This document shows, piece after piece, positions 1 through 64,000 of a stretch of 64,000 nucleotides of DNA. Origin of the DNA: Sphingosinithalassobacter tenebrarum (GTDB lineage Bacteria > Pseudomonadota > Alphaproteobacteria > Sphingomonadales > Sphingomonadaceae); contig NZ_CP049109.1 of the NCBI RefSeq assembly GCF_011057975.1, forward strand, positions 3,255,001 to 3,319,000. Reading direction: 5' to 3'. The notes beneath the pieces were generated by a model. That model ran no database searches and was not told the DNA's origin. It saw nothing but the letters and a program-made list of their open reading frames with translations. The position numbers were made by a program, and so were the translations under genes. Each line of letters begins with the position of its first letter. Position 1 is the first letter of the stretch.

Positions 1-1
1 C

Positions 2-586
2 TTCGGCACCGGCTATACCGGGCATCAGCCCGGCGAAGCCTTCGAATATATGATCCTCAACTGGGCGTTCGTGCAGGCGATTCTGGAGCGCGCCGCCGAC
101 AAGCCGATCGCCCGGATCCTGGACGAGACCGTGTTCGCGCCCGCGGGCATGGCGCATTCGACCAGCTTCGTCGGGTCGCTGCCCGGTCCCGATCCGGTCG
201 CGCCGGTGGGTCAGGTATTGCCGATGCCGAGCTATCTGGTCTGTGCCGGCGGCGTTGCTTCGACGCCCGCTGATCTGATCCGGCTGCTGCGCTATCCCTA
301 TACCGACGGCTATCCCGAAGCCGATCGCCGCGCGCTGGAGGCTGTTGCGAGCCCCGACAGCCATTATGCGCTCGGCGGCCGCACGCGCTATTTCACTGTC
401 GAAGGCGTGACGCACAATCTGAGCTGGAAGAGCGGCAGCAACGGCGCGTTCAAGTCGCGCGCCGCCTATGATCCGGTCACCGGGCTCGGCTATGCGGTCG
501 TCACCAACGAAGGCGACAACGGACTGCTTTACGACCTGACGGCAGGCTGGGTGCACGATATGCTGGGCGTCGAGATCACGGACTGA
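2..586 (+). CDS. Serine hydrolase (class C beta-lactamase-like), 5' end missing
   Basis: C-terminal part of a penicillin-binding-protein/class C beta-lactamase-fold serine hydrolase. The frame is open from base 2, so the gene begins upstream and the nucleophile SxxK region is not in view. A KSG triad near codon 142 of the visible part matches the KTG/HxG element of the fold, followed by the usual NGAF glycine turn. The place where YxN normally sits reads EYMILNW, so the motif asparagine looks replaced. Substrate cannot be deduced; such proteins are often esterases or D-aminopeptidases. The next gene starts 67 bp later in the same direction. Confidence 0.75.
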   Translation, partial: FGTGYTGHQPGEAFEYMILNWAFVQAILERAADKPIARILDETVFAPAGMAHSTSFVGSLPGPDPVAPVGQVLPMPSYLVCAGGVASTPADLIRLLRYPYTDGYPEADRRALEAVASPDSHYALGGRTRYFTVEGVTHNLSWKSGSNGAFKSRAAYDPVTGLGYAVVTNEGDNGLLYDLTAGWVHDMLGVEITD

Positions 587-653
587 GCCGGCGTGATGAT
601 CGCCGCCGCATCTCCGGTTGCAATCGCGCCCGCCCCTGCCGCATAGCGATGTC

Positions 654-899
654 ATGGCAGAGGAAGCGGAAATCGCCGAACTTTCGTTCGAGCAGGCGTT
701 GAAGAAACTCGAATGGATCGTGGGCCGGCTGGAGAGCGGCGAAGCCGAGCTTCAGGAGGCGATCGACCTCTATGAGGAAGGCGACCGTCTGCGGCGCCAA
801 TGTGCCTCGCGGCTCGATGCGGCGCAGGCGCGGATCGAAGCGATCAAGCTCGATTCCACGGGCGAGCCCTCGGGCACCACGCCCTTTTCGGCAGGCTGA
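654..899 (+). CDS. xseB: Exodeoxyribonuclease VII small subunit
   Basis: 81 residues, the normal XseB size. The short helical protein contains the family pattern FEQALKKLEWIVGRLESGE followed by LYEEGDRLRRQC. XseB binds several copies of XseA to form exonuclease VII, which degrades single-stranded DNA in repair. An upstream in-frame start at 618 would add 12 residues without similarity to the family, so ATG 654 is chosen. It lies 5 bp before ispA, the standard xseB-ispA arrangement of proteobacteria. xseA is not in this window. Confidence 0.93.
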   Translation: MAEEAEIAELSFEQALKKLEWIVGRLESGEAELQEAIDLYEEGDRLRRQCASRLDAAQARIEAIKLDSTGEPSGTTPFSAG

Positions 900-904
900 G
901 CGCA

Positions 905-1804
905 GTGGGCCAGGCCTCGCTCGCGCTCGGCGCGGCACTCAGGGACGTCGCCGAGGAAATGGACCGGCAGTTCGACCGGCTGCTGGCCGTTCCCGACGAT
1001 TCCCGCGCCGAACTCTATCAGGCGATGCGCCATGCGGCGATGGGCGGCGGCAAGCGGCTGCGGCCGCTGCTGGTATTCGCCACCGCCAGGCTGTTCGGGG
1101 TTGATCGCGCCTGTACGGCGCGCGTCGCGCTCGCAGTCGAGTGCATCCATGTCTATTCGCTGATTCACGACGATCTGCCGTCGATGGACGATGACGACAC
1201 GCGCCGGGGCAAGCCGACGGTGCATCGCATGTTCGACGAGGCGACCGCGGTGCTGGCCGGAGACTGTCTCCACGCGCTCGCCTTCGAAGTGCTTGCACAC
1301 GAAGCGACGCATCGCGATCCCTTTGTCCGCAGCGAGCTGATCGCCGCGCTTGCCCATGCGTCCGGCCCGGCGGGCATGGCGGGCGGGCAGATGATGGACC
1401 TGAAGGCGGAGAGCGAAAGCTTCGACCTGCCGGCGGTCACGCGGCTGCAGGCGATGAAGACCGGCGCGCTGATTGGCTTTTCGGTCGAGGCGGGCGCGAT
1501 CCTCGGGCGGCTTTCGCATGAGGGGCGGCGCGGGCTGCATGGCTATGCGCACGATCTCGGCCTCGCCTTCCAGATCGCCGACGATATTCTCGACGCGACG
1601 GGCGACGAGGCAAGCGTCGGCAAGAAGCTGCGCAAGGACGGCGAGCAGGGCAAGGAGACGTTCCTGACGCTGCTCGGGCTCGAACGTGCGCGCGAACAGG
1701 CCGAGTTGCTGGTCGCCCAGGCGATCGAGCATCTCCACGGCTATGGCGAGGAGGCAGATCTGCTGCGCGACATCGCCCGTTTCGTGCTGGAGCGCGACCG
1801 GTAA
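905..1804 (+). CDS. ispA: Polyprenyl (farnesyl/geranyl) diphosphate synthase
   Basis: 299 residues starting at GTG 905, 5 bp after xseB. It condenses isopentenyl diphosphate with allylic diphosphates in the cytoplasm, giving farnesyl diphosphate for undecaprenol, quinones and carotenoids. The first aspartate-rich motif DDLPSMDDDD starts at residue 89 and the second, ADDILD, at about residue 226; the GGGKRLRP substrate-binding segment is near residue 44. A longer reading from 800 overlaps xseB and gives an unrelated N-terminus, so it is rejected. Chain-length specificity cannot be settled by eye; farnesyl is the default for an xseB neighbour. Confidence 0.93.
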   Translation: MGQASLALGAALRDVAEEMDRQFDRLLAVPDDSRAELYQAMRHAAMGGGKRLRPLLVFATARLFGVDRACTARVALAVECIHVYSLIHDDLPSMDDDDTRRGKPTVHRMFDEATAVLAGDCLHALAFEVLAHEATHRDPFVRSELIAALAHASGPAGMAGGQMMDLKAESESFDLPAVTRLQAMKTGALIGFSVEAGAILGRLSHEGRRGLHGYAHDLGLAFQIADDILDATGDEASVGKKLRKDGEQGKETFLTLLGLERAREQAELLVAQAIEHLHGYGEEADLLRDIARFVLERDR

Positions 1805-1811
1805 CGGCACG

Positions 1812-2483
1812 ATGCTTCGCCGCACCGCATTTTTCGTCCTGACGCTTGCCGCGCTGCTGATCATCGGCTGGATGATCGCGGCGGACTGGCGCCCGGCGGA
1901 GGCCGATTATCCGCGCCAGGGCATCGACGTGTCGCACCATCAGGGCGCGATCGACTGGGACGCGCTGCCCGACGAAGTCGACTTCGCCTATATCAAGGCG
2001 AGCGAAGGCGGCGATCACCGCGACGATCGCTTCGCCGAAAACTGGCGCGGCGCGCGGTCGGCCGGAATCGCGCGCGGCGCCTATCACTATTTTTCGCTGT
2101 GCACGCCGGGAGCGGAGCAGGCGAACAACTTCATCGCGACGGTTCCGGCGAGCCGCGACATGCTGCCGCCGGCGGTCGATCTGGAATTCGGCGGCAATTG
2201 CAGCGAGCGGCTGACGCCCGACGCACTTGCGACCGAACTCACTCTCTTTATCACCCGCGTCGAGGCGCGCTACGGCCGCCGGGTCGTCCTCTATCTGACG
2301 CGCGAATTCGAGGGCGGATATGAAATCAGCCGCCGCTTCCCCGATCAGCCTTTGTGGCTGCGCAGCATCGTGCTGAAACCCGATTGGGGCACGCGTCCCT
2401 GGAGCCTGTGGCAGGCATCCAGCTTCCGCCGTATTCCCGGCATCAGCGGCGGAGTCGACTGGAACGTCGCCGCGCGGCCTTGA
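1812..2483 (+). CDS. GH25-family lysozyme-like protein, membrane anchored
   Basis: 223 residues. Residues 8-25 form one hydrophobic segment that is a signal or membrane anchor. The rest resembles glycoside hydrolase family 25 (Chalaropsis-type muramidase): GIDVSHHQG with Asp39, FAYIKASEG, and the catalytic-type pair Asp123/Glu125 in AVDLEFGG. GH25 enzymes cleave the MurNAc-GlcNAc bond of peptidoglycan. Cell-wall remodelling from the periplasmic side is the likely role. It follows ispA by 7 bp and probably shares its transcript. GH25 lacks a cell-wall-binding module here, which suits a Gram-negative housekeeping hydrolase. Confidence 0.85.
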   Translation: MLRRTAFFVLTLAALLIIGWMIAADWRPAEADYPRQGIDVSHHQGAIDWDALPDEVDFAYIKASEGGDHRDDRFAENWRGARSAGIARGAYHYFSLCTPGAEQANNFIATVPASRDMLPPAVDLEFGGNCSERLTPDALATELTLFITRVEARYGRRVVLYLTREFEGGYEISRRFPDQPLWLRSIVLKPDWGTRPWSLWQASSFRRIPGISGGVDWNVAARP

Positions 2484-2537
2484 CTTGGCACCGGCTGCCC
2501 CGCAGCACGTGCCCGACCAAAAGAAGGATTTCCGCAC

Positions 2538-3044
2538 ATGACGGTTCGCACCGGCGTCTATCCCGGCACTTTCGATCCGATCACGCTTGGCCATATGGAT
2601 ATCATCGGCCGCGCGGCGAAACTGGTCGACCGGCTGGTAATCGGCGTGACCACCAATCCGTCGAAGAATCCGATGTTCTCGGTCGAGGAACGGATGACGA
2701 TGGTGAAGCGCGAGGTCGAGAAGTTGGAGGGCGAGATCCACGTCGTCAGCTTCAACGCGCTGCTGATGGATTTTGCCGAGCGCGAGGGCGCAAGCATGAT
2801 CGTGCGCGGGCTGCGCGCCGTCGCCGATTTCGAATATGAATATCAGATGGCGGGGATGAACCAGCAGCTCAACGACAAGATCGAGACTGTCTTCCTGATG
2901 GCCGATGTGTCGCTGCAGCCGATCGCGAGCCGGCTGGTCAAGGAAATCGCGATGTTCGGCGGCGATATCGGCAAGTTCGTGACGCCCGCCGTGGGGGACG
3001 AAGTGGTCGCCCGGGTGGCTGAAATCGGCCTGAAAGGCGACTGA
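2538..3044 (+). CDS. coaD: Phosphopantetheine adenylyltransferase
   Basis: 168 residues, typical for CoaD. It transfers AMP from ATP to 4'-phosphopantetheine, the penultimate step of coenzyme A synthesis. The nucleotidyltransferase signature YPGTFDPITLGH spans residues 8-19, with His19 in the HxGH-like position. The RGLRAVADFEYE segment of CoaD is present near residue 90. An AAGAAGGA ribosome-binding site precedes ATG 2538. It lies between a muramidase gene and a cyclophilin gene on the same strand. Confidence 0.96.
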   Translation: MTVRTGVYPGTFDPITLGHMDIIGRAAKLVDRLVIGVTTNPSKNPMFSVEERMTMVKREVEKLEGEIHVVSFNALLMDFAEREGASMIVRGLRAVADFEYEYQMAGMNQQLNDKIETVFLMADVSLQPIASRLVKEIAMFGGDIGKFVTPAVGDEVVARVAEIGLKGD

Positions 3045-3135
3045 CGGAACAGCGTTGCGTGCCAAAGGGGCTATCCCGGCAGGGCGATTTTGCCTAAACC
3101 GGCGCCCAATTGCCGTTTTCTGGGTGGGGAAGTTG

Positions 3136-3822
3136 ATGCGTATCGCCGCAATGCTCCTGGCGTTTCTGGGGCTGTTTTCTATTGTGCCGGCATCGGCGCA
3201 GACCTCGCGGGTCGTACCGTCGAACCGGCCCGAGCCACCCTCGCCCAGCGACCCGGAAAATCTCTGGCTGCTCGACCTTTCGACCGGCGGTCGCGTGACC
3301 ATCTGGCTGCGCCCCGATGTCGCGCCGGAGACGGTCGAGCGCATCAAGACGCTGACGCGCGAGAAATTCTATGACGGGCTGACCTTTCACCGCGTCATCG
3401 AAGGCTTCATGGCACAGAGCGGCGACCCGGAAGGCACCGGCCAGGGCGGGTCGGAGCTTCCCGATGTCAAAGCCGAGTTCAACTACCTGCCGCATGTGCG
3501 CGGCGCCGTGGGTGCGGCCCGCGAAGGCGCACCTCCGGGCGCGGACGAGGAAACCCGCACCAAGGCGGAAAACAGCGCGAACAGCCAGTTCTACATCATG
3601 TTCGCGCCGCGTCTCTCGCTCGATCGCGACTATACGGTGTTCGGGCGCGTGATCGACGGCATGGAATATGTCGATACCATCACGCGCGGACAGCCGCCGG
3701 CGAATCCCACGCGCATCCTGCATGCCTGGATCGCCGCAGACGATCCCCCCGCCTATCAGCCGCCCGCGCCGCGCGAGCTGCCCGAAGGCGAGGAACGCGT
3801 GACGCTGCCCGGGGCCGAATGA
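3136..3822 (+). CDS. Periplasmic cyclophilin-type peptidyl-prolyl isomerase
   Basis: 228 residues from ATG 3136; an upstream start at 3055 would put 27 charged residues before the signal peptide and is rejected. Residues 1-21 are a signal peptide ending ASAQ. The cyclophilin fold follows: [20 protein letters not shown], then the NSQFYIMFA strand. It should accelerate cis-trans isomerisation of prolyl bonds in the periplasm or envelope. A proline-rich C-terminal tail (about residues 200-228) follows the catalytic domain. The start lies 91 bp after coaD. Confidence 0.9.
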
Positions 3823-3856
3823 GGACGCGCCCGGCGCTTGCCGGGCCGATACGGCC

Positions 3857-4891
3857 ATGAACGTCGATCTTTTCGACTTCGACCTTCCGAACGACCGGAT
3901 CGCGCTGCGCCCGGCGAGCCCGCGCGACGCGGCGCGCATGCTGGTGCTTGCGGGCGAGGAAACACGCGACGCGAGCGTATCGGACTTGCCGGCGATGCTG
4001 CGCGCCGGCGACATGCTGGTATTCAACGACACGCGCGTCATCCCCGCGCAGCTCGAAGGCATGCGCGGGGACGCCCGGATCGGCGCGACGCTGCACAAGC
4101 GCGAAGGCCCGCGCCGCTGGCGTGCCTTCATCCGCAACGCCAAGAGGCTGCGCGAAAACGACAGAATCGATTTCGGATCAGGCGTCACAGCAATTGCCCG
4201 CGACCGCGCGGAGGACGGCAGTTTCGCGCTGGAGTTTCCCGGCGACGAGCCGGTCGAGCTGCTGCTCGAGCGGGCGGGGCGGATGCCGCTGCCGCCCTAT
4301 ATCGCAAGCAAGCGCGATCTGGATGCGCGCGATCGCGACGATTATCAGACGATGTTCGCGCGCGAGGCAGGCGCCGTCGCGGCGCCCACCGCCGCGTTGC
4401 ATTTCACGCCCGGCCTGATAGCCGCGCTGGACCAGGCCGGGATCAGCCATGCCACGCTTACCCTGCATGTCGGCGCGGGCACGTTCCTGCCGGTCAAGGC
4501 GAACGATACCGACGCGCACCAAATGCATGCCGAATGGGGCCGGATCGACCAGGAAACGGCGGACCGGCTGAATGCCGTGCGCGCCGATGGCGGACGGCTG
4601 ATCGCTGTGGGCACCACCAGCCTGCGCCTGCTGGAAAGCGCCACGGGCGAGGACAATGTCATCCGCCCGTTCGAAGGCGATACGGCGATCTTCATCACGC
4701 CGGGCTATCGCTTTCGCGCGATCGACGGGCTGATGACCAATTTCCACCTGCCCCGCTCGACTCTGTTCATGCTGGTATCGGCACTGATGGGGCTGGATCG
4801 GATGCAGGCGGCATATGCCCATGCGATCGGAAACGGCTATCGCTTCTATTCCTATGGCGATGCCAGCCTGTTGCTGCCGGGACATTTGTAA
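3857..4891 (+). CDS. queA: S-adenosylmethionine:tRNA ribosyltransferase-isomerase
   Basis: 344 residues, the usual QueA length. It transfers and rearranges the ribose of SAM onto preQ1 in tRNA to give epoxyqueuosine. Family segments visible are [20 protein letters not shown] at the N-terminus, [36 protein letters not shown] and the C-terminal [19 protein letters not shown]. It is 34 bp after the cyclophilin gene and ends the forward cluster. tgt (11631) and queG (44775) of the same pathway are also in this window but not adjacent. Confidence 0.96.
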
Positions 4892-5061
4892 TTTTTTGGC
4901 CGCTTGACCGGGCCACCGGCGGCCTTATCCATTCGAAAATGCAGACACGGCGGATACGGGCGTGAAAGCCGCCGGGGGGATTCAGGACAGGTTCAAGATT
5001 GCAAGACGAGCCTCGGCGCAACGGGTCAGAGGCATATAGTCGAGTTTCGGGGGAGATTTCG

Positions 5062-8000
5062 ATGAAGGGCAAGCGGTTTCCGGTGTGGTTCGGCGCAATC
5101 GTTGCCGCGATGCTGGCGACGGCGCAACCGGCGCTGGCGCAGCAGGGGTTTTCCGGCGAACTCGCCCCCGGCGATACGCAGATCGACACCGGCGAATATG
5201 TCGATGCGCACAGCTTCACCGCCACCGCCGGCCAGCGCATCACCGTCACGATGGAGTCGGACGATTTCGACACCTATCTCGCAGTCTCCGGGCCGGGCGA
5301 TTTTGCCGAGCATAATGACGACGCGACCGAAGACAGCACCAACAGCGCGCTGACCTTCGTCGCCCCCGCGTCCGGCGAATATCGCATCCTCGCCACCAGC
5401 TATGAAGGCGGCGAAACCGGCCGTTATCGCGGCACGATCGATATCGGCGGTGGCGCTGTTGCAGACCAGTCTGCCCGACAGACCGTTACCGGCACGCTGT
5501 CCACCAGCGACGCCCAGCTCGACAACGGCGAGTATTTCGACACCTATCCGGTAACGTTGCGCGCGGGGCAGCGCGTCTCGATCGCGATGGAGTCGGGCGA
5601 ATTCGACACCTATCTGGTGGTGATCGGTCCCGACACCGAGTTTACGCGCGAAAATGATGATGCCGGCGACACGACGACTGACGCCGCACTCACATTCACG
5701 GCGCCGACCGACGGCGAGTACCAGATCGCCGCAACCAGCTTCGAAGGTAATCAGACCGGCAGCTATACGCTGACGATCGAAGGTGCCCGGCTGACGGGAC
5801 AGGCCGTCACGCAAGCGCCCGTTGCCCCGGCGGGATCGGGCAGCGGATTTGTCGCACGGCTCGACGCCACCGACGGCAAGCTCGACAGCGGCGAGTATCG
5901 CGACGTCTATACCTTTTCGGCACGCGCCGGGCAGCGCGTTTCGGCACGCGCCGAATCGAGCGATTTCGACACCTATCTGATGGTGCGCGGCCCCAATGAC
6001 TTCAGCGAGGAAAATGACGACGCCGCCGAGGACGATCGCAACGCAGCGCTCGATTTCGCGACTCCCGAGGAAGGCGATTACCGGCTGGTGGTCACCAGCT
6101 ACGAAGCGGGCGAAAGCGGTGACTACAACCTGATCGTCAACGGCGTGTCGCTCGACAGCGAAAGCGTGGCGCTCAACCAGACCGTCTACGAACAGACGAT
6201 AAGCGGCGCGCTCGAGCGCAGCGACAGCCGACTGGGCACCGGCGAATATACCGACCGCTACACGATCACCGCGCGCGCGGGGCAGCGGATCGCGCTGTCG
6301 GCGCTGTCTGACGATTTCGATACCTATCTGATGGTGCGCGGGCCGGGCGACTTTTCGCAGGACAATGACGATGCCGTGGCCGGCGAGCGCAATGCCGCGA
6401 TGCGCTTTACCGCGCCCGCAGACGGCGAATATCGCGTCATCGTCACCAGCTATGCCGAAGGAACCACCGGCGCCTATCAGCTGTCGGTCGGCGGCGCGCG
6501 CATCGACGGCCAGGGGAACGCCGCGCCGGCGCAGAGCGGCAACGGCATGACGCTGGGCACCCCGGTGCGCGGCACGCTGGCTTCGGGCGACAACGAATTG
6601 CGCTCGGGCGAGTATGTCGACACCTGGGAATTGCGCGCGACGCCGGGCGAACGGATCGCGGTGCGGCTTATGTCGGACGCGATCGACACCTATCTGATCG
6701 TGCTCGGCACCGACGGGCGGATCGGCGAGAATGACGACGATCCCAACGGCAACGGATCCTCGGATGCAATGCTGGAGCTGACCGTTCCGGCCGATGGCCG
6801 CGTCTCGATCGGCGCGACCAGCTATCAGCCGGGCGAGACCGGGGGCTATACCCTGGTCGCCGAGCGTGTCGGCGCGGGCACAGGCGGCAGTGGCAGCAGC
6901 AGTCAGAACAGCATCAGCGTCGGGCAGACGGTTCGCGGTTCGCTAGGGTCCGGCGAAGCGCGCGAGGGCAAGTATGAAGACGTCTACGTCCTGCGCGGCG
7001 AAGCCGGACAGAGCATCGAAATCCGGCTCGATTCGACCGCGTTCGATCCCACGCTGGCCATTCGCGGCGGTAACGGATTTTCCGATTCGAACGATGACGA
7101 TCCGGCCGTCGAGAATACGCGCAACAGCCGTCTGGTCGTCACGCTGCCGCAAAGCGGCACCTACAGCCTCGTCGTTTCAAGCTATGAGGCACAGGCGACC
7201 GGCGGCTATTCGCTCAGTGTCGCGCCCGCGCAGGCCCCGGCCGGCACCCCGGCCACGAGCGGCGGTACCGACATGCTGGCGCTGGGCCGCACCGCTACCG
7301 GGCGGCTGCAGAATGGCGACCGCCAGCTCAATTCGGGCGAATATGCCGATGCCTACAGCTTCGCGGGGCGCGCGGGACAGGAAATCGAGATCGACCTCAA
7401 CTCGAGCGATTTCGATCCCTATCTGATCCTTTCCGGTCCCGGCGATTTCCATGAGGAAAATGACGACGCCGTCACCGAAAGCGGGCGCTCCACGCATGAC
7501 AGCCGGATCGTGGTCACGCTTCCCGAGGACGGGACTTATTATGTCAACGTCACTTCCTATCAGGCTGGCGAAACCGGGGCGTATCGCGTCGGGCTGAACG
7601 CGGGCAGCGGCGCTTCGGGCATGGTTTCGAACCGCAGCGCGTCGGGCGGCGGCCCGCGTGTTTTCGCGGTGATGGTGGGCATTGCCGACTATCCCGGCAC
7701 CGCCAACGACCTCTCAAGCACCGACGAGGACGCAATCAAGCTGGGCGAGACACTGCGCCGCTCGGGCCTGCTCAACCCCTCAAGCGTTACGCTGGTCGAC
7801 GCGCAGGCCACGCGCGCCGGCGTTCGCAACGCGATTGCCAGCGTCGCGGCGCAGGCCGGGCCCGAGGATCTGTTCCTCTTCTTCTATTCCGGCCACGGCA
7901 ATCAGGTGCCGACGCCGGTTTCGGCCGAGGAGCTGGACGGGCGTTCGGAAACCATCCTGCTCTATGACGGGCAGGCGAGCGACAACGAACTCGCCCAATG

Positions 8001-8373
8001 GCTGTCGGGCGTCCGCACGCGGATGCAGATGGTGGTGTTCGATTCCTGTTTCAGCGGCGGCATGAACAATCTGGTCAACAAGCCCAATGTCATGGGTATC
8101 TTCAGCTCCGAGGAGGATCTGACCAGCCTTGTGGCGCAGAAATACCAGGCAGGCGGCTATCTCGCCTATTTCCTGCGCAATGCACTGTCGGGCGAAGCCG
8201 ACACCAATCACGATCGCGTGCTGACGGCGGGTGAACTGACGCAATATCTCCGGCTGAAGTTCAGCGCCGAGGGCCCCCTGCCCGCCTCCACGCTCGACAA
8301 TATCCGCAACTATCAGAATCTGACGATCGATCGCGGCGGCGTGCGAGTCGACGATATGGTGCTGCGTCTTTGA
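5062..8373 (+). CDS. Secreted caspase-family protein with seven PPC-like repeats
   Basis: 1103 residues. Residues 1-26 are a signal peptide ending ALA. Seven tandem beta-rich repeats of about 120 residues start near residues 31, 142, 264, 380, 502, 624 and 745; each has GEY.D, AGQR, DFDTYL.V.GP, ENDDA and a closing TSY..GETG.Y, as in bacterial pre-peptidase C-terminal (PPC) domains. From about residue 866 a peptidase C14 (caspase-like) domain follows, with the dyad His945 (YSGHG) and Cys996 (DSCFSG). An EF-hand-like loop starts at Asp1047. Start chosen at ATG 5062 because the signal peptide begins there; 4999 would add 21 hydrophilic residues. Predicted exported; substrate unknown. Confidence 0.9.
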   Translation: MKGKRFPVWFGAIVAAMLATAQPALAQQGFSGELAPGDTQIDTGEYVDAHSFTATAGQRITVTMESDDFDTYLAVSGPGDFAEHNDDATEDSTNSALTFVAPASGEYRILATSYEGGETGRYRGTIDIGGGAVADQSARQTVTGTLSTSDAQLDNGEYFDTYPVTLRAGQRVSIAMESGEFDTYLVVIGPDTEFTRENDDAGDTTTDAALTFTAPTDGEYQIAATSFEGNQTGSYTLTIEGARLTGQAVTQAPVAPAGSGSGFVARLDATDGKLDSGEYRDVYTFSARAGQRVSARAESSDFDTYLMVRGPNDFSEENDDAAEDDRNAALDFATPEEGDYRLVVTSYEAGESGDYNLIVNGVSLDSESVALNQTVYEQTISGALERSDSRLGTGEYTDRYTITARAGQRIALSALSDDFDTYLMVRGPGDFSQDNDDAVAGERNAAMRFTAPADGEYRVIVTSYAEGTTGAYQLSVGGARIDGQGNAAPAQSGNGMTLGTPVRGTLASGDNELRSGEYVDTWELRATPGERIAVRLMSDAIDTYLIVLGTDGRIGENDDDPNGNGSSDAMLELTVPADGRVSIGATSYQPGETGGYTLVAERVGAGTGGSGSSSQNSISVGQTVRGSLGSGEAREGKYEDVYVLRGEAGQSIEIRLDSTAFDPTLAIRGGNGFSDSNDDDPAVENTRNSRLVVTLPQSGTYSLVVSSYEAQATGGYSLSVAPAQAPAGTPATSGGTDMLALGRTATGRLQNGDRQLNSGEYADAYSFAGRAGQEIEIDLNSSDFDPYLILSGPGDFHEENDDAVTESGRSTHDSRIVVTLPEDGTYYVNVTSYQAGETGAYRVGLNAGSGASGMVSNRSASGGGPRVFAVMVGIADYPGTANDLSSTDEDAIKLGETLRRSGLLNPSSVTLVDAQATRAGVRNAIASVAAQAGPEDLFLFFYSGHGNQVPTPVSAEELDGRSETILLYDGQASDNELAQWLSGVRTRMQMVVFDSCFSGGMNNLVNKPNVMGIFSSEEDLTSLVAQKYQAGGYLAYFLRNALSGEADTNHDRVLTAGELTQYLRLKFSAEGPLPASTLDNIRNYQNLTIDRGGVRVDDMVLRL

Positions 8374-8446
8374 ACGCGGATGCGATGGTCACCGACATCA
8401 CAAGTGCTAGTATCTCCTGCGACCCGCCCGCTATGACCCGGGCATA

Positions 8447-9370
8447 ATGGGAGCGAATCACGACCATCATCACGGGCCGGGGCACAGCCATGCCCCCGCC
8501 GATTTCGGCCGCGCCTTCGCGATCGGCACCGCGCTGAATCTCGGCTTCGTCATCGTCGAGGGCGGCGCGGGCTTCCTGACCGATTCGATGGCGCTGCTCG
8601 CCGATGCCGGTCATAATCTTTCCGATGTGCTCGGGCTGCTGATCGCCTGGGCCGGAGCGGAGCTTTCGAAGCGGCCGCCGACGCGGCGATTCACCTATGG
8701 CCTGCGCGGCTCATCGATCCTTGCCGCATTGTTCAATGCCATCCTGCTGCTCGTCGCGGTCGGCATGATCGCCTGGGAAGCGCTCGGGCGCTTCGCCGAT
8801 CCGCCGCATGTATCGGGTACGACGGTGATGATCGTCGCTGGTATCGGCATCGTCATAAACACCGCCACTGCCCTGCTGTTCGTCAGCGGGCGCAAGGGCG
8901 ACATGAACATCCGCGGCGCGTTTCTGCACATGGCGGCGGACGCCGCGGTTTCGGCGGGCGTGGTGATCGGCGGCGGCCTGATCCTGTGGACCGGCGACGC
9001 CTGGATTGATCCGGTCGTCAGCCTGCTGATCGTCGCGGTGATTCTGTGGAGCACCTGGTCGCTGCTGCGCGATTCGGTTACGATGGCGCTTCAGGCCGTG
9101 CCGCCCGGGGTTGATATCGATCTGGTCGAAACAACACTGGCGAAGCTGCCCGGTGTCGAGCGCATCCACGATCTGCATATCTGGCCGATGAGCACGACCG
9201 AAACCGCGCTGACCGCGCATCTCGTCATGCCTGAGGGTCATCCCGGCGACACATTCCTCGCCGAATTACAGCACAAGCTGGCGCACGACTTCGGTATCGA
9301 CCATACCACCGTGCAGATCGAACTGGCGAACGGAGCGGAATGCCGGGTACATGGGAAAGGTAATGTCTGA
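8447..9370 (+). CDS. Cation diffusion facilitator (Zn/Co efflux type)
   Basis: 307 residues. A histidine-rich N-terminus (HDHHHGPGHSH, residues 5-15) precedes about six membrane helices and a cytoplasmic C-terminal domain, the plan of CzcD/ZitB. The paired metal-site motifs are HNLSD in helix 2 and HMAAD in helix 5. The protein exchanges protons for divalent metal across the inner membrane, probably zinc export. The gene overlaps the start of the next HAD gene by 8 bp, so the two are likely co-transcribed. Confidence 0.93.
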   Translation: MGANHDHHHGPGHSHAPADFGRAFAIGTALNLGFVIVEGGAGFLTDSMALLADAGHNLSDVLGLLIAWAGAELSKRPPTRRFTYGLRGSSILAALFNAILLLVAVGMIAWEALGRFADPPHVSGTTVMIVAGIGIVINTATALLFVSGRKGDMNIRGAFLHMAADAAVSAGVVIGGGLILWTGDAWIDPVVSLLIVAVILWSTWSLLRDSVTMALQAVPPGVDIDLVETTLAKLPGVERIHDLHIWPMSTTETALTAHLVMPEGHPGDTFLAELQHKLAHDFGIDHTTVQIELANGAECRVHGKGNV

Positions 9371-10070
9371 GGCCACCATTATGGACGCGACACGCGCGCC
9401 GCGGGCAGCGGACGACACCGAACGTGCGAGCTTCGATCCGATCAAGCTGGTGATTTTCGATTTCGACGGCACGCTGTCGGACAGCGGCGAGTGGTTCCTG
9501 TCGGTCGTCGACGAGCTCGCCAAGCGCTTCAAATTCCGCACCGTCACCGATGACGAGGTCGAGATGCTGCGCCATCGCTCGACGCGCGACGTGATCCAGT
9601 ATCTGGGCATCCCCAACTGGAAGCTGCCGTTCATCGCCCGCTATGTCCGCAAGCTCGTCTACAAGCGGCACTATGAATTTCACTTGTTCCCCGGCGTTGG
9701 CGAGATGCTCGACCGGCTGCGCAAGACCGACATGCGCATCGCGCTGGTGACGTCGAACGCCGAACCCAATGTCCGCGCGATCCTGGGCGAGGAAAACGCG
9801 TCGAAGATCGAAATCTTCTCCTGCGGCTCCTCGCTCTACGGCAAGGCGCCCAAATTCCGCCGCGTGGTGAAGCGCGCGGGGCTGGCGCCGCGCCAGGTGC
9901 TGGCGGTAGGCGACGAAACCCGCGACGTCGACGCCGCACGCGAAGTCGGCATGCGCGCCGGATCGGTGCTCTGGGGCTATGCCAGCGAAACCGCGCTGGC
10001 CGGTGTCGCGCCGGACGTAACCTTCCGCACCACCGAAGAAATCGTCGAATATGTGAGCATGAACCGGTGA
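9363..10070 (+). CDS. HAD-superfamily hydrolase (phosphoglycolate phosphatase-like)
   Basis: 235 residues from ATG 9363; ATG 9351 or 9381 are possible alternatives. The HAD motifs are IFDFDGTLSDSG (nucleophile Asp), ALVTSNAE (motif II) and VGDETRDVDAA (motif IV). A helical cap of subclass I type lies between motifs I and II. The enzyme hydrolyses a small phosphorylated metabolite in the cytoplasm; the substrate cannot be inferred. It overlaps the CDF gene upstream and ends in GTGA, sharing 4 bp with the esterase start. Confidence 0.87.
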   Translation: MSEATIMDATRAPRAADDTERASFDPIKLVIFDFDGTLSDSGEWFLSVVDELAKRFKFRTVTDDEVEMLRHRSTRDVIQYLGIPNWKLPFIARYVRKLVYKRHYEFHLFPGVGEMLDRLRKTDMRIALVTSNAEPNVRAILGEENASKIEIFSCGSSLYGKAPKFRRVVKRAGLAPRQVLAVGDETRDVDAAREVGMRAGSVLWGYASETALAGVAPDVTFRTTEEIVEYVSMNR

Positions 10071-11260
10071 CGCGGCTGGCGGCGTTGTTCGCGACGCTGC
10101 TGCTGCTCGCACCCTTGTCTGTTGCGGCGCAATCGGGCGCTGCAGGACGAAGCATCTCGGAATATCGTGAAGCGAGCCCCGCCGCCCGCGACGCGCGCAT
10201 CGCCGAAATGCTGTCCGAGCTGCCGGGCGGCACCCCCGCGATCGACGCGGAGAGCGGCGAAGTCACGTTTTTCTACCTTGCCGAGACGCCCGACACATCG
10301 GTGTCGGTGCGCGGCGATTTCACGCCGAGCGCTCCGATGCGGTTCGACTGGAGCGAAACGGGCGTAGCGATGATGCCGGTGGTGCCGGGCGGGCGGCTGT
10401 TCGCGCTCACCCGGACCTTCGAGGCGGATGCGCGGATCGATTACCAGCTTGTCGTCAACGGCAAAGCGCAAGTCGATCCCGGCAATATCCGCAATCGCGA
10501 CGGCGGGATATACGGTCAGACGTCCGAGCTGGTGATGCCCGGCTATGACGAACCGGGCTTGTCCGTCGCGTGGAACGCACCGCCAAAGGGTCGGTTCGAA
10601 ACCGTTTCGGGCGATGTCCTGCATGGTCCCAGGGCGCGCGTCTATCTGCCCGAAGGCTATGATCCGGCGCGGCGCTATCCGGTAATCTATGTGCCCGACG
10701 GCGCGGCCTGGGACAGCTATTTCCATTTCGGGCAGACGCTCGACACGCTAATTTCGGCGGGGCGGATGGCGCCGGCGATCGCGGTGCTGATGGACGCGCC
10801 GCCCGATCGCAGCCGCTTCTACGGCTATGGCGCGCAGGATTATCTCGACTATGTCAGCGCCGTCGTCGCCTGGGTTGATGGGCATTATCCGACGATCCGG
10901 GACCGCGCTGCCCGCGCGCATCTCGGCACGTCGGCGGGCGGGCGCGCGGCACTGCACGCGGGCTATGCACTGCCCGACACCTTCGGCCTGATCGGGATGA
11001 TGTCGCCGTCCTTCCGGGCTCCCGAAGGCGTGACGCCGCCCGATCTGGAAGAGCCCAGCCCCTTTCCCGAAGGCACCCGATTCTGGGTCAGCTCGGGCAG
11101 CTATGAGCGCCGCATCGACGAAAGCGCGCGCAAGGCCGCCGCGCTGCTGACCGAACGCGGATACGATGTGACGACGCACTACACCCATGAAGGCCATTCG
11201 CTAGCCACCTGGCGCAACATGCTGCCCGATCTGCTCGAGACCTTCTTCCCGCCCGATTAG
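10067..11260 (+). CDS. Secreted esterase (enterochelin esterase/EstD-like)
   Basis: 397 residues starting at GTG 10067 inside a GTGA overlap. Residues 1-22 form a signal peptide ending VAAQ. An early-set/CBM48-like N-terminal region (FFYLAETPDTSVSVRGDF, residues 65-82) precedes an alpha/beta hydrolase of the Fes/esterase D type: ARVYLPEGYDP, then the nucleophile elbow GTSAGG, and a late histidine in HEGHSLATWR. Likely a periplasmic ester hydrolase. A siderophore substrate is possible by family, but no iron genes are nearby. Confidence 0.85.
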   Translation: MTRLAALFATLLLLAPLSVAAQSGAAGRSISEYREASPAARDARIAEMLSELPGGTPAIDAESGEVTFFYLAETPDTSVSVRGDFTPSAPMRFDWSETGVAMMPVVPGGRLFALTRTFEADARIDYQLVVNGKAQVDPGNIRNRDGGIYGQTSELVMPGYDEPGLSVAWNAPPKGRFETVSGDVLHGPRARVYLPEGYDPARRYPVIYVPDGAAWDSYFHFGQTLDTLISAGRMAPAIAVLMDAPPDRSRFYGYGAQDYLDYVSAVVAWVDGHYPTIRDRAARAHLGTSAGGRAALHAGYALPDTFGLIGMMSPSFRAPEGVTPPDLEEPSPFPEGTRFWVSSGSYERRIDESARKAAALLTERGYDVTTHYTHEGHSLATWRNMLPDLLETFFPPD

Positions 11261-11574
11261 TCCAGATGCACCGCCAGCCATACGCTCGGCGCATCGGGAT
11301 CGGTCCAGGTCACCCAATGCGGCGTGCCGCGCGGGATCCATAGCCAGTCACCGGGTGCCAGTGCTCGCTCCGCCGCGTCCGCGATCCGCAACCGCGCGGT
11401 GCCGGAGAGCAACACCACCCATTCGTCGGCATCCTGCACCATCGGCGCGTCTTCGGGCGTCGCCTGCCCCTGCGAAACGATCCGCTCGATCCGCACGCCG
11501 GGACGGGCGAGCAATTCGGTGAAGACTTCCCCGGTTGTCGCCGAGGGAAGGCCGCTGAACAAATTATCGGACAT
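11257..11574 (-). CDS. Small cupin-domain protein
   Basis: 105 residues. A single cupin beta-barrel with the pattern [13 protein letters not shown] and [15 protein letters not shown], metal ligands presumably from the H and D/E positions. Likely function unknown; many such cupins are small-molecule isomerases, dioxygenases or sensors. ATG 11574 is preferred because AGGAG lies 9 nt upstream; an in-frame ATG at 11595 would extend it by 7 residues. It is convergent with the esterase (4 bp overlap) and divergent from tgt. Confidence 0.8.
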
Positions 11575-11630
11575 CGCCCGCATCTCCTGCGCCATTTGCT
11601 TCGCCTGTCCTACGCACTAAGGAGCGGCGC

Positions 11631-12770
11631 GTGAGCAAGCCCCGTTTCCAATTCACCATTAGCGCCACCGACGGCAAGGCGCGCACCGGCAGCATCGCGA
11701 TGCGGCGCGGCGATATTCGCACGCCCGCCTTCATGCCGGTCGGCACCGCCGCGACGGTCAAGGCGATGAAGCCGCAGGACGTGCGCGCATCGGGCGCCGA
11801 CATCATCCTCGGCAACACCTATCATCTGATGCTGCGCCCCACCGCCGAGCGAGTCGCGCGGCTGGGCGGGCTCCATGATTTCATGGGGTGGGACCGGCCG
11901 ATCCTGACCGACAGCGGCGGCTATCAGGTGATGAGCCTTTCGGAGCTGACCAAACGCAGCGAGGAAGGCATCACCTTCAAGTCGCATCTCGACGGATCGC
12001 GGCATCTGCTCAGCCCCGAAAGGTCTATGGAGATCCAGCGGCTGCTCGGTTCGGACATCGTGATGGCGTTCGACGAACTGGTGCCGACCACCTCCACCCG
12101 CGACGTGCAGGCGGCCGCGATGGAGCGATCGATGCGCTGGGCGAAGCGCAGCCGCGATGGATTCGATTCCGGGCGCGAGCATGCCGAACGCTCGGCGCTG
12201 TTCGGCATCCAGCAGGGCGCGCTGGACGAAGAGCTGCGCAAGGCGAGCGCCGACGCGCTGCGCGATATCGGGTTCGACGGCTATGCCATCGGCGGACTCG
12301 CGGTCGGCGAAGGCCAGGAAGCGATGTTCGGCGTGCTCGATTACGCACCGGGCCAGCTCGATGCTGCGAAGCCGCGCTATCTGATGGGCGTGGGCAAGCC
12401 CGATGACATTGTCGGCGCGGTCGAGCGCGGCGTAGACATGTTCGATTGCGTGCTGCCTACGCGATCGGGAAGGACGGGGCAGGCGTTCACCCGCGAAGGA
12501 CCGGTCAATATCCGCAACGCCAAATTCGGCGAGGATCAGGGGCCGCTCGATTCGGCCTGCGGCTGTCCGGTGTGCGGCAAATGGAGCCGCGCATATCTCC
12601 ACCATCTCGTCCGCGCGGGCGAGATATTGGGGGCGATGCTGATGACCGAGCACAACCTCTGGTTCTATCAGGCGCTGATGGCCGATCTGCGCGCGGCGAT
12701 TTCGGACGGACGGCTGAGCGCATTCGCCGACGATTTCCGTACGCGATATTATGGTGGGCGGACGCAATAG
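11631..12770 (+). CDS. tgt: tRNA-guanine transglycosylase
   Basis: 379 residues, GTG start with GGAG 8 nt upstream. Tgt exchanges guanine 34 of GUN-anticodon tRNAs for preQ1, the step before QueA. Visible landmarks are NTYHLMLRP, the active-site [12 protein letters not shown], the second active-site region near [14 protein letters not shown], and the zinc ligands Cys310, Cys312, Cys315 and His341. It acts on tRNA in the cytoplasm. Confidence 0.97.
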
Positions 12771-12806
12771 CTTGCGGGCTTAGGAAAAGCCTGCTTGGTT
12801 TCGCGG

Positions 12807-13226
12807 ATGGAACAGCTTTCGCCTGCCTATTTCTCTGCAATCGCGACGCAGACGGGCAACATCGCGGCGTTTCTGGGCGGTTTCGCCGCCACCTATCTCG
12901 CGACGCTGCTGACGCTGACCAAGCCGAGCCGGATCGCGAGCATCACGATCGGTTGCGCGGCGATCGCGGCGATCTGCTTTATCATCAGTGTCGCGGCAGC
13001 GACGACTCTGGTCGCGATGCTGCATCCCGAAGCACCGGCGCATATAGCCGATAACGGCGTGCTGCTTCCGCGCGTGCTGATGGCGCTGCCCTTCGCTTTG
13101 GGCATGTGCGCGCTGCTCGGCAGCATCGGCGCGAGCGGGTGGCTGCGCTCTCGCCGCACCGGCTGGACAACCAGCATTGCGGCCGGCATCGGCCTGGTGG
13201 CCATCCTGCCGCTGATTGTCGGCTGA
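12807..13226 (+). CDS. Small membrane protein, unknown function
   Basis: 139 residues from ATG 12807. A TTG at 12795 with AGGA 9 nt upstream is an alternative and would add four residues. Four hydrophobic segments are visible (about residues 14-33, 43-65, 88-107 and 118-137). No catalytic motif is recognised. It sits 36 bp after tgt and may be read through from it, but no functional link is evident. Confidence 0.7.
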   Translation: MEQLSPAYFSAIATQTGNIAAFLGGFAATYLATLLTLTKPSRIASITIGCAAIAAICFIISVAAATTLVAMLHPEAPAHIADNGVLLPRVLMALPFALGMCALLGSIGASGWLRSRRTGWTTSIAAGIGLVAILPLIVG

Positions 13227-13361
13227 CCCGGATATTACGTTAACCATCAAGTGTTTCGCGACAGGACAGCGCAAAATGCAGGGGCGCGGCGCGGCATGAA
13301 TTGGGCTATCGACTCGCTGCGGCGCACGTCCTTGCGCCGCCTGTTCAGTCGAGGATGAGCC

Positions 13362-14381
13362 ATGTTCTGGCGCCGGTTCACACGCATGCAGACGCGCGGC
13401 ATTGCCGCCGCGCTGCTCGTGTCGCTCGCCGGCGCTGGATTTTCGGCGCAGGCGCTTGCTCCCCAGGGGCCGGGCGCCGCCGACGAAGCCCCTGCCCCCA
13501 CCGGCTACGAAGCCGAGGACCATTTTCCCGGCGCCGCCTATTTCACTGCGATCGACGACAGCGGCACCGTATCCGCTGCAGGTACAACCGGAACGAATGA
13601 CCTGCCCGACCTGCCCATCCCGGCAGGGCCCGCCGATGACGGCACCGTGATCGCGGCAGCCCCCTTTCCCCGGGCGGGAAGCGCCACCGATCGCAGCCGC
13701 GCGCTGCAATGCCTGACCGACGCCATCTACTATGAAGCAGCCAATGAACCCGATGCGGGGCAACGCGCGGTGGCGCAGGTCGTGCTCAATCGCGTGCGCC
13801 ATCCCGCCTTTCCCGCGACGGTGTGCGGGGTGGTGTTTCAGGGGTCGGAAAAACCCGGCTGCCAGTTCAGCTTCGCCTGCGACGGCTCGATGGCGCGCGG
13901 ACGTGCCCGCGCCGCATGGGATCGGGCCGAGCGAGTCGCCAAGTCGGCGCTGGACGGCAGCGTGTTCGCGCCGGTGGGGCTGGCGACGCACTATCATACC
14001 CATGCCGTCACGCCGTCCTGGAATCGCAAGCTGGTGATGACCGGCGTGTTCGGCGCGCATTTCTTCCATCGCTGGCAAGGCGGCTGGGGCACGTCGGCGG
14101 CGTTCCACCAGCGCTATCTCGGCGGCGAGCCCGTACCCGGCCCGAAGCGCGCAGCGCCCGCGACCGAACCGGCCGCCTCGGCGGCGCCCGCGCCGGTGCC
14201 TTCGCCCGATCCGGTGCGCAGTGCAGCGCAGACGCCGCGCGAAAATATCCGGTCGCGCTATGCGGAAAGCGGCACGCCGCGCGATATCGCGCGCGCCGCC
14301 GCCCGCCCCGCCGAAGCGCCGGGCCTGCCCGAATCGACGATCCTCGATCGCTGGAAAGGCACCGGCCAGCCGATCCGCTGA
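13362..14381 (+). CDS. SleB/CwlJ-type cell wall hydrolase
   Basis: 339 residues with an N-terminal signal or anchor (residues 10-32). The Hydrolase_2 (SleB) domain lies at about residues 108-235: CLTDAIYYEAANEP with the putative catalytic Glu, VAQVVLNRVRHPAFP, CQFSFACDG and ATHYHTHAVTPSW. Members act as lytic transglycosylases or amidases on peptidoglycan. The C-terminal 100 residues are proline/alanine rich and low complexity. A CGTTAACCAT motif, a possible CtrA half-site, lies 115 bp upstream of the start. Confidence 0.9.
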   Translation: MFWRRFTRMQTRGIAAALLVSLAGAGFSAQALAPQGPGAADEAPAPTGYEAEDHFPGAAYFTAIDDSGTVSAAGTTGTNDLPDLPIPAGPADDGTVIAAAPFPRAGSATDRSRALQCLTDAIYYEAANEPDAGQRAVAQVVLNRVRHPAFPATVCGVVFQGSEKPGCQFSFACDGSMARGRARAAWDRAERVAKSALDGSVFAPVGLATHYHTHAVTPSWNRKLVMTGVFGAHFFHRWQGGWGTSAAFHQRYLGGEPVPGPKRAAPATEPAASAAPAPVPSPDPVRSAAQTPRENIRSRYAESGTPRDIARAAARPAEAPGLPESTILDRWKGTGQPIR

Positions 14382-14393
14382 TCGTGCCAGACG

Positions 14394-14425
14394 AAAACGG
14401 GCCCCGCCGTTTCCGGCGAGGCCCG
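14394..14425 (-). terminator. Intrinsic terminator for the minus-strand gene at 14448
   Basis: Read on the minus strand, a long GC hairpin with an 11-bp interrupted stem and a GAAA loop is followed by TTTTCG. It sits 22 bp after the stop of the gene at 14448-14846 and between two convergent genes, so it may stop both transcripts. Confidence 0.7.
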
Positions 14426-14447
14426 GTCAGGAGCCGGTCGGGGAGGA

Positions 14448-14846
14448 TTACCGGCGGTTGTTCTGATAGCCACGGCGATCATGATCGCGCCGGGTCTGCG
14501 CATCGTGGCGTTCGGCACGGATCATCCGCGACAGACGGTCGAAACGCTGATCGAGATCCAGGCGCTCCGCGCGGGTCAGGCGATTGCCGCTGCGGCGGTA
14601 GCGCTGTTCGAGCCGTTCCAGATTGCCGAACACGCGGCGCAGGTTCGCGGCCTCGGCGCGGGTCAGCGATCCGTTGCGAACACCGACATTGATGCGCCGT
14701 TCCAGATTGGCCTGACGCTGGTTGATGTTGATCCAGCGTTCGGGCGCGGGCGCCGCGCTGGGGGCTGCCGGGGCGGCAATGGCAGTGGCGGGAACCGTGG
14801 CGGCGAACATGCCCAGGCCGGCGGCGGCGATCAGAAGCTTTTTCAT
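14448..14846 (-). CDS. Secreted basic helical protein, unknown
   Basis: 132 residues from ATG 14846, preceded by TTAGGAGTGTAACG. Residues 1-25 form a signal peptide. The mature part is arginine-rich and helical, with repeated Asn-Leu-Arg/Gln segments such as QRQANLERRI and NLERLEQRYR, and ends DRRGYQNNRR. A role as a small periplasmic, nucleic-acid- or metal-responsive protein cannot be shown. Similar small secreted arginine-rich proteins are common in sphingomonads. A terminator hairpin follows its stop. Confidence 0.75.
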   Translation of the reverse strand: MKKLLIAAAGLGMFAATVPATAIAAPAAPSAAPAPERWININQRQANLERRINVGVRNGSLTRAEAANLRRVFGNLERLEQRYRRSGNRLTRAERLDLDQRFDRLSRMIRAERHDAQTRRDHDRRGYQNNRR

Positions 14847-15067
14847 CGTTACACTCCTAAAGAACATTCAGGGCCGACCATCGCGGCCTCGAAACCAGTT
14901 ATGGGAGTGGCTTGTCGCGAAGCTGTGCCATGCTTCGTACGAAAGTGTCACAATCTGTCACCACGCGGCGCACTTCGTTCATCTTCGGGAATTTTCGCGG
15001 GCAAACCGCCGTGCCGCCGCCAACCCGTCTATAATGCAAACCAGGTGTTGCCTTACGGAGAAGTGGC

Positions 15068-15364
15068 GTGGCGCGTTTCGATATCGACAGCCTGGACGAA
15101 GTGATCCACGGCCGCATGCGGCTGGGCATCATGGCCTATCTGGTCGACAGCGGCACGGCAGATTTCGTCGAGCTGAAACAGCATCTGCGCGCGACGCAGG
15201 GCAATCTTTCGATCCATCTGCGCAAGCTGGAAGACGCCGGATTCATCGCGATCGAAAAGCGCATCGTCGACCGCAAGCCGCTGACCCGCGCAAGACTGAG
15301 CGCGCGCGGACGCAAGGCATTCGGCAACTATATCCAGGCGCTGGGGCGCGTGATCGCGCCGTAA
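15068..15364 (+). CDS. Winged-helix DNA-binding regulator
   Basis: 98 residues, GTG start with GGAG 7 nt upstream. The whole protein is one winged-helix domain of the MarR/ArsR-like type: residues 16-30 RMRLGIMAYLVDSG, helix-turn-helix FVELKQHLRATQGNLSIHLRKLEDAGFI, wing IEKRIVDRKPLTRARLSARG. Proteins of this exact layout usually repress their own neighbourhood. The 221 bp to the divergent secreted-protein gene at 14846 is the obvious place for an operator. Ligand unknown. Confidence 0.88.
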   Translation: MARFDIDSLDEVIHGRMRLGIMAYLVDSGTADFVELKQHLRATQGNLSIHLRKLEDAGFIAIEKRIVDRKPLTRARLSARGRKAFGNYIQALGRVIAP

Positions 15365-15421
15365 ACGCCGTCCCGAAACCCAACCTCCGTCACCCTGAAC
15401 GCGTTTGGTGCACAGGCAGCC

Positions 15422-17086
15422 CTAGGCCGTTTCCAGCAGCCGCTCCGCCTGCGCGCGCGCTTCGTCGGTGATTTCGGCACCCGAGAGCATGCGGGCGATT
15501 TCCTCGCGGCGCTGCTCGGCGTCGAGCGGCGTCACCCCGGTGCGCGTCACGGTGCCGTCATGGCTCTTGGCGATCAGCAGGTGATGGCTGCCGCGCGCGG
15601 CGACCTGCGGGCTGTGCGTCACGACCAGCAGTTGCGAAGTGCCGGCCAGCCGGGCCAGCCGCTCGCCGATCGCGCTCGCCACCGCGCCGCCGACGCCGCG
15701 ATCGATTTCGTCGAAAATCAGAGTCGCCGCCCCGCCCTCTTCGGCCAGCGCGACCTTGAGCGAGAGGATAAAGCGCGACAATTCGCCGCCCGACGCGATC
15801 TTGATCAGCGGCGCGAACGGAGCCCCGGGATTGGTCGAGATCTCGAATTCGACGCGGTCCATGCCGCCCGCGCCCCATTGTTCGGGCGGCAATTCGGCAA
15901 CCACGGTGCGGAACCGCGCGGCATCGAGCTTGAGCGGCTTCAGCTCCGCCGCAACCGCCGCATCGAGCCGCTTCGCCGCCTTGACGCGATCGTCAGACAA
16001 TCGGGTCGCGGCCTTTTCATAAGCGGCGCGGGCTTCGGCGAGCGCCTTTTCGAGTTTGCCGATGCCCGCCCCGCCGCTTTCCAGCCGGTCGAGCTTCGCG
16101 CCGAGTTCCTCGGTCAGTTCGGAAAGATCATCCGGCTGGACGCGATGCTTGCGCGCCAGCCCGCGCAGATCGAACAACCGCGCCTCGTCGGCCTCCAGCG
16201 CGGCGGGATCGAAGGCAAGTGCATCGGCGGCGGTATCGACATGCTCCTGCGAGGCGGACGCTTCGATGATCGCGCGATCGACCGCGGCCAGTGCTTCGGC
16301 CAGCGCCTCATGGTCTTCGGAGACACGCTCGAGGATGCGCGCCGCCTGCCGCAGCCGGGTGAGCGCGCCATCGGAGCCGTCGAGCAGATCGGCGACGGAT
16401 TGCAGATCGCCCGCGATCTTCTCGCCCCGCTGCATCGTCGCACGGCGTTCGGCAAGCTGCGCCTCCTCGCCCGGCTCGGGCCCCAGCGCTCGCAGTTCGG
16501 AAACGGCATGTTCAAGCCATTCGCGATCGCGCTCCGCGCTCTCCTGTTCCTCGCGCGCTTGTGCCAGCACGGCTTCGGCATCGCGCCACGCACGATGCGC
16601 GGCCGCCGCCGGACCTGTATCGCAACGCCCATAGACATCGAGCAGCGCGCGATGGCCGCGCGGGTTGAGCAGCCCGCGATCGTCATGCTGGCCGTGGATC
16701 TCGACCAGATACGGCGCCAGATCGCGCAGCAGCCCTGCCGAGGCGGGTTGATCGTTGACGAAGGCCCGGCTGCCGCCATCGGCCTTGACCAGGCGGCGGA
16801 TGATCAGCGGCTCGCCCGGCTCCATCTCCAGCCCGTTTTCGGCCATCAGATCGGCGACTCCCGCAGCGCGCGGTGACAGCTCGAAACTGGCGGTGACCAC
16901 TGCCTGCTTCGCGCCCTGACGCACCAGTCCGCTGTCGCCGCGCGCGCCCAGCGCCAGCCCCAGCGCATCGAGCAGGATCGACTTGCCCGCCCCGGTTTCG
17001 CCGGTGAGCACGCCGAGACCCGCGCCGAACTCAAGGTCCAGCGCCTCGATCAGCACCACGTCACGGATGGATAACGCCGTCAGCAT
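15422..17086 (-). CDS. recN: DNA repair protein RecN
   Basis: 554 residues. An SMC-like ATPase that acts in double-strand break repair. The Walker A GETGAGKS is near residue 33; two long charged coiled-coil arms occupy about residues 150-365; the C-terminal half has the ABC signature GGELSRFILSLK and Walker B LIFDEIDRGVGG, followed by VVTHSPQVA. It lies downstream of bamD on the same strand with a 52-bp gap, the usual bamD-recN order in alphaproteobacteria. No LexA-like box is evident in the gap. Confidence 0.97.
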   Translation of the reverse strand: MLTALSIRDVVLIEALDLEFGAGLGVLTGETGAGKSILLDALGLALGARGDSGLVRQGAKQAVVTASFELSPRAAGVADLMAENGLEMEPGEPLIIRRLVKADGGSRAFVNDQPASAGLLRDLAPYLVEIHGQHDDRGLLNPRGHRALLDVYGRCDTGPAAAAHRAWRDAEAVLAQAREEQESAERDREWLEHAVSELRALGPEPGEEAQLAERRATMQRGEKIAGDLQSVADLLDGSDGALTRLRQAARILERVSEDHEALAEALAAVDRAIIEASASQEHVDTAADALAFDPAALEADEARLFDLRGLARKHRVQPDDLSELTEELGAKLDRLESGGAGIGKLEKALAEARAAYEKAATRLSDDRVKAAKRLDAAVAAELKPLKLDAARFRTVVAELPPEQWGAGGMDRVEFEISTNPGAPFAPLIKIASGGELSRFILSLKVALAEEGGAATLIFDEIDRGVGGAVASAIGERLARLAGTSQLLVVTHSPQVAARGSHHLLIAKSHDGTVTRTGVTPLDAEQRREEIARMLSGAEITDEARAQAERLLETA

Positions 17087-17138
17087 CGCCGACTGCTTTT
17101 ACGCGCTTGCGAGTTGCGGGAAAGCCCGAAACGCGCCC

Positions 17139-17939
17139 TCAGTTGCCGTTCGCCGCAACCAGATCGGGCGCATGCTCCTGCATGAGCTCATAAGCATGCT
17201 CATACCAGTCGCTGCCGGGATAGTTGGCGCCGAGCACTGCGGCGGTCTTTCTGGCCTCTTCGGGAATGCCGAGCGCGAGATAGGTTTCGGTGAGCCGCAT
17301 CAGCGCCTCGGGCGTGTGCGAGGTCGTCTCAAACTCCTCGACGACATGGCGGAAGCGCAGGCTGGCCGCCAGCCACTGGCCGCGCTCTTCATAGAAGCGG
17401 CCGATCTCCATCTCCTTGCCGGCGAGGTGATCGCGCAGCAGGTCGATCTTGAGCCGGGCATCTGCGGCATAATCCGATTCGGGATAGCGCCGGGCCAGTT
17501 CGCCAAGCGCATCGAGCGCGTCCTGCGTCACCTTCTGGTCGCGCGTGACGTCGCTGATCTGCTCATACTGGCTGATGCCGATCAGATAATAGGCATAGGG
17601 CGCATCGCGATTGCCCGGATGCACCGCCAGAAAGCGCCGCGCGCCGCGAATGGCCTCGGCATAATCCTTGTTCATGTAATAGCTGAAGGCGCCCATCAGC
17701 TGGGCACGGCGCGCCCAGATCGAATAGGGATGCTGCCGCTCGACTTCGTCGAACAGCGCGGCCGCCATCTTGTACTGTCCGCGGTCGAGCCGCTCCTTCG
17801 CCGCCGAATAGAGCGTCCCCACGTCGCGCGCGACATAAGGCGTATCCGGCCGCCCCTTGCCGCCTGCGCAGCCGGCAAGGGGAATGGCGACGGCGGCAAG
17901 CGTCAGAAGCGTGAACGCGCGGAACATTCGAATATGCAT
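17139..17939 (-). CDS. bamD: Outer-membrane assembly lipoprotein BamD
   Basis: 266 residues. The lipobox LAGC puts the lipidated cysteine at residue 24. The remainder is five tetratricopeptide-like repeats, for example LYSAAKERLDRGQYKMAAALFDEV and FSYYMNKDYAEAIRGARRFL. BamD is an essential periplasmic subunit of the BAM complex that inserts beta-barrel proteins into the outer membrane. ATG 17939 and ATG 17927 are both possible starts; they differ only before the signal peptide. recN follows on the same strand. Confidence 0.95.
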   Translation of the reverse strand: MHIRMFRAFTLLTLAAVAIPLAGCAGGKGRPDTPYVARDVGTLYSAAKERLDRGQYKMAAALFDEVERQHPYSIWARRAQLMGAFSYYMNKDYAEAIRGARRFLAVHPGNRDAPYAYYLIGISQYEQISDVTRDQKVTQDALDALGELARRYPESDYAADARLKIDLLRDHLAGKEMEIGRFYEERGQWLAASLRFRHVVEEFETTSHTPEALMRLTETYLALGIPEEARKTAAVLGANYPGSDWYEHAYELMQEHAPDLVAANGN

Positions 17940-18073
17940 AAAGGCGTTCTTAGCCGAGCCGTGGCGCGGCGAACAACATCTTTCGCGACGAGCCGATCGC
18001 TCGTGCGATCCGAGGCGTTCGGCCGATCATGGCGCCAGCGGCGGCCACGGACCGAGGCACGCTCGCTTTCGTG

Positions 18074-18295
18074 TCAGAAAAGGCCCCAGGTAAGCAACAG
18101 CCGACCACCGCTGAGCACCGCGACCAGAATATTGAGATTGCGCCCGGAATTGCTGTCGGACAGCACCCCCAGCGCAATACCGACTACCGCGATCGGAAAC
18201 ACGATCCAGTTGATCAGCGAAATGATCGGGATGATCCCGATGATCGCAAGCACAAGGCCGACCACGCCGACCAGAAGGGACAGGATGTTCAACAT
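18074..18295 (-). CDS. Small double-spanning membrane protein
   Basis: 73 residues from ATG 18295, with AGGGA 3 nt upstream. An upstream start at 18340 adds 15 residues with no ribosome-binding site. Two long hydrophobic stretches (residues 1-19 and 21-44) are followed by LSDSNSGRNLN and a third apolar end. Similar DUF-type proteins of this size are common in sphingomonads. No function is recognised. Confidence 0.65.
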   Translation of the reverse strand: MLNILSLLVGVVGLVLAIIGIIPIISLINWIVFPIAVVGIALGVLSDSNSGRNLNILVAVLSGGRLLLTWGLF

Positions 18296-18443
18296 GGTCC
18301 CTAGATAGGACACACAGGGTGTGTTGGCAATATAAAACACCCGCGCTGGCGACTATTCTGCCGCAGCTTCGTCCGGCAGGCGCATCCTTCCCAACCGAAC
18401 CTTAACCCTTGAGCGGCACAAGGTCGGCAAACGGAGTTCGGTC

Positions 18444-19169
18444 ATGGTCCGCAAGACGCGCCTTTTCTGCACTGTCGCACTGTCGCTGGCGCTCGCTGCC
18501 TGCGGCGGCGGGGAATCGCGCGACGACGTTCAGACCAACGTGCAGGAAGCCGATCCGGCGCTGACCGCCGCGCTGCAGGACCAGATCATGGTCGATCCGC
18601 AGCTTTCGCAGCAATCCAATCGCGATTCGATTCGTCCCCCCGGGCAGCCCTATTCGGGTGCGATTCCCGCCGATGGCGTCGCGACCAACAGCAATCCTGT
18701 CGAAGGCGAGCTGATGCAGGTGCCCGACCCGGTACCCGCCGAAGACTGCGAACAATGCCGGGCCGCGCGCGAATCGGTGACGCTGGGCGGTCTCGCCGAA
18801 CGCCAGGCCAATGGCGGGCTGGGCGAATGCGCCGCCGATCTGCAATATTCGGCGAGCTGGGCCCAGCGACTGCCGCGCGATATCCCGCTTTATCCGCAGG
18901 CGCGCGTCACCGAGGCTGCCGGCACCGAAAGCGGCGATTGCGGGCTGCGCGTCGTCAGCTTCTCCTCGCCCGCCCCGATCGACCGGATGCTCGACTGGTA
19001 TTACACCGCCGTCAAACGCGCCGGCTATGACGCCGAGCACCAGGTCGACGGCCGCGAACATATCCTGGGCGGAACGCGCGCGTCGGATGATGGCGCCTAT
19101 GTGCTGTTCCTGTCGCCGCGCGGCGACGGCGGCACCGATATCGATCTGATCGCCAACAACGGAATCTGA
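18444..19169 (+). CDS. Lipoprotein, unknown function
   Basis: 241 residues. Lipobox LAAC with the lipidated Cys at residue 20, then GGGES, which lacks Asp at +2 and so suggests outer-membrane sorting. Residues 25-120 are low complexity; two cysteine pairs (ECEQC-like DCEQC near residue 103, and C133/C169) may form disulphides. The C-terminal half carries RMLDWYYTAVKRAGYDAEHQ, as in small periplasmic alpha/beta sandwich domains. TTAACC lies about 37 bp before the start. No function is recognised. Confidence 0.75.
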   Translation: MVRKTRLFCTVALSLALAACGGGESRDDVQTNVQEADPALTAALQDQIMVDPQLSQQSNRDSIRPPGQPYSGAIPADGVATNSNPVEGELMQVPDPVPAEDCEQCRAARESVTLGGLAERQANGGLGECAADLQYSASWAQRLPRDIPLYPQARVTEAAGTESGDCGLRVVSFSSPAPIDRMLDWYYTAVKRAGYDAEHQVDGREHILGGTRASDDGAYVLFLSPRGDGGTDIDLIANNGI

Positions 19170-19223
19170 GCCGCGAGCGCGCGGCGTTTCCCTTTCGTCG
19201 CGAACCGCGCTAACGCGCGGGAC

Positions 19224-19601
19224 ATGCTGCATCTCCTTATCGTCATGCTGGGCGGCGCCATCGGAGCGGGCGGCCGGCACATGATCGGCAAATTCTCGCT
19301 GCTGTGGTTCGGCCCCGGCTATCCCTGGGGCACGCTGATGGCCAATCTGATCGGCGGGCTGCTGATGGGGCTGCTCGTCGGCGTGATGGCGCGTGTCGGC
19401 ACGGGCGGCGAGCAATGGCGGCTGTTCCTCGGCACCGGCATGCTCGGTGGGTTCACCACTTTCTCGACCTTCTCGCTCGACGCAATGGTGATGATCGAGC
19501 GCGGCGACTGGAGCGGCATGCTCGGCTATGTCGCGATGTCGGTGGTCGGTGCGATCGCCGCGGTCGCGGCGGGCCTGGCGCTGGTAAGGGCAGTGGCATG
19601 A
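19224..19601 (+). CDS. crcB: Fluoride ion channel CrcB
   Basis: 125 residues with four hydrophobic helices. The family signature GGFTTFSTFS is at residues 75-84, and GxxGAxxRH-like GAIGAGGRHMIG at 11-22. CrcB/Fluc proteins are dual-topology dimers that let fluoride leave the cytoplasm. The stop overlaps the start of the RluA-family gene (ATGA), so the two are translated together. No fluoride riboswitch is visible in the 54 bp upstream. Confidence 0.95.
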   Translation: MLHLLIVMLGGAIGAGGRHMIGKFSLLWFGPGYPWGTLMANLIGGLLMGLLVGVMARVGTGGEQWRLFLGTGMLGGFTTFSTFSLDAMVMIERGDWSGMLGYVAMSVVGAIAAVAAGLALVRAVA

Positions 19602-20677
19602 GCGAAGTCCGGCAATTCACTGTCTCCGTCGACGATGACGGCATCCGCCTCGACCGCTGGTTCAAGCGGCATATGCCTGAAGCCAGCTTCAACATCGTGT
19701 CGCGCTGGGCGCGCACGGGCCAGTTGCGCGTCGACGGCGCGCGCGCAGCGCCGGGAGACCGGATCGAAGCGGGCCAGGTGATCCGCGTCCCCCCGGCCGA
19801 GCCCGAAAAGCCCGCGAAGAAGAAATCGAGCCGCCCGCCGCTGACACCCGAACAGACCGAGTTCGTCCAGTCGCTGGTGCTCCACCGCGACGCGCAGGCG
19901 ATCGTCATCAACAAGCCGCCGGGCCTCGCGACGCAAGGCGGCACCAAGACGCACGAGCATGTCGATGCGCTGCTCGACGGGCTGACGTTCGATCTCGAAT
20001 CGCGGCCCAAGCTCGTCCACCGGCTCGACAAGGATACGTCGGGCGCGCTGCTGCTCGCGCGTACCGCGCGCGCCGCCGCCTATTTCTCGAAGCATTTTTC
20101 GGGTCGCAGCGCGCGCAAGGTCTATTGGGCACTGGTGATCGGCGTGCCCGATATCGACGACGGCATCATCGATCTGCCGCTCGCCAAGCAACCGGGCACG
20201 GGCGGCGAAAAGATGCATGTCGACGAGGCGGAAGGCCAGCCGGCGCGCTCGCGCTATCGCGTGATCGAGCGCGCGGGCAATCGGGCCGCCTGGGTCGAGC
20301 TGCAGCCCTTCACCGGGCGCACCCACCAGTTGCGCGTGCACATGGCCGCGATCGGGCACCCGATCATCGGCGACGGCAAATATGGCGGGCAGGATGCCTT
20401 CCTGACCGGCGGAGTCAGTCGCAAGATGCACCTGCACGCGCGCCGCATCCGCATCGATCACCCCGATGGCGGCAAGATCGATGTCACGGCGCCCCTGCCC
20501 CAGCATTTCGCCGAAACGCTCGACACTTTGGGATTCGACGAAGCGCTTGGCGACACGCTGCCCATCGATGATTCGCCGCCTCCGCCGAGCAGGGAGGAAA
20601 AGAAGGCCAAAGCGCGCCAGCATGCCAAGTCCGTTCGCAAGGAACGCCGCGGCGAACGACGCAAGCGCGGCGGCTGA
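19598..20677 (+). CDS. RluA-family 23S rRNA pseudouridine synthase
   Basis: 359 residues, start in the ATGA overlap with crcB. Residues 5-60 are an S4-like RNA-binding domain (GIRLDRWFKRHMPEAS...). The catalytic domain carries HRLDKDTSGALLLA with the nucleophile Asp, and the RTHQLRVHMAAIGHPIIGD motif. It isomerises specific uridines of 23S rRNA; RluC-type is the best guess but target positions are not readable from sequence. The last 35 residues form a lysine/arginine-rich tail (EEKKAKARQH... RRGERRKRGG), longer than in E. coli RluC. Confidence 0.93.
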   Translation: MSEVRQFTVSVDDDGIRLDRWFKRHMPEASFNIVSRWARTGQLRVDGARAAPGDRIEAGQVIRVPPAEPEKPAKKKSSRPPLTPEQTEFVQSLVLHRDAQAIVINKPPGLATQGGTKTHEHVDALLDGLTFDLESRPKLVHRLDKDTSGALLLARTARAAAYFSKHFSGRSARKVYWALVIGVPDIDDGIIDLPLAKQPGTGGEKMHVDEAEGQPARSRYRVIERAGNRAAWVELQPFTGRTHQLRVHMAAIGHPIIGDGKYGGQDAFLTGGVSRKMHLHARRIRIDHPDGGKIDVTAPLPQHFAETLDTLGFDEALGDTLPIDDSPPPPSREEKKAKARQHAKSVRKERRGERRKRGG

Positions 20678-20812
20678 TCCAGATCAGGAAAGCGCCGCAA
20701 TCCGTTTCATTACAAGCACGGTTAGCTTCAGTTACGGACTGGAATCACAATACGGAATCCGGCATCACCCTGGCGGGACGCTGGTCGAACGACTGGAATT
20801 GGGGAGATTAAC

Positions 20813-21310
20813 ATGAAGTTCCGTGCTGTTATTGCGGCCGCCGCCGCTGCCTTTGCCATGTCGCCGGCAGTTGCCTCGGCGCAGGATGTCTATGCGGAAG
20901 TCGGCGGCTGGAGCGTCTTCAAGAATCCCGAAAATTGCCGCGCCATCGGTTCTTTCGACGGCGATACGCATCTCGCAGTCGGCTATTATCCCGCCGATGA
21001 CCGCGTCATGCTGGTGGTGATCGATTCCGACTTCACCATGAGCAACGGCCAGGAGCTCCAATACAAGATGTATTTCGCGCAGGGCGACACTCTCAACGAC
21101 GATTGGGGTACCGTCACCGCCTATGGCCTGCGGATGGACAACGGAAACAACGCCTTCCGCCTCAGCCTCGATGGCAATGATTTCCTCGAGGACTTCGGAG
21201 ACAATGAACTGATCGGTTTCTTCACCGGCGACGACCTGGTGATCAGCCTGCGGCTCGAACGGTCGGCGGAAATCGAATCGAAGCTGCGTCAGTGTGGCGC
21301 CTCCATCTGA
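20813..21310 (+). CDS. Secreted protein, unknown function
   Basis: 165 residues with a signal peptide ending ASAQ at residue 24. The mature region is rich in Trp, Phe and Asp and has one early and one late Cys (ENCRAIG and RQCGASI) that could pair. The pattern GGWSVFKN.ENCRAI resembles small periplasmic beta proteins of unknown role in sphingomonads. GGGGAGATTAAC precedes the ATG. It overlaps no neighbour; the next gene starts 22 bp later. Confidence 0.75.
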   Translation: MKFRAVIAAAAAAFAMSPAVASAQDVYAEVGGWSVFKNPENCRAIGSFDGDTHLAVGYYPADDRVMLVVIDSDFTMSNGQELQYKMYFAQGDTLNDDWGTVTAYGLRMDNGNNAFRLSLDGNDFLEDFGDNELIGFFTGDDLVISLRLERSAEIESKLRQCGASI

Positions 21311-21332
21311 TCGCCGTCAGAGCGAAATCCAC

Positions 21333-22019
21333 GTGAACCGCCTGGCATTGTTCGACTGCGACGGGACGCTGGTCGACAGTCAGGCCAATATATGCCGGGC
21401 GATGGAGGAATGTTTCTCCATCGCCCGTCTCGTTCCCCCGGATCGCGCCGCGATCCGCCGGATTGTCGGGCTGAGCCTGGTCGACGCGATTGCCCGCCTC
21501 GTCCCCGATGGCGACACGGCGCTGCATCAGGCGATGGCGGAAGACTACAAACATGCCTTCTTCACCATGCGCCAGCGCGGCACGATGGATGAAGAACCGC
21601 TGTTCGAAGGCATCGCCGATACGCTGACCGCGCTCGAGGATACCGGATGGCTGCTGGGTGTGGCGACCGGCAAATCCGATCGCGGGCTGCATCACATCCT
21701 TGAGCATCACGGCATCAAACAGCGCTTCGCGACGCTGCAGACCGCCGATCGTCATCCGTCCAAGCCGCATCCCGCAATGGTCGAAACCGCGATGGCGGAA
21801 GCCGGCGCCGCTCCCGAAACCACCGTGGTGATCGGCGACACCAGCTTCGACATGGCGATGGCCGTGGCGGCGGGCGCGCATGGCGTCGGCGTAGCCTGGG
21901 GCTATCACGGGCCCGAGGAACTGATCGGTGCCGGCGCCCGCATTGTCGCCGACCATGCGCTGCACCTGCCCGGTCACCTGCACGAAACATGGTCGGGCTC
22001 TTCCCCCGCCGCCGTCTGA
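21333..22019 (+). CDS. HAD phosphatase (phosphoglycolate phosphatase-like)
   Basis: 228 residues from GTG 21333. Motifs are LFDCDGTLVDSQ, LGVATGKSDRG and IGDTSFDMAMAVAAGAHGVGVAWGYH, typical of Gph-like HAD enzymes with a four-helix cap. Likely hydrolyses 2-phosphoglycolate or another small phosphoester. It directly precedes a small membrane gene and the ATP12 gene, and this HAD-small protein-ATP12 order is a familiar sphingomonad arrangement, probably one operon. Confidence 0.88.
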   Translation: MNRLALFDCDGTLVDSQANICRAMEECFSIARLVPPDRAAIRRIVGLSLVDAIARLVPDGDTALHQAMAEDYKHAFFTMRQRGTMDEEPLFEGIADTLTALEDTGWLLGVATGKSDRGLHHILEHHGIKQRFATLQTADRHPSKPHPAMVETAMAEAGAAPETTVVIGDTSFDMAMAVAAGAHGVGVAWGYHGPEELIGAGARIVADHALHLPGHLHETWSGSSPAAV

Positions 22020-22036
22020 TCCGCTATCGTCGCGCA

Positions 22037-22258
22037 ATGAACGAATCCGACAAGCTGGCACGCAATCGCTATTTCGCGATGGTCGCGGTGCAGATCGTCG
22101 CCACCGTGGGCGCGGTCTTCGGCCTGATCCTGGCCGGCCGCGCGACGAGCTGGGAGTTGACCATGCTGGGCGGGGCGATCCTGCTGAGCGGCCTTTACGT
22201 GATGGTGGTCGTTCCCAAGGCAATGGCACGTCGCTGGCGGACGCCGCCCGCCCCATGA
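22037..22258 (+). CDS. Small two-helix membrane protein
   Basis: 73 residues, ATG 22037. Two hydrophobic segments (about residues 12-33 and 39-61) flanked by basic residues. It begins 17 bp after the HAD gene and its stop overlaps the ATP12 start by 4 bp, so it is translationally coupled to it. Function unknown. Confidence 0.75.
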   Translation: MNESDKLARNRYFAMVAVQIVATVGAVFGLILAGRATSWELTMLGGAILLSGLYVMVVVPKAMARRWRTPPAP

Positions 22259-22950
22259 AGCGATTCTGGACGGAAGCCGACGTTACCGATCTGGGCGATG
22301 CGGGCTATGGCATCGCGCTTGACGGGCGGAGCGTGAACACGCCGGGACGCGTGCGGCTGACCGTGCCCTCCGCGCCGCTTGCCGAAGCCATTGCCGAGGA
22401 ATGGCGCGCCGTGGGCGAGCAGATCGATCCGCGCGCCATGCCGCTGACCGGGCTGGCCAATGCCGCGGTCGACCGGATCGCGCCCGCCGCCGCTGATTTC
22501 GCCGCCGGGCTGGCGGCCTATGGCGAGAGCGACCTGCTCTGCTATCGCGCCGACAGCCCGGCCGAGCTCGTTGCACGGCAGGCGGCGCATTGGGATCCGC
22601 TGCTCGATTGGGCGCGCGGCCGGTATGGCGTCCAACTGGAGACCGTTTCCGGCGTGATGCACCGCGCCCAGCCGCAGGCCACCATCGCGCGGCTGAACGG
22701 CGCAGTGGCGGAGCGCTCACCCTATGAGCTTGCCGGCCTCTATCCGCTCGTGTCCGTCAGCGGCTCGCTGATCGCTTCGCTTGCGCTCCTCGAAGGCGCG
22801 GCGAGCCGCGACGCGGTCTGGGCCGCGGCGCAGGTCGATGAAGACTGGCAGGCCGAACAATGGGGCGAGGACGATCTCGCGACGAAGACCCGCGAAGCGC
22901 ACCGCGCCGAATTCGACGCGGGCGCCCGGTTTCTGGGCCTGATCGGTTAG
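22255..22950 (+). CDS. ATP12-family F1-ATPase assembly chaperone
   Basis: 231 residues. The ATP12 fold is recognisable from RFWTEADVTD, GIALDGRSVNTPGR, AEEWRAVGEQIDPRAMPLTGLANAAVDRI and CYRADSPAELVARQAAHWDPLLDWA. In mitochondria Atp12 binds the alpha subunit of F1; alphaproteobacterial homologues are presumed to do the same job in the cytoplasm. No atp structural genes are in the window. Overlaps the upstream small membrane gene and meets the gene at 22947 tail-to-tail. Confidence 0.92.
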   Translation: MKRFWTEADVTDLGDAGYGIALDGRSVNTPGRVRLTVPSAPLAEAIAEEWRAVGEQIDPRAMPLTGLANAAVDRIAPAAADFAAGLAAYGESDLLCYRADSPAELVARQAAHWDPLLDWARGRYGVQLETVSGVMHRAQPQATIARLNGAVAERSPYELAGLYPLVSVSGSLIASLALLEGAASRDAVWAAAQVDEDWQAEQWGEDDLATKTREAHRAEFDAGARFLGLIG

Positions 22951-23510
22951 TCGGCTCCCGGAAGCTGCCGGGGCATGAACCAGCGCGAAATCACTGCGCC
23001 CGCCGCGAGGAACGACACCAGATCGGCGACCCAGGCAAAGAGGAAATAGCCCCAGGGGGCGTGATTGAAGATCGGCTGCCCCAGATCGACATAGACAGTG
23101 ATCGCGACCGCGAATAGCGCGACCAGCTTCATCCGCGTGCCGAAACTGGCCCCCTGGGTGAAGCTGCGCAGCGCCGCGGCAATGACGAGCGCGCAGAGGA
23201 TGGCGAGCACCAGTCCGCCGATCAGAGCGCTGCTGTCGACCACGGGAAAACCGTTATTGTTGAACAGCACCATTGCGGTAGGGCCGTTGCCATAGGCCGA
23301 GGTGCCCGCATTGGTGCCCGGCCAGGGAATCGGATAGGCGCCGGTTCCGGTCGGCCCGAGATTTTCCGCCAGCGCGGCCTGCACCGCGAGACCCTGCGCG
23401 TCTGGCGCCACCGTGAAGGCCAGATAGCTGAGCGGCGTACCCCAGAAGATGAATCCGACGAACCACATCGCCAGACCACCGACAACTCCGCCTAACAGCA
23501 AACGCGGCAT
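22947..23510 (-). CDS. Membrane protein, unknown function
   Basis: 187 residues with four apparent helices (about residues 5-27, 95-115, 126-146 and 153-175) and a hydrophilic periplasmic loop between the first two. The loop is rich in Gly, Pro and Asn (GTGAYPIPWPGTNAGTSAYG). A start with GGGGGA upstream is at ATG 23510. It lies 24 bp from gmk on the same strand. No catalytic residues are recognised. Confidence 0.7.
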   Translation of the reverse strand: MPRLLLGGVVGGLAMWFVGFIFWGTPLSYLAFTVAPDAQGLAVQAALAENLGPTGTGAYPIPWPGTNAGTSAYGNGPTAMVLFNNNGFPVVDSSALIGGLVLAILCALVIAAALRSFTQGASFGTRMKLVALFAVAITVYVDLGQPIFNHAPWGYFLFAWVADLVSFLAAGAVISRWFMPRQLPGAD

Positions 23511-23534
23511 ATCACTCCCCCTTCGATACGGGCG

Positions 23535-24185
23535 CTATTTGAGCAGGCCCCGGATGAATCCGATCAATCCCGTCTGCCGCGAACGCCGGATACGCTCGGC
23601 CGCCAGGATGGTACGGACTTCCTCATAGCATTTTTCGACGTCGTCGTTCACCAGCACATAGTCATAACCGTCCCAGTGGCTCACTTCACCGGCGGCACGG
23701 GCCATGCGGCGGTTGATCACCTCTTCCGAATCGGTGTTGCGGGCGACCAGGCGCTTGTGCAGTTCCTCCATCGACGGCGGTAGGATGAAGACCCGAACGA
23801 CGTCCCCCCCGGCAAGCTGAAACAGCTGCTGTGCACCCTGCCAGTCAATGTCGAACAACACGTCATGCCCGCTCGCCAGCATCGAAAACACGCTTTGCTT
23901 CGGCGTGCCGTAGCGATGATCGAAGACATGCGCCCATTCGAGAAATTCATTCGCCGAAACCATCGACTTGAACATCTCGGTATCGACGAAATGATAATCG
24001 ACGCCGTCCTGCTCCCCGGGGCGAATCGGCCGGGTCGTGTAGGAGACCGACATGGTCAGCCAGGGGTCGTTGGCAAGCAACTTGCGGGCAATCGTCGATT
24101 TTCCCGCGCCGGAGGGCGAGGAAAGGACGAAGAGCACGCCACGGCGCTTGAAACTGTGCGGATCCTGTTCGGGGCTATGGGGCAT
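23535..24185 (-). CDS. gmk: Guanylate kinase
   Basis: 216 residues. P-loop FVLSSPSGAGKSTIARKL near the N-terminus, then SVSYTTRPIRPGEQDGVDYHFVD, the GMP-binding segment, and DIDWQGAQQL. It phosphorylates GMP and dGMP with ATP in the cytoplasm. The length and motifs are complete. Confidence 0.97.
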   Translation of the reverse strand: MPHSPEQDPHSFKRRGVLFVLSSPSGAGKSTIARKLLANDPWLTMSVSYTTRPIRPGEQDGVDYHFVDTEMFKSMVSANEFLEWAHVFDHRYGTPKQSVFSMLASGHDVLFDIDWQGAQQLFQLAGGDVVRVFILPPSMEELHKRLVARNTDSEEVINRRMARAAGEVSHWDGYDYVLVNDDVEKCYEEVRTILAAERIRRSRQTGLIGFIRGLLK

Positions 24186-24247
24186 GCGCGCTAGTGGCGC
24201 GGCCCGACCGCTTCCGTCAAGCCTGCTCGGCCATGCCGCATGCCGCT

Positions 24248-24466
24248 TCAGGCATGCTGACGCGGCTTTGACGAGATATCGTACAAAACCGCCTTGGCGC
24301 CGCGATAAACCATCCAGCCGAGCAGGGCCGTGGCGGCAACCGGCACCGCCACCTTGAGCACGTTGGCGGCAACCGCGCCGATCACTGCGCCGTCTACCGC
24401 GCTGTCATCGCCGCTCATCGCATCGATCGCGCCGCCGATAACCGCGCCTGTGGTCGTAGCACCCAT
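24248..24466 (-). CDS. Small glycine/alanine-rich membrane-like protein
   Basis: 72 residues from ATG 24466, preceded by GGGAG. It has an N-terminal glycine-zipper-like run (GAVIGGAIDAMSGDDSAVDGAVIGA) and one hydrophobic segment (residues 33-53). Such glycine-zipper proteins are envelope-associated; function unknown. An upstream start at 24526 adds 20 residues without a ribosome-binding site and is rejected. Confidence 0.6.
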   Translation of the reverse strand: MGATTTGAVIGGAIDAMSGDDSAVDGAVIGAVAANVLKVAVPVAATALLGWMVYRGAKAVLYDISSKPRQHA

Positions 24467-24524
24467 GTTTTTGCTCCCGAAATTCGTGTCGCAGGACAAG
24501 CGCTGGAGCGCGCGGGAAGTTCCC

Positions 24525-24700
24525 ATTCCTCCCCGAGCTTGCTCGGGGAGGGGGACCGCCAGCCGCAGGCTGGTGGTGGAGTGGCGCCGCCAAACGGCGG
24601 CGTGATGCTTGCCACCTGGCCAGACGGCGACTGTGTCGCCGCCCCTCCACCACTCGCTTCGCGAGCGGTCCCCCTCTCCAAGACAAGCTTGGGGAGGAAT
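24525..24700. repeat. Palindromic intergenic repeat, family A copy 1
   Basis: The ends are inverted copies: ATTCCTCCCCGAGCTTG at the left and CAAGCTTGGGGAGGAAT at the right. Just inside each end lies GGGGGACC followed by a small variable hairpin and GGTGGAG. The middle about 60 bases differ from copy to copy. Other copies are at 32641, 35575 and 42447. No ORF, so it is a miniature non-coding element. Confidence 0.85.
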
Positions 24701-24703
24701 TCT

Positions 24704-26092
<1,389 letters not shown>

Positions 26093-26361
26093 GGGCGATT
26101 TTCCTTCTTCACATCCAGTCCCCGAGCGGGGAGTCGCGCGCGCTCTAGCGCCTGAGTCGGGCCGATGCCAAGCGCGGGCGCGCGGGTATCGGGAGGGCGG
26201 AAGGAGACAAAAGAGACACCACGTCCCCTGTCCTTGTCCTTCCCCGAGCGGCGGTCGCGGTTGCGAGCGGAGCCGGCCGGGGATGCGGAGTGCGCCATGA
26301 TGCCCGGGTTTAGCCACGAATGCGCCGTGTAGGACAGCGGGAATTGTGCCCGACAGTATCG
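26093..26361. other. Intergenic stretch upstream of fumC
   Basis: No gene is supported. It holds the fumC ribosome-binding site just upstream of 26092 and presumably its promoter. Small open frames on both strands have no recognisable product or ribosome-binding site. The rest of the gap to 26646 is taken by repeats of families B and C. Confidence 0.5.
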
Positions 26362-26495
26362 CGTCGCCCCTGCGCAGGCAGGGGCCTATCTCTGTATCGT
26401 CCTAAGCCTCAGGCGGACAGGGGAGCGCGCGCCCTGTGTCAGATCTTCTCGCGACACGGTATAGACATGGGCCCCTGCCTGCGCAGGGGCGACGG
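26362..26495. repeat. Palindromic intergenic repeat, family B copy 1
   Basis: Starts CGTCGCCCCTGCGCAGGCAG and ends with the inverted copy CTGCCTGCGCAGGGGCGACG. A second copy with the same ends but a different middle is at 35177. Each end is itself a short palindrome around TGCGCA. Confidence 0.85.
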
Positions 26496-26535
26496 ACAAG
26501 GAGGAACGGTTGCGCTTCGCACGACCCGCCGCCTT

Positions 26536-26626
26536 GTCATCCCGGGCTTGACCCGGGATCCAGCTTCTTCTGCTGCCTCGATGTTGGAAAAGGCAGCCGG
26601 ACCCCGGCTCAAGGCCGGGGCGACGG
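26536..26626. repeat. Palindromic intergenic repeat, family C copy 1
   Basis: Left end GTCATCCCGGGCTTGACCCG, right end an inverted variant (CTCAAGGCCGGGGCGAC). This CCGGGCTTGACCCGGGATC unit is a widely seen alphaproteobacterial intergenic repeat. Another copy is at 35350. Confidence 0.8.
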
Positions 26627-26646
26627 GAGGTTGTTGAAGGCGGCGA

Positions 26647-27495
26647 TCAGTTCAAATCCTGCCGCAGGAAGCGGAGCTGCGTCGCCGCGCCCGCCGCGAC
26701 AGTCCAGCCGGCCAAAATCGCGGCCGAACTGCCCATCGAGAAGGAAATGATCGTGTCGGGCGCCAGCGGCAGCGTGAGGCCCCTGCCCGTCGTCCAGCTG
26801 AGGAAATTGGCGATGTGATAGAAAGGCAGGACTTCGACCAGCAGTGCCGTCAGCGACAGCGCATATTGCGCGGCGAAGACGGCGAGCAGCGGCATCAGCT
26901 GCTCGATCACGACCAGCGCGATCGACAGGATCACCGTCGCGAGGATCGACTGGGTCAGCACCGCGAACAGGCCCGCGAATGCGACGGTATAGGCAATCGG
27001 CAGCAGCGCGTTCGCCATCGCCCGCAAATGCGCGTCGGCGAGCGCGGCGAAGGTGATGCCTTCGGGAAGCGGCGAACCAAGGAAGCCGCCGAGCCATTCG
27101 CCGAGCAGCCCGATCAGATCGGTTGCGAGCAGCGAGAGCAGGACGAAGCCGAACACCACCACCCATTTCGCCGCGATCAACTGCCAGCGCGAACGCGCGG
27201 GGATGATCAGCTTCCAGGTGTTCCAGCCATATTCGCCCGCGAATACCAACGCGGCGAAGCCCGCGATCAGGAAGCGCCCCGGCGCTGACTTGGGGATCGA
27301 CCAGAAAATCGCCGAGTCGGCGATCCAACGCGCGGCGGACGACCCCGCTTCGGGCGGGCCCGACGCGGAGAGCGCGGTATAGATAAGCACGCCCAGCGTG
27401 ATCAGCGCGACGCCGACGGGATAGATCCACACCATCAGCCATGTCGCGCGGTGGCGGTGCAGTTTCAGCGCTTCGGCGCGGACGGCATCAAGCAT
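26647..27495 (-). CDS. ABC-2 type transporter permease
   Basis: 282 residues with about six hydrophobic helices (for example residues 20-42, 75-90, 108-128, 150-175 and 190-215). It starts MLDAVRAEALKLHRHRATW, the usual opening of antibiotic/drug-type ABC-2 permeases with one long extracytoplasmic loop after helix 1. It overlaps the preceding ATPase gene by 8 bp, so the two make one exporter. Substrate unknown. Confidence 0.87.
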   Translation of the reverse strand: MLDAVRAEALKLHRHRATWLMVWIYPVGVALITLGVLIYTALSASGPPEAGSSAARWIADSAIFWSIPKSAPGRFLIAGFAALVFAGEYGWNTWKLIIPARSRWQLIAAKWVVVFGFVLLSLLATDLIGLLGEWLGGFLGSPLPEGITFAALADAHLRAMANALLPIAYTVAFAGLFAVLTQSILATVILSIALVVIEQLMPLLAVFAAQYALSLTALLVEVLPFYHIANFLSWTTGRGLTLPLAPDTIISFSMGSSAAILAGWTVAAGAATQLRFLRQDLN

Positions 27496-28414
27496 CTTGC
27501 GGGTCCCTCGTCATGGTGAGGAAGATTTCTTCGAGGCTGCGATCATCGGGGCCGATGGCGAAGACATCGACTTTCGCGGCGGTGAGCAGCCGGACGATTT
27601 CGGGCGTATCGGCGCGGCTGGCGCGGACGCTCAGCCCCTTGTCGGTCGCCTCGACCGGCCAGCGATCGCCGAGCGCGGCGATGGCGGCGTCTGCGGGTTC
27701 GGCGTCGACGCGCAGCACTTCGCCCTTGGCGAGCAATTCGCCGACCGTGGCTTCGCGCAGCAGCTTGCCCTTGTTGACCACGGCGACGCGGTCGCAGATC
27801 TGTTCGACTTCGTGGAGCAGGTGGCTCGACAGGAACACCGCCTTCCCCTCCCCCGCCAGCCCGCGGATCAGCGCGCGCATATCCTGGATGCCTGCGGCAT
27901 CGAGGCCGTTCGCGGGTTCGTCGAGGATCACCAGATCGGGATTGTCGAGCAAAGCGGCGGCGACGCCGAGCCGCTGTTTCATGCCGGTGGAATAGCCCTT
28001 CACCTTGCGGTGCGCATCACCGGAAAGATCGACGCGCTCGAGCACCTGCTCGATCCGCTCGCCGTCATGTCCCTGCGTCCGCGCGAGCACGCGCAGATTG
28101 TCGCGTCCCGACAGGAAGGCATAAAATGTGCCGCCATCGACCAGCGAGCCGACGCGCGCAAGTGCGCCCTTTTCGGTAACGTGGCGGCCAAAAACGAAGG
28201 CCTCGCCCGCGCTCGGGCGGATGAGGCCGAGCGCCATGCGGATCGTGGTGCTCTTCCCCGCGCCGTTGGGACCGAGAAAGCCATAGACTTCGCCGCACCG
28301 CACGCACAGCGACACATCGTCGACCGCGCGCTTGGCCCTGGTACCGCGGCCATAGGCCTTGCCGAGGCCGCGCAATTCGAGCGCGATCGTCTCTTCCGAT
28401 TCACTGTCGGCCAA
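27488..28414 (-). CDS. ABC transporter ATP-binding protein
   Basis: Walker A GPNGAGKSTT, signature YSTGMKQRL and Walker B LVILDEPANGLD are all present, with the H-loop in SSHLLHEVEQ. It powers the permease encoded 8 bp overlapping downstream, most like BcrA/CcmA-type drug or peptide exporters. A TTG start at 28414 has GGGAGG 8 nt upstream and is preferred; ATG 28438 would add 8 residues without a ribosome-binding site. About 308 residues. Confidence 0.9.
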   Translation of the reverse strand: MADSESEETIALELRGLGKAYGRGTRAKRAVDDVSLCVRCGEVYGFLGPNGAGKSTTIRMALGLIRPSAGEAFVFGRHVTEKGALARVGSLVDGGTFYAFLSGRDNLRVLARTQGHDGERIEQVLERVDLSGDAHRKVKGYSTGMKQRLGVAAALLDNPDLVILDEPANGLDAAGIQDMRALIRGLAGEGKAVFLSSHLLHEVEQICDRVAVVNKGKLLREATVGELLAKGEVLRVDAEPADAAIAALGDRWPVEATDKGLSVRASRADTPEIVRLLTAAKVDVFAIGPDDRSLEEIFLTMTRDPQDA

Positions 28415-28508
28415 GTTTGTCCCTCCCTGCATGGACATGGCTCTGTTCGGCGCCCTGTGTGCAGGATCACGGGTGTATTATCAAGACAATACAGGAAGGC
28501 CGGTCAAA

Positions 28509-29240
28509 TCAGCCGATGCGGTGTTGCGCCATGCGCTCGTAATAGGGGCGTGCGGCCTCCGCGATCGGCTTGATCGCCTCGGGCAGGTCGTCGATCGTGG
28601 CGACGTGGCTGGGCGCTGCGAAACCGGTGGATTTCTCTACCGCGTCATACCAGGCGGGCGCCCATGCCCCGTCGCTGGCCCGGCGTCCCGGCGGCCAGTT
28701 CAGCATTCGATCCGAAAAGGGAATGGCCAGCGCTTCGCACAGGATGGTCAGGCTTTCGCGCGGATCGCGCTGCACGCTCGGCCCTTCGATCACCACCGGC
28801 GCGGCGCCGGTGCGCTCCGCGACGCGATCGAACAGCTCGCACTGGCGGACGACGCCGATATCCTCGAGCGTGACGTCGCCGCGCTTGACGATGTACGACG
28901 CCAGCACCTGTTCGGGCGGGCGGATCAGGAAGGCATTGGTGACCGAGTCCATCCAGTCGAGCCCGAAATCGGGCAGCATATGGTGGCACATCTGCTTCTG
29001 ATACCAGATCGGCGCGCCGTTGGGCGCCTCCCCCGTCATCGCCGCCGCCACGTCGCGCCAATCATTGGGCTGGGAGGCGAGAACCGCGTCGTTCATCGGG
29101 TGGACGATACCGGTTTCGGCAAGGAAGGCGGCGTAGAAGGGCTCGTCCGAAACGTCGCAATCGTCGCGATTTTCGAACGCGCGCATCATCGCGGTCGAGC
29201 AGTTGCGCGGGCCCGACCACATGGCGATCCGTACTGTCAT
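28509..29240 (-). CDS. P-loop sulfotransferase-like protein
   Basis: 243 residues. Residues 6-19 MWSGPRNCSTAMMR form a sulfotransferase-type P-loop (5'-phosphosulphate-binding), followed by FENRDDCDVSDEPFY. The later block FLIRPPEQVLASYIVKRGDVTLEDIG matches the 3'-phosphate-binding strand-helix (LIRxPxxxxxSY). It should bind PAPS-like or another phosphorylated ligand in the cytoplasm; no acceptor is known. Its start overlaps the stop of the class IV aminotransferase-like gene by 4 bp (29237-29240), so the two are translationally coupled. Confidence 0.8.
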   Translation of the reverse strand: MTVRIAMWSGPRNCSTAMMRAFENRDDCDVSDEPFYAAFLAETGIVHPMNDAVLASQPNDWRDVAAAMTGEAPNGAPIWYQKQMCHHMLPDFGLDWMDSVTNAFLIRPPEQVLASYIVKRGDVTLEDIGVVRQCELFDRVAERTGAAPVVIEGPSVQRDPRESLTILCEALAIPFSDRMLNWPPGRRASDGAWAPAWYDAVEKSTGFAAPSHVATIDDLPEAIKPIAEAARPYYERMAQHRIG

Positions 29241-30160
29241 ACCAGCCGGTTCGCGGCGGCGTCCGCGTCCTTCATCACCTGGTAGGCGTCGGTCACGGCC
29301 TGCGTTACCGGGCCGTTCACTTGCGGGAGTTCGCGGCCGTCGATCGCGCGAACCGGCGTGATCCCGCCCATCGTGCCCGTAACGAACGCCTCGTCTGCGT
29401 CATAAACCCGTTCGAGCGGGAAACTGCCCTGTTCGATCGGCGCGACGCCGCCGCGACAGGCGAGGATGACGTTACCGCGCGTGATGCCGTTGAAGCAGTA
29501 GCGGTCGCCCGCGACGAACACCGTGCCGCCTTTCACCCAGAAGAAGTTGGTGGCGTTGCAGCTGGCGACGTTTCCGTGCGGATCGCACATCAGCGCTTCG
29601 TCGGCCTCCGGGTCGATGTCGATCGCTTCGAGCAATGCGCGGATGAAGTTGAGGCGGCTGTGCGAATTCAATCGCATGTCGAACATTTCCGGGCCGGAGG
29701 TGCGCGTTGTGACGCTCTGGACGGTCAGGCCGCCGCCGGGGATTTGCGCCGGCGCCTTATATTCGGCAGTGATCGCGATGGTCGGCCGGCCGAGCGCGTT
29801 GCGCGGGTCCTGATTGACGGTCGCCTTGCGCCCGCGCGTGACCATCAGGCGGAGATGCGCGCCGTCCTGCATATCGTTGGCGATGAGCAGATCGCGCAGC
29901 GCGGCCTTCATCTCCGCGCGCGTCAGGCCGATATCGATGCGGATATCGTCCGCGCCCGCATAGAGCCGGTCGAGATGCGCATCGAGGAACAGCAGCGCGC
30001 CTTTGTGCAGCCGCAGCCCCTCCCACACCCCGTCGCCCAGCCCGAACCCCGCGTCGAAGATCGAGACGCTGGCGGTGGCGTGCGGAACAAGCTCGCCGTT
30101 CAGGTGAACGAGGAGATTTGCGTTACGGGGATCGGGAGTGAAGTCCTGGGAACCGGCCAT
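29237..30160 (-). CDS. Class IV aminotransferase-like protein lacking the catalytic lysine
   Basis: 307 residues with the BCAT/D-amino-acid transaminase fold: SIFDAGFGLGDGVWEGLRLH, HLDRLYAGADDI, and the PLP-phosphate-binding FNGITRGNVI. Two key places are changed. Where the Schiff-base lysine should be (LN-flanked block, residues 163-178) the sequence is LNSHSRLNFIRALLEA with His167 and no Lys. Where Glu follows GxV in GNVASCNATNFF (residues 196-207) there is Ser200. It may be a non-catalytic homologue or use another chemistry. It is coupled to the sulfotransferase-like gene. Confidence 0.82.
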   Translation of the reverse strand: MAGSQDFTPDPRNANLLVHLNGELVPHATASVSIFDAGFGLGDGVWEGLRLHKGALLFLDAHLDRLYAGADDIRIDIGLTRAEMKAALRDLLIANDMQDGAHLRLMVTRGRKATVNQDPRNALGRPTIAITAEYKAPAQIPGGGLTVQSVTTRTSGPEMFDMRLNSHSRLNFIRALLEAIDIDPEADEALMCDPHGNVASCNATNFFWVKGGTVFVAGDRYCFNGITRGNVILACRGGVAPIEQGSFPLERVYDADEAFVTGTMGGITPVRAIDGRELPQVNGPVTQAVTDAYQVMKDADAAANRLV

Positions 30161-30226
30161 GCCCCGAGTCTAGGGGGACCGTCGCGATCCGGGAAGGGGC
30201 CAAGAGCACCGCAACCGGCGGTTCAG

Positions 30227-30559
30227 CTACAGGCAGGCAGCGGAGCTATCGAGACAGGCAACGAAGAGAATACCGTAAAACAAGGCCGGCCCCATCAGCG
30301 CGCAATAAGGCGGCACCGCCAGGATCAGCATATAGTTCAGGCGCAGCAGGATAAGGCCCAGAATGCCCGGTAAAAGCAGGACGCCCAATGTCCAGAGCCC
30401 GAGATCGGGAATGAAGGAAATCCCGGTTTGCGTTTCCAGCCAGAAGCCAAGCGCCGCATAGGCCGCCGGCCCGAACAGGACGAGCAGCGTCGCCAGCGAC
30501 ACCCGCGATACGGCCCAGACATCACCCATCGTCGGTGACGTGAGAGCCCGATCGCTCAC
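30227..30559 (-). CDS. Small membrane protein next to sspB
   Basis: 110 residues, GTG start in a GTGA overlap with the sspB stop. Three hydrophobic segments (about residues 19-40, 52-72 and 78-101) and a Cys near each end of the last segment. It is translationally coupled to sspB but shares no known function with it. Not recognised. Confidence 0.7.
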
Positions 30560-31056
30560 TTCTTCCGTTTGAAGTCCACCGACACGACGTTCGACCCGTC
30601 TTCGGACTGTACGACCGCAGCGTCGCCTTCGCCGTCATTTCCGGCGTCGTCATAGGCATCGGGATCGGTTTCGGGGCCGTCATCGTCATTGACGTGGAAA
30701 CGCAGTTCGAAATTCACTGCCGGATCGTGGAAACCGGTGATCGCCGAGAACGGGATGAACAGCATCGACGGGATCTGGTTGAAGCTGAGACCCACCGAGA
30801 ATTTCTCGTCATCCACCTTCAGATCCCAATAGCGATGCTGAAGGACGATCGTCATTTCGTCGGGGAAGCGTTCGATCAGCCGGTCGGGAATGTCGACGCC
30901 CGGCGCCTGCGTCTTGAAGGTGATGTAGAAATGATGCGCGCCTGGCAGACCGCCGCTTTCGGCGACCTGCCCCAGAACCCGGCCGACGACTGCGCGCAAT
31001 GCCTCCTGCACGATTTCGTCATAGGGAATCAGGCTGTCGGGTACGCTGTTGTTCAT
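30556..31056 (-). CDS. sspB: SspB-type ClpXP adaptor (alphaproteobacterial)
   Basis: 166 residues from ATG 31056. The SspB fold is seen in [34 protein letters not shown] and [29 protein letters not shown]. SspB binds ssrA-tagged proteins and hands them to ClpX. An acidic linker (about residues 122-150) ends in the ClpX-docking tail [10 protein letters not shown]. It is 99 bp from hisB, divergently oriented. A longer reading from 31641 is the shadow of hisB. Confidence 0.93.
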
Positions 31057-31158
31057 GCGCCAACTGCTAGCGACTGTGTGTCGACGGTCAAGCCAGACTT
31101 GCCCCCGCGCAAGCCCGTTACGAATTGCATGGCGGCGCAACGACGCTATGGAGGCGCC

Positions 31159-31746
31159 ATGCGCACCGCCACCGTCAGCCGCAAGACCAGCGAGACATCG
31201 GTCGACGTCACCGTCAATCTGGACGGAACGGGAAACTATGCGATTTCCACCGGGATCGGCTTTTTCGATCACATGCTGGAGCAGCTTTCGCGCCATTCGC
31301 TGATCGACATGGATGTGAAGACCGTCGGCGACCTGCATATCGACCAGCATCACACGGTCGAGGATACCGGGCTTGCGATCGGCGAGGCGATTGCCAAGGC
31401 GCTCGCCGACAAGAAGGGCATCCGCCGCTATGCCGACGCGCTCTCGCCGATGGACGAGACGCTGACGCGCGTCGCAGTCGACATTTCGGGGCGGCCTTAC
31501 TGCGTGTTCAAGACGGTGTTCAGCCAGAAGCGGCTGGGCGAGATGGACACCGAGATGTTCGAACACTGGTTCCAGAGCTTTTCGCAGAATGCGGGTATCA
31601 CGCTGCATGTCGAAACGCTCTATGGCGACAACAACCACCATATCGCCGAAAGCTGCTTCAAGGGCCTTGCCCGCGCGCTGCGCGAAGCGGTCGAGATCGA
31701 CCCGCGCAAGGCGGATGTCATCCCCAGCACCAAGGGCACATTATGA
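31159..31746 (+). CDS. hisB: Imidazoleglycerol-phosphate dehydratase
   Basis: 195 residues, the monofunctional HisB of alphaproteobacteria. It dehydrates imidazole-glycerol phosphate to imidazole-acetol phosphate. Mn-binding His motifs are [25 protein letters not shown] and [17 protein letters not shown] 4 nt before ATG 31159. First of the histidine cluster; its stop overlaps the next ATG by 4 bp. hisG, hisD, hisC and hisI are not in the window. Confidence 0.97.
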
Positions 31747-32033
31747 GCCTCGTCATCGTCGAGCTGACCTATAAGGTCGATCCCGCCGAGATCACCGAGC
31801 TGCGCCCCGCGCATCTCGAATGGCTGCGCGAGGGATTGATGGCAGGCAGGCTGGCGCTGTCGGGACGCAAGATGCCGGTGACCGGCGGCATGCTGATCGT
31901 GCGCGGAACCGTGGAGGAAGCCCAGGCCTGGTGCGCGAGCGATCCCTTCGCGCTCGCCGATGTCGCCGAATATCGTTTCTTCGCGTTCGAGCCGAGCCTT
32001 GCCGCGCCCGGGCTGGAGAGCCTGCTTCCGTGA
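31743..32033 (+). CDS. YciI-family protein inside the his cluster
   Basis: 96 residues, ATGA overlap with hisB. The alpha/beta YCII fold is seen in [26 protein letters not shown] and [33 protein letters not shown] with the conserved His and Asp. YCII proteins are small dehydrochlorinase-like or ferredoxin-like enzymes of mostly unknown substrate. It ends GTGA with the hisH start, so it is co-translated between hisB and hisH; whether it helps histidine synthesis is not known. Confidence 0.88.
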
Positions 32034-32632
32034 GCGTCGCGCTGATCGATTACGGCGCGGGCAATCTCCATTCGGTGCATAATGCGCTGAAGGCGGCGGG
32101 CGCGACCGACATTGCAGTGACCGACGATCCCGATGTGGTGCTGCGCGCCGATCGCGTGGTGCTGCCCGGCGTTGGCGCGTTCGGTGCCTGCGCCGCGGGG
32201 CTTCGGGCGATCCCCGGCATGGTCGAGGCGATGGAGACGCGCGTGCTGGGCGGCGGTGTGCCGTTCCTTGGCGTGTGCGTCGGCATGCAATTGCTCGCGA
32301 CGACCGGCGTGGAAATGGGCAGCCATGCCGGGCTCGGCTGGATACCGGGCACGGTACGCGAACTTCCGGCAACCGGCGTGCGCGTGCCGCATATGGGCTG
32401 GAACGACGTGACGCCGCTGGTCGATCACCCGCTGATCGAATCCGGTGAGGCTTATTTCCTGCACAGCTTCGCGTTTGAAGGCGACGAAGGCGTGCTCGCC
32501 GTCACCGATCATGGCGGACCGGTGACCGCCGCGATCGGGCGCGACAATATCGTCGGCGTCCAGTTCCACCCCGAAAAGAGCCAGCGCTACGGCATCGCGC
32601 TGGTCGAAAGGTTTCTCGCATGGGCTCCGTGA
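32030..32632 (+). CDS. hisH: Imidazole glycerol phosphate synthase, glutaminase subunit
   Basis: 200 residues, GTG start overlapping the YciI stop by 4 bp. A class I glutamine amidotransferase: GVCVGMQLL with the catalytic Cys, and VQFHPEKSQ with the catalytic His and Glu. It makes ammonia for HisF. The stop is followed directly by a family A repeat before hisA. Confidence 0.96.
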   Translation: MSVALIDYGAGNLHSVHNALKAAGATDIAVTDDPDVVLRADRVVLPGVGAFGACAAGLRAIPGMVEAMETRVLGGGVPFLGVCVGMQLLATTGVEMGSHAGLGWIPGTVRELPATGVRVPHMGWNDVTPLVDHPLIESGEAYFLHSFAFEGDEGVLAVTDHGGPVTAAIGRDNIVGVQFHPEKSQRYGIALVERFLAWAP

Positions 32633-32640
32633 CTTTCCAA

Positions 32641-32787
32641 TTCCTCCCCGAGCTTGCCTCGGAGAGGGGGACCATCGCGCAGCGATGGTGGAGGGGCGGC
32701 GGTGGAACACCGCCGTCTGCGACGGCGGCCCCTCCACCACCAGCCTGCGGCTGGCGGTCCCCTTCCCCCAGCAAGCTGGGGGAGGAA
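32641..32787. repeat. Family A palindromic repeat between hisH and hisA
   Basis: Left end TTCCTCCCCGAGCTTG, right end CAGCAAGCTGGGGGAGGAA, inverted. Inner palindromes GACCATCGCGCAGCGATGGT and ACCAGCCTGCGGCTGG flank the variable core. The right end carries GGAGGAA immediately before hisA. It fills the whole gap between the two his genes. Confidence 0.85.
32781..32787 (+). promoter_or_regulatory. hisA ribosome-binding site supplied by the repeat
   Basis: GGAGGAA, the right terminus of the family A repeat, lies 2 nt before ATG 32790 (4 nt from GGAGG). There is no other Shine-Dalgarno sequence for hisA, so the repeat end appears to serve. Confidence 0.65.
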
Positions 32788-32789
32788 CT

Positions 32790-33521
32790 ATGACCCTCAC
32801 CGTTTTCCCCGCGATCGATCTGAAGGCCGGCAAGGTGGTGCGTCTTGCCGAAGGCGATATGGCGCGCGCCACGGTTTACGGCGAAGACCCCGCCGCGCAG
32901 GCCGAGGCATTCGCGGCCGCGGGCGCCGATCACCTGCATGTCGTCGATCTCGACGGCGCGTTCGCGGGCAAGACCGTCAACCGCGCGGCAGTGGACCATG
33001 CGATCCGCGCCTTTCCCGGCAAGGTCCAGCTGGGCGGCGGCATCCGCACGCGCGAATCGATCGAGCGCTGGCTGGAGATCGGCGTCGATCGCATCGTGAT
33101 CGGCACCGCCGCGCTGGAAAACCCGGCACTGGTGCGCGAAGCCGCACGCGTCCATCCCGGCCAGATCGTCGTCGCCGTCGATGCGCGCGACGGAATGGTC
33201 GCAACCAATGGCTGGGCCGATGTCACCAATGTCTCGGTCGCCGATCTCGCCCGGCGGTTCGAGGATGCCGGCGTTGCCGCGCTGCTGTTCACCGATGTCG
33301 GGCGCGACGGGCTGCTCAAGGGCTGCAATGTCGAAGCGACGGTGGCGCTGGCCAAGGCAGTCGACATTCCCGTCATCGCCAGCGGCGGCGTTGCCGGGAT
33401 CGAGGACATCACGGCGCTGACCGGCCATGTCTCCGACGGAGTGGCAGGCGTGATCACGGGCCGCGCGCTTTACGACGGCCGGCTCGATCTGGCCGAAGCG
33501 ATCAGGGTGGCGAAGGGATGA
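32790..33521 (+). CDS. hisA: ProFAR isomerase
   Basis: 243 residues. (Beta/alpha)8 barrel enzyme that isomerises ProFAR to PRFAR. Landmarks are [13 protein letters not shown] with the first Asp, [14 protein letters not shown] with the second Asp, and ASGGVAG and [11 protein letters not shown]. It starts 2 nt after a family A repeat whose end provides the ribosome-binding site. Complete length. Confidence 0.96.
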
Positions 33522-33532
33522 TGGCGCACGCA

Positions 33533-33654
33533 CTTCTCCCCTCCCGCTTGCGCGAGGGGATCAGGGGGTGGGCTCGCGCTCACCGCAAAACGCAGCGCCT
33601 ATTGATAGCGGGTGCCCACGCCCCGCCCCCCTCGCGCATGCGGGAGGGGGGGAA
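33533..33654. repeat. Palindromic repeat between hisA and hisF
   Basis: Left end CTTCTCCCCTCCCGCTTGCG and right end GCGGGAGGGGGGAAG are inverted. Inside, GGGGTGGGC is mirrored by GCCCACGCCCC. It differs from family A but has the same overall shape, and its right end is the hisF ribosome-binding site. Confidence 0.8.
33643..33654 (+). promoter_or_regulatory. hisF ribosome-binding site supplied by the repeat
   Basis: GGAGGGGGGAA ends directly before GTG 33655, with GGAGG 7 nt from the start codon. It is also the terminal arm of the repeat. Confidence 0.65.
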
Positions 33655-34416
33655 GTGACCGTCCGCGCCCGCGTCATTCCCTGTCTCGACGTCGCCGAGG
33701 GGCGCGTGGTGAAGGGCGTCAATTTCGTCGAACTGCGCGACGCGGGTGATCCTGTCGAGCAGGCGCGGGCCTATGACGCCGCCGGTGCGGACGAACTCTG
33801 CTTCCTGGACATCACCGCGAGTTACGAGGAGCGCGGCACGTTCCTCGACGTGGTCAGCCGCACCGCCGAAGTCTGCTTCATGCCGCTCACCGTCGGCGGC
33901 GGTGTGAGAACGGTGGAGGACGCGCGCGCGCTGCTGCTCGCGGGTGCCGACAAGGTGGCAGTGAACAGCGCCGCCGTCTCGCGCCCCGAAGTCGTTTCCG
34001 ACATTGCCGAGCGGATGGGCAGCCAGTGCGTCGTCGCTTCGGTCGATGCGCGGCGGACGGGCGACGCCAAGTGGGAAGTCTTCACGCATGGCGGGCGCCG
34101 CCCGACGGGGATCGACGCAGTGGAGCATGCGCTGCGCCTCGCCAAGCTTGGCGCGGGCGAGATATTGCTGACGTCGATGGATCGCGACGGGACGCGCGCG
34201 GGGTTCGATCTGGAACTGACGCGGGCCATCGCCGATCAGGTGTCGGTGCCGGTGGTCGCATCGGGCGGAGTCGGCAATCTCCAGCATCTGGTCGAAGGCG
34301 TGCGCGACGGCCATGCCAGCGCGGTGTTGGCGGCATCGATCTTCCATTTCGGCGAAGCGAGCATCGCCGACGCGCACGCCGCGCTGGCGGCGGCGGGGAT
34401 TCCGGTTCGGGATTAA
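33655..34416 (+). CDS. hisF: Imidazole glycerol phosphate synthase, cyclase subunit
   Basis: 253 residues from GTG 33655; an ORF start at 33568 lies inside the repeat and is rejected. Barrel enzyme: RVIPCLDV with the catalytic Asp11, [36 protein letters not shown] with the second Asp, and [11 protein letters not shown]. It works with HisH to form IGP and AICAR. Complete length. Confidence 0.96.
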
Positions 34417-34495
34417 CGCTTTGGTTGGGGGTGATGGGTTAGGTCCGTGGTGATGGGCCTTGCTTGGAAATGCTCGACTAATCCCAAGCGAAACC

Positions 34496-34609
34496 GTCAC
34501 CCTGAACTTGTTTCAGGGTCCACTCCTCCACCTGCACGGGCCTGGCTTGTGGCACGGTGGATGCTGAAACGAGCCTGTCCCGAGCATCGTCGAGGGATTC
34601 AGCATGACG
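34496..34609. repeat. Palindromic repeat, family D, between hisF and a small gene
   Basis: Starts GTCACCCTGAACTTGTTTCA and ends GGATTCAGCATGACG. The unit GTCACCCTGAACTTGTTTCA is a common sphingomonad intergenic repeat; the ends are imperfect inverted copies. It occupies half of the gap. Confidence 0.75.
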
Positions 34610-34619
34610 AGGGATGTTG

Positions 34620-34817
34620 ATGTACCGCCTGCTCGCCCTGCTCCCTGCGACCGTCGCCGCCCCTGCCCTTGCCGCGAGCGATAGCGGCGGACGCACGATG
34701 CCGCAGCTATCGGACATCGCGCTGGTCGCTTTCGCCGCGCTGGCTTTGTGGTTCGTCCGCCGGGCGATGCGCGCGCGGGCGCGCAAGTCGCGCGAGGCAG
34801 GCCCCTCCGAGGATTGA
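34620..34817 (+). CDS. Small membrane-anchored protein in the his cluster
   Basis: 65 residues from ATG 34620 with GAGGG 6 nt upstream; ATG 34614 is two codons earlier with no spacing. Residues 1-18 resemble a signal peptide (ALAASD), then a second hydrophobic helix (residues 31-46) and an arginine-rich end. It lies 31 bp before hisE. Function unknown. Confidence 0.6.
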   Translation: MYRLLALLPATVAAPALAASDSGGRTMPQLSDIALVAFAALALWFVRRAMRARARKSREAGPSED

Positions 34818-34848
34818 CAGCAAGCCGCCGTCGCGCAAGGCGAGTGGC

Positions 34849-35166
34849 ATGTCCCAGGATATTCTCGACCGGCTGGAAGCCACGATCCGCGAGCGCCGCA
34901 CCGGCGATCCCGAAACCAGCTATGTGGCGAAGCTGACGGCCAGGGGCCGCAAGAAGATGGCGCAGAAGCTGGGCGAGGAAGGCGTCGAAGCCGCGATCGC
35001 CGCCGTCGCCGAGGACAAGGCGGCGCTGACCGGCGAGGCGGCGGACCTGATCTTCCACCTGATCGTGCTGCTGGCGGACGCGGGGCTCACCCTCGACGAC
35101 GTGCGCGCCGAACTGGCGCGGCGCGAGGGGATGTCGGGGATCGCGGAGAAGGCGGCGCGGGGGTGA
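34849..35166 (+). CDS. hisE: Phosphoribosyl-ATP diphosphatase
   Basis: 105 residues. All-alpha MazG-like pyrophosphatase: LDRLEATIRERR, SYVAKLTARGRKKMAQKLGEEGVEAAIAA with the metal-binding EExxE-type segment, and GEAADLIFHLIVLLAD. It hydrolyses PR-ATP to PR-AMP, the second step of histidine synthesis. The fused HisIE form is not used here. Confidence 0.95.
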   Translation: MSQDILDRLEATIRERRTGDPETSYVAKLTARGRKKMAQKLGEEGVEAAIAAVAEDKAALTGEAADLIFHLIVLLADAGLTLDDVRAELARREGMSGIAEKAARG

Positions 35167-35176
35167 ACCCCCGTTG

Positions 35177-35306
35177 CGTCGCCCCTGCGCAGGCAGGGGC
35201 CCATGTCTGTAGCGTGTCGCGGTAACACCGACACATATCGGCCGCGCCTGTGTCAGCCGATTGCACGAACGGTACAGCGATAGGCCCCTGCCTGCGCAGG
35301 GGCGAC
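35177..35306. repeat. Palindromic repeat, family B copy 2
   Basis: Left end CGTCGCCCCTGCGCAGGCAG and right end CTGCCTGCGCAGGGGCGACG, the same arms as at 26362, with a different middle. Confidence 0.85.
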
Positions 35307-35349
35307 GGGGCGGGATTGCCGGCAGTGGGAACCAACGCGCCGCGCTGAC

Positions 35350-35440
35350 GTCACCCCGGACTTGATCCGGGGCCCAGCTGCCTTTTCCCGGCGCAGAGGA
35401 AGCAGAAAAAGCTGGATCCCGGGTCAAGCCCGGGATGACG
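35350..35440. repeat. Palindromic repeat, family C copy 2
   Basis: Left end GTCACCCCGGACTTGATCCG, right end CGGGTCAAGCCCGGGATGAC. Same family as 26536, with a different linker. Confidence 0.8.
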
Positions 35441-35455
35441 GTGAGACTGGGAAGG

Positions 35456-35530
35456 GCCGGCGGCAGGGGTCGAACCCGCACCCTTTCGGGGCCGCTGGTG
35501 CGGCACGTCACCCGATTCCGTCACGCCGAC
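35456..35530 (-). ncRNA. tRNA-Leu-like structure without an anticodon loop
   Basis: On the minus strand, 75 nt fold as a tRNA: a 7-bp acceptor stem (GTCGGCG with CGCCGGC), TG, a type II D-arm ACG-GAATCGGGTGA-CGT, then a 5-bp stem GCCGC/GCGGC closing a 4-nt loop ACCA where a 7-nt anticodon loop should be, a CCC-GAAA-GGG variable arm, and a perfect T-arm GCGGG-TTCGACC-CCTGC. No CCA is encoded. D- and variable arms resemble tRNA-Leu (compare 59453). It cannot read codons as drawn. It may be a decayed gene or a tRNA-like regulatory RNA. Confidence 0.6.
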
Positions 35531-35574
35531 CGCGGCCACATAGACGGAATTGCGGAAATTGGCGACGCTCCCGG

Positions 35575-35707
35575 TTCCTCCCCTGCAAGGGGAGGGGGAC
35601 CGGCGCAGCCGGTGGAGGGGTAGCTCTCCGCAGGCCGCTGGTAGCGTTTTTGGCGCTTACCCCTCCACCATGCTGCGCATGGTCCCCCTCCCCCTCCGGG
35701 GGAGGAA
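35575..35707. repeat. Palindromic repeat, family A copy 3
   Basis: Left end TTCCTCCCCTGCAAGGGGAG, right end CCTCCGGGGGAGGAA. Inner hairpins GACCGGCGCAGCCGGT and ACCATGCTGCGCATGGT flank the variable core. It sits just before the HIT gene. Confidence 0.85.
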
Positions 35708-35740
35708 TGGGTATGTCGCGACAACCGAGAGGAGACTCGC

Positions 35741-36121
35741 ATGCCCATCGACGCCACCGCGCCCTATGACGATCAGAATATCTTCGCGAAGATCCTGCGC
35801 GGGGAGATTCCCAACAAGACCGTGTATGAGGACGAATATGCGCTCGCCTTCCACGACATCAATCCGCAGGCGCCGCATCACATCCTCGTCATCCCCAAGG
35901 GCGCCTATGTCAGCTGGGACGATTTTTCGGCGAATGCGCCCGAGACGGAGATTGCCGGATTCATCCGGGCGGTGGGCAAGGTGGCGCGCGAGGCCGGGCT
36001 GGTCGAACCGGGATACCGGCTGCTCGCCAATGTCGGGATGGACGCGCATCAGGAAGTGCCGCATCTTCACGTCCATATCTTCGCGGGACGCAAGCTCGGG
36101 CCTATGCTTGCGCAAGACTAG
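35741..36121 (+). CDS. HIT-family nucleotide-binding hydrolase
   Basis: 126 residues. The histidine-triad motif HLHVHIFAG is near residues 108-116. It resembles HinT/HIT purine nucleoside phosphoramidases (NIFAKILRGEIP, HHILVIPKGAYVSWDD). Likely hydrolyses AMP-linked small molecules in the cytoplasm. It has its own GAGAGGAG ribosome-binding site 6 nt upstream, independent of the repeat at 35575. Confidence 0.93.
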   Translation: MPIDATAPYDDQNIFAKILRGEIPNKTVYEDEYALAFHDINPQAPHHILVIPKGAYVSWDDFSANAPETEIAGFIRAVGKVAREAGLVEPGYRLLANVGMDAHQEVPHLHVHIFAGRKLGPMLAQD

Positions 36122-36164
36122 GCGTTAGGCTGGTATCTTTCGTAACCAGGGGGAAGCATCGGGC

Positions 36165-37606
36165 ATGGCAGTGACAGGCGGCGCATCAACGGATCAGGCG
36201 CCCGATTCGCAACCGCACTGGTCCTCGCGCTTCGCCTTCATCATGGCCGCGATCGGCTCGGCCGTCGGGCTCGGCAATCTCTGGCGCTTTCCCGCGCAGG
36301 CAGCGAGAATGGCGGCGGCGCCTTCGTCATCTTCTACATCGTCTGCGTCGCGCTGATCGGCATGCCGGTGCTGCTTTCGGAAATGCTGATCGGACGCCAC
36401 GGCGGCAGTTCGGCCGTGGAAAGCGCCAAGAAGGTGGCGCGCGATTCGAATGCCTCGACCTTGTGGTCGCTGCTCGCGAGTTTCGGCGTGCTTGGCGCCT
36501 TCCTGATCCTCAGCTTCTACTGCGTCGTCGCGGGCTGGGTGCTCTATTATGTCGGCGTGTTCGCAAGCGATTTCGTTACCGCATTGTCGGGCAATTTCGC
36601 CGGCGGCGCGCTCGCGGGCATGGATCAGGCGGCGATCGAGGGGCTGTTTCCCGGGCTGCTCGGCAATCCGGGCATGCTGATCGGGCTGCACGCGCTGTTC
36701 ATGGCGATCACCCTGTTCTTCGTCGCGCGCGGCGTCAGCGGGGGGATCGAGATCGTCGCGGTATGGCTGATGCCCGCCTTCTTCATCCTGTTCCTCGGCA
36801 TCACCGTGTACAGCCTGTTCAGCGGCGCGCTCGGCGAGACGATGTCGTTCCTGTTCGCCTTCAACCCCGACCGGCTGTTTCACGGCGATGTGATGCTGGC
36901 GGGGCTCGGCCAGGCGTTTTTCTCGCTTTCGCTCGGTTCGGCGCTGATGATCACTTATGGCGCCTATGCCGGGCGCGAGACCAATCTCGCCAATTCGACC
37001 GCGATCATCGCCGTCGCCGATACCGGCGTCGCGATCATGGCGGGGCTGTGCATCTTTCCGATCGTCTTCGCCGCCGGCCTCGACGCCGGGTCGGGGCCGG
37101 GACTGATGTTCGTCTCGCTGCCGGTCGCGTTCCAGGCGATGCCGTTCGGATCGCTGATCGGGCTGTTGTTCTTCGTCATGGTAGGGTTCGCCGCGCTGAC
37201 ATCCTCGGTCGCGCTGCTCGAGGCACCCGCTTCGTGGCTGATGCACCGCTTCAACATCGCCCGCGCGCCTGCCGCGATCATCATCGCGGCGCTCGCCTTC
37301 GCGGTGGGGACGCTGGCGGCACTCGGCTACAATCTGCTTTCCGACGTGCATCCGCTCGGCTTCTGGCCGGCCTTTGCCGGGCTCGACATCCTCGACTCGC
37401 TCGACGCGATTTCGGGCAAGATCCTGCTGCCGCTTTCGGGGCTGCTGACCGCGATCTTCACCGGCTGGATCGCCGATCGGCGGCTGGTCGATGCGGAGAA
37501 CGGCATCGACGGTGGAATCCATGTCCTGTGGCGCTTCCTGATCGCGTGGCTGTGCCCGCTGGCGCTGGCGGCGATCCTGATCGTCGGGCTGTGGCCGACC
37601 GCCTGA
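36165..37606 (+). pseudogene. NSS-family sodium-dependent transporter, frameshifted
   Basis: The N-terminus from ATG 36165 ([23 protein letters not shown]) and the remainder, open from 36362 in another frame (MPVLLSEMLIGRHGG onward, 414 residues), belong to one neurotransmitter:sodium symporter of about 480 residues. The missing link in the second frame reads [20 protein letters not shown]. One G appears lost next to 36303, where GCAGGCGAG would be expected and GCAGCGAG is found. Either a sequencing error or a recently inactivated gene. The C-terminal helices are intact. Confidence 0.8.
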
Positions 37607-37708
37607 ATCATTTCGGTTGTCGGCGGCGCAAAAGCCGCTAGCGTGCCGCTTTCCAATTCGAGCCGCCGGCGCTGATGCGCCGGGGCTCGTTTCGAAAGTC
37701 GCACGTCA

Positions 37709-39292
37709 ATGATCTTCGGGCGCATCAAGCCTCTCGACGCCATCCTTGCCACCGCCGAAAAGAAATCGCTGACCCGCTCGCTGGGCGCCGTGCAACTGAC
37801 CTTGCTCGGCGTCGGCGCGATCATCGGCACGGGCATTTTCGTTCTCACTTCCGAAGCCGCGCAGAAAGCCGGGCCCGGCATGATGTGGGCCTTCGTCATC
37901 GCTGCCGTGGTGTGCGGCGTGGCGGCGCTCTGCTATTCCGAAATCGCGTCGATGGTGCCGGTGTCGGGCTCCGCCTATACCTATACCTATGCCGTGATGG
38001 GCGAGCTGCTCGCCTGGATGGTCGGCTGGGCGCTGATCCTCGAATATGCCGTCGCCGCTTCGGCCGTATCGGTGGGCTGGTCGGGCTATTTCGTCGGCCT
38101 GCTGCACAGCTGGGGAGTCGAATTTCCGCACGTGCTGGCGGTCGGCCCCTATGCGGGAGGAATCGTCAATCTGCCAGCGCTGCTCATCGCGCTGCTCGTC
38201 ACGCTGCTGCTGATGATCGGCACCACCGAAAGCGCGCGGGTGAACGCGGTGCTGGTGGCGATCAAGGTGACCGCGCTGACCGTCTTCATCGGCCTGACCC
38301 TGCCGGTGATGCAGGGGGCCAATTTCGAACCGTTCATGCCGAACGGCTGGTTCGGCAACGGCCATGGCGCGGGCCTCGGCGCGGTCGGTGCGGCGGCCTC
38401 GATCTTCTTCGCCTATGTCGGCTTCGACGCGGTTTCGACGGCGGCGGAGGAGACCAAGAATCCGCAGCGCAACGTGCCGATCGGCCTGATCGGATCGCTG
38501 GCGATCTGTACCGTCTTCTATCTGCTCGTCGCAGCGGGCGCGATCGGGGCGCTGGGCGCGCAGCCGGTGACCGGCCCGGCAGGCGAGATCCTCGCCCCGG
38601 GCACGCAGGCGCTGGCGCAGCAATGCCAGGCGATCGCTTCGGTCGCCACCGAGCCGCTCGTCTGCTCGCGCGAAGCGCTCGCCCATGTCCTGCGCTCGAT
38701 CGGTTACGAGCGGCTGGGCGACCTGATCGGCGTCGCGGCGTTCCTTGCCCTGCCCTCGGTCATCCTGATCATGCTGTTCGGCCAGACGCGCATCTTCTTC
38801 GTGATGGCGCGCGACGGACTGCTTCCCGAAAAGCTCGCCGCGATCCATCCCAAGTGGAAGACGCCGCATATCGTGACGATGATCACCGGCGTCGCCGTCT
38901 CCTTCTTCGCGGCGTTCCTGCCGGTAGGGCAGCTTGCCGACATTTCGAACTCGGGGACTTTGTTCGCCTTCTTCATGGTGGCGCTGGCGGTGCTGATCCT
39001 GCGCCGGACGCAGCCCGATCGCCCGCGCCCGTTCCGCACGCCGCTGGTCTGGGTGGTTGCGCCGTTGGCGATCCTCGGCACGCTCGGCCTCTATTTCAAC
39101 CTGCCGTTCGAAGCGAAGATGGTGCTGCCGGTATGGGGCGGCATCGGGCTGGTCGTCTATTTCCTCTATGGCTACCGCAAGAGCCATGTCGGCCTGGGCC
39201 ATGTCGAAGTGCATGAAGACGATCCCGACGCCCCGCCCCAGCCCGTCCCACCGATCGGCGACGCGCATACGCCGGGCGGCAAGGACGCCTGA
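37709..39292 (+). CDS. APC-superfamily amino acid permease (CAT type)
   Basis: 527 residues with about twelve helices. Family landmarks are GVGAIIGTGIFVLTSEAAQKAGPG at residues 32-55, CYSEIASMVPVSGSAYTYTYAVMGE, and FFAYVGFDAVSTAAEETKNPQRNVP. It resembles bacterial cationic amino acid/YfnA permeases of the inner membrane. Substrate unknown. A rho-independent terminator follows at 39307. The upstream gap to the frameshifted transporter is 102 bp. Confidence 0.92.
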   Translation: MIFGRIKPLDAILATAEKKSLTRSLGAVQLTLLGVGAIIGTGIFVLTSEAAQKAGPGMMWAFVIAAVVCGVAALCYSEIASMVPVSGSAYTYTYAVMGELLAWMVGWALILEYAVAASAVSVGWSGYFVGLLHSWGVEFPHVLAVGPYAGGIVNLPALLIALLVTLLLMIGTTESARVNAVLVAIKVTALTVFIGLTLPVMQGANFEPFMPNGWFGNGHGAGLGAVGAAASIFFAYVGFDAVSTAAEETKNPQRNVPIGLIGSLAICTVFYLLVAAGAIGALGAQPVTGPAGEILAPGTQALAQQCQAIASVATEPLVCSREALAHVLRSIGYERLGDLIGVAAFLALPSVILIMLFGQTRIFFVMARDGLLPEKLAAIHPKWKTPHIVTMITGVAVSFFAAFLPVGQLADISNSGTLFAFFMVALAVLILRRTQPDRPRPFRTPLVWVVAPLAILGTLGLYFNLPFEAKMVLPVWGGIGLVVYFLYGYRKSHVGLGHVEVHEDDPDAPPQPVPPIGDAHTPGGKDA

Positions 39293-39306
39293 GACGACAC
39301 CGAAGA

Positions 39307-39333
39307 GGGCCGGCAGCGATGCCGGCCCTTTTT
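39307..39333 (+). terminator. Rho-independent terminator
   Basis: Nine-bp stem GGGCCGGCA/TGCCGGCCC with a GCGA loop, followed by five T. It ends the permease transcript 14 bp after its stop. Confidence 0.92.
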
Positions 39334-39370
39334 CGTTGCGTTGTCTCGCCCCGAACCGCAGATTTGGCGG

Positions 39371-39928
39371 ATGGCGAGCTATGAGATGTCCGACGCGGAA
39401 ATACGGCGCTTCTGGCGCTTGAGCTGGCTGTCGGCACTTCAGGCCTTTGCCGACCGGGATACCCAGCAACGCCGCTGGCTAGATCCCAAGGAGCGGAACC
39501 CAAGCTACTCGTTCGTCGAATGCATGGCGGACTATTTCGATGGCGCTGCCTATCTTGGGCAGGAGGATGCCTATCGAAAGCGGCTCGAATGGGGGCATCT
39601 CAGCAAGGCAGAAGCCCATACGGTCGCTGGATTTCACGCATTGGCGGATGCCTATCAAGCACCCTGTGACGAATGGGATGCTGCCACCATCCTCGCCGAT
39701 CCGGCATGGCAGGAAGTCGTCGCCAGCGCAGAATGGGCGCAGCAGAAACTGCTGCCGCTGCTGTCCGGCCCGGACGAGATCGAGGCGCTGACGCAACCGC
39801 CCCTCTGGAGCGAGAAGGACGGGAGCTACTACGCCCGACTGCCGGGCACCGCCATCATACCGGCCGCACGCGAGAAACGCGGGCTTCGCGCGATGCTTGC
39901 ATCGATCAAGCTATGGCTTGTCGGCTAG
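39371..39928 (+). CDS. Hypothetical protein
   Basis: 185 residues from ATG 39371; 39341 (TTG) is an alternative without a clear ribosome-binding site. Largely helical and charged, rich in Trp and Ala, with IRRFWRLSWLSALQAFADRDTQQRRW near the start and no signal peptide or membrane helix. Base composition looks slightly less GC-rich than its neighbours. No family is recognised. It starts after a terminator, so it has its own promoter, and is followed 4 bp later by a methyltransferase. Confidence 0.65.
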   Translation: MASYEMSDAEIRRFWRLSWLSALQAFADRDTQQRRWLDPKERNPSYSFVECMADYFDGAAYLGQEDAYRKRLEWGHLSKAEAHTVAGFHALADAYQAPCDEWDAATILADPAWQEVVASAEWAQQKLLPLLSGPDEIEALTQPPLWSEKDGSYYARLPGTAIIPAAREKRGLRAMLASIKLWLVG

Positions 39929-39932
39929 CCCC

Positions 39933-40661
39933 ATGACCGCGCTCTACGACACGATCGGCGTCAATTATGTGCAGCTGCGGCGCCCGGATCCGAGAATCGC
40001 CGCCGCGATTCATCGCGCGCTGGGCGATGCGCGCTCGGTGCTCAATGTCGGTGCGGGCACCGGTTCCTATGAACCCGCCGACCGGCGGGTGACGGCGGTG
40101 GAACCGTCGACGGAGATGATCGCCAGGCGCGCGGCCGATGCCGCACCTGCCATTCAGGGCGTCGCCGAAGCGCTGCCCTTCCCCGACGACAGCTTCGACG
40201 CGTCGATGGCGGTCCTCACGCTCCATCACTGGACCGACAAGGCCGCCGGGCTGCGCGAGATGCGCCGGGTGACGCGCGGGCCAGTGGTGCTGGTCACCTT
40301 CGATCCGGCGCAGCGGCCGTGGCTGACCGACTATCTGCCGCAACTCGCCGCGCTCGACGAGGCGCAGATGCCGACGATGGCGGACTATGCGGACTGGCTG
40401 GGCGATGTCACGGTGTCGCCGCTCGAAGTGCCGCACGACTGCAGCGACGGCTTTCTCTACGCCTATTGGCGCAGGCCCGCCGCCTATCTCGACCCGCGTA
40501 TTCGCTCGGGCATTTCCTCCTTCTGGGCGCTGGACGATCTGCAGGTGGGGCTCGACCGGCTGCGCGACGATCTGAACAGCGGCGAATGGCCGCGCCGCCA
40601 TGCCGCGCTGCTTGCGCGCGAAGCCTATGACGCGGGCTATCGGCTGATCGTCGCGCGGTAA
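39933..40661 (+). CDS. SAM-dependent methyltransferase (UbiE-like class I)
   Basis: 242 residues from ATG 39933. SAM-binding motif I VLNVGAGTGSYE near residue 34, then VEPSTEMI, FPDDSFDASMAVLTLHHWTD and EMRRVTRGPVVLVTF. A class I methyltransferase of the type 11 group; substrate unknown. It begins 4 bp after the previous gene, so they are probably co-transcribed. Confidence 0.88.
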   Translation: MTALYDTIGVNYVQLRRPDPRIAAAIHRALGDARSVLNVGAGTGSYEPADRRVTAVEPSTEMIARRAADAAPAIQGVAEALPFPDDSFDASMAVLTLHHWTDKAAGLREMRRVTRGPVVLVTFDPAQRPWLTDYLPQLAALDEAQMPTMADYADWLGDVTVSPLEVPHDCSDGFLYAYWRRPAAYLDPRIRSGISSFWALDDLQVGLDRLRDDLNSGEWPRRHAALLAREAYDAGYRLIVAR

Positions 40662-40756
40662 CCGAACCCGTATGCCACCGATCCGTCACAAAGCCTTCCC
40701 TCACTCCACCCCATCGGCTAGCCTCCCGCTTTCTGCGTATCCGAAGGGGGATTTTC

Positions 40757-42304
40757 GTGACAGCAGCAGCTGCGGATCAGGCGGCGAACACCAGCCTGAT
40801 CGACCAAGTAACCAATGTGTCCGACTTTATCTGGGGGGGCACATGGAACGGCACCGAGGTGCTGCCGATACCGCCGCTGGTGGTGATCCTTTTCGGGGTC
40901 GGTCTCTATCTGATGATCGGCCTCAAATTCTATCCGATCCTGCAGCTTCCCTCGGCATTCAAGGGGCTGTTCGTCAAATCGGGCGGCAAGAACGGTGCTG
41001 GCGAGATTTCGCCGTTCGCGGCGCTTTCCACGGCGCTGTCGGGTCAGGTCGGCACGGGCAACCTTGCCGGTGTCGCAACCGCGATCACGCTGGGCGGGCC
41101 GGGTGCGATCTTCTGGATGTGGATCACCGCGCTGCTCGGCATGTCGCTCGCCTTCGCCGAAGGCGCGCTCGCCATCCGCTATCGCGAAATCACGCCGGAA
41201 GGCCATTATCGCGGCGGCCCGATGAGCTACATCACCTTCGGCATGGGCCCGAAATGGAAGTGGCTGGCGATCGTCTTCTGTCTTGCCGTGCTCTTCTCAG
41301 GCCTGATCACCGGCAACGGCATTCAGGCGAACAGCTTTGCTGATTCGTTCAACGAACTGACCGGGATGGATGAATGGATCGGCGGCGCTATCGCCGCGAT
41401 CGCGGTGTTCATCGTCATCATCGGCGGCATCAAGTCGATCGGCGCCGTCGCCGAAAAGGTCGTGCCGACCATGGCGACGCTCTACATCATCATGGCGCTG
41501 ATCGCGCTGATCATGAATTTCGGCGATCTTCCCGAAACCTTCAGCCGCATTTTCGGCGGCGCATTCAATCCGCAATCGGCGATGGGCGGCTTTTTGGGCG
41601 CCAGCATGATCGTTGCGATCCGCGCCGGTGCCGCACGCGGCCTGTTCTCGAACGAAGCGGGTCAGGGTTCGACTCCGATCGCGCATGCCGTCGCCCAGAC
41701 CAAGGATCCGGCGCTGCAGGGTCGCTTTGCGATGATGGGCACCTTCATCGACACGATCCTGATCTGCACCATGACCGCGCTGGTCATCCTGACCGTCGAA
41801 GGCCAGTTCACCGGTGGCGGTGAAGCGGTGAAGCATGCCTGGCAGTCCGATCTCAACGGCTTCGCCATGACCTCGGGTGCCTTCGCGGCAGCCTTCCCGC
41901 TCGATGTTGCGGGTATTCCGATCGGCACGCTGGTCGCATCGCTCGCGCTGCTGCTGTTCGTCTTCACGACGTTGCTCACCTGGAGCTATTACGGCGAACG
42001 CGCGATCACCTTTCTCTACGACATGATCCCCGGATCGACGCCGCAAGGCGAGAAGATCCTGCACATGATCTGGCGCCTGCTGTGGTGCGTGGTGATCTTC
42101 TTCAGCGCGACCTTCCCGCTCGAGCTGATCTGGCGGCTGGGCGACATTTCCAACGCGACGATGGTGCTGCCCAACCTGCTGGCGCTGGCGATCCTGTCTC
42201 CGGTGGTGTTCAAGCTCGCCAAGGGTGTCCGCAACGCGGGCAAGGATCATGGCCGCGACACGCCGCACGAACTGTTCGACGAGGCGCCGGCTCCGGCGGA
42301 GTAA
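40757..42304 (+). CDS. AGCS-family alanine/glycine:cation symporter
   Basis: 515 residues, GTG start with GAAGGGGGA upstream. About eleven helices. Signatures are SGQVGTGNLAGVATAITLGGPGAIFWMW (AGCS N-terminal signature, near residue 95) and SNEAGQGSTPIAHA. It couples sodium to alanine or glycine uptake. A strong terminator follows at 42336. Confidence 0.94.
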   Translation: MTAAAADQAANTSLIDQVTNVSDFIWGGTWNGTEVLPIPPLVVILFGVGLYLMIGLKFYPILQLPSAFKGLFVKSGGKNGAGEISPFAALSTALSGQVGTGNLAGVATAITLGGPGAIFWMWITALLGMSLAFAEGALAIRYREITPEGHYRGGPMSYITFGMGPKWKWLAIVFCLAVLFSGLITGNGIQANSFADSFNELTGMDEWIGGAIAAIAVFIVIIGGIKSIGAVAEKVVPTMATLYIIMALIALIMNFGDLPETFSRIFGGAFNPQSAMGGFLGASMIVAIRAGAARGLFSNEAGQGSTPIAHAVAQTKDPALQGRFAMMGTFIDTILICTMTALVILTVEGQFTGGGEAVKHAWQSDLNGFAMTSGAFAAAFPLDVAGIPIGTLVASLALLLFVFTTLLTWSYYGERAITFLYDMIPGSTPQGEKILHMIWRLLWCVVIFFSATFPLELIWRLGDISNATMVLPNLLALAILSPVVFKLAKGVRNAGKDHGRDTPHELFDEAPAPAE

Positions 42305-42335
42305 TCCGCCAGGCCGTCGACGGCCAAACAGCAAA

Positions 42336-42368
42336 GGGCCGGGGAGCGATCCCCGGCCCTTTTGTTTT
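42336..42368 (+). terminator. Rho-independent terminator after the AGCS gene
   Basis: Stem GGGCCGGGGA/TCCCCGGCCC with a GCGA loop, followed by TTTTGTTTTG. Confidence 0.92.
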
Positions 42369-42401
42369 GTTGGCCGTTGCGGCCGCGCGCACCGGACAAG
42401 A

Positions 42402-42436
42402 AAAAGGCCGGGAATCGACCCCGGTCTTTTTTCTCT
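42402..42436. terminator. Bidirectional terminator-like hairpin
   Basis: AAAAAGGCCGGG and CCCGGTCTTTTTT pair around AATCGAC (one G-T pair). Runs of A and T at the two sides allow termination from either strand, between the AGCS gene and the minus-strand kinase. Confidence 0.75.
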
Positions 42437-42446
42437 GTGGACAGAA

Positions 42447-42573
42447 ATCCTCCCCCGGAGGGAGAGGGGGACCGCCGAAGGCGGTGGAGGGGTATTGGCC
42501 GCGAGCGCCTCGCTTGCCGAAACTACCCCTCCGTCAGCCCTTCGGGCTGCCACCTCCCCCGCCGGGGGAGGAA
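42447..42573. repeat. Palindromic repeat, family A copy 4
   Basis: Left end ATCCTCCCCCGGAGGGAGAG, right end CCGCCGGGGGAGGAAT. Inner hairpins GACCGCCGAAGGCGGT and CAGCCCTTCGGGCTG flank the core. It abuts the end of the kinase gene at 42580. Confidence 0.85.
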
Positions 42574-42579
42574 TGTGGC

Positions 42580-43578
42580 TTATCCCAGCTTCTTCGTCAC
42601 CAGATCCTTGAGGTCGACTTCCGGCCGTGCGCCATAGTGGCTGATGATCTCGGCCGCGCAGACCGAGCCCATCCTGAGCGAATCGGCGACGCTCTTGCCC
42701 TGCGCCTGGCCGCGCAGGAAGCCCGCGGCGAACAGGTCGCCCGCGCCGGTGGTGTCGACGACCTTGTCGATCGCCTCCGCCGATACTTCGGCCCGCTCGC
42801 CGCCGGTCAGCGCGATCGCGCCCTTTTCGCTGCGGGTGACGACGAGCACCGGCACCTGCGGCGCGATCTTTTCGACCGCGGCATCGAAATCCTCGAGATC
42901 GGCAAGCGCGAGCAGTTCATTCTCGTTGGCGAACAGGATGTCGACCAGCCCGTCGGCGATCAGCTTGCGGAAATCGTCGCCGTGGCGCGAGATGCAGAAG
43001 ACGTCCGAAAGCGTGAAGGCGACCTTGCGCCCGTTGCTCCGCGCGACGTCGATCGCGGCGCGCATCGCCTGGCGCGGCTCTTCGGGATCCCAGAGATAGC
43101 CTTCGAGATAGAGGATCGCGCCCTTGGCGATCAGATCCTTGTCGAGCGCGCTTTCAGGCAGGAACTGCGAAGCGCCGAGAAAGGTGTTCATCGTGCGCTG
43201 CCCGTCGGGCGTCACGAAGATCAGGCAGCGCGCGGTGGTCGGGTCGCCCGCGCGCGGCGCGGTATCGTAATGGATGCCGACCGAATTGATGTCGTGCTTG
43301 AAGATCTGGCCGAGTTCATCGTCGGCGACCTGGCCGATAAACCCGCATTTGCCGCCGAGCGAGGCGATGCCCGCGACGGTGTTCGCCGCCGAACCGCCCG
43401 AAACCTCGCGCCCCGGCCCCATCTTGGCATAGAGCGCGTCGGCTTCCTCGGGAGAGAAGACGAGCTGCATCGATCCCTTGGTCATGCCCTGTTCGACGAT
43501 GAATTCGTCGCTCGACTGGGCCAGTACATCGACGATCGCATTGCCGATCGCCACGACGTCATATTCAGGGGTCGTCAC
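42580..43578 (-). CDS. PfkB-family sugar/adenosine kinase
   Basis: 332 residues, GTG 43578 with AAGGAG 6 nt upstream. Ribokinase-fold enzyme: AIGNAIVDVLA, SGGSAANTVAGIASLGG, LSDVFCISRHGDDF, ANENELLAL, and the catalytic DTTGAGDLFAAGFL with the Asp base. Alphaproteobacterial homologues are commonly called adenosine kinase. It phosphorylates a nucleoside or sugar with ATP. Longer readings to 43608 lack a ribosome-binding site. Confidence 0.9.
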   Translation of the reverse strand: MTTPEYDVVAIGNAIVDVLAQSSDEFIVEQGMTKGSMQLVFSPEEADALYAKMGPGREVSGGSAANTVAGIASLGGKCGFIGQVADDELGQIFKHDINSVGIHYDTAPRAGDPTTARCLIFVTPDGQRTMNTFLGASQFLPESALDKDLIAKGAILYLEGYLWDPEEPRQAMRAAIDVARSNGRKVAFTLSDVFCISRHGDDFRKLIADGLVDILFANENELLALADLEDFDAAVEKIAPQVPVLVVTRSEKGAIALTGGERAEVSAEAIDKVVDTTGAGDLFAAGFLRGQAQGKSVADSLRMGSVCAAEIISHYGARPEVDLKDLVTKKLG

Positions 43579-43669
43579 ACGCTTCTCCTTTGGGGTTGCA
43601 GCCCGCACCTAGGCGGCGGCAAGAAGGAGTGCAACCGAAGCGCGCAATATCGGGGAGCGGCAAGGCGGG

Positions 43670-44407
43670 ATGTTTCAATCGTTTTTTCTGTCTTTCGGGC
43701 AGTTGCTCGACAAGCCGATCGCGCGGGTTTTTCTGAAATCGCTTGCGGTCACGATCATTGCTTTCGGCGTAGTCGGCGCAGCACTTTGGTGGGGCATGCG
43801 CTGGCTGTTCCGGCTGGTGAACGGCGCGCCGGCGGGCGAGCCGGGCACGCTGTGGGGCTGGGCCACGGGGTGGGCGCAGGCGGCCAGCGAGCATCAGGGG
43901 CTGGCGGACCTGATCTCGCTGATCCTGTTCCTGCTCGCTTCCTGGCTGCTGTTCCGCGCGATCGCCGTCGCCGTGATCGGCATCTTCGCCGACGAAGTCG
44001 TCGTCGCGGTCGAACAGAAACATTATCCCGACCGGCTGGCGAGCGCGCGCGACGTGCCTTTCTGGCGCGGCGTATGGATGGGGCTGGGATCGGCGGCGCG
44101 CGCGATCGCGATCAATGTCGTTCTCTCGCCGCTATACCTGATCCTGCTGGTGACCGGCGTCGGCACCGCGGTCGCCTTCTTCGTCGTCAATGCCTGGCTG
44201 CTCGGCCGCGACCTGGGCGATATGGTCGCCGCGCGCCACATGCCGAAGGAAAAGCTGGCACGCTGGCGCTCACGCACCATCTTTCGCCGCTTCCTGCTTG
44301 GCGGTATCGGGACCGGGCTGTTCCTGATACCGGGGCTGAACCTGATCGCCCCGGTGCTCGGCACGGCAATGGCGACGCATATGCTGCATCGAAAGGGTAT
44401 TGAATGA
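43670..44407 (+). CDS. EI24/CysZ-like membrane protein
   Basis: 245 residues with four to five hydrophobic segments (about 23-47, 80-104, 145-174, 205-228). The pattern RRFLLGGIGTGLFLIPGLNLIAPVLGTAMATHM matches the EI24/CysZ family, some of which move sulphate or other anions. Its stop overlaps the next lipoprotein start (ATGA). No cys genes are near. Confidence 0.82.
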   Translation: MFQSFFLSFGQLLDKPIARVFLKSLAVTIIAFGVVGAALWWGMRWLFRLVNGAPAGEPGTLWGWATGWAQAASEHQGLADLISLILFLLASWLLFRAIAVAVIGIFADEVVVAVEQKHYPDRLASARDVPFWRGVWMGLGSAARAIAINVVLSPLYLILLVTGVGTAVAFFVVNAWLLGRDLGDMVAARHMPKEKLARWRSRTIFRRFLLGGIGTGLFLIPGLNLIAPVLGTAMATHMLHRKGIE

Positions 44408-44778
44408 AGGCGCGTATCGCTGCGGTCGCTCTGGCCGCCCTGCTGGTTTCGGCATGCAGCAGCGGGAGCGGCATTACCGGCGCCGCGCGACGCCCCGGCC
44501 CGGCGGTTCCGGTGCCCACCGATGTACCGCTGACCACTGCGGTCATGGGGCAGCAGGCCGACCGGCTGTTCGCGCAGTTCGGCGCGCCGACACTCGACAT
44601 CAGCGAGGGGCGCGGACGCAAGGTTCAGTTCGCCAACGGCACCTGCGTTCTCGACGCCTATCTCTACCCCCCTGAAAACGGGCGCGGATCACCGACGGTT
44701 ACGTTCATGGAAACGCGGCTGCGCGACGGCAGCCCGATCGATCCGTCGAGCTGCATCGCGTCACTGCGCGCGCGTTAA
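44404..44778 (+). CDS. Small lipoprotein, unknown function
   Basis: 124 residues; lipobox VSAC, Cys18, followed by SSGSG (no Asp at +2). Two later cysteines (about 81 and 119) may pair. Some resemblance to SmpA/BamE-like small outer-membrane lipoproteins in VMGQQADRLFAQFGAP. Translationally coupled to the EI24-like gene. Confidence 0.72.
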   Translation: MKARIAAVALAALLVSACSSGSGITGAARRPGPAVPVPTDVPLTTAVMGQQADRLFAQFGAPTLDISEGRGRKVQFANGTCVLDAYLYPPENGRGSPTVTFMETRLRDGSPIDPSSCIASLRAR

Positions 44779-45902
44779 GGCGCGAGCGTCCACTCGCGCG
44801 TGACATCATCGTCGGGTTCACCGGCGGCACGCGCATCGCGCTCCTGCCGCCAGCGGGCCGGATCGAGCCGTCCCAGCGCCCAGACCGCCGCTCCGCGCAC
44901 GGCCGGCGCCTCGTCATCGAGCAAACCGGCAACCTGTGGCACCATTGCCGCCTCGCCGCTGTTGCCCGCCGCGATCAGGCAGTTGCGCACCATCCGGTCG
45001 CGCCCGATCCGCTTGATCGGCGATCCCGAAAACACCTGGCGAAACGCCGTATCGTCGAGCGCCATCAGATCCCCGAGCGCCGGGGCAGCCAGTTCGCCGC
45101 GCGGCAGGAATGCGCGATGCGCCGCGCTTTGCCGCGCAAACTTGTTCCACGGGCAAACCGCCAGGCAATCGTCGCAGCCATAGATGCGATTGCCGATGCC
45201 CTGCCGGAATTCGTGCGGGATCGGTCCGGCATGTTCGATCGTCAGATAGGAAATGCACCGCCGCGCATCGAGCCGGTAGGGTGCGGGAAAGGCATCGGTC
45301 GGACATGCATCCTGACAGGCCGAACATCTGCCGCAACTGTCGCGCCCGGCCCGGTCGGGCGCCAGATCGAGCGTGGTGTAAATCGCGCCGAGGAACAGCC
45401 AGCTGCCGTGATCGCGGCTCACCAGATTGCTGTGCTTGCCCTGCCAGCCCAGCCCCGCCGCTTCCGCCAGCGGCTTTTCCATCACCGGCGCGGTATCGAC
45501 GAACACCTTGAGCTCGGTTTCGGGAATTTCGGCGACCAGCCAGCGGGCTAGATGCTTGAGCGCCTTTTTCACCGTGTCGTGATAGTCGGCGCCCTGGGCA
45601 TAGACCGAGATGCGCCCCACCCCGCCCGCATCGGCGAGCGCAAGCGGATCGCGACCGGGAGCGTAGCTCATTCCCAACGCGATCACCGATCGGACTTCGG
45701 GCCAGAGCGATGCCGGGCTCTGGCGCTGATGCGCGCGCGCCTCCATCCAGATCATGTCGCCATGACAGCCATCGGCGATCCATTGGTGCAATCGCTCGCC
45801 GGCGCGCGGCGCGGCATCGGCGCGCGCAATCCCGGCCGCGGCGAAGCCGAGTTCGGCGGCCTTTTCCCGGATCCGTGTTTCGATTGGCTTGTGGTCGGTC
45901 AC
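44775..45902 (-). CDS. queG: Epoxyqueuosine reductase
   Basis: 375 residues. Reduces epoxyqueuosine in tRNA to queuosine using cobalamin and two [4Fe-4S] clusters. The N-terminal DUF1730 region (SYAPGRDPLALAD) precedes the ferredoxin-like CGRCSACQDACPTDAF and second cluster GCDDCLAVCPWNKFA, then HEAT-like C-terminal repeats. QueA (3857) and Tgt (11631) precede it in the pathway. Converges with the preceding lipoprotein by 4 bp. Confidence 0.96.
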   Translation of the reverse strand: MTDHKPIETRIREKAAELGFAAAGIARADAAPRAGERLHQWIADGCHGDMIWMEARAHQRQSPASLWPEVRSVIALGMSYAPGRDPLALADAGGVGRISVYAQGADYHDTVKKALKHLARWLVAEIPETELKVFVDTAPVMEKPLAEAAGLGWQGKHSNLVSRDHGSWLFLGAIYTTLDLAPDRAGRDSCGRCSACQDACPTDAFPAPYRLDARRCISYLTIEHAGPIPHEFRQGIGNRIYGCDDCLAVCPWNKFARQSAAHRAFLPRGELAAPALGDLMALDDTAFRQVFSGSPIKRIGRDRMVRNCLIAAGNSGEAAMVPQVAGLLDDEAPAVRGAAVWALGRLDPARWRQERDARAAGEPDDDVTREWTLAP

Positions 45903-45940
45903 TCCCTCCCGCTACCACGGGCCGGCAAGGAGAAGATAGC

Positions 45941-46855
45941 TTGAGCGAACCGGCAATATCGGCGACGGGACTGGTCAAGAAGTTCGGCGGCAAGCGCGTG
46001 GTCGATGGCGTGTCGGTATCGGTGCCCAAGGGTCTGATCTACGGCGTGCTCGGGCCCAATGGCGCGGGCAAGACGACGACGCTGCGCATGCTGCTCGGCA
46101 TCATCGAACCCGACGAAGGCGAGCGCACGCTGCTCGGCCATGATCGCCCGCGCGACGCCAGCGACGATGTCGGCTATCTGCCCGAAGAGCGCGGCCTTTA
46201 TCCCAGCATGCGCGCCAAGGACGCGATCGCGTTCATGGGCGCGCTGCGCGGGCTCGACTGGAAAACCGGGCGCAAGCGCGCCGAGGAACTGATGGCCGAA
46301 GCGGGCCTGGGCCATGCCGCCGACGAGAAGATACGGAAACTGTCCAAGGGGATGGCCCAATTCGTCCAGTTGCTCGGATCCACCGTGCACCGCCCCGAAT
46401 TGCTGGTGCTCGACGAACCCTTTTCGGGCCTCGACCCGGTCAATCAGGAACGGCTCGAAAAGCTGATCGTCGGCGAACGCGATCGCGGCGCGACCATTCT
46501 CTTTTCCACGCATGTCATGGCGCATGCCGAACGGCTGTGCGATCGGCTCGCCATCGTCGCCAAGGGCAAGGTGCGCTTTGAAGGCACGCCTGACGATGCG
46601 CGCGCGACTCTGCCGCAACAGGCCCGTTACACGCCGCATTTCGCCGATGACGGGATCGCCGCGCTGCTCCCGCCCGACGCCGAACGCTTCAACGGCAGTT
46701 GGCGCTTCACCGTGCCCGAAACGGGCATCGAGACGCTGCTCGTCACACTGATCGACGCGGGATACGGGATATCGGGGCTGTCGATCGAACGGCCGAGCCT
46801 GCACGACGCATTCGTCCGAATCGTCGGCGAGGAAGCGCTGGAGGATATGGCATGA
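45941..46855 (+). CDS. ABC transporter ATPase (NatA-like)
   Basis: 304 residues, TTG start with AAGGAG 8 nt upstream. Walker A GPNGAGKTTT, signature LSKGMAQFVQ, Walker B LLVLDEPFSGLD, H-loop STHVMAH. It pairs with the permease that overlaps its end by 4 bp. Resembles NatA-type sodium or drug exporters. It is divergent from queG, 38 bp away. Confidence 0.92.
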   Translation: MSEPAISATGLVKKFGGKRVVDGVSVSVPKGLIYGVLGPNGAGKTTTLRMLLGIIEPDEGERTLLGHDRPRDASDDVGYLPEERGLYPSMRAKDAIAFMGALRGLDWKTGRKRAEELMAEAGLGHAADEKIRKLSKGMAQFVQLLGSTVHRPELLVLDEPFSGLDPVNQERLEKLIVGERDRGATILFSTHVMAHAERLCDRLAIVAKGKVRFEGTPDDARATLPQQARYTPHFADDGIAALLPPDAERFNGSWRFTVPETGIETLLVTLIDAGYGISGLSIERPSLHDAFVRIVGEEALEDMA

Positions 46856-48096
46856 CCCGGCTGCGCAAGAATGTCCGCCAGGCGCTGACCGTCGCACGCC
46901 GCGACTTCGTGGCGACTGTCGCGACGCCCACTTTCCTGATCTTCCTGCTCGCGCCCTTGTTCATGATCGGCTTCGGCGCCATCGGCGGTCTCGGCGCGAC
47001 GATGGTCGATCAGAGTACGGCGAGCCATTTGCGGATCGTAGCGCTCGCCCCTCCCGAACAGGCGCAGGCACTGTCCGCCGCCGATGCGCGGCTGCGCGAC
47101 CTGTTCCCCAAGAGCAACGACGACCGGCCGGGCGAGCTGATGGTGATGGCCCCGCAGGACGATCTGGAAAAGCAGGCGCGCGACCTGTTTGACACAAGCG
47201 ATGCCGAAGTGACCGCAGTGCTCTACGGCCCGCTCGAACAGCCGATCGTGCTGTACACCGCCAAGACATCGGCCCGCTATCTGGCACAAGTCGCCGAAAC
47301 GGCGCTGCGCGACATGCGCCTCGGAACGGATGCGCCGAGCGTCTCAGCGACGCTCGAGCCGGTGACGCGCACCGAAGCGACAATGAGCGGCAAGGGACAG
47401 ATCGCGTTTCTCGGGGCGTTCGGCCTGTTCCTCCTGACGCTGATGCTGTCGAGCCAGGCGATCGGGACGATGGCCGAGGAGCGGTCGAACAAGGTGATCG
47501 AGATCCTTGCCGCCGCGGTACCGCTCGAATCGGTGTTCTTCGGCAAGCTGCTGGGCAGTTTCGGCGTATCGCTGCTGTTTCTCGGCTTCTGGGCGACTCT
47601 CGGTATCAACGCCGTCGCATTCGCCCCGCCCGAAGTGGCACGCGTGTTTTCGGACATGGGCGTCGCGGTTGGGTTTCCCGCCTATCCGCTGCTGTTCTTC
47701 GCCTATTTCATGTTGTCGTTCATGCTGATGAGCGCGTTGCTGCTCGGCATCGGCGCGCAGGCTTCGACGCAGCGCGAGCTGCAGATGATGTCGCTTCCGA
47801 TCACGATCGGCAACATGGCGATGCTGGGCCTCGCCTCTGCCGCAGTATCGGATCCCGACGGCAGTATCGCGATGATCGCCGCGATCATTCCGTTCAGTTC
47901 GCCGCTGGCGATGATCGCCCGTGCGGCGCAATCGCCCGAAATCTGGCCGCATCTGATCGCGCTGGCGTGGCAGCTCCTCTGGGTGGTGGTGATCATCTCG
48001 CTCGCCGCGCGCTGGTTCCGGCGCGGGGTGCTGCAATCGGCCGGGCCGAAGCGGAAGAGGAAACGGGCGGCGCAGGCCAACGCGCCGGCTTCGTAA
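46852..48096 (+). CDS. ABC transporter permease (NatB-like)
   Basis: 414 residues. One helix near the N-terminus (about 28-50), a large extracytoplasmic domain (about 55-180) and five to six further helices (185 onward, e.g. IAFLGAFGLFLLTLMLSSQA and EERSNKVIEILAAAVPLESVFFGK, the ABC-2 motif). The ATGA overlap shows coupling to the ATPase. Exporter substrate unknown. Confidence 0.9.
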   Translation: MTRLRKNVRQALTVARRDFVATVATPTFLIFLLAPLFMIGFGAIGGLGATMVDQSTASHLRIVALAPPEQAQALSAADARLRDLFPKSNDDRPGELMVMAPQDDLEKQARDLFDTSDAEVTAVLYGPLEQPIVLYTAKTSARYLAQVAETALRDMRLGTDAPSVSATLEPVTRTEATMSGKGQIAFLGAFGLFLLTLMLSSQAIGTMAEERSNKVIEILAAAVPLESVFFGKLLGSFGVSLLFLGFWATLGINAVAFAPPEVARVFSDMGVAVGFPAYPLLFFAYFMLSFMLMSALLLGIGAQASTQRELQMMSLPITIGNMAMLGLASAAVSDPDGSIAMIAAIIPFSSPLAMIARAAQSPEIWPHLIALAWQLLWVVVIISLAARWFRRGVLQSAGPKRKRKRAAQANAPAS

Positions 48097-48210
48097 CCGG
48101 GAACTCGCGCCCGGGCATGCGGAACCGTTATGCTATTGGGGCGCTGATTGAAGGTGACCGGATGCGGGTTTCGAGCGAACTCTCCGCCGGGCGATTTGTG
48201 GAGCATTGCC

Positions 48211-48708
48211 ATGACCCTTCCCGAGCAGAATCGCCGCGCCTTTCTGGCGAGCGCCGGCGCCGGAGCATTCGTCGCCACGCTGGGCTGTTCCCCGGGCGAA
48301 AGCCGTGCCGACGCGCAGGACTTCGAACTCAGCCTGTCGGAAGCCGAATGGCGGCGCCGTCTGTCTCCCGCCGAATTCCGCATCCTGCGCGAAGCAGGCA
48401 CCGAGCGCCCCTATACGAGCCCGCTACTGAACGAAAAGCGCAACGGCACGTTCGTCTGCGCCGGATGCGCGCTGCCGCTGTTTCCCTCACGCACCAAATA
48501 TGAAAGCGGCACCGGCTGGCCGAGCTTCTGGCAGCCGCTCGACAATGCCGTGGTTACCCGTGCCGATCGCAGCCTGGGGATGGCGCGCACCGAAGCGCTG
48601 TGCCGGCGCTGCGGCGGACATCTGGGCCATGTGTTCAAGGACGGGCCCCGGCCGACCGGGGAACGCTGGTGCATGAACGGCGTGGCGCTGGACTTCCGCC
48701 CCGCCTGA
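48211..48708 (+). CDS. msrB: Tat-exported methionine-R-sulfoxide reductase
   Basis: 165 residues from ATG 48211. A twin-arginine signal QNRRAFLASAGAGAF (Arg8-Arg9) ends near ATLGC, a near-lipobox with Cys26. The MsrB domain has the zinc pairs CAGC and CRRCGGH and the catalytic Cys in ERWCMNGVALDF. It reduces methionine-R-oxide in proteins, here in the periplasm rather than the cytoplasm. Longer ORF from 48148 lacks a Tat motif at its start. Confidence 0.93.
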   Translation: MTLPEQNRRAFLASAGAGAFVATLGCSPGESRADAQDFELSLSEAEWRRRLSPAEFRILREAGTERPYTSPLLNEKRNGTFVCAGCALPLFPSRTKYESGTGWPSFWQPLDNAVVTRADRSLGMARTEALCRRCGGHLGHVFKDGPRPTGERWCMNGVALDFRPA

Positions 48709-48720
48709 CTCGCCGCGCAA

Positions 48721-49257
48721 TCAGCCGGCCGTGCGCAGTGCCGCGGCCAGCAGGTCAAGGCCTTCATTCCCCGCGAACAGTTCGGGCCATTCGGGTGCCT
48801 CGGGCGATTCGGGATAGATGAAGCCGTTGACCGGATAGGTGGTGCCGCCCAGCGCCTGGATCGGCGCATACCAGACACGCACCTGGCTCCAGTCATTGTC
48901 CGGCGACACATCGATCGCGCGCACGTCCCGCTCGACGCCGCCGCGGCGCGACCAGTTGGCATGGGTAAGCAGCACTTCGCGATCGCTGACGATACGCGAG
49001 ACCATCGCGACATGGCCGAGCGGCATGCGCGGGATCGGGCGGAAGGACATGACCGAGCCGATTTCGGGCGTATTGCCGCGATCATAGCGCCCGGCCGCCT
49101 GCCCCCACCAGGTGCGGGCATTGCCGTAGATTTCGATGCCCGAAACCGAACGGGCAAACGTGACGCACTGCCAGAACTTGGCCTGGGCAGGCATCACAAT
49201 GGTCAGGCAACACGCCGCCACCAGCGCAAAGCGCGCTGCAAGTCCGCGAATTTTCAT
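48721..49257 (-). CDS. Secreted CHAP-domain peptidase-like protein
   Basis: 178 residues from ATG 49257. Signal peptide residues 1-26 (CLTIVMPAQA), then FWQCVTFARSVSG with the likely catalytic Cys31 and GHVAMVSRI with the His. CHAP enzymes are amidases or endopeptidases of peptidoglycan cross-links or glutathionylspermidine-type amides. The catalytic Cys is right after the signal peptide, so the CHAP core begins immediately. A long ORF reading upstream to 49506 lacks support. Confidence 0.85.
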   Translation of the reverse strand: MKIRGLAARFALVAACCLTIVMPAQAKFWQCVTFARSVSGIEIYGNARTWWGQAAGRYDRGNTPEIGSVMSFRPIPRMPLGHVAMVSRIVSDREVLLTHANWSRRGGVERDVRAIDVSPDNDWSQVRVWYAPIQALGGTTYPVNGFIYPESPEAPEWPELFAGNEGLDLLAAALRTAG

Positions 49258-49635
49258 CTGGTCCCCACGACCCCGTTGATCTGCTGAAAAGGCTGCTAGC
49301 CCGGTTATAGACCGCTCGCCCAGCCCCCGCGTCCCGATTTCGGACGAACGGTTGGATAGCGGCGCCAGGCCGCTGGAACCCCGCATTTCCCCGGAATCAG
49401 GGGAAATCCTGACCCGCAGCTTTCCTTGACTGCGCTTGGCCGCAATCCTTGCCAGACCGGCAAGGGCAAAGGGAATTATCCAATGGCGAGCCTCGGTTCG
49501 TCGCACGATTGTTGCAATGCAGCACGGGATTCGTTCCTATAGTGAACAGGGGACGACGAAGAGTTAAGCGGCGCGTTAACCATTATCGCGCATGCTTGGG
49601 TTGAAAGGATTTCACGAGCGGGCGGGAGTAGAATC
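49258..49635. other. 378-bp divergent intergenic region
   Basis: No gene is supported. It separates the divergent CHAP gene and the protein at 49636. It holds an inverted repeat around ATTTCCCCGGAATCAGGGGAAAT near 49386-49408, and TTAA-8-TTAACCAT at 49564-49583, close to a CtrA box (canonical spacing 7). Promoters of both genes are likely here. Confidence 0.5.
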
Positions 49636-50187
49636 ATGGGCGCACGATCAAAGCCGGCAGAAGGTGCAATGACGCTGGCCGAAATAAAGGAATTCGCAGG
49701 GTTCAGCGCGGCGACGCAGCGGTACGTCCGCCGATCGCTCGATATCGGACTCGAACGCGACGACGCGATGGCGCGCTGGTCGCGCGACGTCGTCGAGGCA
49801 GCCAGCATCCGCGCCCAGGCACGTATGTATGACCGGCTGGAAGAAATCCGCGCGATGGTGCCGGACGACAGCGGCCTCGATCAGGTCGAACCGTTCATGG
49901 CGCCGCTGGTGAGCGTATCCGCCTTCGATCTGGGTCAGGGCCGGCTGACGACCTTCTCGGCCTATCGCTTCCTCTACGAGCGGCTGGTGGGCGCCGAGGT
50001 TCGGCCGTGGCTTCCCTCGGCATTCTGTTCGGCGGCGGCGCTGCCGCACCTCCACCCCGACTTGCGGCGCAAGCTGCTCCAGTCGATCAGCGAAGCCGCC
50101 GCGACGGCATCGGGATGGTCGAACCGGCAGCCGAGCTTCTTCCCGCAATGGGTGGAAAAGGTCGAAACCCGGGCATTGCCCAACTGA
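49636..50187 (+). CDS. Hypothetical helical protein
   Basis: 183 residues, ATG 49636, no signal peptide. Helical and charged throughout, with EIKEFAGFSAATQRYVRRSLDIGLERDDAMARWSRDVVEAASIR. No catalytic motif is recognised. It follows a possible CtrA-type site by about 50 bp and ends before a terminator hairpin, so it looks like a single-gene unit. Confidence 0.7.
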   Translation: MGARSKPAEGAMTLAEIKEFAGFSAATQRYVRRSLDIGLERDDAMARWSRDVVEAASIRAQARMYDRLEEIRAMVPDDSGLDQVEPFMAPLVSVSAFDLGQGRLTTFSAYRFLYERLVGAEVRPWLPSAFCSAAALPHLHPDLRRKLLQSISEAAATASGWSNRQPSFFPQWVEKVETRALPN

Positions 50188-50196
50188 AGAACGGCT

Positions 50197-50226
50197 ACGG
50201 CCCTCCCCGCCCGGAGGGCCGTTTGC
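50197..50226 (+). terminator. Terminator-like hairpin
   Basis: GGCCCTCC/GGAGGGCC stem with a CCGCCC loop, followed by GTTTGCTT. It follows the stop at 50187 by about 10 bp. Confidence 0.7.
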
Positions 50227-50273
50227 TTATCGGCGGACGCGAACTGCGCCGCAGCGAACCGGGCGGACCGGGA

Positions 50274-51008
50274 TCAGCCGCACATGCGCCGGCCCGATGC
50301 GCCGCGCTCGGCCTGGTCGAAGTGAAAATGATCGCGGTGCTGGGCATTGTATTCGGGCGACAGCACCGTCGCATACAGCTTGCACGCGCCATCGCGCACG
50401 TCGCGAAGGAACGCCGCCCTGGCGCCTTCCCCGTCCCAGTCCTCCAGCACCGAAATCCGCGTGCCGTCCTCCAGCCGAAAGCCTGAAATATCGACGGCGT
50501 CGGCGGTGGCATGTTCGCTCCATCCGCCGCTTTCGCGACCATAGAGCCGGCGGCAGCTATAGCTTCCCAGATGGATGACCTGCGCGACGCGGCTGTCGAA
50601 ATGGCGCCGAGCGGCAGGCTGCAACACATCCCATTTCCATTTCATCAGCGCCGCCGCGACGGGACAGGCGGTTTCCAGCCCGCCGGGGGACAGATCGAGG
50701 CCCTCGTCGCCACCGGAGAGTTCGATACCGTCGGAATAGCCGCATTGCGGCTGATCCGGCCGCGAAACGGCATCGGCGGCGTCATAGCCGACGCCCGCGC
50801 GATCGAGCAGCGCGCGGCACTGGTCGAAATCGTCGGTCAGCCCGGCCAGCTTGCTGCCGGTGAACATCCCGATCGGATCGGCGAGGTCGAGCTGCGTCCA
50901 GGGCAGGTCCTGCGGCCGCTCGCGCAGCCAGCCATAGCCCGCCAGTGCGAGCGCACCGATCACCACCAGAGTCACGACTCCCTTCAGGATGGAGCGTACC
51001 CGGCTCAC
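50274..51008 (-). CDS. Extensin-like (DUF) family protein
   Basis: 244 residues from GTG 51008. One hydrophobic helix (about residues 9-24) anchors it. The C-terminal extensin-like domain shows SEHATADAVDISGFRLEDG and HRDHFHFDQA, a VanY/MepA-like histidine-aspartate pattern that may bind zinc. Several cysteines (about 4) could form disulphides. Likely a periplasmic peptidoglycan-interacting protein. It overlaps the NUDIX gene by 4 bp. Confidence 0.85.
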   Translation of the reverse strand: MSRVRSILKGVVTLVVIGALALAGYGWLRERPQDLPWTQLDLADPIGMFTGSKLAGLTDDFDQCRALLDRAGVGYDAADAVSRPDQPQCGYSDGIELSGGDEGLDLSPGGLETACPVAAALMKWKWDVLQPAARRHFDSRVAQVIHLGSYSCRRLYGRESGGWSEHATADAVDISGFRLEDGTRISVLEDWDGEGARAAFLRDVRDGACKLYATVLSPEYNAQHRDHFHFDQAERGASGRRMCG

Positions 51009-51754
51009 GAAGCCCGTTTCGCCCGGCTGAGCAGCTCGGAGGTCACCGGATAGCCAAGATCGTCGGGGATGCAGAGATGATCGCCGTCCTCGCGCGTTTC
51101 GATCCACGGCGTGATCGTGCGCACCGGATGACCGATCGCATGGGCAGCGGCCTCTTCATAGCCGCCGAAGCGCGCCAGCCGCTCCAGATTGCGCCGCGTG
51201 GGATAGATGACCGACGCCTCTCCGGCTTCGGCCGCCGCAATCACGTCATGCGCCGAGCGCCAGAAGGCGCGCGTGCTTTCGCTGCCGTCGGGATCGGGAT
51301 CGGGCAGGCCGGCATCCGCCCGTGCAAGATAGAATCGCGTATCGAACACGCGCGCGCTGTGATCGGGGCACCAGCGCGCAAAGGGTAGCAGCGCATGGGC
51401 ATCCAGCCGCGCATCGGCCATATCGAGCGCCTCGCCGAACGGCGTGCCGTCATGCAGCGCCGCGCGGATTTGCGGTACTGCCCCGGAATCAACCCGCATA
51501 CCGATCGCCAAGCCCGTCTCCTCCAGCGTTTCGCGAATCGCCGCGACGCGTGCCGCGGCGTCTTCGGATGTGTCGCCCAACCTGGCAGCAAGCGCATGAT
51601 CGCCCGGATCGATCCGTCCGCCGGGGAAAACCAGCGCTCCGCCCGCGAACGACATCGCCGCAGCGCGCTCGACCATCAGCAGTTCGGGAGGCCCCTGCAC
51701 GCGCTCGCGCATCAGAACGAGCGTGGCGGCGGGAACGATGCGGATCGGACTCAT
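51005..51754 (-). CDS. NUDIX hydrolase (NUDT19-like)
   Basis: 249 residues from ATG 51754. The Nudix box is split by an insert: GGRIDPGDH...AAIRETLEETGLAI. The N-terminus AATLVLMRERVQGPPELLMVERAAAMSFAGGALVFPGG matches bacterial CoA-diphosphatase/NUDT19-like proteins. It probably hydrolyses an acyl-CoA or nucleotide diphosphate. Coupled to the extensin-like gene downstream. Reading from 52423 is a shadow. Confidence 0.88.
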   Translation of the reverse strand: MSPIRIVPAATLVLMRERVQGPPELLMVERAAAMSFAGGALVFPGGRIDPGDHALAARLGDTSEDAAARVAAIRETLEETGLAIGMRVDSGAVPQIRAALHDGTPFGEALDMADARLDAHALLPFARWCPDHSARVFDTRFYLARADAGLPDPDPDGSESTRAFWRSAHDVIAAAEAGEASVIYPTRRNLERLARFGGYEEAAAHAIGHPVRTITPWIETREDGDHLCIPDDLGYPVTSELLSRAKRAS

Positions 51755-51823
51755 GGCCCCTGCCCTACGCGCTTCGCGCGCCAAGCTGAACCATTGGATG
51801 GACCCGTCCGTTGTCGGGACGTG

Positions 51824-52291
51824 ATGAACGGACCGCTCCCCGAATACGGCATCGGCGAGCTCGCGCTGCGGCTGGGCATCGCGACGCTGCTCGGTGCGCT
51901 GCTCGGCTTCAATCGCGAACGCACCGGCCATTCGGCGGGAATCCGCACGCACGGCATGGTCTCGCTCAGTTCGGCGATGATCACGCTGATCGCGTTGATG
52001 ATGTTCGCGCAATTGCGCGGCGATGCCGCCCAGCCGGACCCGCTGCGCGTGGTGCAGGGACTGGCCCAGGCGATCGGCTTCATCGCCGCGGGGCTTATCT
52101 TCGTGCGCGGCGGCGACGTGCGCAACCTGACGACAGCAGCGAATATCTGGCTGGCGACGTCGATCGGCATCGCGTGCGGCGCAGGCTATTGGCAACTGGT
52201 GGCGGTTGCCTTCACGCTGGGGCTGCTGCTGCTCGTCGTCGTCAAGATCGTCAAGCGCCGGATCCCCGGCCTCGACGGCGAAGAGGGGTGA
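51824..52291 (+). CDS. MgtC/SapB-family membrane protein
   Basis: 155 residues with four or five helices. The family pattern LGALLGFNRERTGHSAGIRTHGMVSLSSAMITL is complete. MgtC proteins affect magnesium and acid tolerance and act in the inner membrane. GTG 51821 precedes ATG 51824 and either may be used. It is divergent from the NUDIX gene. Confidence 0.9.
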   Translation: MNGPLPEYGIGELALRLGIATLLGALLGFNRERTGHSAGIRTHGMVSLSSAMITLIALMMFAQLRGDAAQPDPLRVVQGLAQAIGFIAAGLIFVRGGDVRNLTTAANIWLATSIGIACGAGYWQLVAVAFTLGLLLLVVVKIVKRRIPGLDGEEG

Positions 52292-52437
52292 GGCAAAACG
52301 GCATCGCTTTCCTGAGGAAAGGCGAGCGTGCCGCGCCCGGGGCGCGAATTCAAACCCGAGACGGATCCGAGTCAGCGATTCAGGGGGGGCTGAGCGACGG
52401 AAAACCGACCGAGGCGAAGACACTCCCGGAGGGAAGT

Positions 52438-52513
52438 TGGTGGAGCCGAGGGGGATCGAACCCCTGACCTTCGCAATGCCATTGCGACGCTCTCCCAGCT
52501 GAGCTACGGCCCC
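52438..52513 (-). tRNA. tRNA-Ala (GGC)
   Basis: 76 nt on the minus strand. Acceptor GGGGCCG/CGGCTCC, D-arm GCTCAGCTGGGAGAGC, anticodon stem TCGCA/TGCGA around ATGGCAT giving anticodon GGC, T-arm AGGGGTTCGATCCCCCT, and A plus encoded CCA. Reads GCC and GCU alanine codons. Confidence 0.95.
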
Positions 52514-52624
52514 ACATCCCGGGAAGGCGACGGCCTTTAGGCGGCCGTCGCGGATATTGCAAGCACCTGATTCACGCCGCCGCTCCGCGCCTTGAAATCG
52601 ACCGGAACTTGCGGCGGTCGGTAC

Positions 52625-52945
52625 TCAGTTTTCGTCGTCTTCCTCGGAGGCCTTGACCCCAAGATCGTCGTCACCGCCCAGATCGACTTCGTCGTCGGGC
52701 GACTCCTCGTCGTCGTCGCTGATGTCCAGATCCTCGTCACCGAGATCCGAATCGCTCTTTTCCTTCTTTTCCGTTTCCTGCTTGTTCGCTTCGAACGGAA
52801 GCGGCTGCTTCGACTTGAGGACCGGCTCGGGCTCCCAGGCGTAACCGCATTCGATGCAGGTTACCGGGTCATCCTTCTGCAGATCGTAAAAGCGCGTCGC
52901 GCATTTCGGACACGTACGCTTCGTGCCCCATTCCGGCTTCACCAT
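52625..52945 (-). CDS. TIGR02300-type zinc-ribbon/acidic protein
   Basis: 106 residues. An N-terminal zinc ribbon (CPKCATRFYDLQKDDPVTCIECGYAW, CxxC twice) is followed by a linker and a strongly acidic tail of Asp/Glu-rich stretches (SDSDLGDEDLDISDDDEE...). The family is common in alphaproteobacteria and its function is unknown. ATG 52945. It lies 129 bp from aroA in divergent orientation. Confidence 0.93.
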   Translation of the reverse strand: MVKPEWGTKRTCPKCATRFYDLQKDDPVTCIECGYAWEPEPVLKSKQPLPFEANKQETEKKEKSDSDLGDEDLDISDDDEESPDDEVDLGGDDDLGVKASEEDDEN

Positions 52946-53073
52946 ATGGTGCCTCTTGCCTTTCGAAACTGGGATTTTCGGGGATACGGCCTGCGTAAAG
53001 CAGGACTCGCGGCCCGCAAAGTGGGGGGCGCCTTGCCATAGCGCAAGCGCGCTGTCAAAAGCCCGCGCGTCCT

Positions 53074-54399
53074 ATGACCTCAACAGCCCCCCGCCCGCTT
53101 GCCCTTTCCGCCGCCGGACCGCTGCGCGGCACCGTGCGCGTACCCGGCGACAAATCGATCAGCCATCGCGCGCTGATGTTCGCGGGGCTCGCCGTCGGCG
53201 AAAGCCGGATTACCGGCCTGCTGGAGGGCGAAGACGTGCTCGCCACCGCCGCCGCAATGCGCGCGATGGGCGCGCAGGTCGAACGCGGCGAGGACGGGGT
53301 GTGGCGCGTCCACGGCGTCGGCGTCGGCGGACTGCTCCAGCCGCGTACCGCACTCGACATGGGCAATTCGGGCACGTCGACACGGCTTTTGATGGGCTTG
53401 ATCGCCAGCCATCCGATCACCGTCACCTTCACCGGAGACGCATCGCTTTCCAGCCGCCCGATGGGCCGCGTGATCGATCCGCTGACGGAAATGGGCGCCG
53501 AATTCACGGCGTCGCCCGGAGGACGCCTGCCGCTCACCATGCGCGGCATCTGCCCCGCCGTGCCGATCGCATATCGCCTGCCGGTCGCTTCGGCGCAGGT
53601 GAAGTCGGCCGTACTGCTTGCCGGGCTCAACACGCCGGGCATCACGCGCGTGATCGAACCGGTTCCGACACGCGATCACAGCGAACGGATGCTGCGGGGA
53701 TTCGGTGCCGAGCTGACCGTCGAGGAAACCGCGGAAGGTCGCGTTATTTCGATCACCGGCGAGGCCGAACTGACTCCGCAGCAGATCGAAGTGCCCGGCG
53801 ATCCTTCGAGCGCCGCCTTCTGGATTGTGGCAGCGTCGATCGTACCGGGATCGGAGCTGACCATCGCCAATGTCGGCCTCAATCCCACCCGCGCGGGGCT
53901 GGTGCAGGTGCTGCGGATGATGGGCGCCGACATCACCGAGGCGCAGCCGCGCATCGTCGGCGGCGAGCCCGTCGCGGATCTGATCGTCCGCCATGCGCCG
54001 CTTTCGGGAATCGAGGTTCCACCCGAGCTCGCGCCGAGCATGATCGACGAATATCCGATCCTGTTCGTCGCCGCCGCGCTGGCGCAGGGCCGCACCGTGG
54101 CACGCGGCGCCGAGGAACTGCGCGTCAAGGAATCGGATCGGATCGCCGTCATGGCCGCCGCGCTGGAAGCCGCCGGCGCGCATGTCGAGGAAGTCGCCGA
54201 CGGGCTGATCATCGACGGCAGCGGCGGCGATCCCCTGCCCGGCGGGGGCACGATCGCATCGCGGCTCGACCATCGTATCGCGATGAGCATGTCGGTCGCC
54301 GGGCTGGCATGCAGCCGGCCGCTGACCATCGACGATGTGTCGCCCGTCGCGACAAGCTACCCGAATTTCTACGAAACCCTTGACGCGGTGCGCCGCTAG
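53074..54399 (+). CDS. aroA: 3-phosphoshikimate 1-carboxyvinyltransferase (EPSP synthase)
   Basis: 441 residues. Chorismate-pathway enzyme joining shikimate-3-phosphate and PEP. Visible blocks are [64 protein letters not shown] and [12 protein letters not shown], all complete. Sequence is class II-like in [15 protein letters not shown]; glyphosate sensitivity cannot be inferred. Start of the aroA-cmk unit. Confidence 0.97.
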
Positions 54400-54414
54400 G
54401 CTGAAATCTGTGTG

Positions 54415-55056
54415 ATGATTATCGCAGTCGACGGACCGGCCGCTTCCGGTAAGGGCACCATCGCCCGGGCACTCGCGCGCCATTACGGGCTGCCGCATCT
54501 CGATACCGGCCTGATCTATCGCGCGGTGGGTGCGAGCGTACTTCGCGAGGAAGGCGACCCGGCAAGCGAGGGCGATGCCCTTGCCGGGTGCAGCTTCGAT
54601 GATTTCCTGCTCGAGGATCCCTGGCTGAAAAGCGAGGAAGTCGGCAAGGCCGCCTCGATCGTCTCCGCCCATCCGCTGGTGCGCAAGGCGCTGCTGCTGC
54701 GGCAGAAGAAGTTCGCGGCCCAGCCGGGCGGGGCAGTGCTCGACGGACGCGACATCGGCACGGTGATCGCGCCGGAAGCCGAAGTGAAGCTCTACGTCAA
54801 GGCAACTCCGATGATCCGCGCCCAGCGCCGCCAGCTCGAACAGCGCAAGGGCGGCGTGTTCGAAAGCCTCGACAAGGTGCTCGCCGACATCCGCGCGCGC
54901 GATGAGCGCGACACCAAACGCGCCGAAGCGCCGCTGCGGCCCGCCGATGACGCGGTCACACTGGACACCAGTTTCCTGTCGATCGAAGCGGCGGTGCAGA
55001 AGGCCGTGGGGATCGTCGAGGCAGCAAAGGCGAAGGCTACGGCCGAAAGCGAGTGA
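54415..55056 (+). CDS. cmk: Cytidylate kinase
   Basis: 213 residues from ATG 54415 (GTG 54412 is adjacent). P-loop VDGPAASGKGTIAR, HLDTGLIYRA, DGRDIGTVIAPEA and DERDTKRAEAPL. Phosphorylates CMP and dCMP. It follows aroA by 15 bp; in most relatives rpsA comes next, here two extra genes intervene. Confidence 0.95.
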   Translation: MIIAVDGPAASGKGTIARALARHYGLPHLDTGLIYRAVGASVLREEGDPASEGDALAGCSFDDFLLEDPWLKSEEVGKAASIVSAHPLVRKALLLRQKKFAAQPGGAVLDGRDIGTVIAPEAEVKLYVKATPMIRAQRRQLEQRKGGVFESLDKVLADIRARDERDTKRAEAPLRPADDAVTLDTSFLSIEAAVQKAVGIVEAAKAKATAESE

Positions 55057-55165
55057 TAACTCCGCTTCACAGGTGCGTAACAATCGTAGCAGAATGCAAC
55101 GGACCTGACGCCCGGCTGTTTGGGTCAAACCAATCCAATTGGGTCGCAACACAAGGAGTGTCAGC

Positions 55166-56194
55166 ATGAAAGCCGTCCGGTTCATCGAAGGGGGCAAGCC
55201 GCCCGAAGTCGTGGATATCGCCAGGCCAGAGCCGGGCCCGGGCGAGATTCTGCTGAAAATCGGCGGCGCGGGCGTATGCCATTCGGACCTCCACGTTCTG
55301 GACGGCGCAGTGCCGTTCAAGGGCCCCTTCACGCTGGGTCATGAAAATGCCGGCTGGATCGAAGCGCTGGGCCAGGGCGTCGAAGGATGGCAGGAAGGCG
55401 ATCCGGTCGCCGTCTATGGCCCCTGGGGCTGCGGCCAGTGCCATCACTGCCAGACATCGGCGGAAAATTACTGCGAGCGGCATGCCAGCATCCCGACGAT
55501 GGGCGGGGGCCTGGGCAGCGACGGCGGGATGGCCGATTATATGATCGTGCCCGATTCGCGCCTGCTGGTGCCGTTGAAGGGGCTCGACCCGTCCGATGTC
55601 GCGCCGCTCAGCGACGCGGCACTCACGCCCTATCATGCGATCAAGGCGGCGATGCCGCAACTGACGCCCGATGCCACCGTGCTGGTGATCGGCGTTGGCG
55701 GGCTGGGCCATATGGCGGTGCAGATTCTCAAGGCGACCACGGGCGCGCGGATCATCGCCGCCGATATCGACGCCGGAAAGCTGGACCATGCCAGGAAGCT
55801 GGGCGCCGACATCACGATCGACAGCAGCGACAAGACCGCCGCGGACGAAATCCGCGATCTGGTCGGCGGCCGCGGCGTTGCCGTGGCGCTCGATTTCGTC
55901 GGCGCACAGCCGACGATCGATCTTGCCGCAAGCGTGGTCGGTCGCGACAGCCGGCTGAGCGTCGTCGGCCTTGCCGGGGGCGTCGTGAAATACAGCGCGG
56001 ACAATACGCCCTACGGAACCCAGGTGACCATTCCCTATTGGGGTACGCGCGCCGAGCTGATGGAAGTGATCGCGCTGGCCGAAAGCGGGCGCATCAAGGC
56101 GCAGGTCGAAAAGCACGCGCTGGCGGATGCACCCGAGGTCTATGACCGCCTGCGCGAAGGCAAGGTGAACGGGCGCGCCGTACTGGTACCCTGA
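55166..56194 (+). CDS. Zinc-dependent alcohol dehydrogenase
   Basis: 342 residues from ATG 55166, with AAGGAG 9 nt upstream. MDR-type: GVCHSDLH and GHENAGW for catalytic zinc, GCGQCHHCQTSAENYC for structural zinc, and VLVIGVGGLGHMAVQILK for NAD(P). It oxidises an alcohol or reduces an aldehyde. It lies between cmk and rpsA, unlike most relatives. Confidence 0.93.
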   Translation: MKAVRFIEGGKPPEVVDIARPEPGPGEILLKIGGAGVCHSDLHVLDGAVPFKGPFTLGHENAGWIEALGQGVEGWQEGDPVAVYGPWGCGQCHHCQTSAENYCERHASIPTMGGGLGSDGGMADYMIVPDSRLLVPLKGLDPSDVAPLSDAALTPYHAIKAAMPQLTPDATVLVIGVGGLGHMAVQILKATTGARIIAADIDAGKLDHARKLGADITIDSSDKTAADEIRDLVGGRGVAVALDFVGAQPTIDLAASVVGRDSRLSVVGLAGGVVKYSADNTPYGTQVTIPYWGTRAELMEVIALAESGRIKAQVEKHALADAPEVYDRLREGKVNGRAVLVP

Positions 56195-56227
56195 GTGGCT
56201 TGATAAGCTGGCCGGCTTCGCGCCGGG

Positions 56228-56866
56228 TCAGCGAAGTCGCGCCAGGCGGATCAGCGTTCCGATTCCGAAGACAATTCCGGGAAAGAGAATGGCGATGTGC
56301 AGCGGCACTCCCTCTTCGGCTCCCATGAGCCGTGGGACGCCATAGAGGAAGGTCGCCGCAAACGCGGTGACTACAAGCCATTGGAGCACGATCGGCGTGG
56401 CGCGGCTGCGCGGCGAGACGGTGGGGCGATCGGTTGTCGAAGTCTTCCCGGCCGCTGCAAGAAGCCTCTCCCAGTCATGGGCGTCGATACGCATCGTAGC
56501 CGCACTGGGCTTGCCGAGAGACAGCCGAACCCTGGTGCGTATCCAGGACGCGCTTTCGGTGGCAGTAATCTGATCCCACGGCACTTCGAATGCACGTTGG
56601 AACGGAGCAAAAAGATGCCACACGCGCACGCGCAGGCCACGCGGCGTCGCATAGAATGTCAGACATCCGCTGAAGTAAACCGCGCCCAGCTTTCCCGAGC
56701 GCATGCGCAGCGTGCGGCGGCTTTGCGCGTCGCTTTCCGGAAATCTGCCTTGAAGCGCGAACCAGCCCGACACCAGGCCCAGCAGCGTGCCGATGGCCAG
56801 CCACATGCCGATGAAGAACAGCGGAAACAGCGCCCATGGAAATTCGATCGCCTGCTGATCCGTCAC
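56228..56866 (-). CDS. Membrane protein with a PH-like domain, unknown
   Basis: 212 residues, GTG 56866 with GGGGGAG upstream. Two hydrophobic segments near the N-terminus and two near the C-terminus flank a cytoplasmic beta-rich region (FYATPRGLRVRVWHLFAPFQRAFEVPWDQI), a PH-like layout. No known function. It faces rpsA divergently. Confidence 0.72.
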   Translation of the reverse strand: MTDQQAIEFPWALFPLFFIGMWLAIGTLLGLVSGWFALQGRFPESDAQSRRTLRMRSGKLGAVYFSGCLTFYATPRGLRVRVWHLFAPFQRAFEVPWDQITATESASWIRTRVRLSLGKPSAATMRIDAHDWERLLAAAGKTSTTDRPTVSPRSRATPIVLQWLVVTAFAATFLYGVPRLMGAEEGVPLHIAILFPGIVFGIGTLIRLARLR

Positions 56867-57180
56867 ACCCACGCTCCCCCGGTTGCCGGTCCCTGCCCCT
56901 TGCGACCGCAATCATGCACAAAACCTTGCTTTCCGTCACCTGTTACGCTAACGCGCGCCCGTCCGACGAGTTGAAGACTCGCGGAGGGTCGGCGCGGAGG
57001 CGGAGTCCTCACGCGCCATTTCGCATTTTGGCGACTGCCATCGTGTCGAGGGAAACGCCCTTTGCGGAGCGATGCTCGCCGGATGCCGCGCCCGGGAACC
57101 GCCCGGCACGGCAGTTCGGCCAAAAGACCACCGGAACCAACCGGTTGGCCGGAAAACGTTAGTTCAGGAACCACCTATAC
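56867..57180 (+). promoter_or_regulatory. rpsA upstream region and leader
   Basis: A sigma-70-like pair is visible: TTGCTT at 56926-56931, 17 nt, TAACGC at 56949-56954. A leader of about 220 nt follows, with several hairpins. Near the start codon is the perfect palindrome CCAACCGGTTGG at 57137-57148, flanked by CCGG on both sides. S1 genes of other bacteria are autoregulated through leader structures; the same is possible here. Confidence 0.6.
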
Positions 57181-58896
57181 ATGGCCACTACGGCAAACCC
57201 GAGCCGCGACGATTTCGCGGCAATGCTCGAGCAGACGCTCGGCGGCGCTGACAGCTTCGAAGGCCGCGTCGTCATCGGCACCGTCACCGGCATCGAAAAC
57301 GACCTCGCCGTCATCGACGTGGGTCTCAAGAGCGAAGGCCGCGTGCCGCTGCGTGAATTCGCCGCGCCGGGCCAGAAGGCCGAACTGAGCGTCGGCGACG
57401 AAGTCGAAGTCTATATCGACCGCGTCGAGAATGCGAACGGCGAAGCGATGCTGAGCCGCGACCGCGCCCGCCGCGAAGCCGCCTGGGACAAGCTCGAAGC
57501 CGAATTTGCAGAAAACAATCGCGTCGAAGGCGTCATCTTCGGCCGCGTGAAGGGCGGCTTCACTGTCGACCTGAACGGCGCCGTCGCCTTCCTGCCGGGC
57601 AGCCAGGTCGATATCCGTCCGGTGCGTGACGTCACGCCGCTGATGGACATCCCCCAGCCCTTCCAGATCCTCAAGATGGACCGCAAGCGCGGCAACATCG
57701 TCGTGTCGCGTCGCGCGGTGCTCGAGGAAACCCGCGCCGAACAGCGTTCGGGCCTGATCCAGAGCCTGACCGAAGGCCAGGTGATCGACGGCGTCGTCAA
57801 GAACATCACCGATTACGGTGCGTTCGTTGACCTGGGCGGCATCGACGGCCTGCTGCACGTCACCGACCTCAGCTACAAGCGCGTCAATCACCCGAGCGAA
57901 ATGCTGGGTATCGGCGACACGGTGAAGGTGCAGATCATCCGCATCAACCGCGAGACGCAGCGCATCAGCCTGGGCATGAAGCAGCTCGAAAGCGATCCGT
58001 GGGAAGGCGCATCGGCCAAGTATCCGGTCGGCGCGAAGATCACCGGCCGCGTCACCAACATCACCGAATATGGTGCGTTCGTGGAACTGGAGCCGGGCAT
58101 CGAAGGCCTGGTCCATGTCAGCGAAATGAGCTGGACCAAGAAGAACGTCCATCCGGGCAAGATCGTGTCGACTTCGCAGGAAGTCGAAGTGATGGTGCTC
58201 GAGGTCGACGAGGACAAGCGCCGCATCTCGCTCGGTCTCAAGCAGGCCCAGCAGAATCCGTGGGAAGCCTTCGCCGAAGCGCATCCCGTCGGCTCGCAGG
58301 TCGAAGGCGAAGTCAAGAACGCCACCGAATTCGGCCTGTTCGTCGGTCTCGACAACGATGTCGACGGCATGGTCCACATGTCGGACATCGCCTGGGGCAT
58401 TTCGGGCGAGGACGCGCTCAACCTGCACCGCAAGGGTGAGACGGTTCAGGCCGTCGTGCTGGCCGTCGAACCGGACAAGGAGCGCATCAGCCTGGGTATG
58501 AAGCAGCTCGAACGTGGCGCACCGACCGCTGGTGCCGCCGTCGCTTCGGGCGACCGCCTCAACAAGGGCGCGATCGTCACCGTCACCGTTCTCGAAGTCC
58601 GCGACGCGGGCCTCGAAGTGCAGGCGGGCGAAGACGGCCAGACCGGCTTCATCAAGCGCACCGACCTTGGCCGCGACCGCGACGAGCAGCGCCCGGAACG
58701 CTTCCAGGTCGGCCAGAAGTTCGACGCGATGGTGACCGGTACCGACCGGTCGAAAAAGCCGACCTTCTCGGTCAAGGCGATGCAGATCGCCGAAGAGAAG
58801 CAGGCAGTTGCACAATATGGCTCGTCCGACTCGGGGGCGTCGCTCGGCGACATCCTCGGCGAAGCGCTCAAGCAGCGCGGCGGCGATCAGGAATAA
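57181..58896 (+). CDS. rpsA: 30S ribosomal protein S1
   Basis: 571 residues. Six S1 (OB-fold) domains follow one another, for example [59 protein letters not shown], and [33 protein letters not shown]1 brings mRNA to the small subunit at initiation. Complete length, ends [18 protein letters not shown]. Confidence 0.97.
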
Positions 58897-58904
58897 CCGA
58901 GCAT

Positions 58905-58933
58905 GGGCCGGGGCGGATATGCCGCTCCGGCCC
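58905..58933 (+). terminator. GC hairpin downstream of rpsA
   Basis: GGGCCGG...CCGGCCC with an inner GCGG/CCGC pair closing ATAT, 9 bp after the stop. No T-run follows, so it may be a processing or attenuation hairpin between rpsA and ihfB rather than a full terminator. Confidence 0.5.
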
Positions 58934-59066
58934 AAATACTTCGTACAAATGGAAAAATTTCGGTCATCTTCGGGTTGATGCAGATAGCCTTTCGGCGCTA
59001 GCATGCATGTGTGGTCGCAGGCACTGTCCGCCCGATAACCGGGGGCAGGCCGTTGGGAGGACATGG

Positions 59067-59345
59067 ATGATCCGATCCGAACTCGTTCAGAAGTTGGCGC
59101 AACAGAACCCCGATCTATCGGCGCGTGAAGTCGAAAAGCTCGTATCGGTCTTTTTCGACGAGATCGTTCAGCGACTGAGCGAGGGAGGCCGTGTCGAACT
59201 GCGCGGCTTCGGTGCTTTTTCGACCCGCGCGCGCGATGCGCGTGTCGGTCGCAATCCCCGCACCGGCGAAGCGGTGGAAGTCGACGCCAAGCGCGTCCCC
59301 TATTTCAAGCCCGGCAAGGAAATGCGCGAGCGGCTCAACGTCTGA
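59067..59345 (+). CDS. ihfB: Integration host factor beta subunit
   Basis: 92 residues from ATG 59067, GGGAGG 8 nt upstream. Typical HU/IHF fold: [69 protein letters not shown]. It bends DNA with IhfA. The rpsA-ihfB order is conserved in proteobacteria. Confidence 0.95.
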
Positions 59346-59452
59346 GCGCAGCGCAGGGCATTCCGCCGGCGCATCCGATTGATTCGCATATCGCACAGGG
59401 TGGGCGCATTGGCTTGACGCGAGCGCCGCCATCGGCTTCTCGTCCCGCACGT

Positions 59453-59539
59453 GCGGACGTGGCGGAACCGGTAGACGCTGGAGACTTAAAATCTTCTGCC
59501 CGCAAGGGCGTGCGGGTTCGAGTCCCGCCGTCCGCACCA
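59453..59539 (+). tRNA. tRNA-Leu (TAA)
   Basis: 87 nt type II tRNA. Acceptor GCGGACG/CGTCCGC, D-arm GCGGAACCGGTAGACGC, anticodon loop CTTAAAA within GGAGA/TCTTC giving TAA, long variable arm TGCCCGCAAGGGCG, T-arm CGGGTTCGAGTCCCG, and A plus CCA encoded. Reads UUA and UUG. Confidence 0.96.
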
Positions 59540-59549
59540 GCCTTCAGAG

Positions 59550-59969
59550 TTAGCCTCCGCCGCGCGATCGCAAGCGACGAAGCAGCCCGGCAATCCTGGG
59601 TCCGGGGCTGTCGAGCGCAGGAAAGCGCGACAGCAACAGGGCGTAGCCGCTGATCATCAACGGCCAGAACAAGGTGAAGACCGCATCGGAGACGGTGTCT
59701 TCCCACCGCCATTGCCCGAAATGGATGCGGTCGAGCAGTTCGTTGATCAGTTCGGCGACAACGACGACCCCGAACGGAACGAAACTGCGCAGTGGCGTGC
59801 GCAACAGCAGTCGCGAGAGCAGCAGGATCGTCAGTCCGGCATGGATGTGCCAAACCTTGTCCATCGTCTGGCTGGCATTGATGATCCATTCGATCCAGCC
59901 GTGATAGGCGGTGGCCAACATGTGCATGGCCCTCTGGTACAAGCCGATGCTGCGCCGCACCATAGCCAT
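59550..59969 (-). CDS. Small membrane protein next to tRNA-Leu
   Basis: 139 residues with up to four hydrophobic segments (about 17-30, 44-58, 65-82 and 98-112). Resembles small DUF membrane proteins with the pattern ELLDRIHFGQWRWEDTVSDAVFTLFWP, which suggests a VanZ-like/DUF2238 type. ATG 59969 or 59927 are candidate starts. Function unknown. It ends 10 bp after tRNA-Leu on the opposite strand. Confidence 0.65.
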   Translation of the reverse strand: MAMVRRSIGLYQRAMHMLATAYHGWIEWIINASQTMDKVWHIHAGLTILLLSRLLLRTPLRSFVPFGVVVVAELINELLDRIHFGQWRWEDTVSDAVFTLFWPLMISGYALLLSRFPALDSPGPRIAGLLRRLRSRGGG

Positions 59970-60005
59970 TCGGAAGAGGCACGCCGAAATGAACCGGAGA
60001 CAGGA

Positions 60006-60518
60006 TCACCAGTCCGGCGCGGGCGGCAGGCCTTCATGCCATTCGCGGATGCGGCGGCGCGCGGCCGGGCTGATCGGTGCGGGAAGCGCATCGGGCGCGA
60101 ACGCGCCGATGGCATCGATTTCCATCGAAAGCCGCGCCGAATAGACGACGTCCTCCACGACGAAGAAGGCCACAGTGTCGCGCTTGCTGTGCGGCCGATG
60201 GAAATATTCCCCGCCGTCGCGAACCGTACCGTGCGCGGTCATCCCGATCTCCTCGCGCAATTCGCGCAACGCCGCTTCCCGGGGATCCTCAGCGGGCTTG
60301 CGGCCACCACCGGGCATGTACCAGCCGGGCGCATAGCTGTGCCGCACCAGCACCACCCGCCCCTCGGGCGTGACCGGCAGCGCGCTGACGCCCTGCGTCT
60401 TCGGGCGCGTCACCAGCCAGCGCAGCCGCAGCAACCGGTGCAATCCGCGCGCTGCCACGCGGACCAGCGCTCCGCGCAGTCCGCCGCGCTCCACCAATTG
60501 TGCCGGTTCCTTCCCCAT
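60006..60518 (-). CDS. NUDIX hydrolase
   Basis: 170 residues from ATG 60518. Nudix box GGGRKPAEDPREAALRELREEIGM is complete. The N-terminal region RPKTQGVSALPVTPEGRVVLVRHSYAPGWYMPGGG is like those of sphingomonad NUDIX proteins, with likely nucleotide diphosphate or sugar-nucleotide substrates. It is divergent from the solute-binding gene at 60594. Confidence 0.9.
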   Translation of the reverse strand: MGKEPAQLVERGGLRGALVRVAARGLHRLLRLRWLVTRPKTQGVSALPVTPEGRVVLVRHSYAPGWYMPGGGRKPAEDPREAALRELREEIGMTAHGTVRDGGEYFHRPHSKRDTVAFFVVEDVVYSARLSMEIDAIGAFAPDALPAPISPAARRRIREWHEGLPPAPDW

Positions 60519-60593
60519 CGCCCCATCGTAGCAGAGCGCCGGGCGCGGCCAAGGGTTGCCCGCCGCGCGGCAAAGGCGCAGGCTGGCGCGACC

Positions 60594-62102
60594 ATGTTTT
60601 CCCGCCGCGAGATCAATCTGGCCACGCTGTCGCTGCTGGCACTCGGCGGGTGCGCGCGCGGGGGCGAGGATGGGGATGACGGCACTGCGATCATTCGCCT
60701 GTCCGACGATGAAGTGAAAGGTCTCGACCCCCAGAAGGTTTCCGATCTCACATCGCTGCGCGTCGCCGCCGACCAGTTCGAAGGGCTGATGCGCTATACC
60801 GGCACGGGCGAGGCGGAACCGGGACTGGCGGCGGCGCCCGAGTGCGACGGCCTGATCTGGCGCTTCGCGCTTCGTCCGGGCCTGCGCTTTTCCGATGGCG
60901 CGCCGATCACGCCCGAGCATTTCGCGCGCGGCTGGCAACGGCTGCAGGCAAGCGAAACGGCGTCGCCGACCGCATCGCTGTTCGACGGAATCGTATCGGT
61001 CACGGCGCAGGCGCCGGGAAATGTGGTCGTGCGGCTGTCGCGACCCATTCCCCATCTGCCCTATCTGCTCGCCCATCCGGCGATGGCGGCGCTGCCGCTG
61101 CATCGCATCGCCGCGGCGGGGGATCGCTGGACGTCCGACCGGCCGCTGGTCACTTCCGGCCCCTATCGGCTGACCAGGTGGCGACTGGGCGACCGGATCG
61201 CGCTGGAAGCCAATCCGGCATGGCACGGCGGCGCGCCCGCTGCCCCTCGCATCGACTGGCACCCGGCGGAGGACAAGCTGGCCGCGCTGCGCCGGTTTCG
61301 CGGCGGCATGGCCGATACCGTATCGGACATCCCGCCGACGCGGCTCAACTGGGCACGCAAAGCGCTGCCCGGCGCCGTGCATGTCCACCCCTATGCCGGT
61401 ACCTATTACTTCGCATTCAACACACGGCGCCCGCCCTTCAACGACTCGCGCGTGCGTCAGGCGCTTTCGATGGCGGTCGACCGGCGATGGATCGCCCGCG
61501 ATCTGCTCGGTACCGGCGAGGAAGCGGCGACGGGCCTGGTACCGCCCGCGCTCGGCGGCATCAATGCCGACCCGCTGGGCAACGATCCCGACCGTATCCG
61601 CCACCTCCTCTCCGCAGCCGGATATGGCCCCGAAAGTCCGCTGCGATTCACCATCCGGTTCAATTCCGGGGGCGACCATCGCCGCATCGCCGTCGCGCTG
61701 GCGGCGATGTGGCGCCCCTATGGCGTCGAGGCGCAGCTGCTCAACAGCGAGGCGCAGCTGCATTTTGCCGCGCTGCGCACCGGCGATTTTCAGCTCGCGC
61801 GGTCCGGCTGGATCGCCGATGTGCCGGCAGCGGAGAATTTCCTGGCGGTGCATCGCAGCGATGCCGGCGCGATCAACTATTCTGGCTATGCCGATCGCGA
61901 ATATGACCGCCTGGTCGATGCCGGCATGGCTGGCGACGACGCCGCGCTGCGGGCGGCGGAATTGCGCCTGCAGCGCGCCGCGCCGATCCTGCTCCTTCAT
62001 TTCTATGTCAGCCGATCGCTGGTCGCGCCCGATATCGGGGGTTGGCAGGACAATGGCATGAACATACACCCGAGCCGCCTCCTGAATCGGGAACCGCGAT
62101 GA
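60594..62102 (+). CDS. Peptide-type ABC solute-binding lipoprotein, first of pair
   Basis: 502 residues. A lipoprotein signal (FSRREINLATLSLLALGGC, Cys20; the RR is Tat-like) is followed by the SBP_bac_5 (oligopeptide-binding, DppA/OppA) fold: IIRLSDDEVKGLDPQKVSDL, GLMRYTGTGEAEPGLA, LRFSDGAPITPEHF and TYYFAFNTRRPPFNDSRVRQALSMAVDR. It would bind oligopeptides in the periplasm. No permease genes are nearby. The next binding-protein gene overlaps by 4 bp. Confidence 0.9.
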   Translation: MFSRREINLATLSLLALGGCARGGEDGDDGTAIIRLSDDEVKGLDPQKVSDLTSLRVAADQFEGLMRYTGTGEAEPGLAAAPECDGLIWRFALRPGLRFSDGAPITPEHFARGWQRLQASETASPTASLFDGIVSVTAQAPGNVVVRLSRPIPHLPYLLAHPAMAALPLHRIAAAGDRWTSDRPLVTSGPYRLTRWRLGDRIALEANPAWHGGAPAAPRIDWHPAEDKLAALRRFRGGMADTVSDIPPTRLNWARKALPGAVHVHPYAGTYYFAFNTRRPPFNDSRVRQALSMAVDRRWIARDLLGTGEEAATGLVPPALGGINADPLGNDPDRIRHLLSAAGYGPESPLRFTIRFNSGGDHRRIAVALAAMWRPYGVEAQLLNSEAQLHFAALRTGDFQLARSGWIADVPAAENFLAVHRSDAGAINYSGYADREYDRLVDAGMAGDDAALRAAELRLQRAAPILLLHFYVSRSLVAPDIGGWQDNGMNIHPSRLLNREPR

Positions 62103-63571
62103 CTCGCTCGCCTCTGCCGCTGGTGTTTGCGCTTGCGCTCGCATTGGCCGGGTGCGGCAAGCCGCGCCCCGACGACATCCCGGTGGAAGTGAGCGCGATC
62201 GGCGGGCCTGCCGTTGCCGCCGATCCCAGCCGCGGGCCGCTGGATACGCCGCAGGCGGTGCGGATGTACGCAACCGCGCAGGGGCTGGTACGCTTCGACG
62301 CCAATGGCCAGATCGTTGCCGGACTGGCCGAACGCTGGATCGTGATCGACGAAGGGCGCAGCTACATCTTTCGCCTGCGCGACGCCGAGTGGACCGACGG
62401 AACGCCGGTAACCGCCGCGCAGGTGGCGCAACTGCTCGGTCGTGCCATTGCCCCGCGAACGCGCAACCAGCTCGCACCCTCACTGCGGGTGATCGACGAG
62501 ATCGTCGAAATGACGCCGCAAGTGATCGAAGTACGGCTGCGCCAGCCGCGCCCGGACATGCTCAATCTTTTCGCCCAGCCCGAACTCGCGATATTCCGCG
62601 TCGGCGAGCTGGACGGCAGCGGTCCCTTCCGGGTCACGGAGGAAGAGGATGGCGCACTGCTGCTTTCCCCCGCCTTCGATCCGACACGCACGCAAGCAGA
62701 GGCCGATCCGCGCGAACCGCGCCCGGTCGAACAGGTCCGGCTTCGCGGCGAACGCGCGGCGGTTGCGCTGGCCCGCTTTATGGCACGGCGTTCGGACCTG
62801 ATTCTGGGCGGCAGTTTCGTCGACTGGCCGCTGGTCGATATCGCCGGTGTCGACTCTGCCCAAGTTCAGTTCGATCCGGCCGAAGGGCTGTTCGGCCTGG
62901 CAGTGGTCGAGCGCGACGGCTTTCTGGAAACCGCGGAAAATCGTGCGGCGATCGCCATGTCGATCGATCGCGCGGGAATGACCGGCGCGGTTCTGGACGC
63001 CTGGACGCCGAGCGAGACGCTCCTGCCCGTGCAGCTCGATTCGGCGGCCGAGCCCGCGCAACCGGACTGGCGGTCGCAAACGCTCGAGGAACGGCGCGTC
63101 GTGGCGCGCCGGCGCGTGGCCCTGTGGCGCCGCGAACATGACGGCGCACCGCCGCGGCTGCGCATCGCATTGCCGTACGGCTCCGGCGCGAACCGGGTCT
63201 GGGCCTATATCGGCAACGCGCTGCTCCGCATCGGAATCCAGCCCGTACGAGTGCCGCTGAACGGCGACGCGGATCTGCGTCTCATCGATGCCGTCGCCCC
63301 CTATGACAGCGCGCGATGGTATCTCGGCACTGCATGCCGGGTCTGTTCGCCGGACGCGCAGGCGGCGCTCGAAGCGGCGCGCAAGGCCGGCACGATCGAG
63401 GAACGTGCGCAACGCATCGCAGAGGCCGATGCACTGCTGACGCGGGACGCCGCCTTCATTCCGCTGGCGAAACCGCTCAGATGGTCTATCGTGGCGCCAC
63501 GCCTGGATGCCTGGCAGGGGAACCCACGCGCCTGGCACCCGTTGGATCAGTTACGCAACGACAGCAAGTGA
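62099..63571 (+). CDS. Second ABC solute-binding lipoprotein
   Basis: 490 residues from ATG 62099 in an ATGA overlap. Lipobox ALAGC at about residue 18. SBP_bac_5-like segments LVRFDANGQIVAGLAERW, FRLRDAEWTDGTPVTAAQVAQLL and ENRAAIAMSIDRAGMT are present but weaker than in the first gene. The two would be made together, possibly as alternative receptors of the same uptake system. No permease is in the window. Confidence 0.85.
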   Translation: MTRSPLPLVFALALALAGCGKPRPDDIPVEVSAIGGPAVAADPSRGPLDTPQAVRMYATAQGLVRFDANGQIVAGLAERWIVIDEGRSYIFRLRDAEWTDGTPVTAAQVAQLLGRAIAPRTRNQLAPSLRVIDEIVEMTPQVIEVRLRQPRPDMLNLFAQPELAIFRVGELDGSGPFRVTEEEDGALLLSPAFDPTRTQAEADPREPRPVEQVRLRGERAAVALARFMARRSDLILGGSFVDWPLVDIAGVDSAQVQFDPAEGLFGLAVVERDGFLETAENRAAIAMSIDRAGMTGAVLDAWTPSETLLPVQLDSAAEPAQPDWRSQTLEERRVVARRRVALWRREHDGAPPRLRIALPYGSGANRVWAYIGNALLRIGIQPVRVPLNGDADLRLIDAVAPYDSARWYLGTACRVCSPDAQAALEAARKAGTIEERAQRIAEADALLTRDAAFIPLAKPLRWSIVAPRLDAWQGNPRAWHPLDQLRNDSK

Positions 63572-63577
63572 GGGCAC

Positions 63578-64000
63578 ATGGCACGCGTCGGTCGCATGGC
63601 ATCAAGCACGTTGAAGGAAGCGGGCGTTCCCCTGGGCACGCATGCGGCGGATGTTCGCAAACGCGTCGTGGCGATGGAACAGCTGCTCGAGCGCAGCTTC
63701 AAGATTCCGGGCACCAACCAGCATGTCGGGCTGGACGCAATTCTCGGCCTCATTCCCGTGGGCGGCGATCTGATCGCGGCGTTGATGGGCCTCTACATGG
63801 TCTGGGAAGCGCGCAATATCGGCATGTCGAAGGGCAAGATGCTGCGGATGGTGGGCAATGTGGGGTTCGACTGGCTGATCGGCCTGATCCCGGGCATCGG
63901 CGATGCGGCGGACTTTTTCTTCCGCTCGAACACGCGCAATGCGAAGATGATCCTGCGCCATATCGACAAGCATCATCCCGGCAGCGCCACCATCGACAAC
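63578..64000 (+). CDS. DUF4112 membrane protein, cut by the window end
   Basis: Open from ATG 63578 through the end of the window (141 codons). Family pattern LLERSFKIPGTNQHVGLDAILGLIPVGGDLIAALMGLYMVWEA and GNVGFDWLIGLIPGIGDAADFFF matches DUF4112. Two or three hydrophobic segments. Likely a small inner-membrane protein. The stop is beyond base 64000. Confidence 0.85.
   Translation, partial: MARVGRMASSTLKEAGVPLGTHAADVRKRVVAMEQLLERSFKIPGTNQHVGLDAILGLIPVGGDLIAALMGLYMVWEARNIGMSKGKMLRMVGNVGFDWLIGLIPGIGDAADFFFRSNTRNAKMILRHIDKHHPGSATIDN

Follow-up and report, generated by a model that had tools for sequence, protein, structure and literature searches.

Bacterial tRNA-like RNAs that act outside translation are known one by one. 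The staphylococcal cell-wall tRNA-Gly species are tRNAs kept for a non-ribosomal job, but they retain the anticodon and belong to another isotype than the RNA described here. Allo-tRNAs and tRNA-Sec-like tRNAs have real anticodons that are used in decoding. They resemble the present RNA in being non-canonical bacterial cloverleafs with a long variable arm, but PMC7609411 gives them longer acceptor and anticodon stems, whereas the present family has a 7-bp acceptor stem and no anticodon. The tRNA-like domain of tmRNA (PMC3985003, PMC3929946) is likewise a tRNA-like RNA without an anticodon, but tmRNA, unlike the present family, includes a reading frame for a tag and has no lower half of the cloverleaf. 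The Bacillus cereus tRNA-Other (PMC3399842) retains a Trp anticodon and is part of a larger RNA, whereas the present family has no anticodon loop, is leucine-type and is probably leaderless. In its sequence conservation and its missing anticodon, the present family would fit a tRNA-like sRNA of the tRNA-Other kind. A truncated Escherichia coli tRNA-Leu without anticodon and variable arms, a laboratory construct cited in PMC9976931, shares with our RNA the leucine core lacking an anticodon arm, and that paper makes its charging dependent on A73 and the elbow. The natural family differs in keeping a mini-hairpin and a variable (V) arm and, usually, in having an extra T-stem nucleotide. Among the papers listed from the open-licence PMC literature, none describes, by its title or the opening of its abstract, a family in which the anticodon itself is lost while the rest of the molecule is under selection.

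The window analyzed here is a 64,000-nucleotide stretch of the genome of Sphingosinithalassobacter tenebrarum. The tRNA-Leu-like RNA lies on its minus strand, between two genes of the plus strand, and the features are as follows.

34849 to 35166, plus strand (opposite the RNA): hisE, phosphoribosyl-ATP pyrophosphohydrolase (Pfam PF01503, E 6e-22).
35455, minus strand: discriminator N73, which is C, with CCA not encoded (sequence; A73 in 31 of 40 members).
35456 to 35530, minus strand: tRNA-Leu-like RNA without an anticodon loop, 75 nt (sequence, R1 and R2 scores, alignments A3, A4 and A6).
35463 to 35479, minus strand: T arm GCGGG-UUCGACC-CCUGC, with one G-U pair and without the extra 3'-strand nucleotide (sequence, family parse).
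35481 to 35490, minus strand: short class II V arm CCC-GAAA-GGG (sequence, family parse).
35491 to 35504, minus strand: anticodon-position hairpin GCCGC-ACCA-GCGGC, 5 bp with a 4-nt loop, ACCA, at 35496-35499 (sequence, A6 helix 3).
35537 to 35544, minus strand: octamer TCTATGTG, similar to a -10 element, with its first base at -14 relative to the RNA (weak consensus match).
35741 to 36121, plus strand (opposite the RNA): gene of a HIT-domain protein (Pfam PF01230, E 8e-25).

Read on the minus strand from 35530 to 35456, the window copy can fold as a class II, leucine-type cloverleaf. The acceptor stem, GUCGGCG/CGCCGGC, forms 7 pairs including one U-G and is followed by U8 and G9; the D arm has a 3-bp stem, ACG/CGU, and a Leu-type loop of 11 nt, GAAUCGGGUGA; and U48 is present between the V arm and the T arm. 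U8, the 3-bp D stem, the GG of the D loop, the class II V arm and the T loop together give the copy a Leu-type core. The preliminary description of this locus had reported a Leu-type cloverleaf with paired stems, an anticodon arm of 5 bp closed by 4 nt and no encoded CCA; direct reading and the 40 members collected below agree on the fold, and the sequence confirms the missing CCA. The 7-nt anticodon loop and readable anticodon of a decoding tRNA are absent from the window copy, as from every other member. The copy also lacks two leucine-identity bases that most relatives keep: its discriminator is C73, and its D loop reads GGGUGA in place of GGUAGA, so that A20a is missing by our own reading of the 20a numbering.

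As a lone sequence, the window copy is unremarkable. ARAGORN makes no call at the RNA, and in the window it calls only a tRNA-Ala and a tRNA-Leu(UAA), both elsewhere; since this program also seeks tmRNA and reports none in the window, tmRNA has no support as an identity. The score against the Rfam tRNA model RF00005 was 26.4 bits, just under the gathering threshold of 29. The fold of lowest energy is not the cloverleaf, and its energy does not surpass that of shuffled sequences (z -0.58; 50 of 200 are as stable). Thus pairing in the window copy alone is weak evidence, and the case rests on homologues. Large inverted-repeat hairpins lie on either side of the RNA in the hisE-HIT gap (35349-35440 and 35579-35703), and GC-rich hairpins that resemble them by eye occupy many rpoB-rpoC gaps of relatives. 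MIR-family Rfam matches around the RNA were set aside as hairpin repeats that fit microRNA models below threshold.

We searched for homologues by BLASTN, by pattern and by covariance models. BLASTN against 100 genomes, the window's own included, gave one match at the hisE-HIT place (genome G011, 87% identity) and one at a different place (G043, 80%), and the remaining matches listed had E-values of 0.001 or worse. A pattern built on the window, G011 and G043 sequences recovered 11 loci among the GTDB species genomes, in Sphingomonas, Sphingosinithalassobacter, Hephaestia, Novosphingobium, a Sphingobium MAG, an uncultured bin and Lysobacter maris. A covariance model made from these three sequences, the window copy among them (R1), was applied to 295 genomes from the genus of the window, and a second model (R2) was made from 30 members; the window copy scores 100.1 bits with R1 and 83.2 bits with R2, both models having been built with it included. 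Altogether, 40 distinct members were collected, counting the window copy: 38 from Sphingomonadales and two from the genus of Lysobacter maris. They form alignment A6, from which one decayed plasmid copy was left out.

All 295 genomes of the genus give some R1 match because R1 also sees tRNA-Leu. Members were nevertheless found in at least 26 of them, including the window genome, at many sites: 24 score at least 77.9 bits, and two lower matches (69.1 and 65.7 bits) are members by inspection. Five loci were inspected in the range of 60-66 bits, where L075 is a member and L074, L076, L077 and L078 are tRNA-Leu(CAA). With R2, members occurred in nine of 397 genomes of the family sample, in six of 296 of the order sample, which overlaps with it, and in two of seven genomes of the genus of Lysobacter maris. 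In the class sample, six of 318 genomes were matched, and all five besides G000 were ordinary tRNA-Leu; in the order of Lysobacter, 27 of 250 were matched, of which G720 holds a member, and the 17 checked among the 26 others were all tRNA-Leu. Where checked, the ordinary tRNAs that the models match best are tRNA-Leu. The members from the genus of Lysobacter maris (L048 6673-6764 and L093 1501-1590) have longer V arms, with an encoded CCA after L048. Two member loci also contain Rfam sRNA matches, suhB/mmgR and sX15, apart from the RNA (L046 1352-1425 and L093 2433-2581). No relatives of the RNA were found in the viral_contigs or phage records, and on these searches a phage origin was rejected.

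The members show a common structure. The 4-nt loop is present in 40 of 40, reading UACA in 21 (parse of the raw sequences), and hence none of the homologues at hand has the 7-nt loop that, according to the preliminary description, would point to a simple deletion; this constancy is partly a matter of ascertainment, because the recruiting pattern and the models themselves contain a 4-nt loop. Against this, tRNA-Leu genes with longer loops are picked up by the models too, at lower scores, and there was no intermediate among the parsed hits. A readable 6-nt alternative loop (C-NNNN-G) with U33 was rejected, since the members vary at the U but never at the closing C-G pair. U8 occurs in all 40 members and the D loop GAAUUGGUAGA in 24, and exceptions to the Leu-type core are isolated among relatives, as in L071 with its shifted D loop. 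Standard pairs make up 97.5% of the 920 pair cells of A6. Individual helices are 93-100% paired, the T stem being the weakest at 93%; in the anticodon-position helix every cell is paired, and three of its five pairs show two-sided changes. Over the whole alignment, two-sided changes are found at nine pairs (shuffle mean 5.6; reached in three of 500 shuffles), and the covariation score lies above all 500 shuffles and all slid controls. The count of further pair types, one of five covariation measures, was unremarkable, its value being reached by 103 of 500 shuffles. A6 was aligned to the structure of the model, which favours that structure; RNAalifold, run on A6 with no structure supplied, returned the same five helices and 21 of the 23 pairs.

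The covariation that the preliminary description had proposed to look for is present in the alignment, and its view of a selected tRNA-like RNA, not a decaying gene, is borne out by the homologues, their well-paired stems and the compensatory changes. Its expectation that homologues would not have broken stems holds for the members and fails for the decayed copy, which lies on plasmids of two Sphingomonas paucimobilis strains near a Fic-family gene (L079 7988-8067 and L080 5988-6067) and has broken acceptor and D stems with an intact anticodon-position hairpin. We have little doubt that this conserved family of tRNA-Leu-like RNAs is real and selected, and we hold its origin from tRNA-Leu to be just as secure. 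Whether the window copy itself is still functional is an evenly balanced question. A missing decoder was also considered; since the host genome has five normal tRNA-Leu genes (CAA, UAA, UAG, CAG and GAG), the RNA is not one. The function of the family very likely lies outside decoding.

We then considered whether the members could be charged with leucine. According to the review PMC9976931, E. coli tRNA-Leu can still be charged after loss of its anticodon and variable arms, C73 abolishes this charging, A15-U48, G18G19, A20a and the D-T loop contacts matter for it, and the anticodon arm is required for editing by LeuRS and not for charging. Given its C73 and the loss of A20a, the window copy is predicted not to be leucylated and is probably uncharged. 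A73 is found in 31 of the 40 members; G011 has U73, and G218, like the window, has C73. Likewise, 31 of 40 have one additional nucleotide on the 3' side of the T stem, which can be taken either for a 1-nt bulge or for an 8-nt T loop; a script parsed 29 of these, and L047 and L081 were assigned by eye. The two features go together: 30 members have both, eight have neither, and there is one of each mixed type (L071 and L082). The association is strong when kinship is disregarded (Fisher 1e-6). By parsimony on a FastTree tree from which both positions had been left out, each trait requires seven changes and the two jointly require eight, and a Pagel-type test gave LR 20.0 and p 5e-4 on this weak, poorly resolved tree. 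L054 and L041 differ at five alignment positions, two of which are N73 and the extra T-stem nucleotide. Both features lie within about 15 nt, so that a single replacement of the 3' end could change both; for this reason, and because of the poor tree, selection on the combination of A73 and the T stem is a reading and not a proof. CCA is encoded in only one of the 40 members (L048), as against eight of eight genuine tRNA genes checked in the window genome, and charging would thus need CCA addition.

To characterize the flanks, we compared the upstream regions of 28 dispersed alphaproteobacterial members. The alphaproteobacterial -10 consensus is GCTANAWC. Among 200 upstream columns, A at -11 (15 of 28) and T at -12 (15 of 28) were the most informative, with the qualifications that the 28 loci are not all independent and that a remote column, -78, comes close in information. 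The mean best score against the -10 consensus was 4.57 in the interval from -16 to -10, compared with 3.2-3.9 elsewhere, and an octamer of the GCTATn/GTTAnA type starts at -13 to -15 in many, not all, dispersed members; several have no -10 match at the expected place. Many dispersed copies thus show a promoter-like pattern at a fixed distance from the RNA, with a T-rich -35 signal at about -36 in roughly half of them, and in six loci CGGACATT starts at -42 or -43, which gives a -35/-10 spacing. At the window copy, the octamer TCTATGTG matches the consensus at four of seven positions, is tied with other upstream places and has no clear -35 partner. Judged from these upstream patterns, the dispersed copies likely have their own transcription. 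Directly 3' of the RNA, three loci (L188, L191 and L196) carry AATGTCCG. This motif mirrors the upstream CGGACATT of other loci, L188 has both, and the pair may be a terminal inverted repeat. Counting both strands, 339 kb of loci contain CGGACATT 25 times, with nine of the copies at fixed places by the RNA, and these occurrences are too few for an abundant repeat there, so that a repeat-family origin of the motif was rejected.

Based on these observations, we propose that the family consists of expressed, non-decoding mimics of tRNA-Leu that are chargeable in their A73 forms and kept out of translation, a plausible reading to which we give a little less than even weight. Transcription would start at or next to base +1, and the resulting leaderless RNA would fold into the tRNA L. 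Once the 3' end is trimmed and CCA added, the A73 members would be recognised, and perhaps leucylated, by LeuRS, which ignores the anticodon; such engagement of LeuRS is possible and again falls somewhat short of probable. EF-Tu contacts the region of the T stem that holds the extra nucleotide. If this nucleotide hinders EF-Tu, the RNA could engage the leucine-charging machinery without reaching the ribosome, and outside decoding it could serve as a leucine donor or as a mimic that occupies LeuRS. Members that lack A73, among them the window copy, would not be charged, and the T-stem defect would therefore be unneeded in them. The full form of the proposal, a dedicated, self-promoted class of anticodon-less tRNA-Leu selected for leucylation or for holding LeuRS and barred from EF-Tu and the ribosome, is tentative and on balance unlikely; if it is true, such selection would show itself in the almost complete lack of members that combine A73 with an intact T stem. 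Among the observations that speak against the proposal are that A73 is not universal (the window copy lacks both A73 and A20a), that the spread within the genus, at 26 or more of 295 genomes, is patchy, and that several dispersed members have no -10 match at the expected place.

The genomic places of the members bear on other explanations. The preliminary description had placed the RNA antisense in the gap between hisE and the HIT gene, which is true of three genomes (the window's, G011 and G218); as it is found in these three only, the place is not the key to function. The two genes keep the same order, with hisE upstream of HIT, in 30 of 30 loci examined. By approximate lengths, the two carriers measured have gaps of about 577 and 799 nt, against at most 207 nt in 25 of 28 others; L247 (1223 nt) and L260 (397 nt) have longer gaps without the RNA, and the gap of L261 was miscounted because that locus starts late. 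A model scan found the RNA in none of the 28 non-carrier loci, and most likely the RNA was gained in this gap. Elsewhere, members adjoin rpmB in two genomes (one of them checked with Pfam), lie some 0.9 kb from an Hsp70 gene or have many other genes as neighbours, and for some of them prophage tail, T4SS, integrase, HEPN or NACHT genes are found at 0.6-2.6 kb. A common protein partner was sought among the neighbours, and none was found beyond small groups of loci, so that a shared partner gene was rejected. One member (L190, about 6226-6306) lies between phage tail genes, with Phage_tail_S upstream in plus coordinates and Baseplate_J and Tail_P2_I after it, and is thus probably inside a prophage. 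In two genomes, a related small protein of unknown family and about 83 amino acids (M.FE.RDFT.LVKRTREKF) is encoded directly 3' of the RNA on the same strand (L185 6996-7346 and L197 6468-6719, both minus), and Pfam gave no match for that of L197.

The main rival explanation is a tRNA-derived mobile or insertional element, SINE- or MITE-like, in which a promoter and a tRNA-like unit travel together and the fold is needed for propagation without any service to the cell. The apparent gain in the hisE-HIT gap fits such an element, as do the different sites in most genomes, the copies near prophage tail, T4SS and integrase genes, the copy on a plasmid and the AATGTCCG that directly follows the RNA in three loci. 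However, spreading repeats would be expected in several copies, and none of the 295 genomes of the genus has two matches of 69 bits or more, while the two genomes searched at loose cut-offs (G000 and G720) hold a single member each. The survey of the AATGTCCG and CGGACATT motifs did not establish terminal repeats. Some neighbours are core genes, and eight members sit between rpoB and rpoC at near-constant spacing across several genera. We consider an element of this kind unlikely.

These eight members, two from the window's genus and six from other genera of the family, are on the operon strand, 7-10 nt past the rpoB stop and 41-51 nt ahead of the rpoC start (Pfam on one). They are an argument for a structural or processing element within transcripts, whose tRNA-like fold would be cut by RNase P or RNase Z or would serve as a stable spacer. 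The plain GC-rich hairpin that often occupies the rpoB-rpoC gap in other genomes, as seen by eye and including the window genome's own (L099), could be taken in the same sense. However, the RNA was absent from all 90 other rpoB-rpoC junction loci, all of which the model scan covered. These junctions were taken from 158 genomes with an rpoC match, with the known carrier G380 left out, and three of the gaps were unreadable by pattern. In addition, most members lie elsewhere, many with the promoter-like pattern at their 5' end, and the RNA of the window is antisense to both neighbours. A structural or processing element of this kind is decidedly improbable.

A decoy against enzymes that attack anticodon loops, such as defence or toxin nucleases, or an RNA otherwise tied to defence islands, is suggested by two copies 1.4-2.6 kb from HEPN (L192) and NACHT/STAND (L047) genes and by the Fic-family gene that adjoins the decayed plasmid copy. 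Among the 26 proteins run against Pfam, no such genes were recognised beside the other copies examined, phage and viral-contig relatives were not found, and an RNA without an anticodon loop offers no cleavage target, though it could still bind; we regard this explanation as very improbable. Finally, an assembly error, or a tRNA-Leu gene turned pseudogene by a simple deletion, might account for the absence of an ARAGORN call, the score below the Rfam threshold and the existence of a decayed plasmid copy, but it can hardly be reconciled with 40 distinct, paired and covarying members that share a 4-nt loop and compensated stems in many genomes, across genera and into the genus of Lysobacter maris.

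The family is largely missed by annotation programs: ARAGORN was silent at 29 of the 31 members scanned, calling L062 a tRNA-Arg and L088 a tRNA of unknown kind, and the Rfam tRNA model reached its gathering threshold at none of 20 member loci. If the proposed tRNA-Leu mimic is real, then these RNAs, which are without the anticodon arm needed for editing by LeuRS, might carry misactivated amino acids, and in some lineages their gene would be built into the rpoB-rpoC junction. The copies at that junction raise the question of whether a tRNA fold processes or tunes the mRNA of RNA polymerase. If the coupling of A73 and the T stem reflects selection, it would provide a sequence signature of a tRNA that is handled by a synthetase but excluded from the ribosome.
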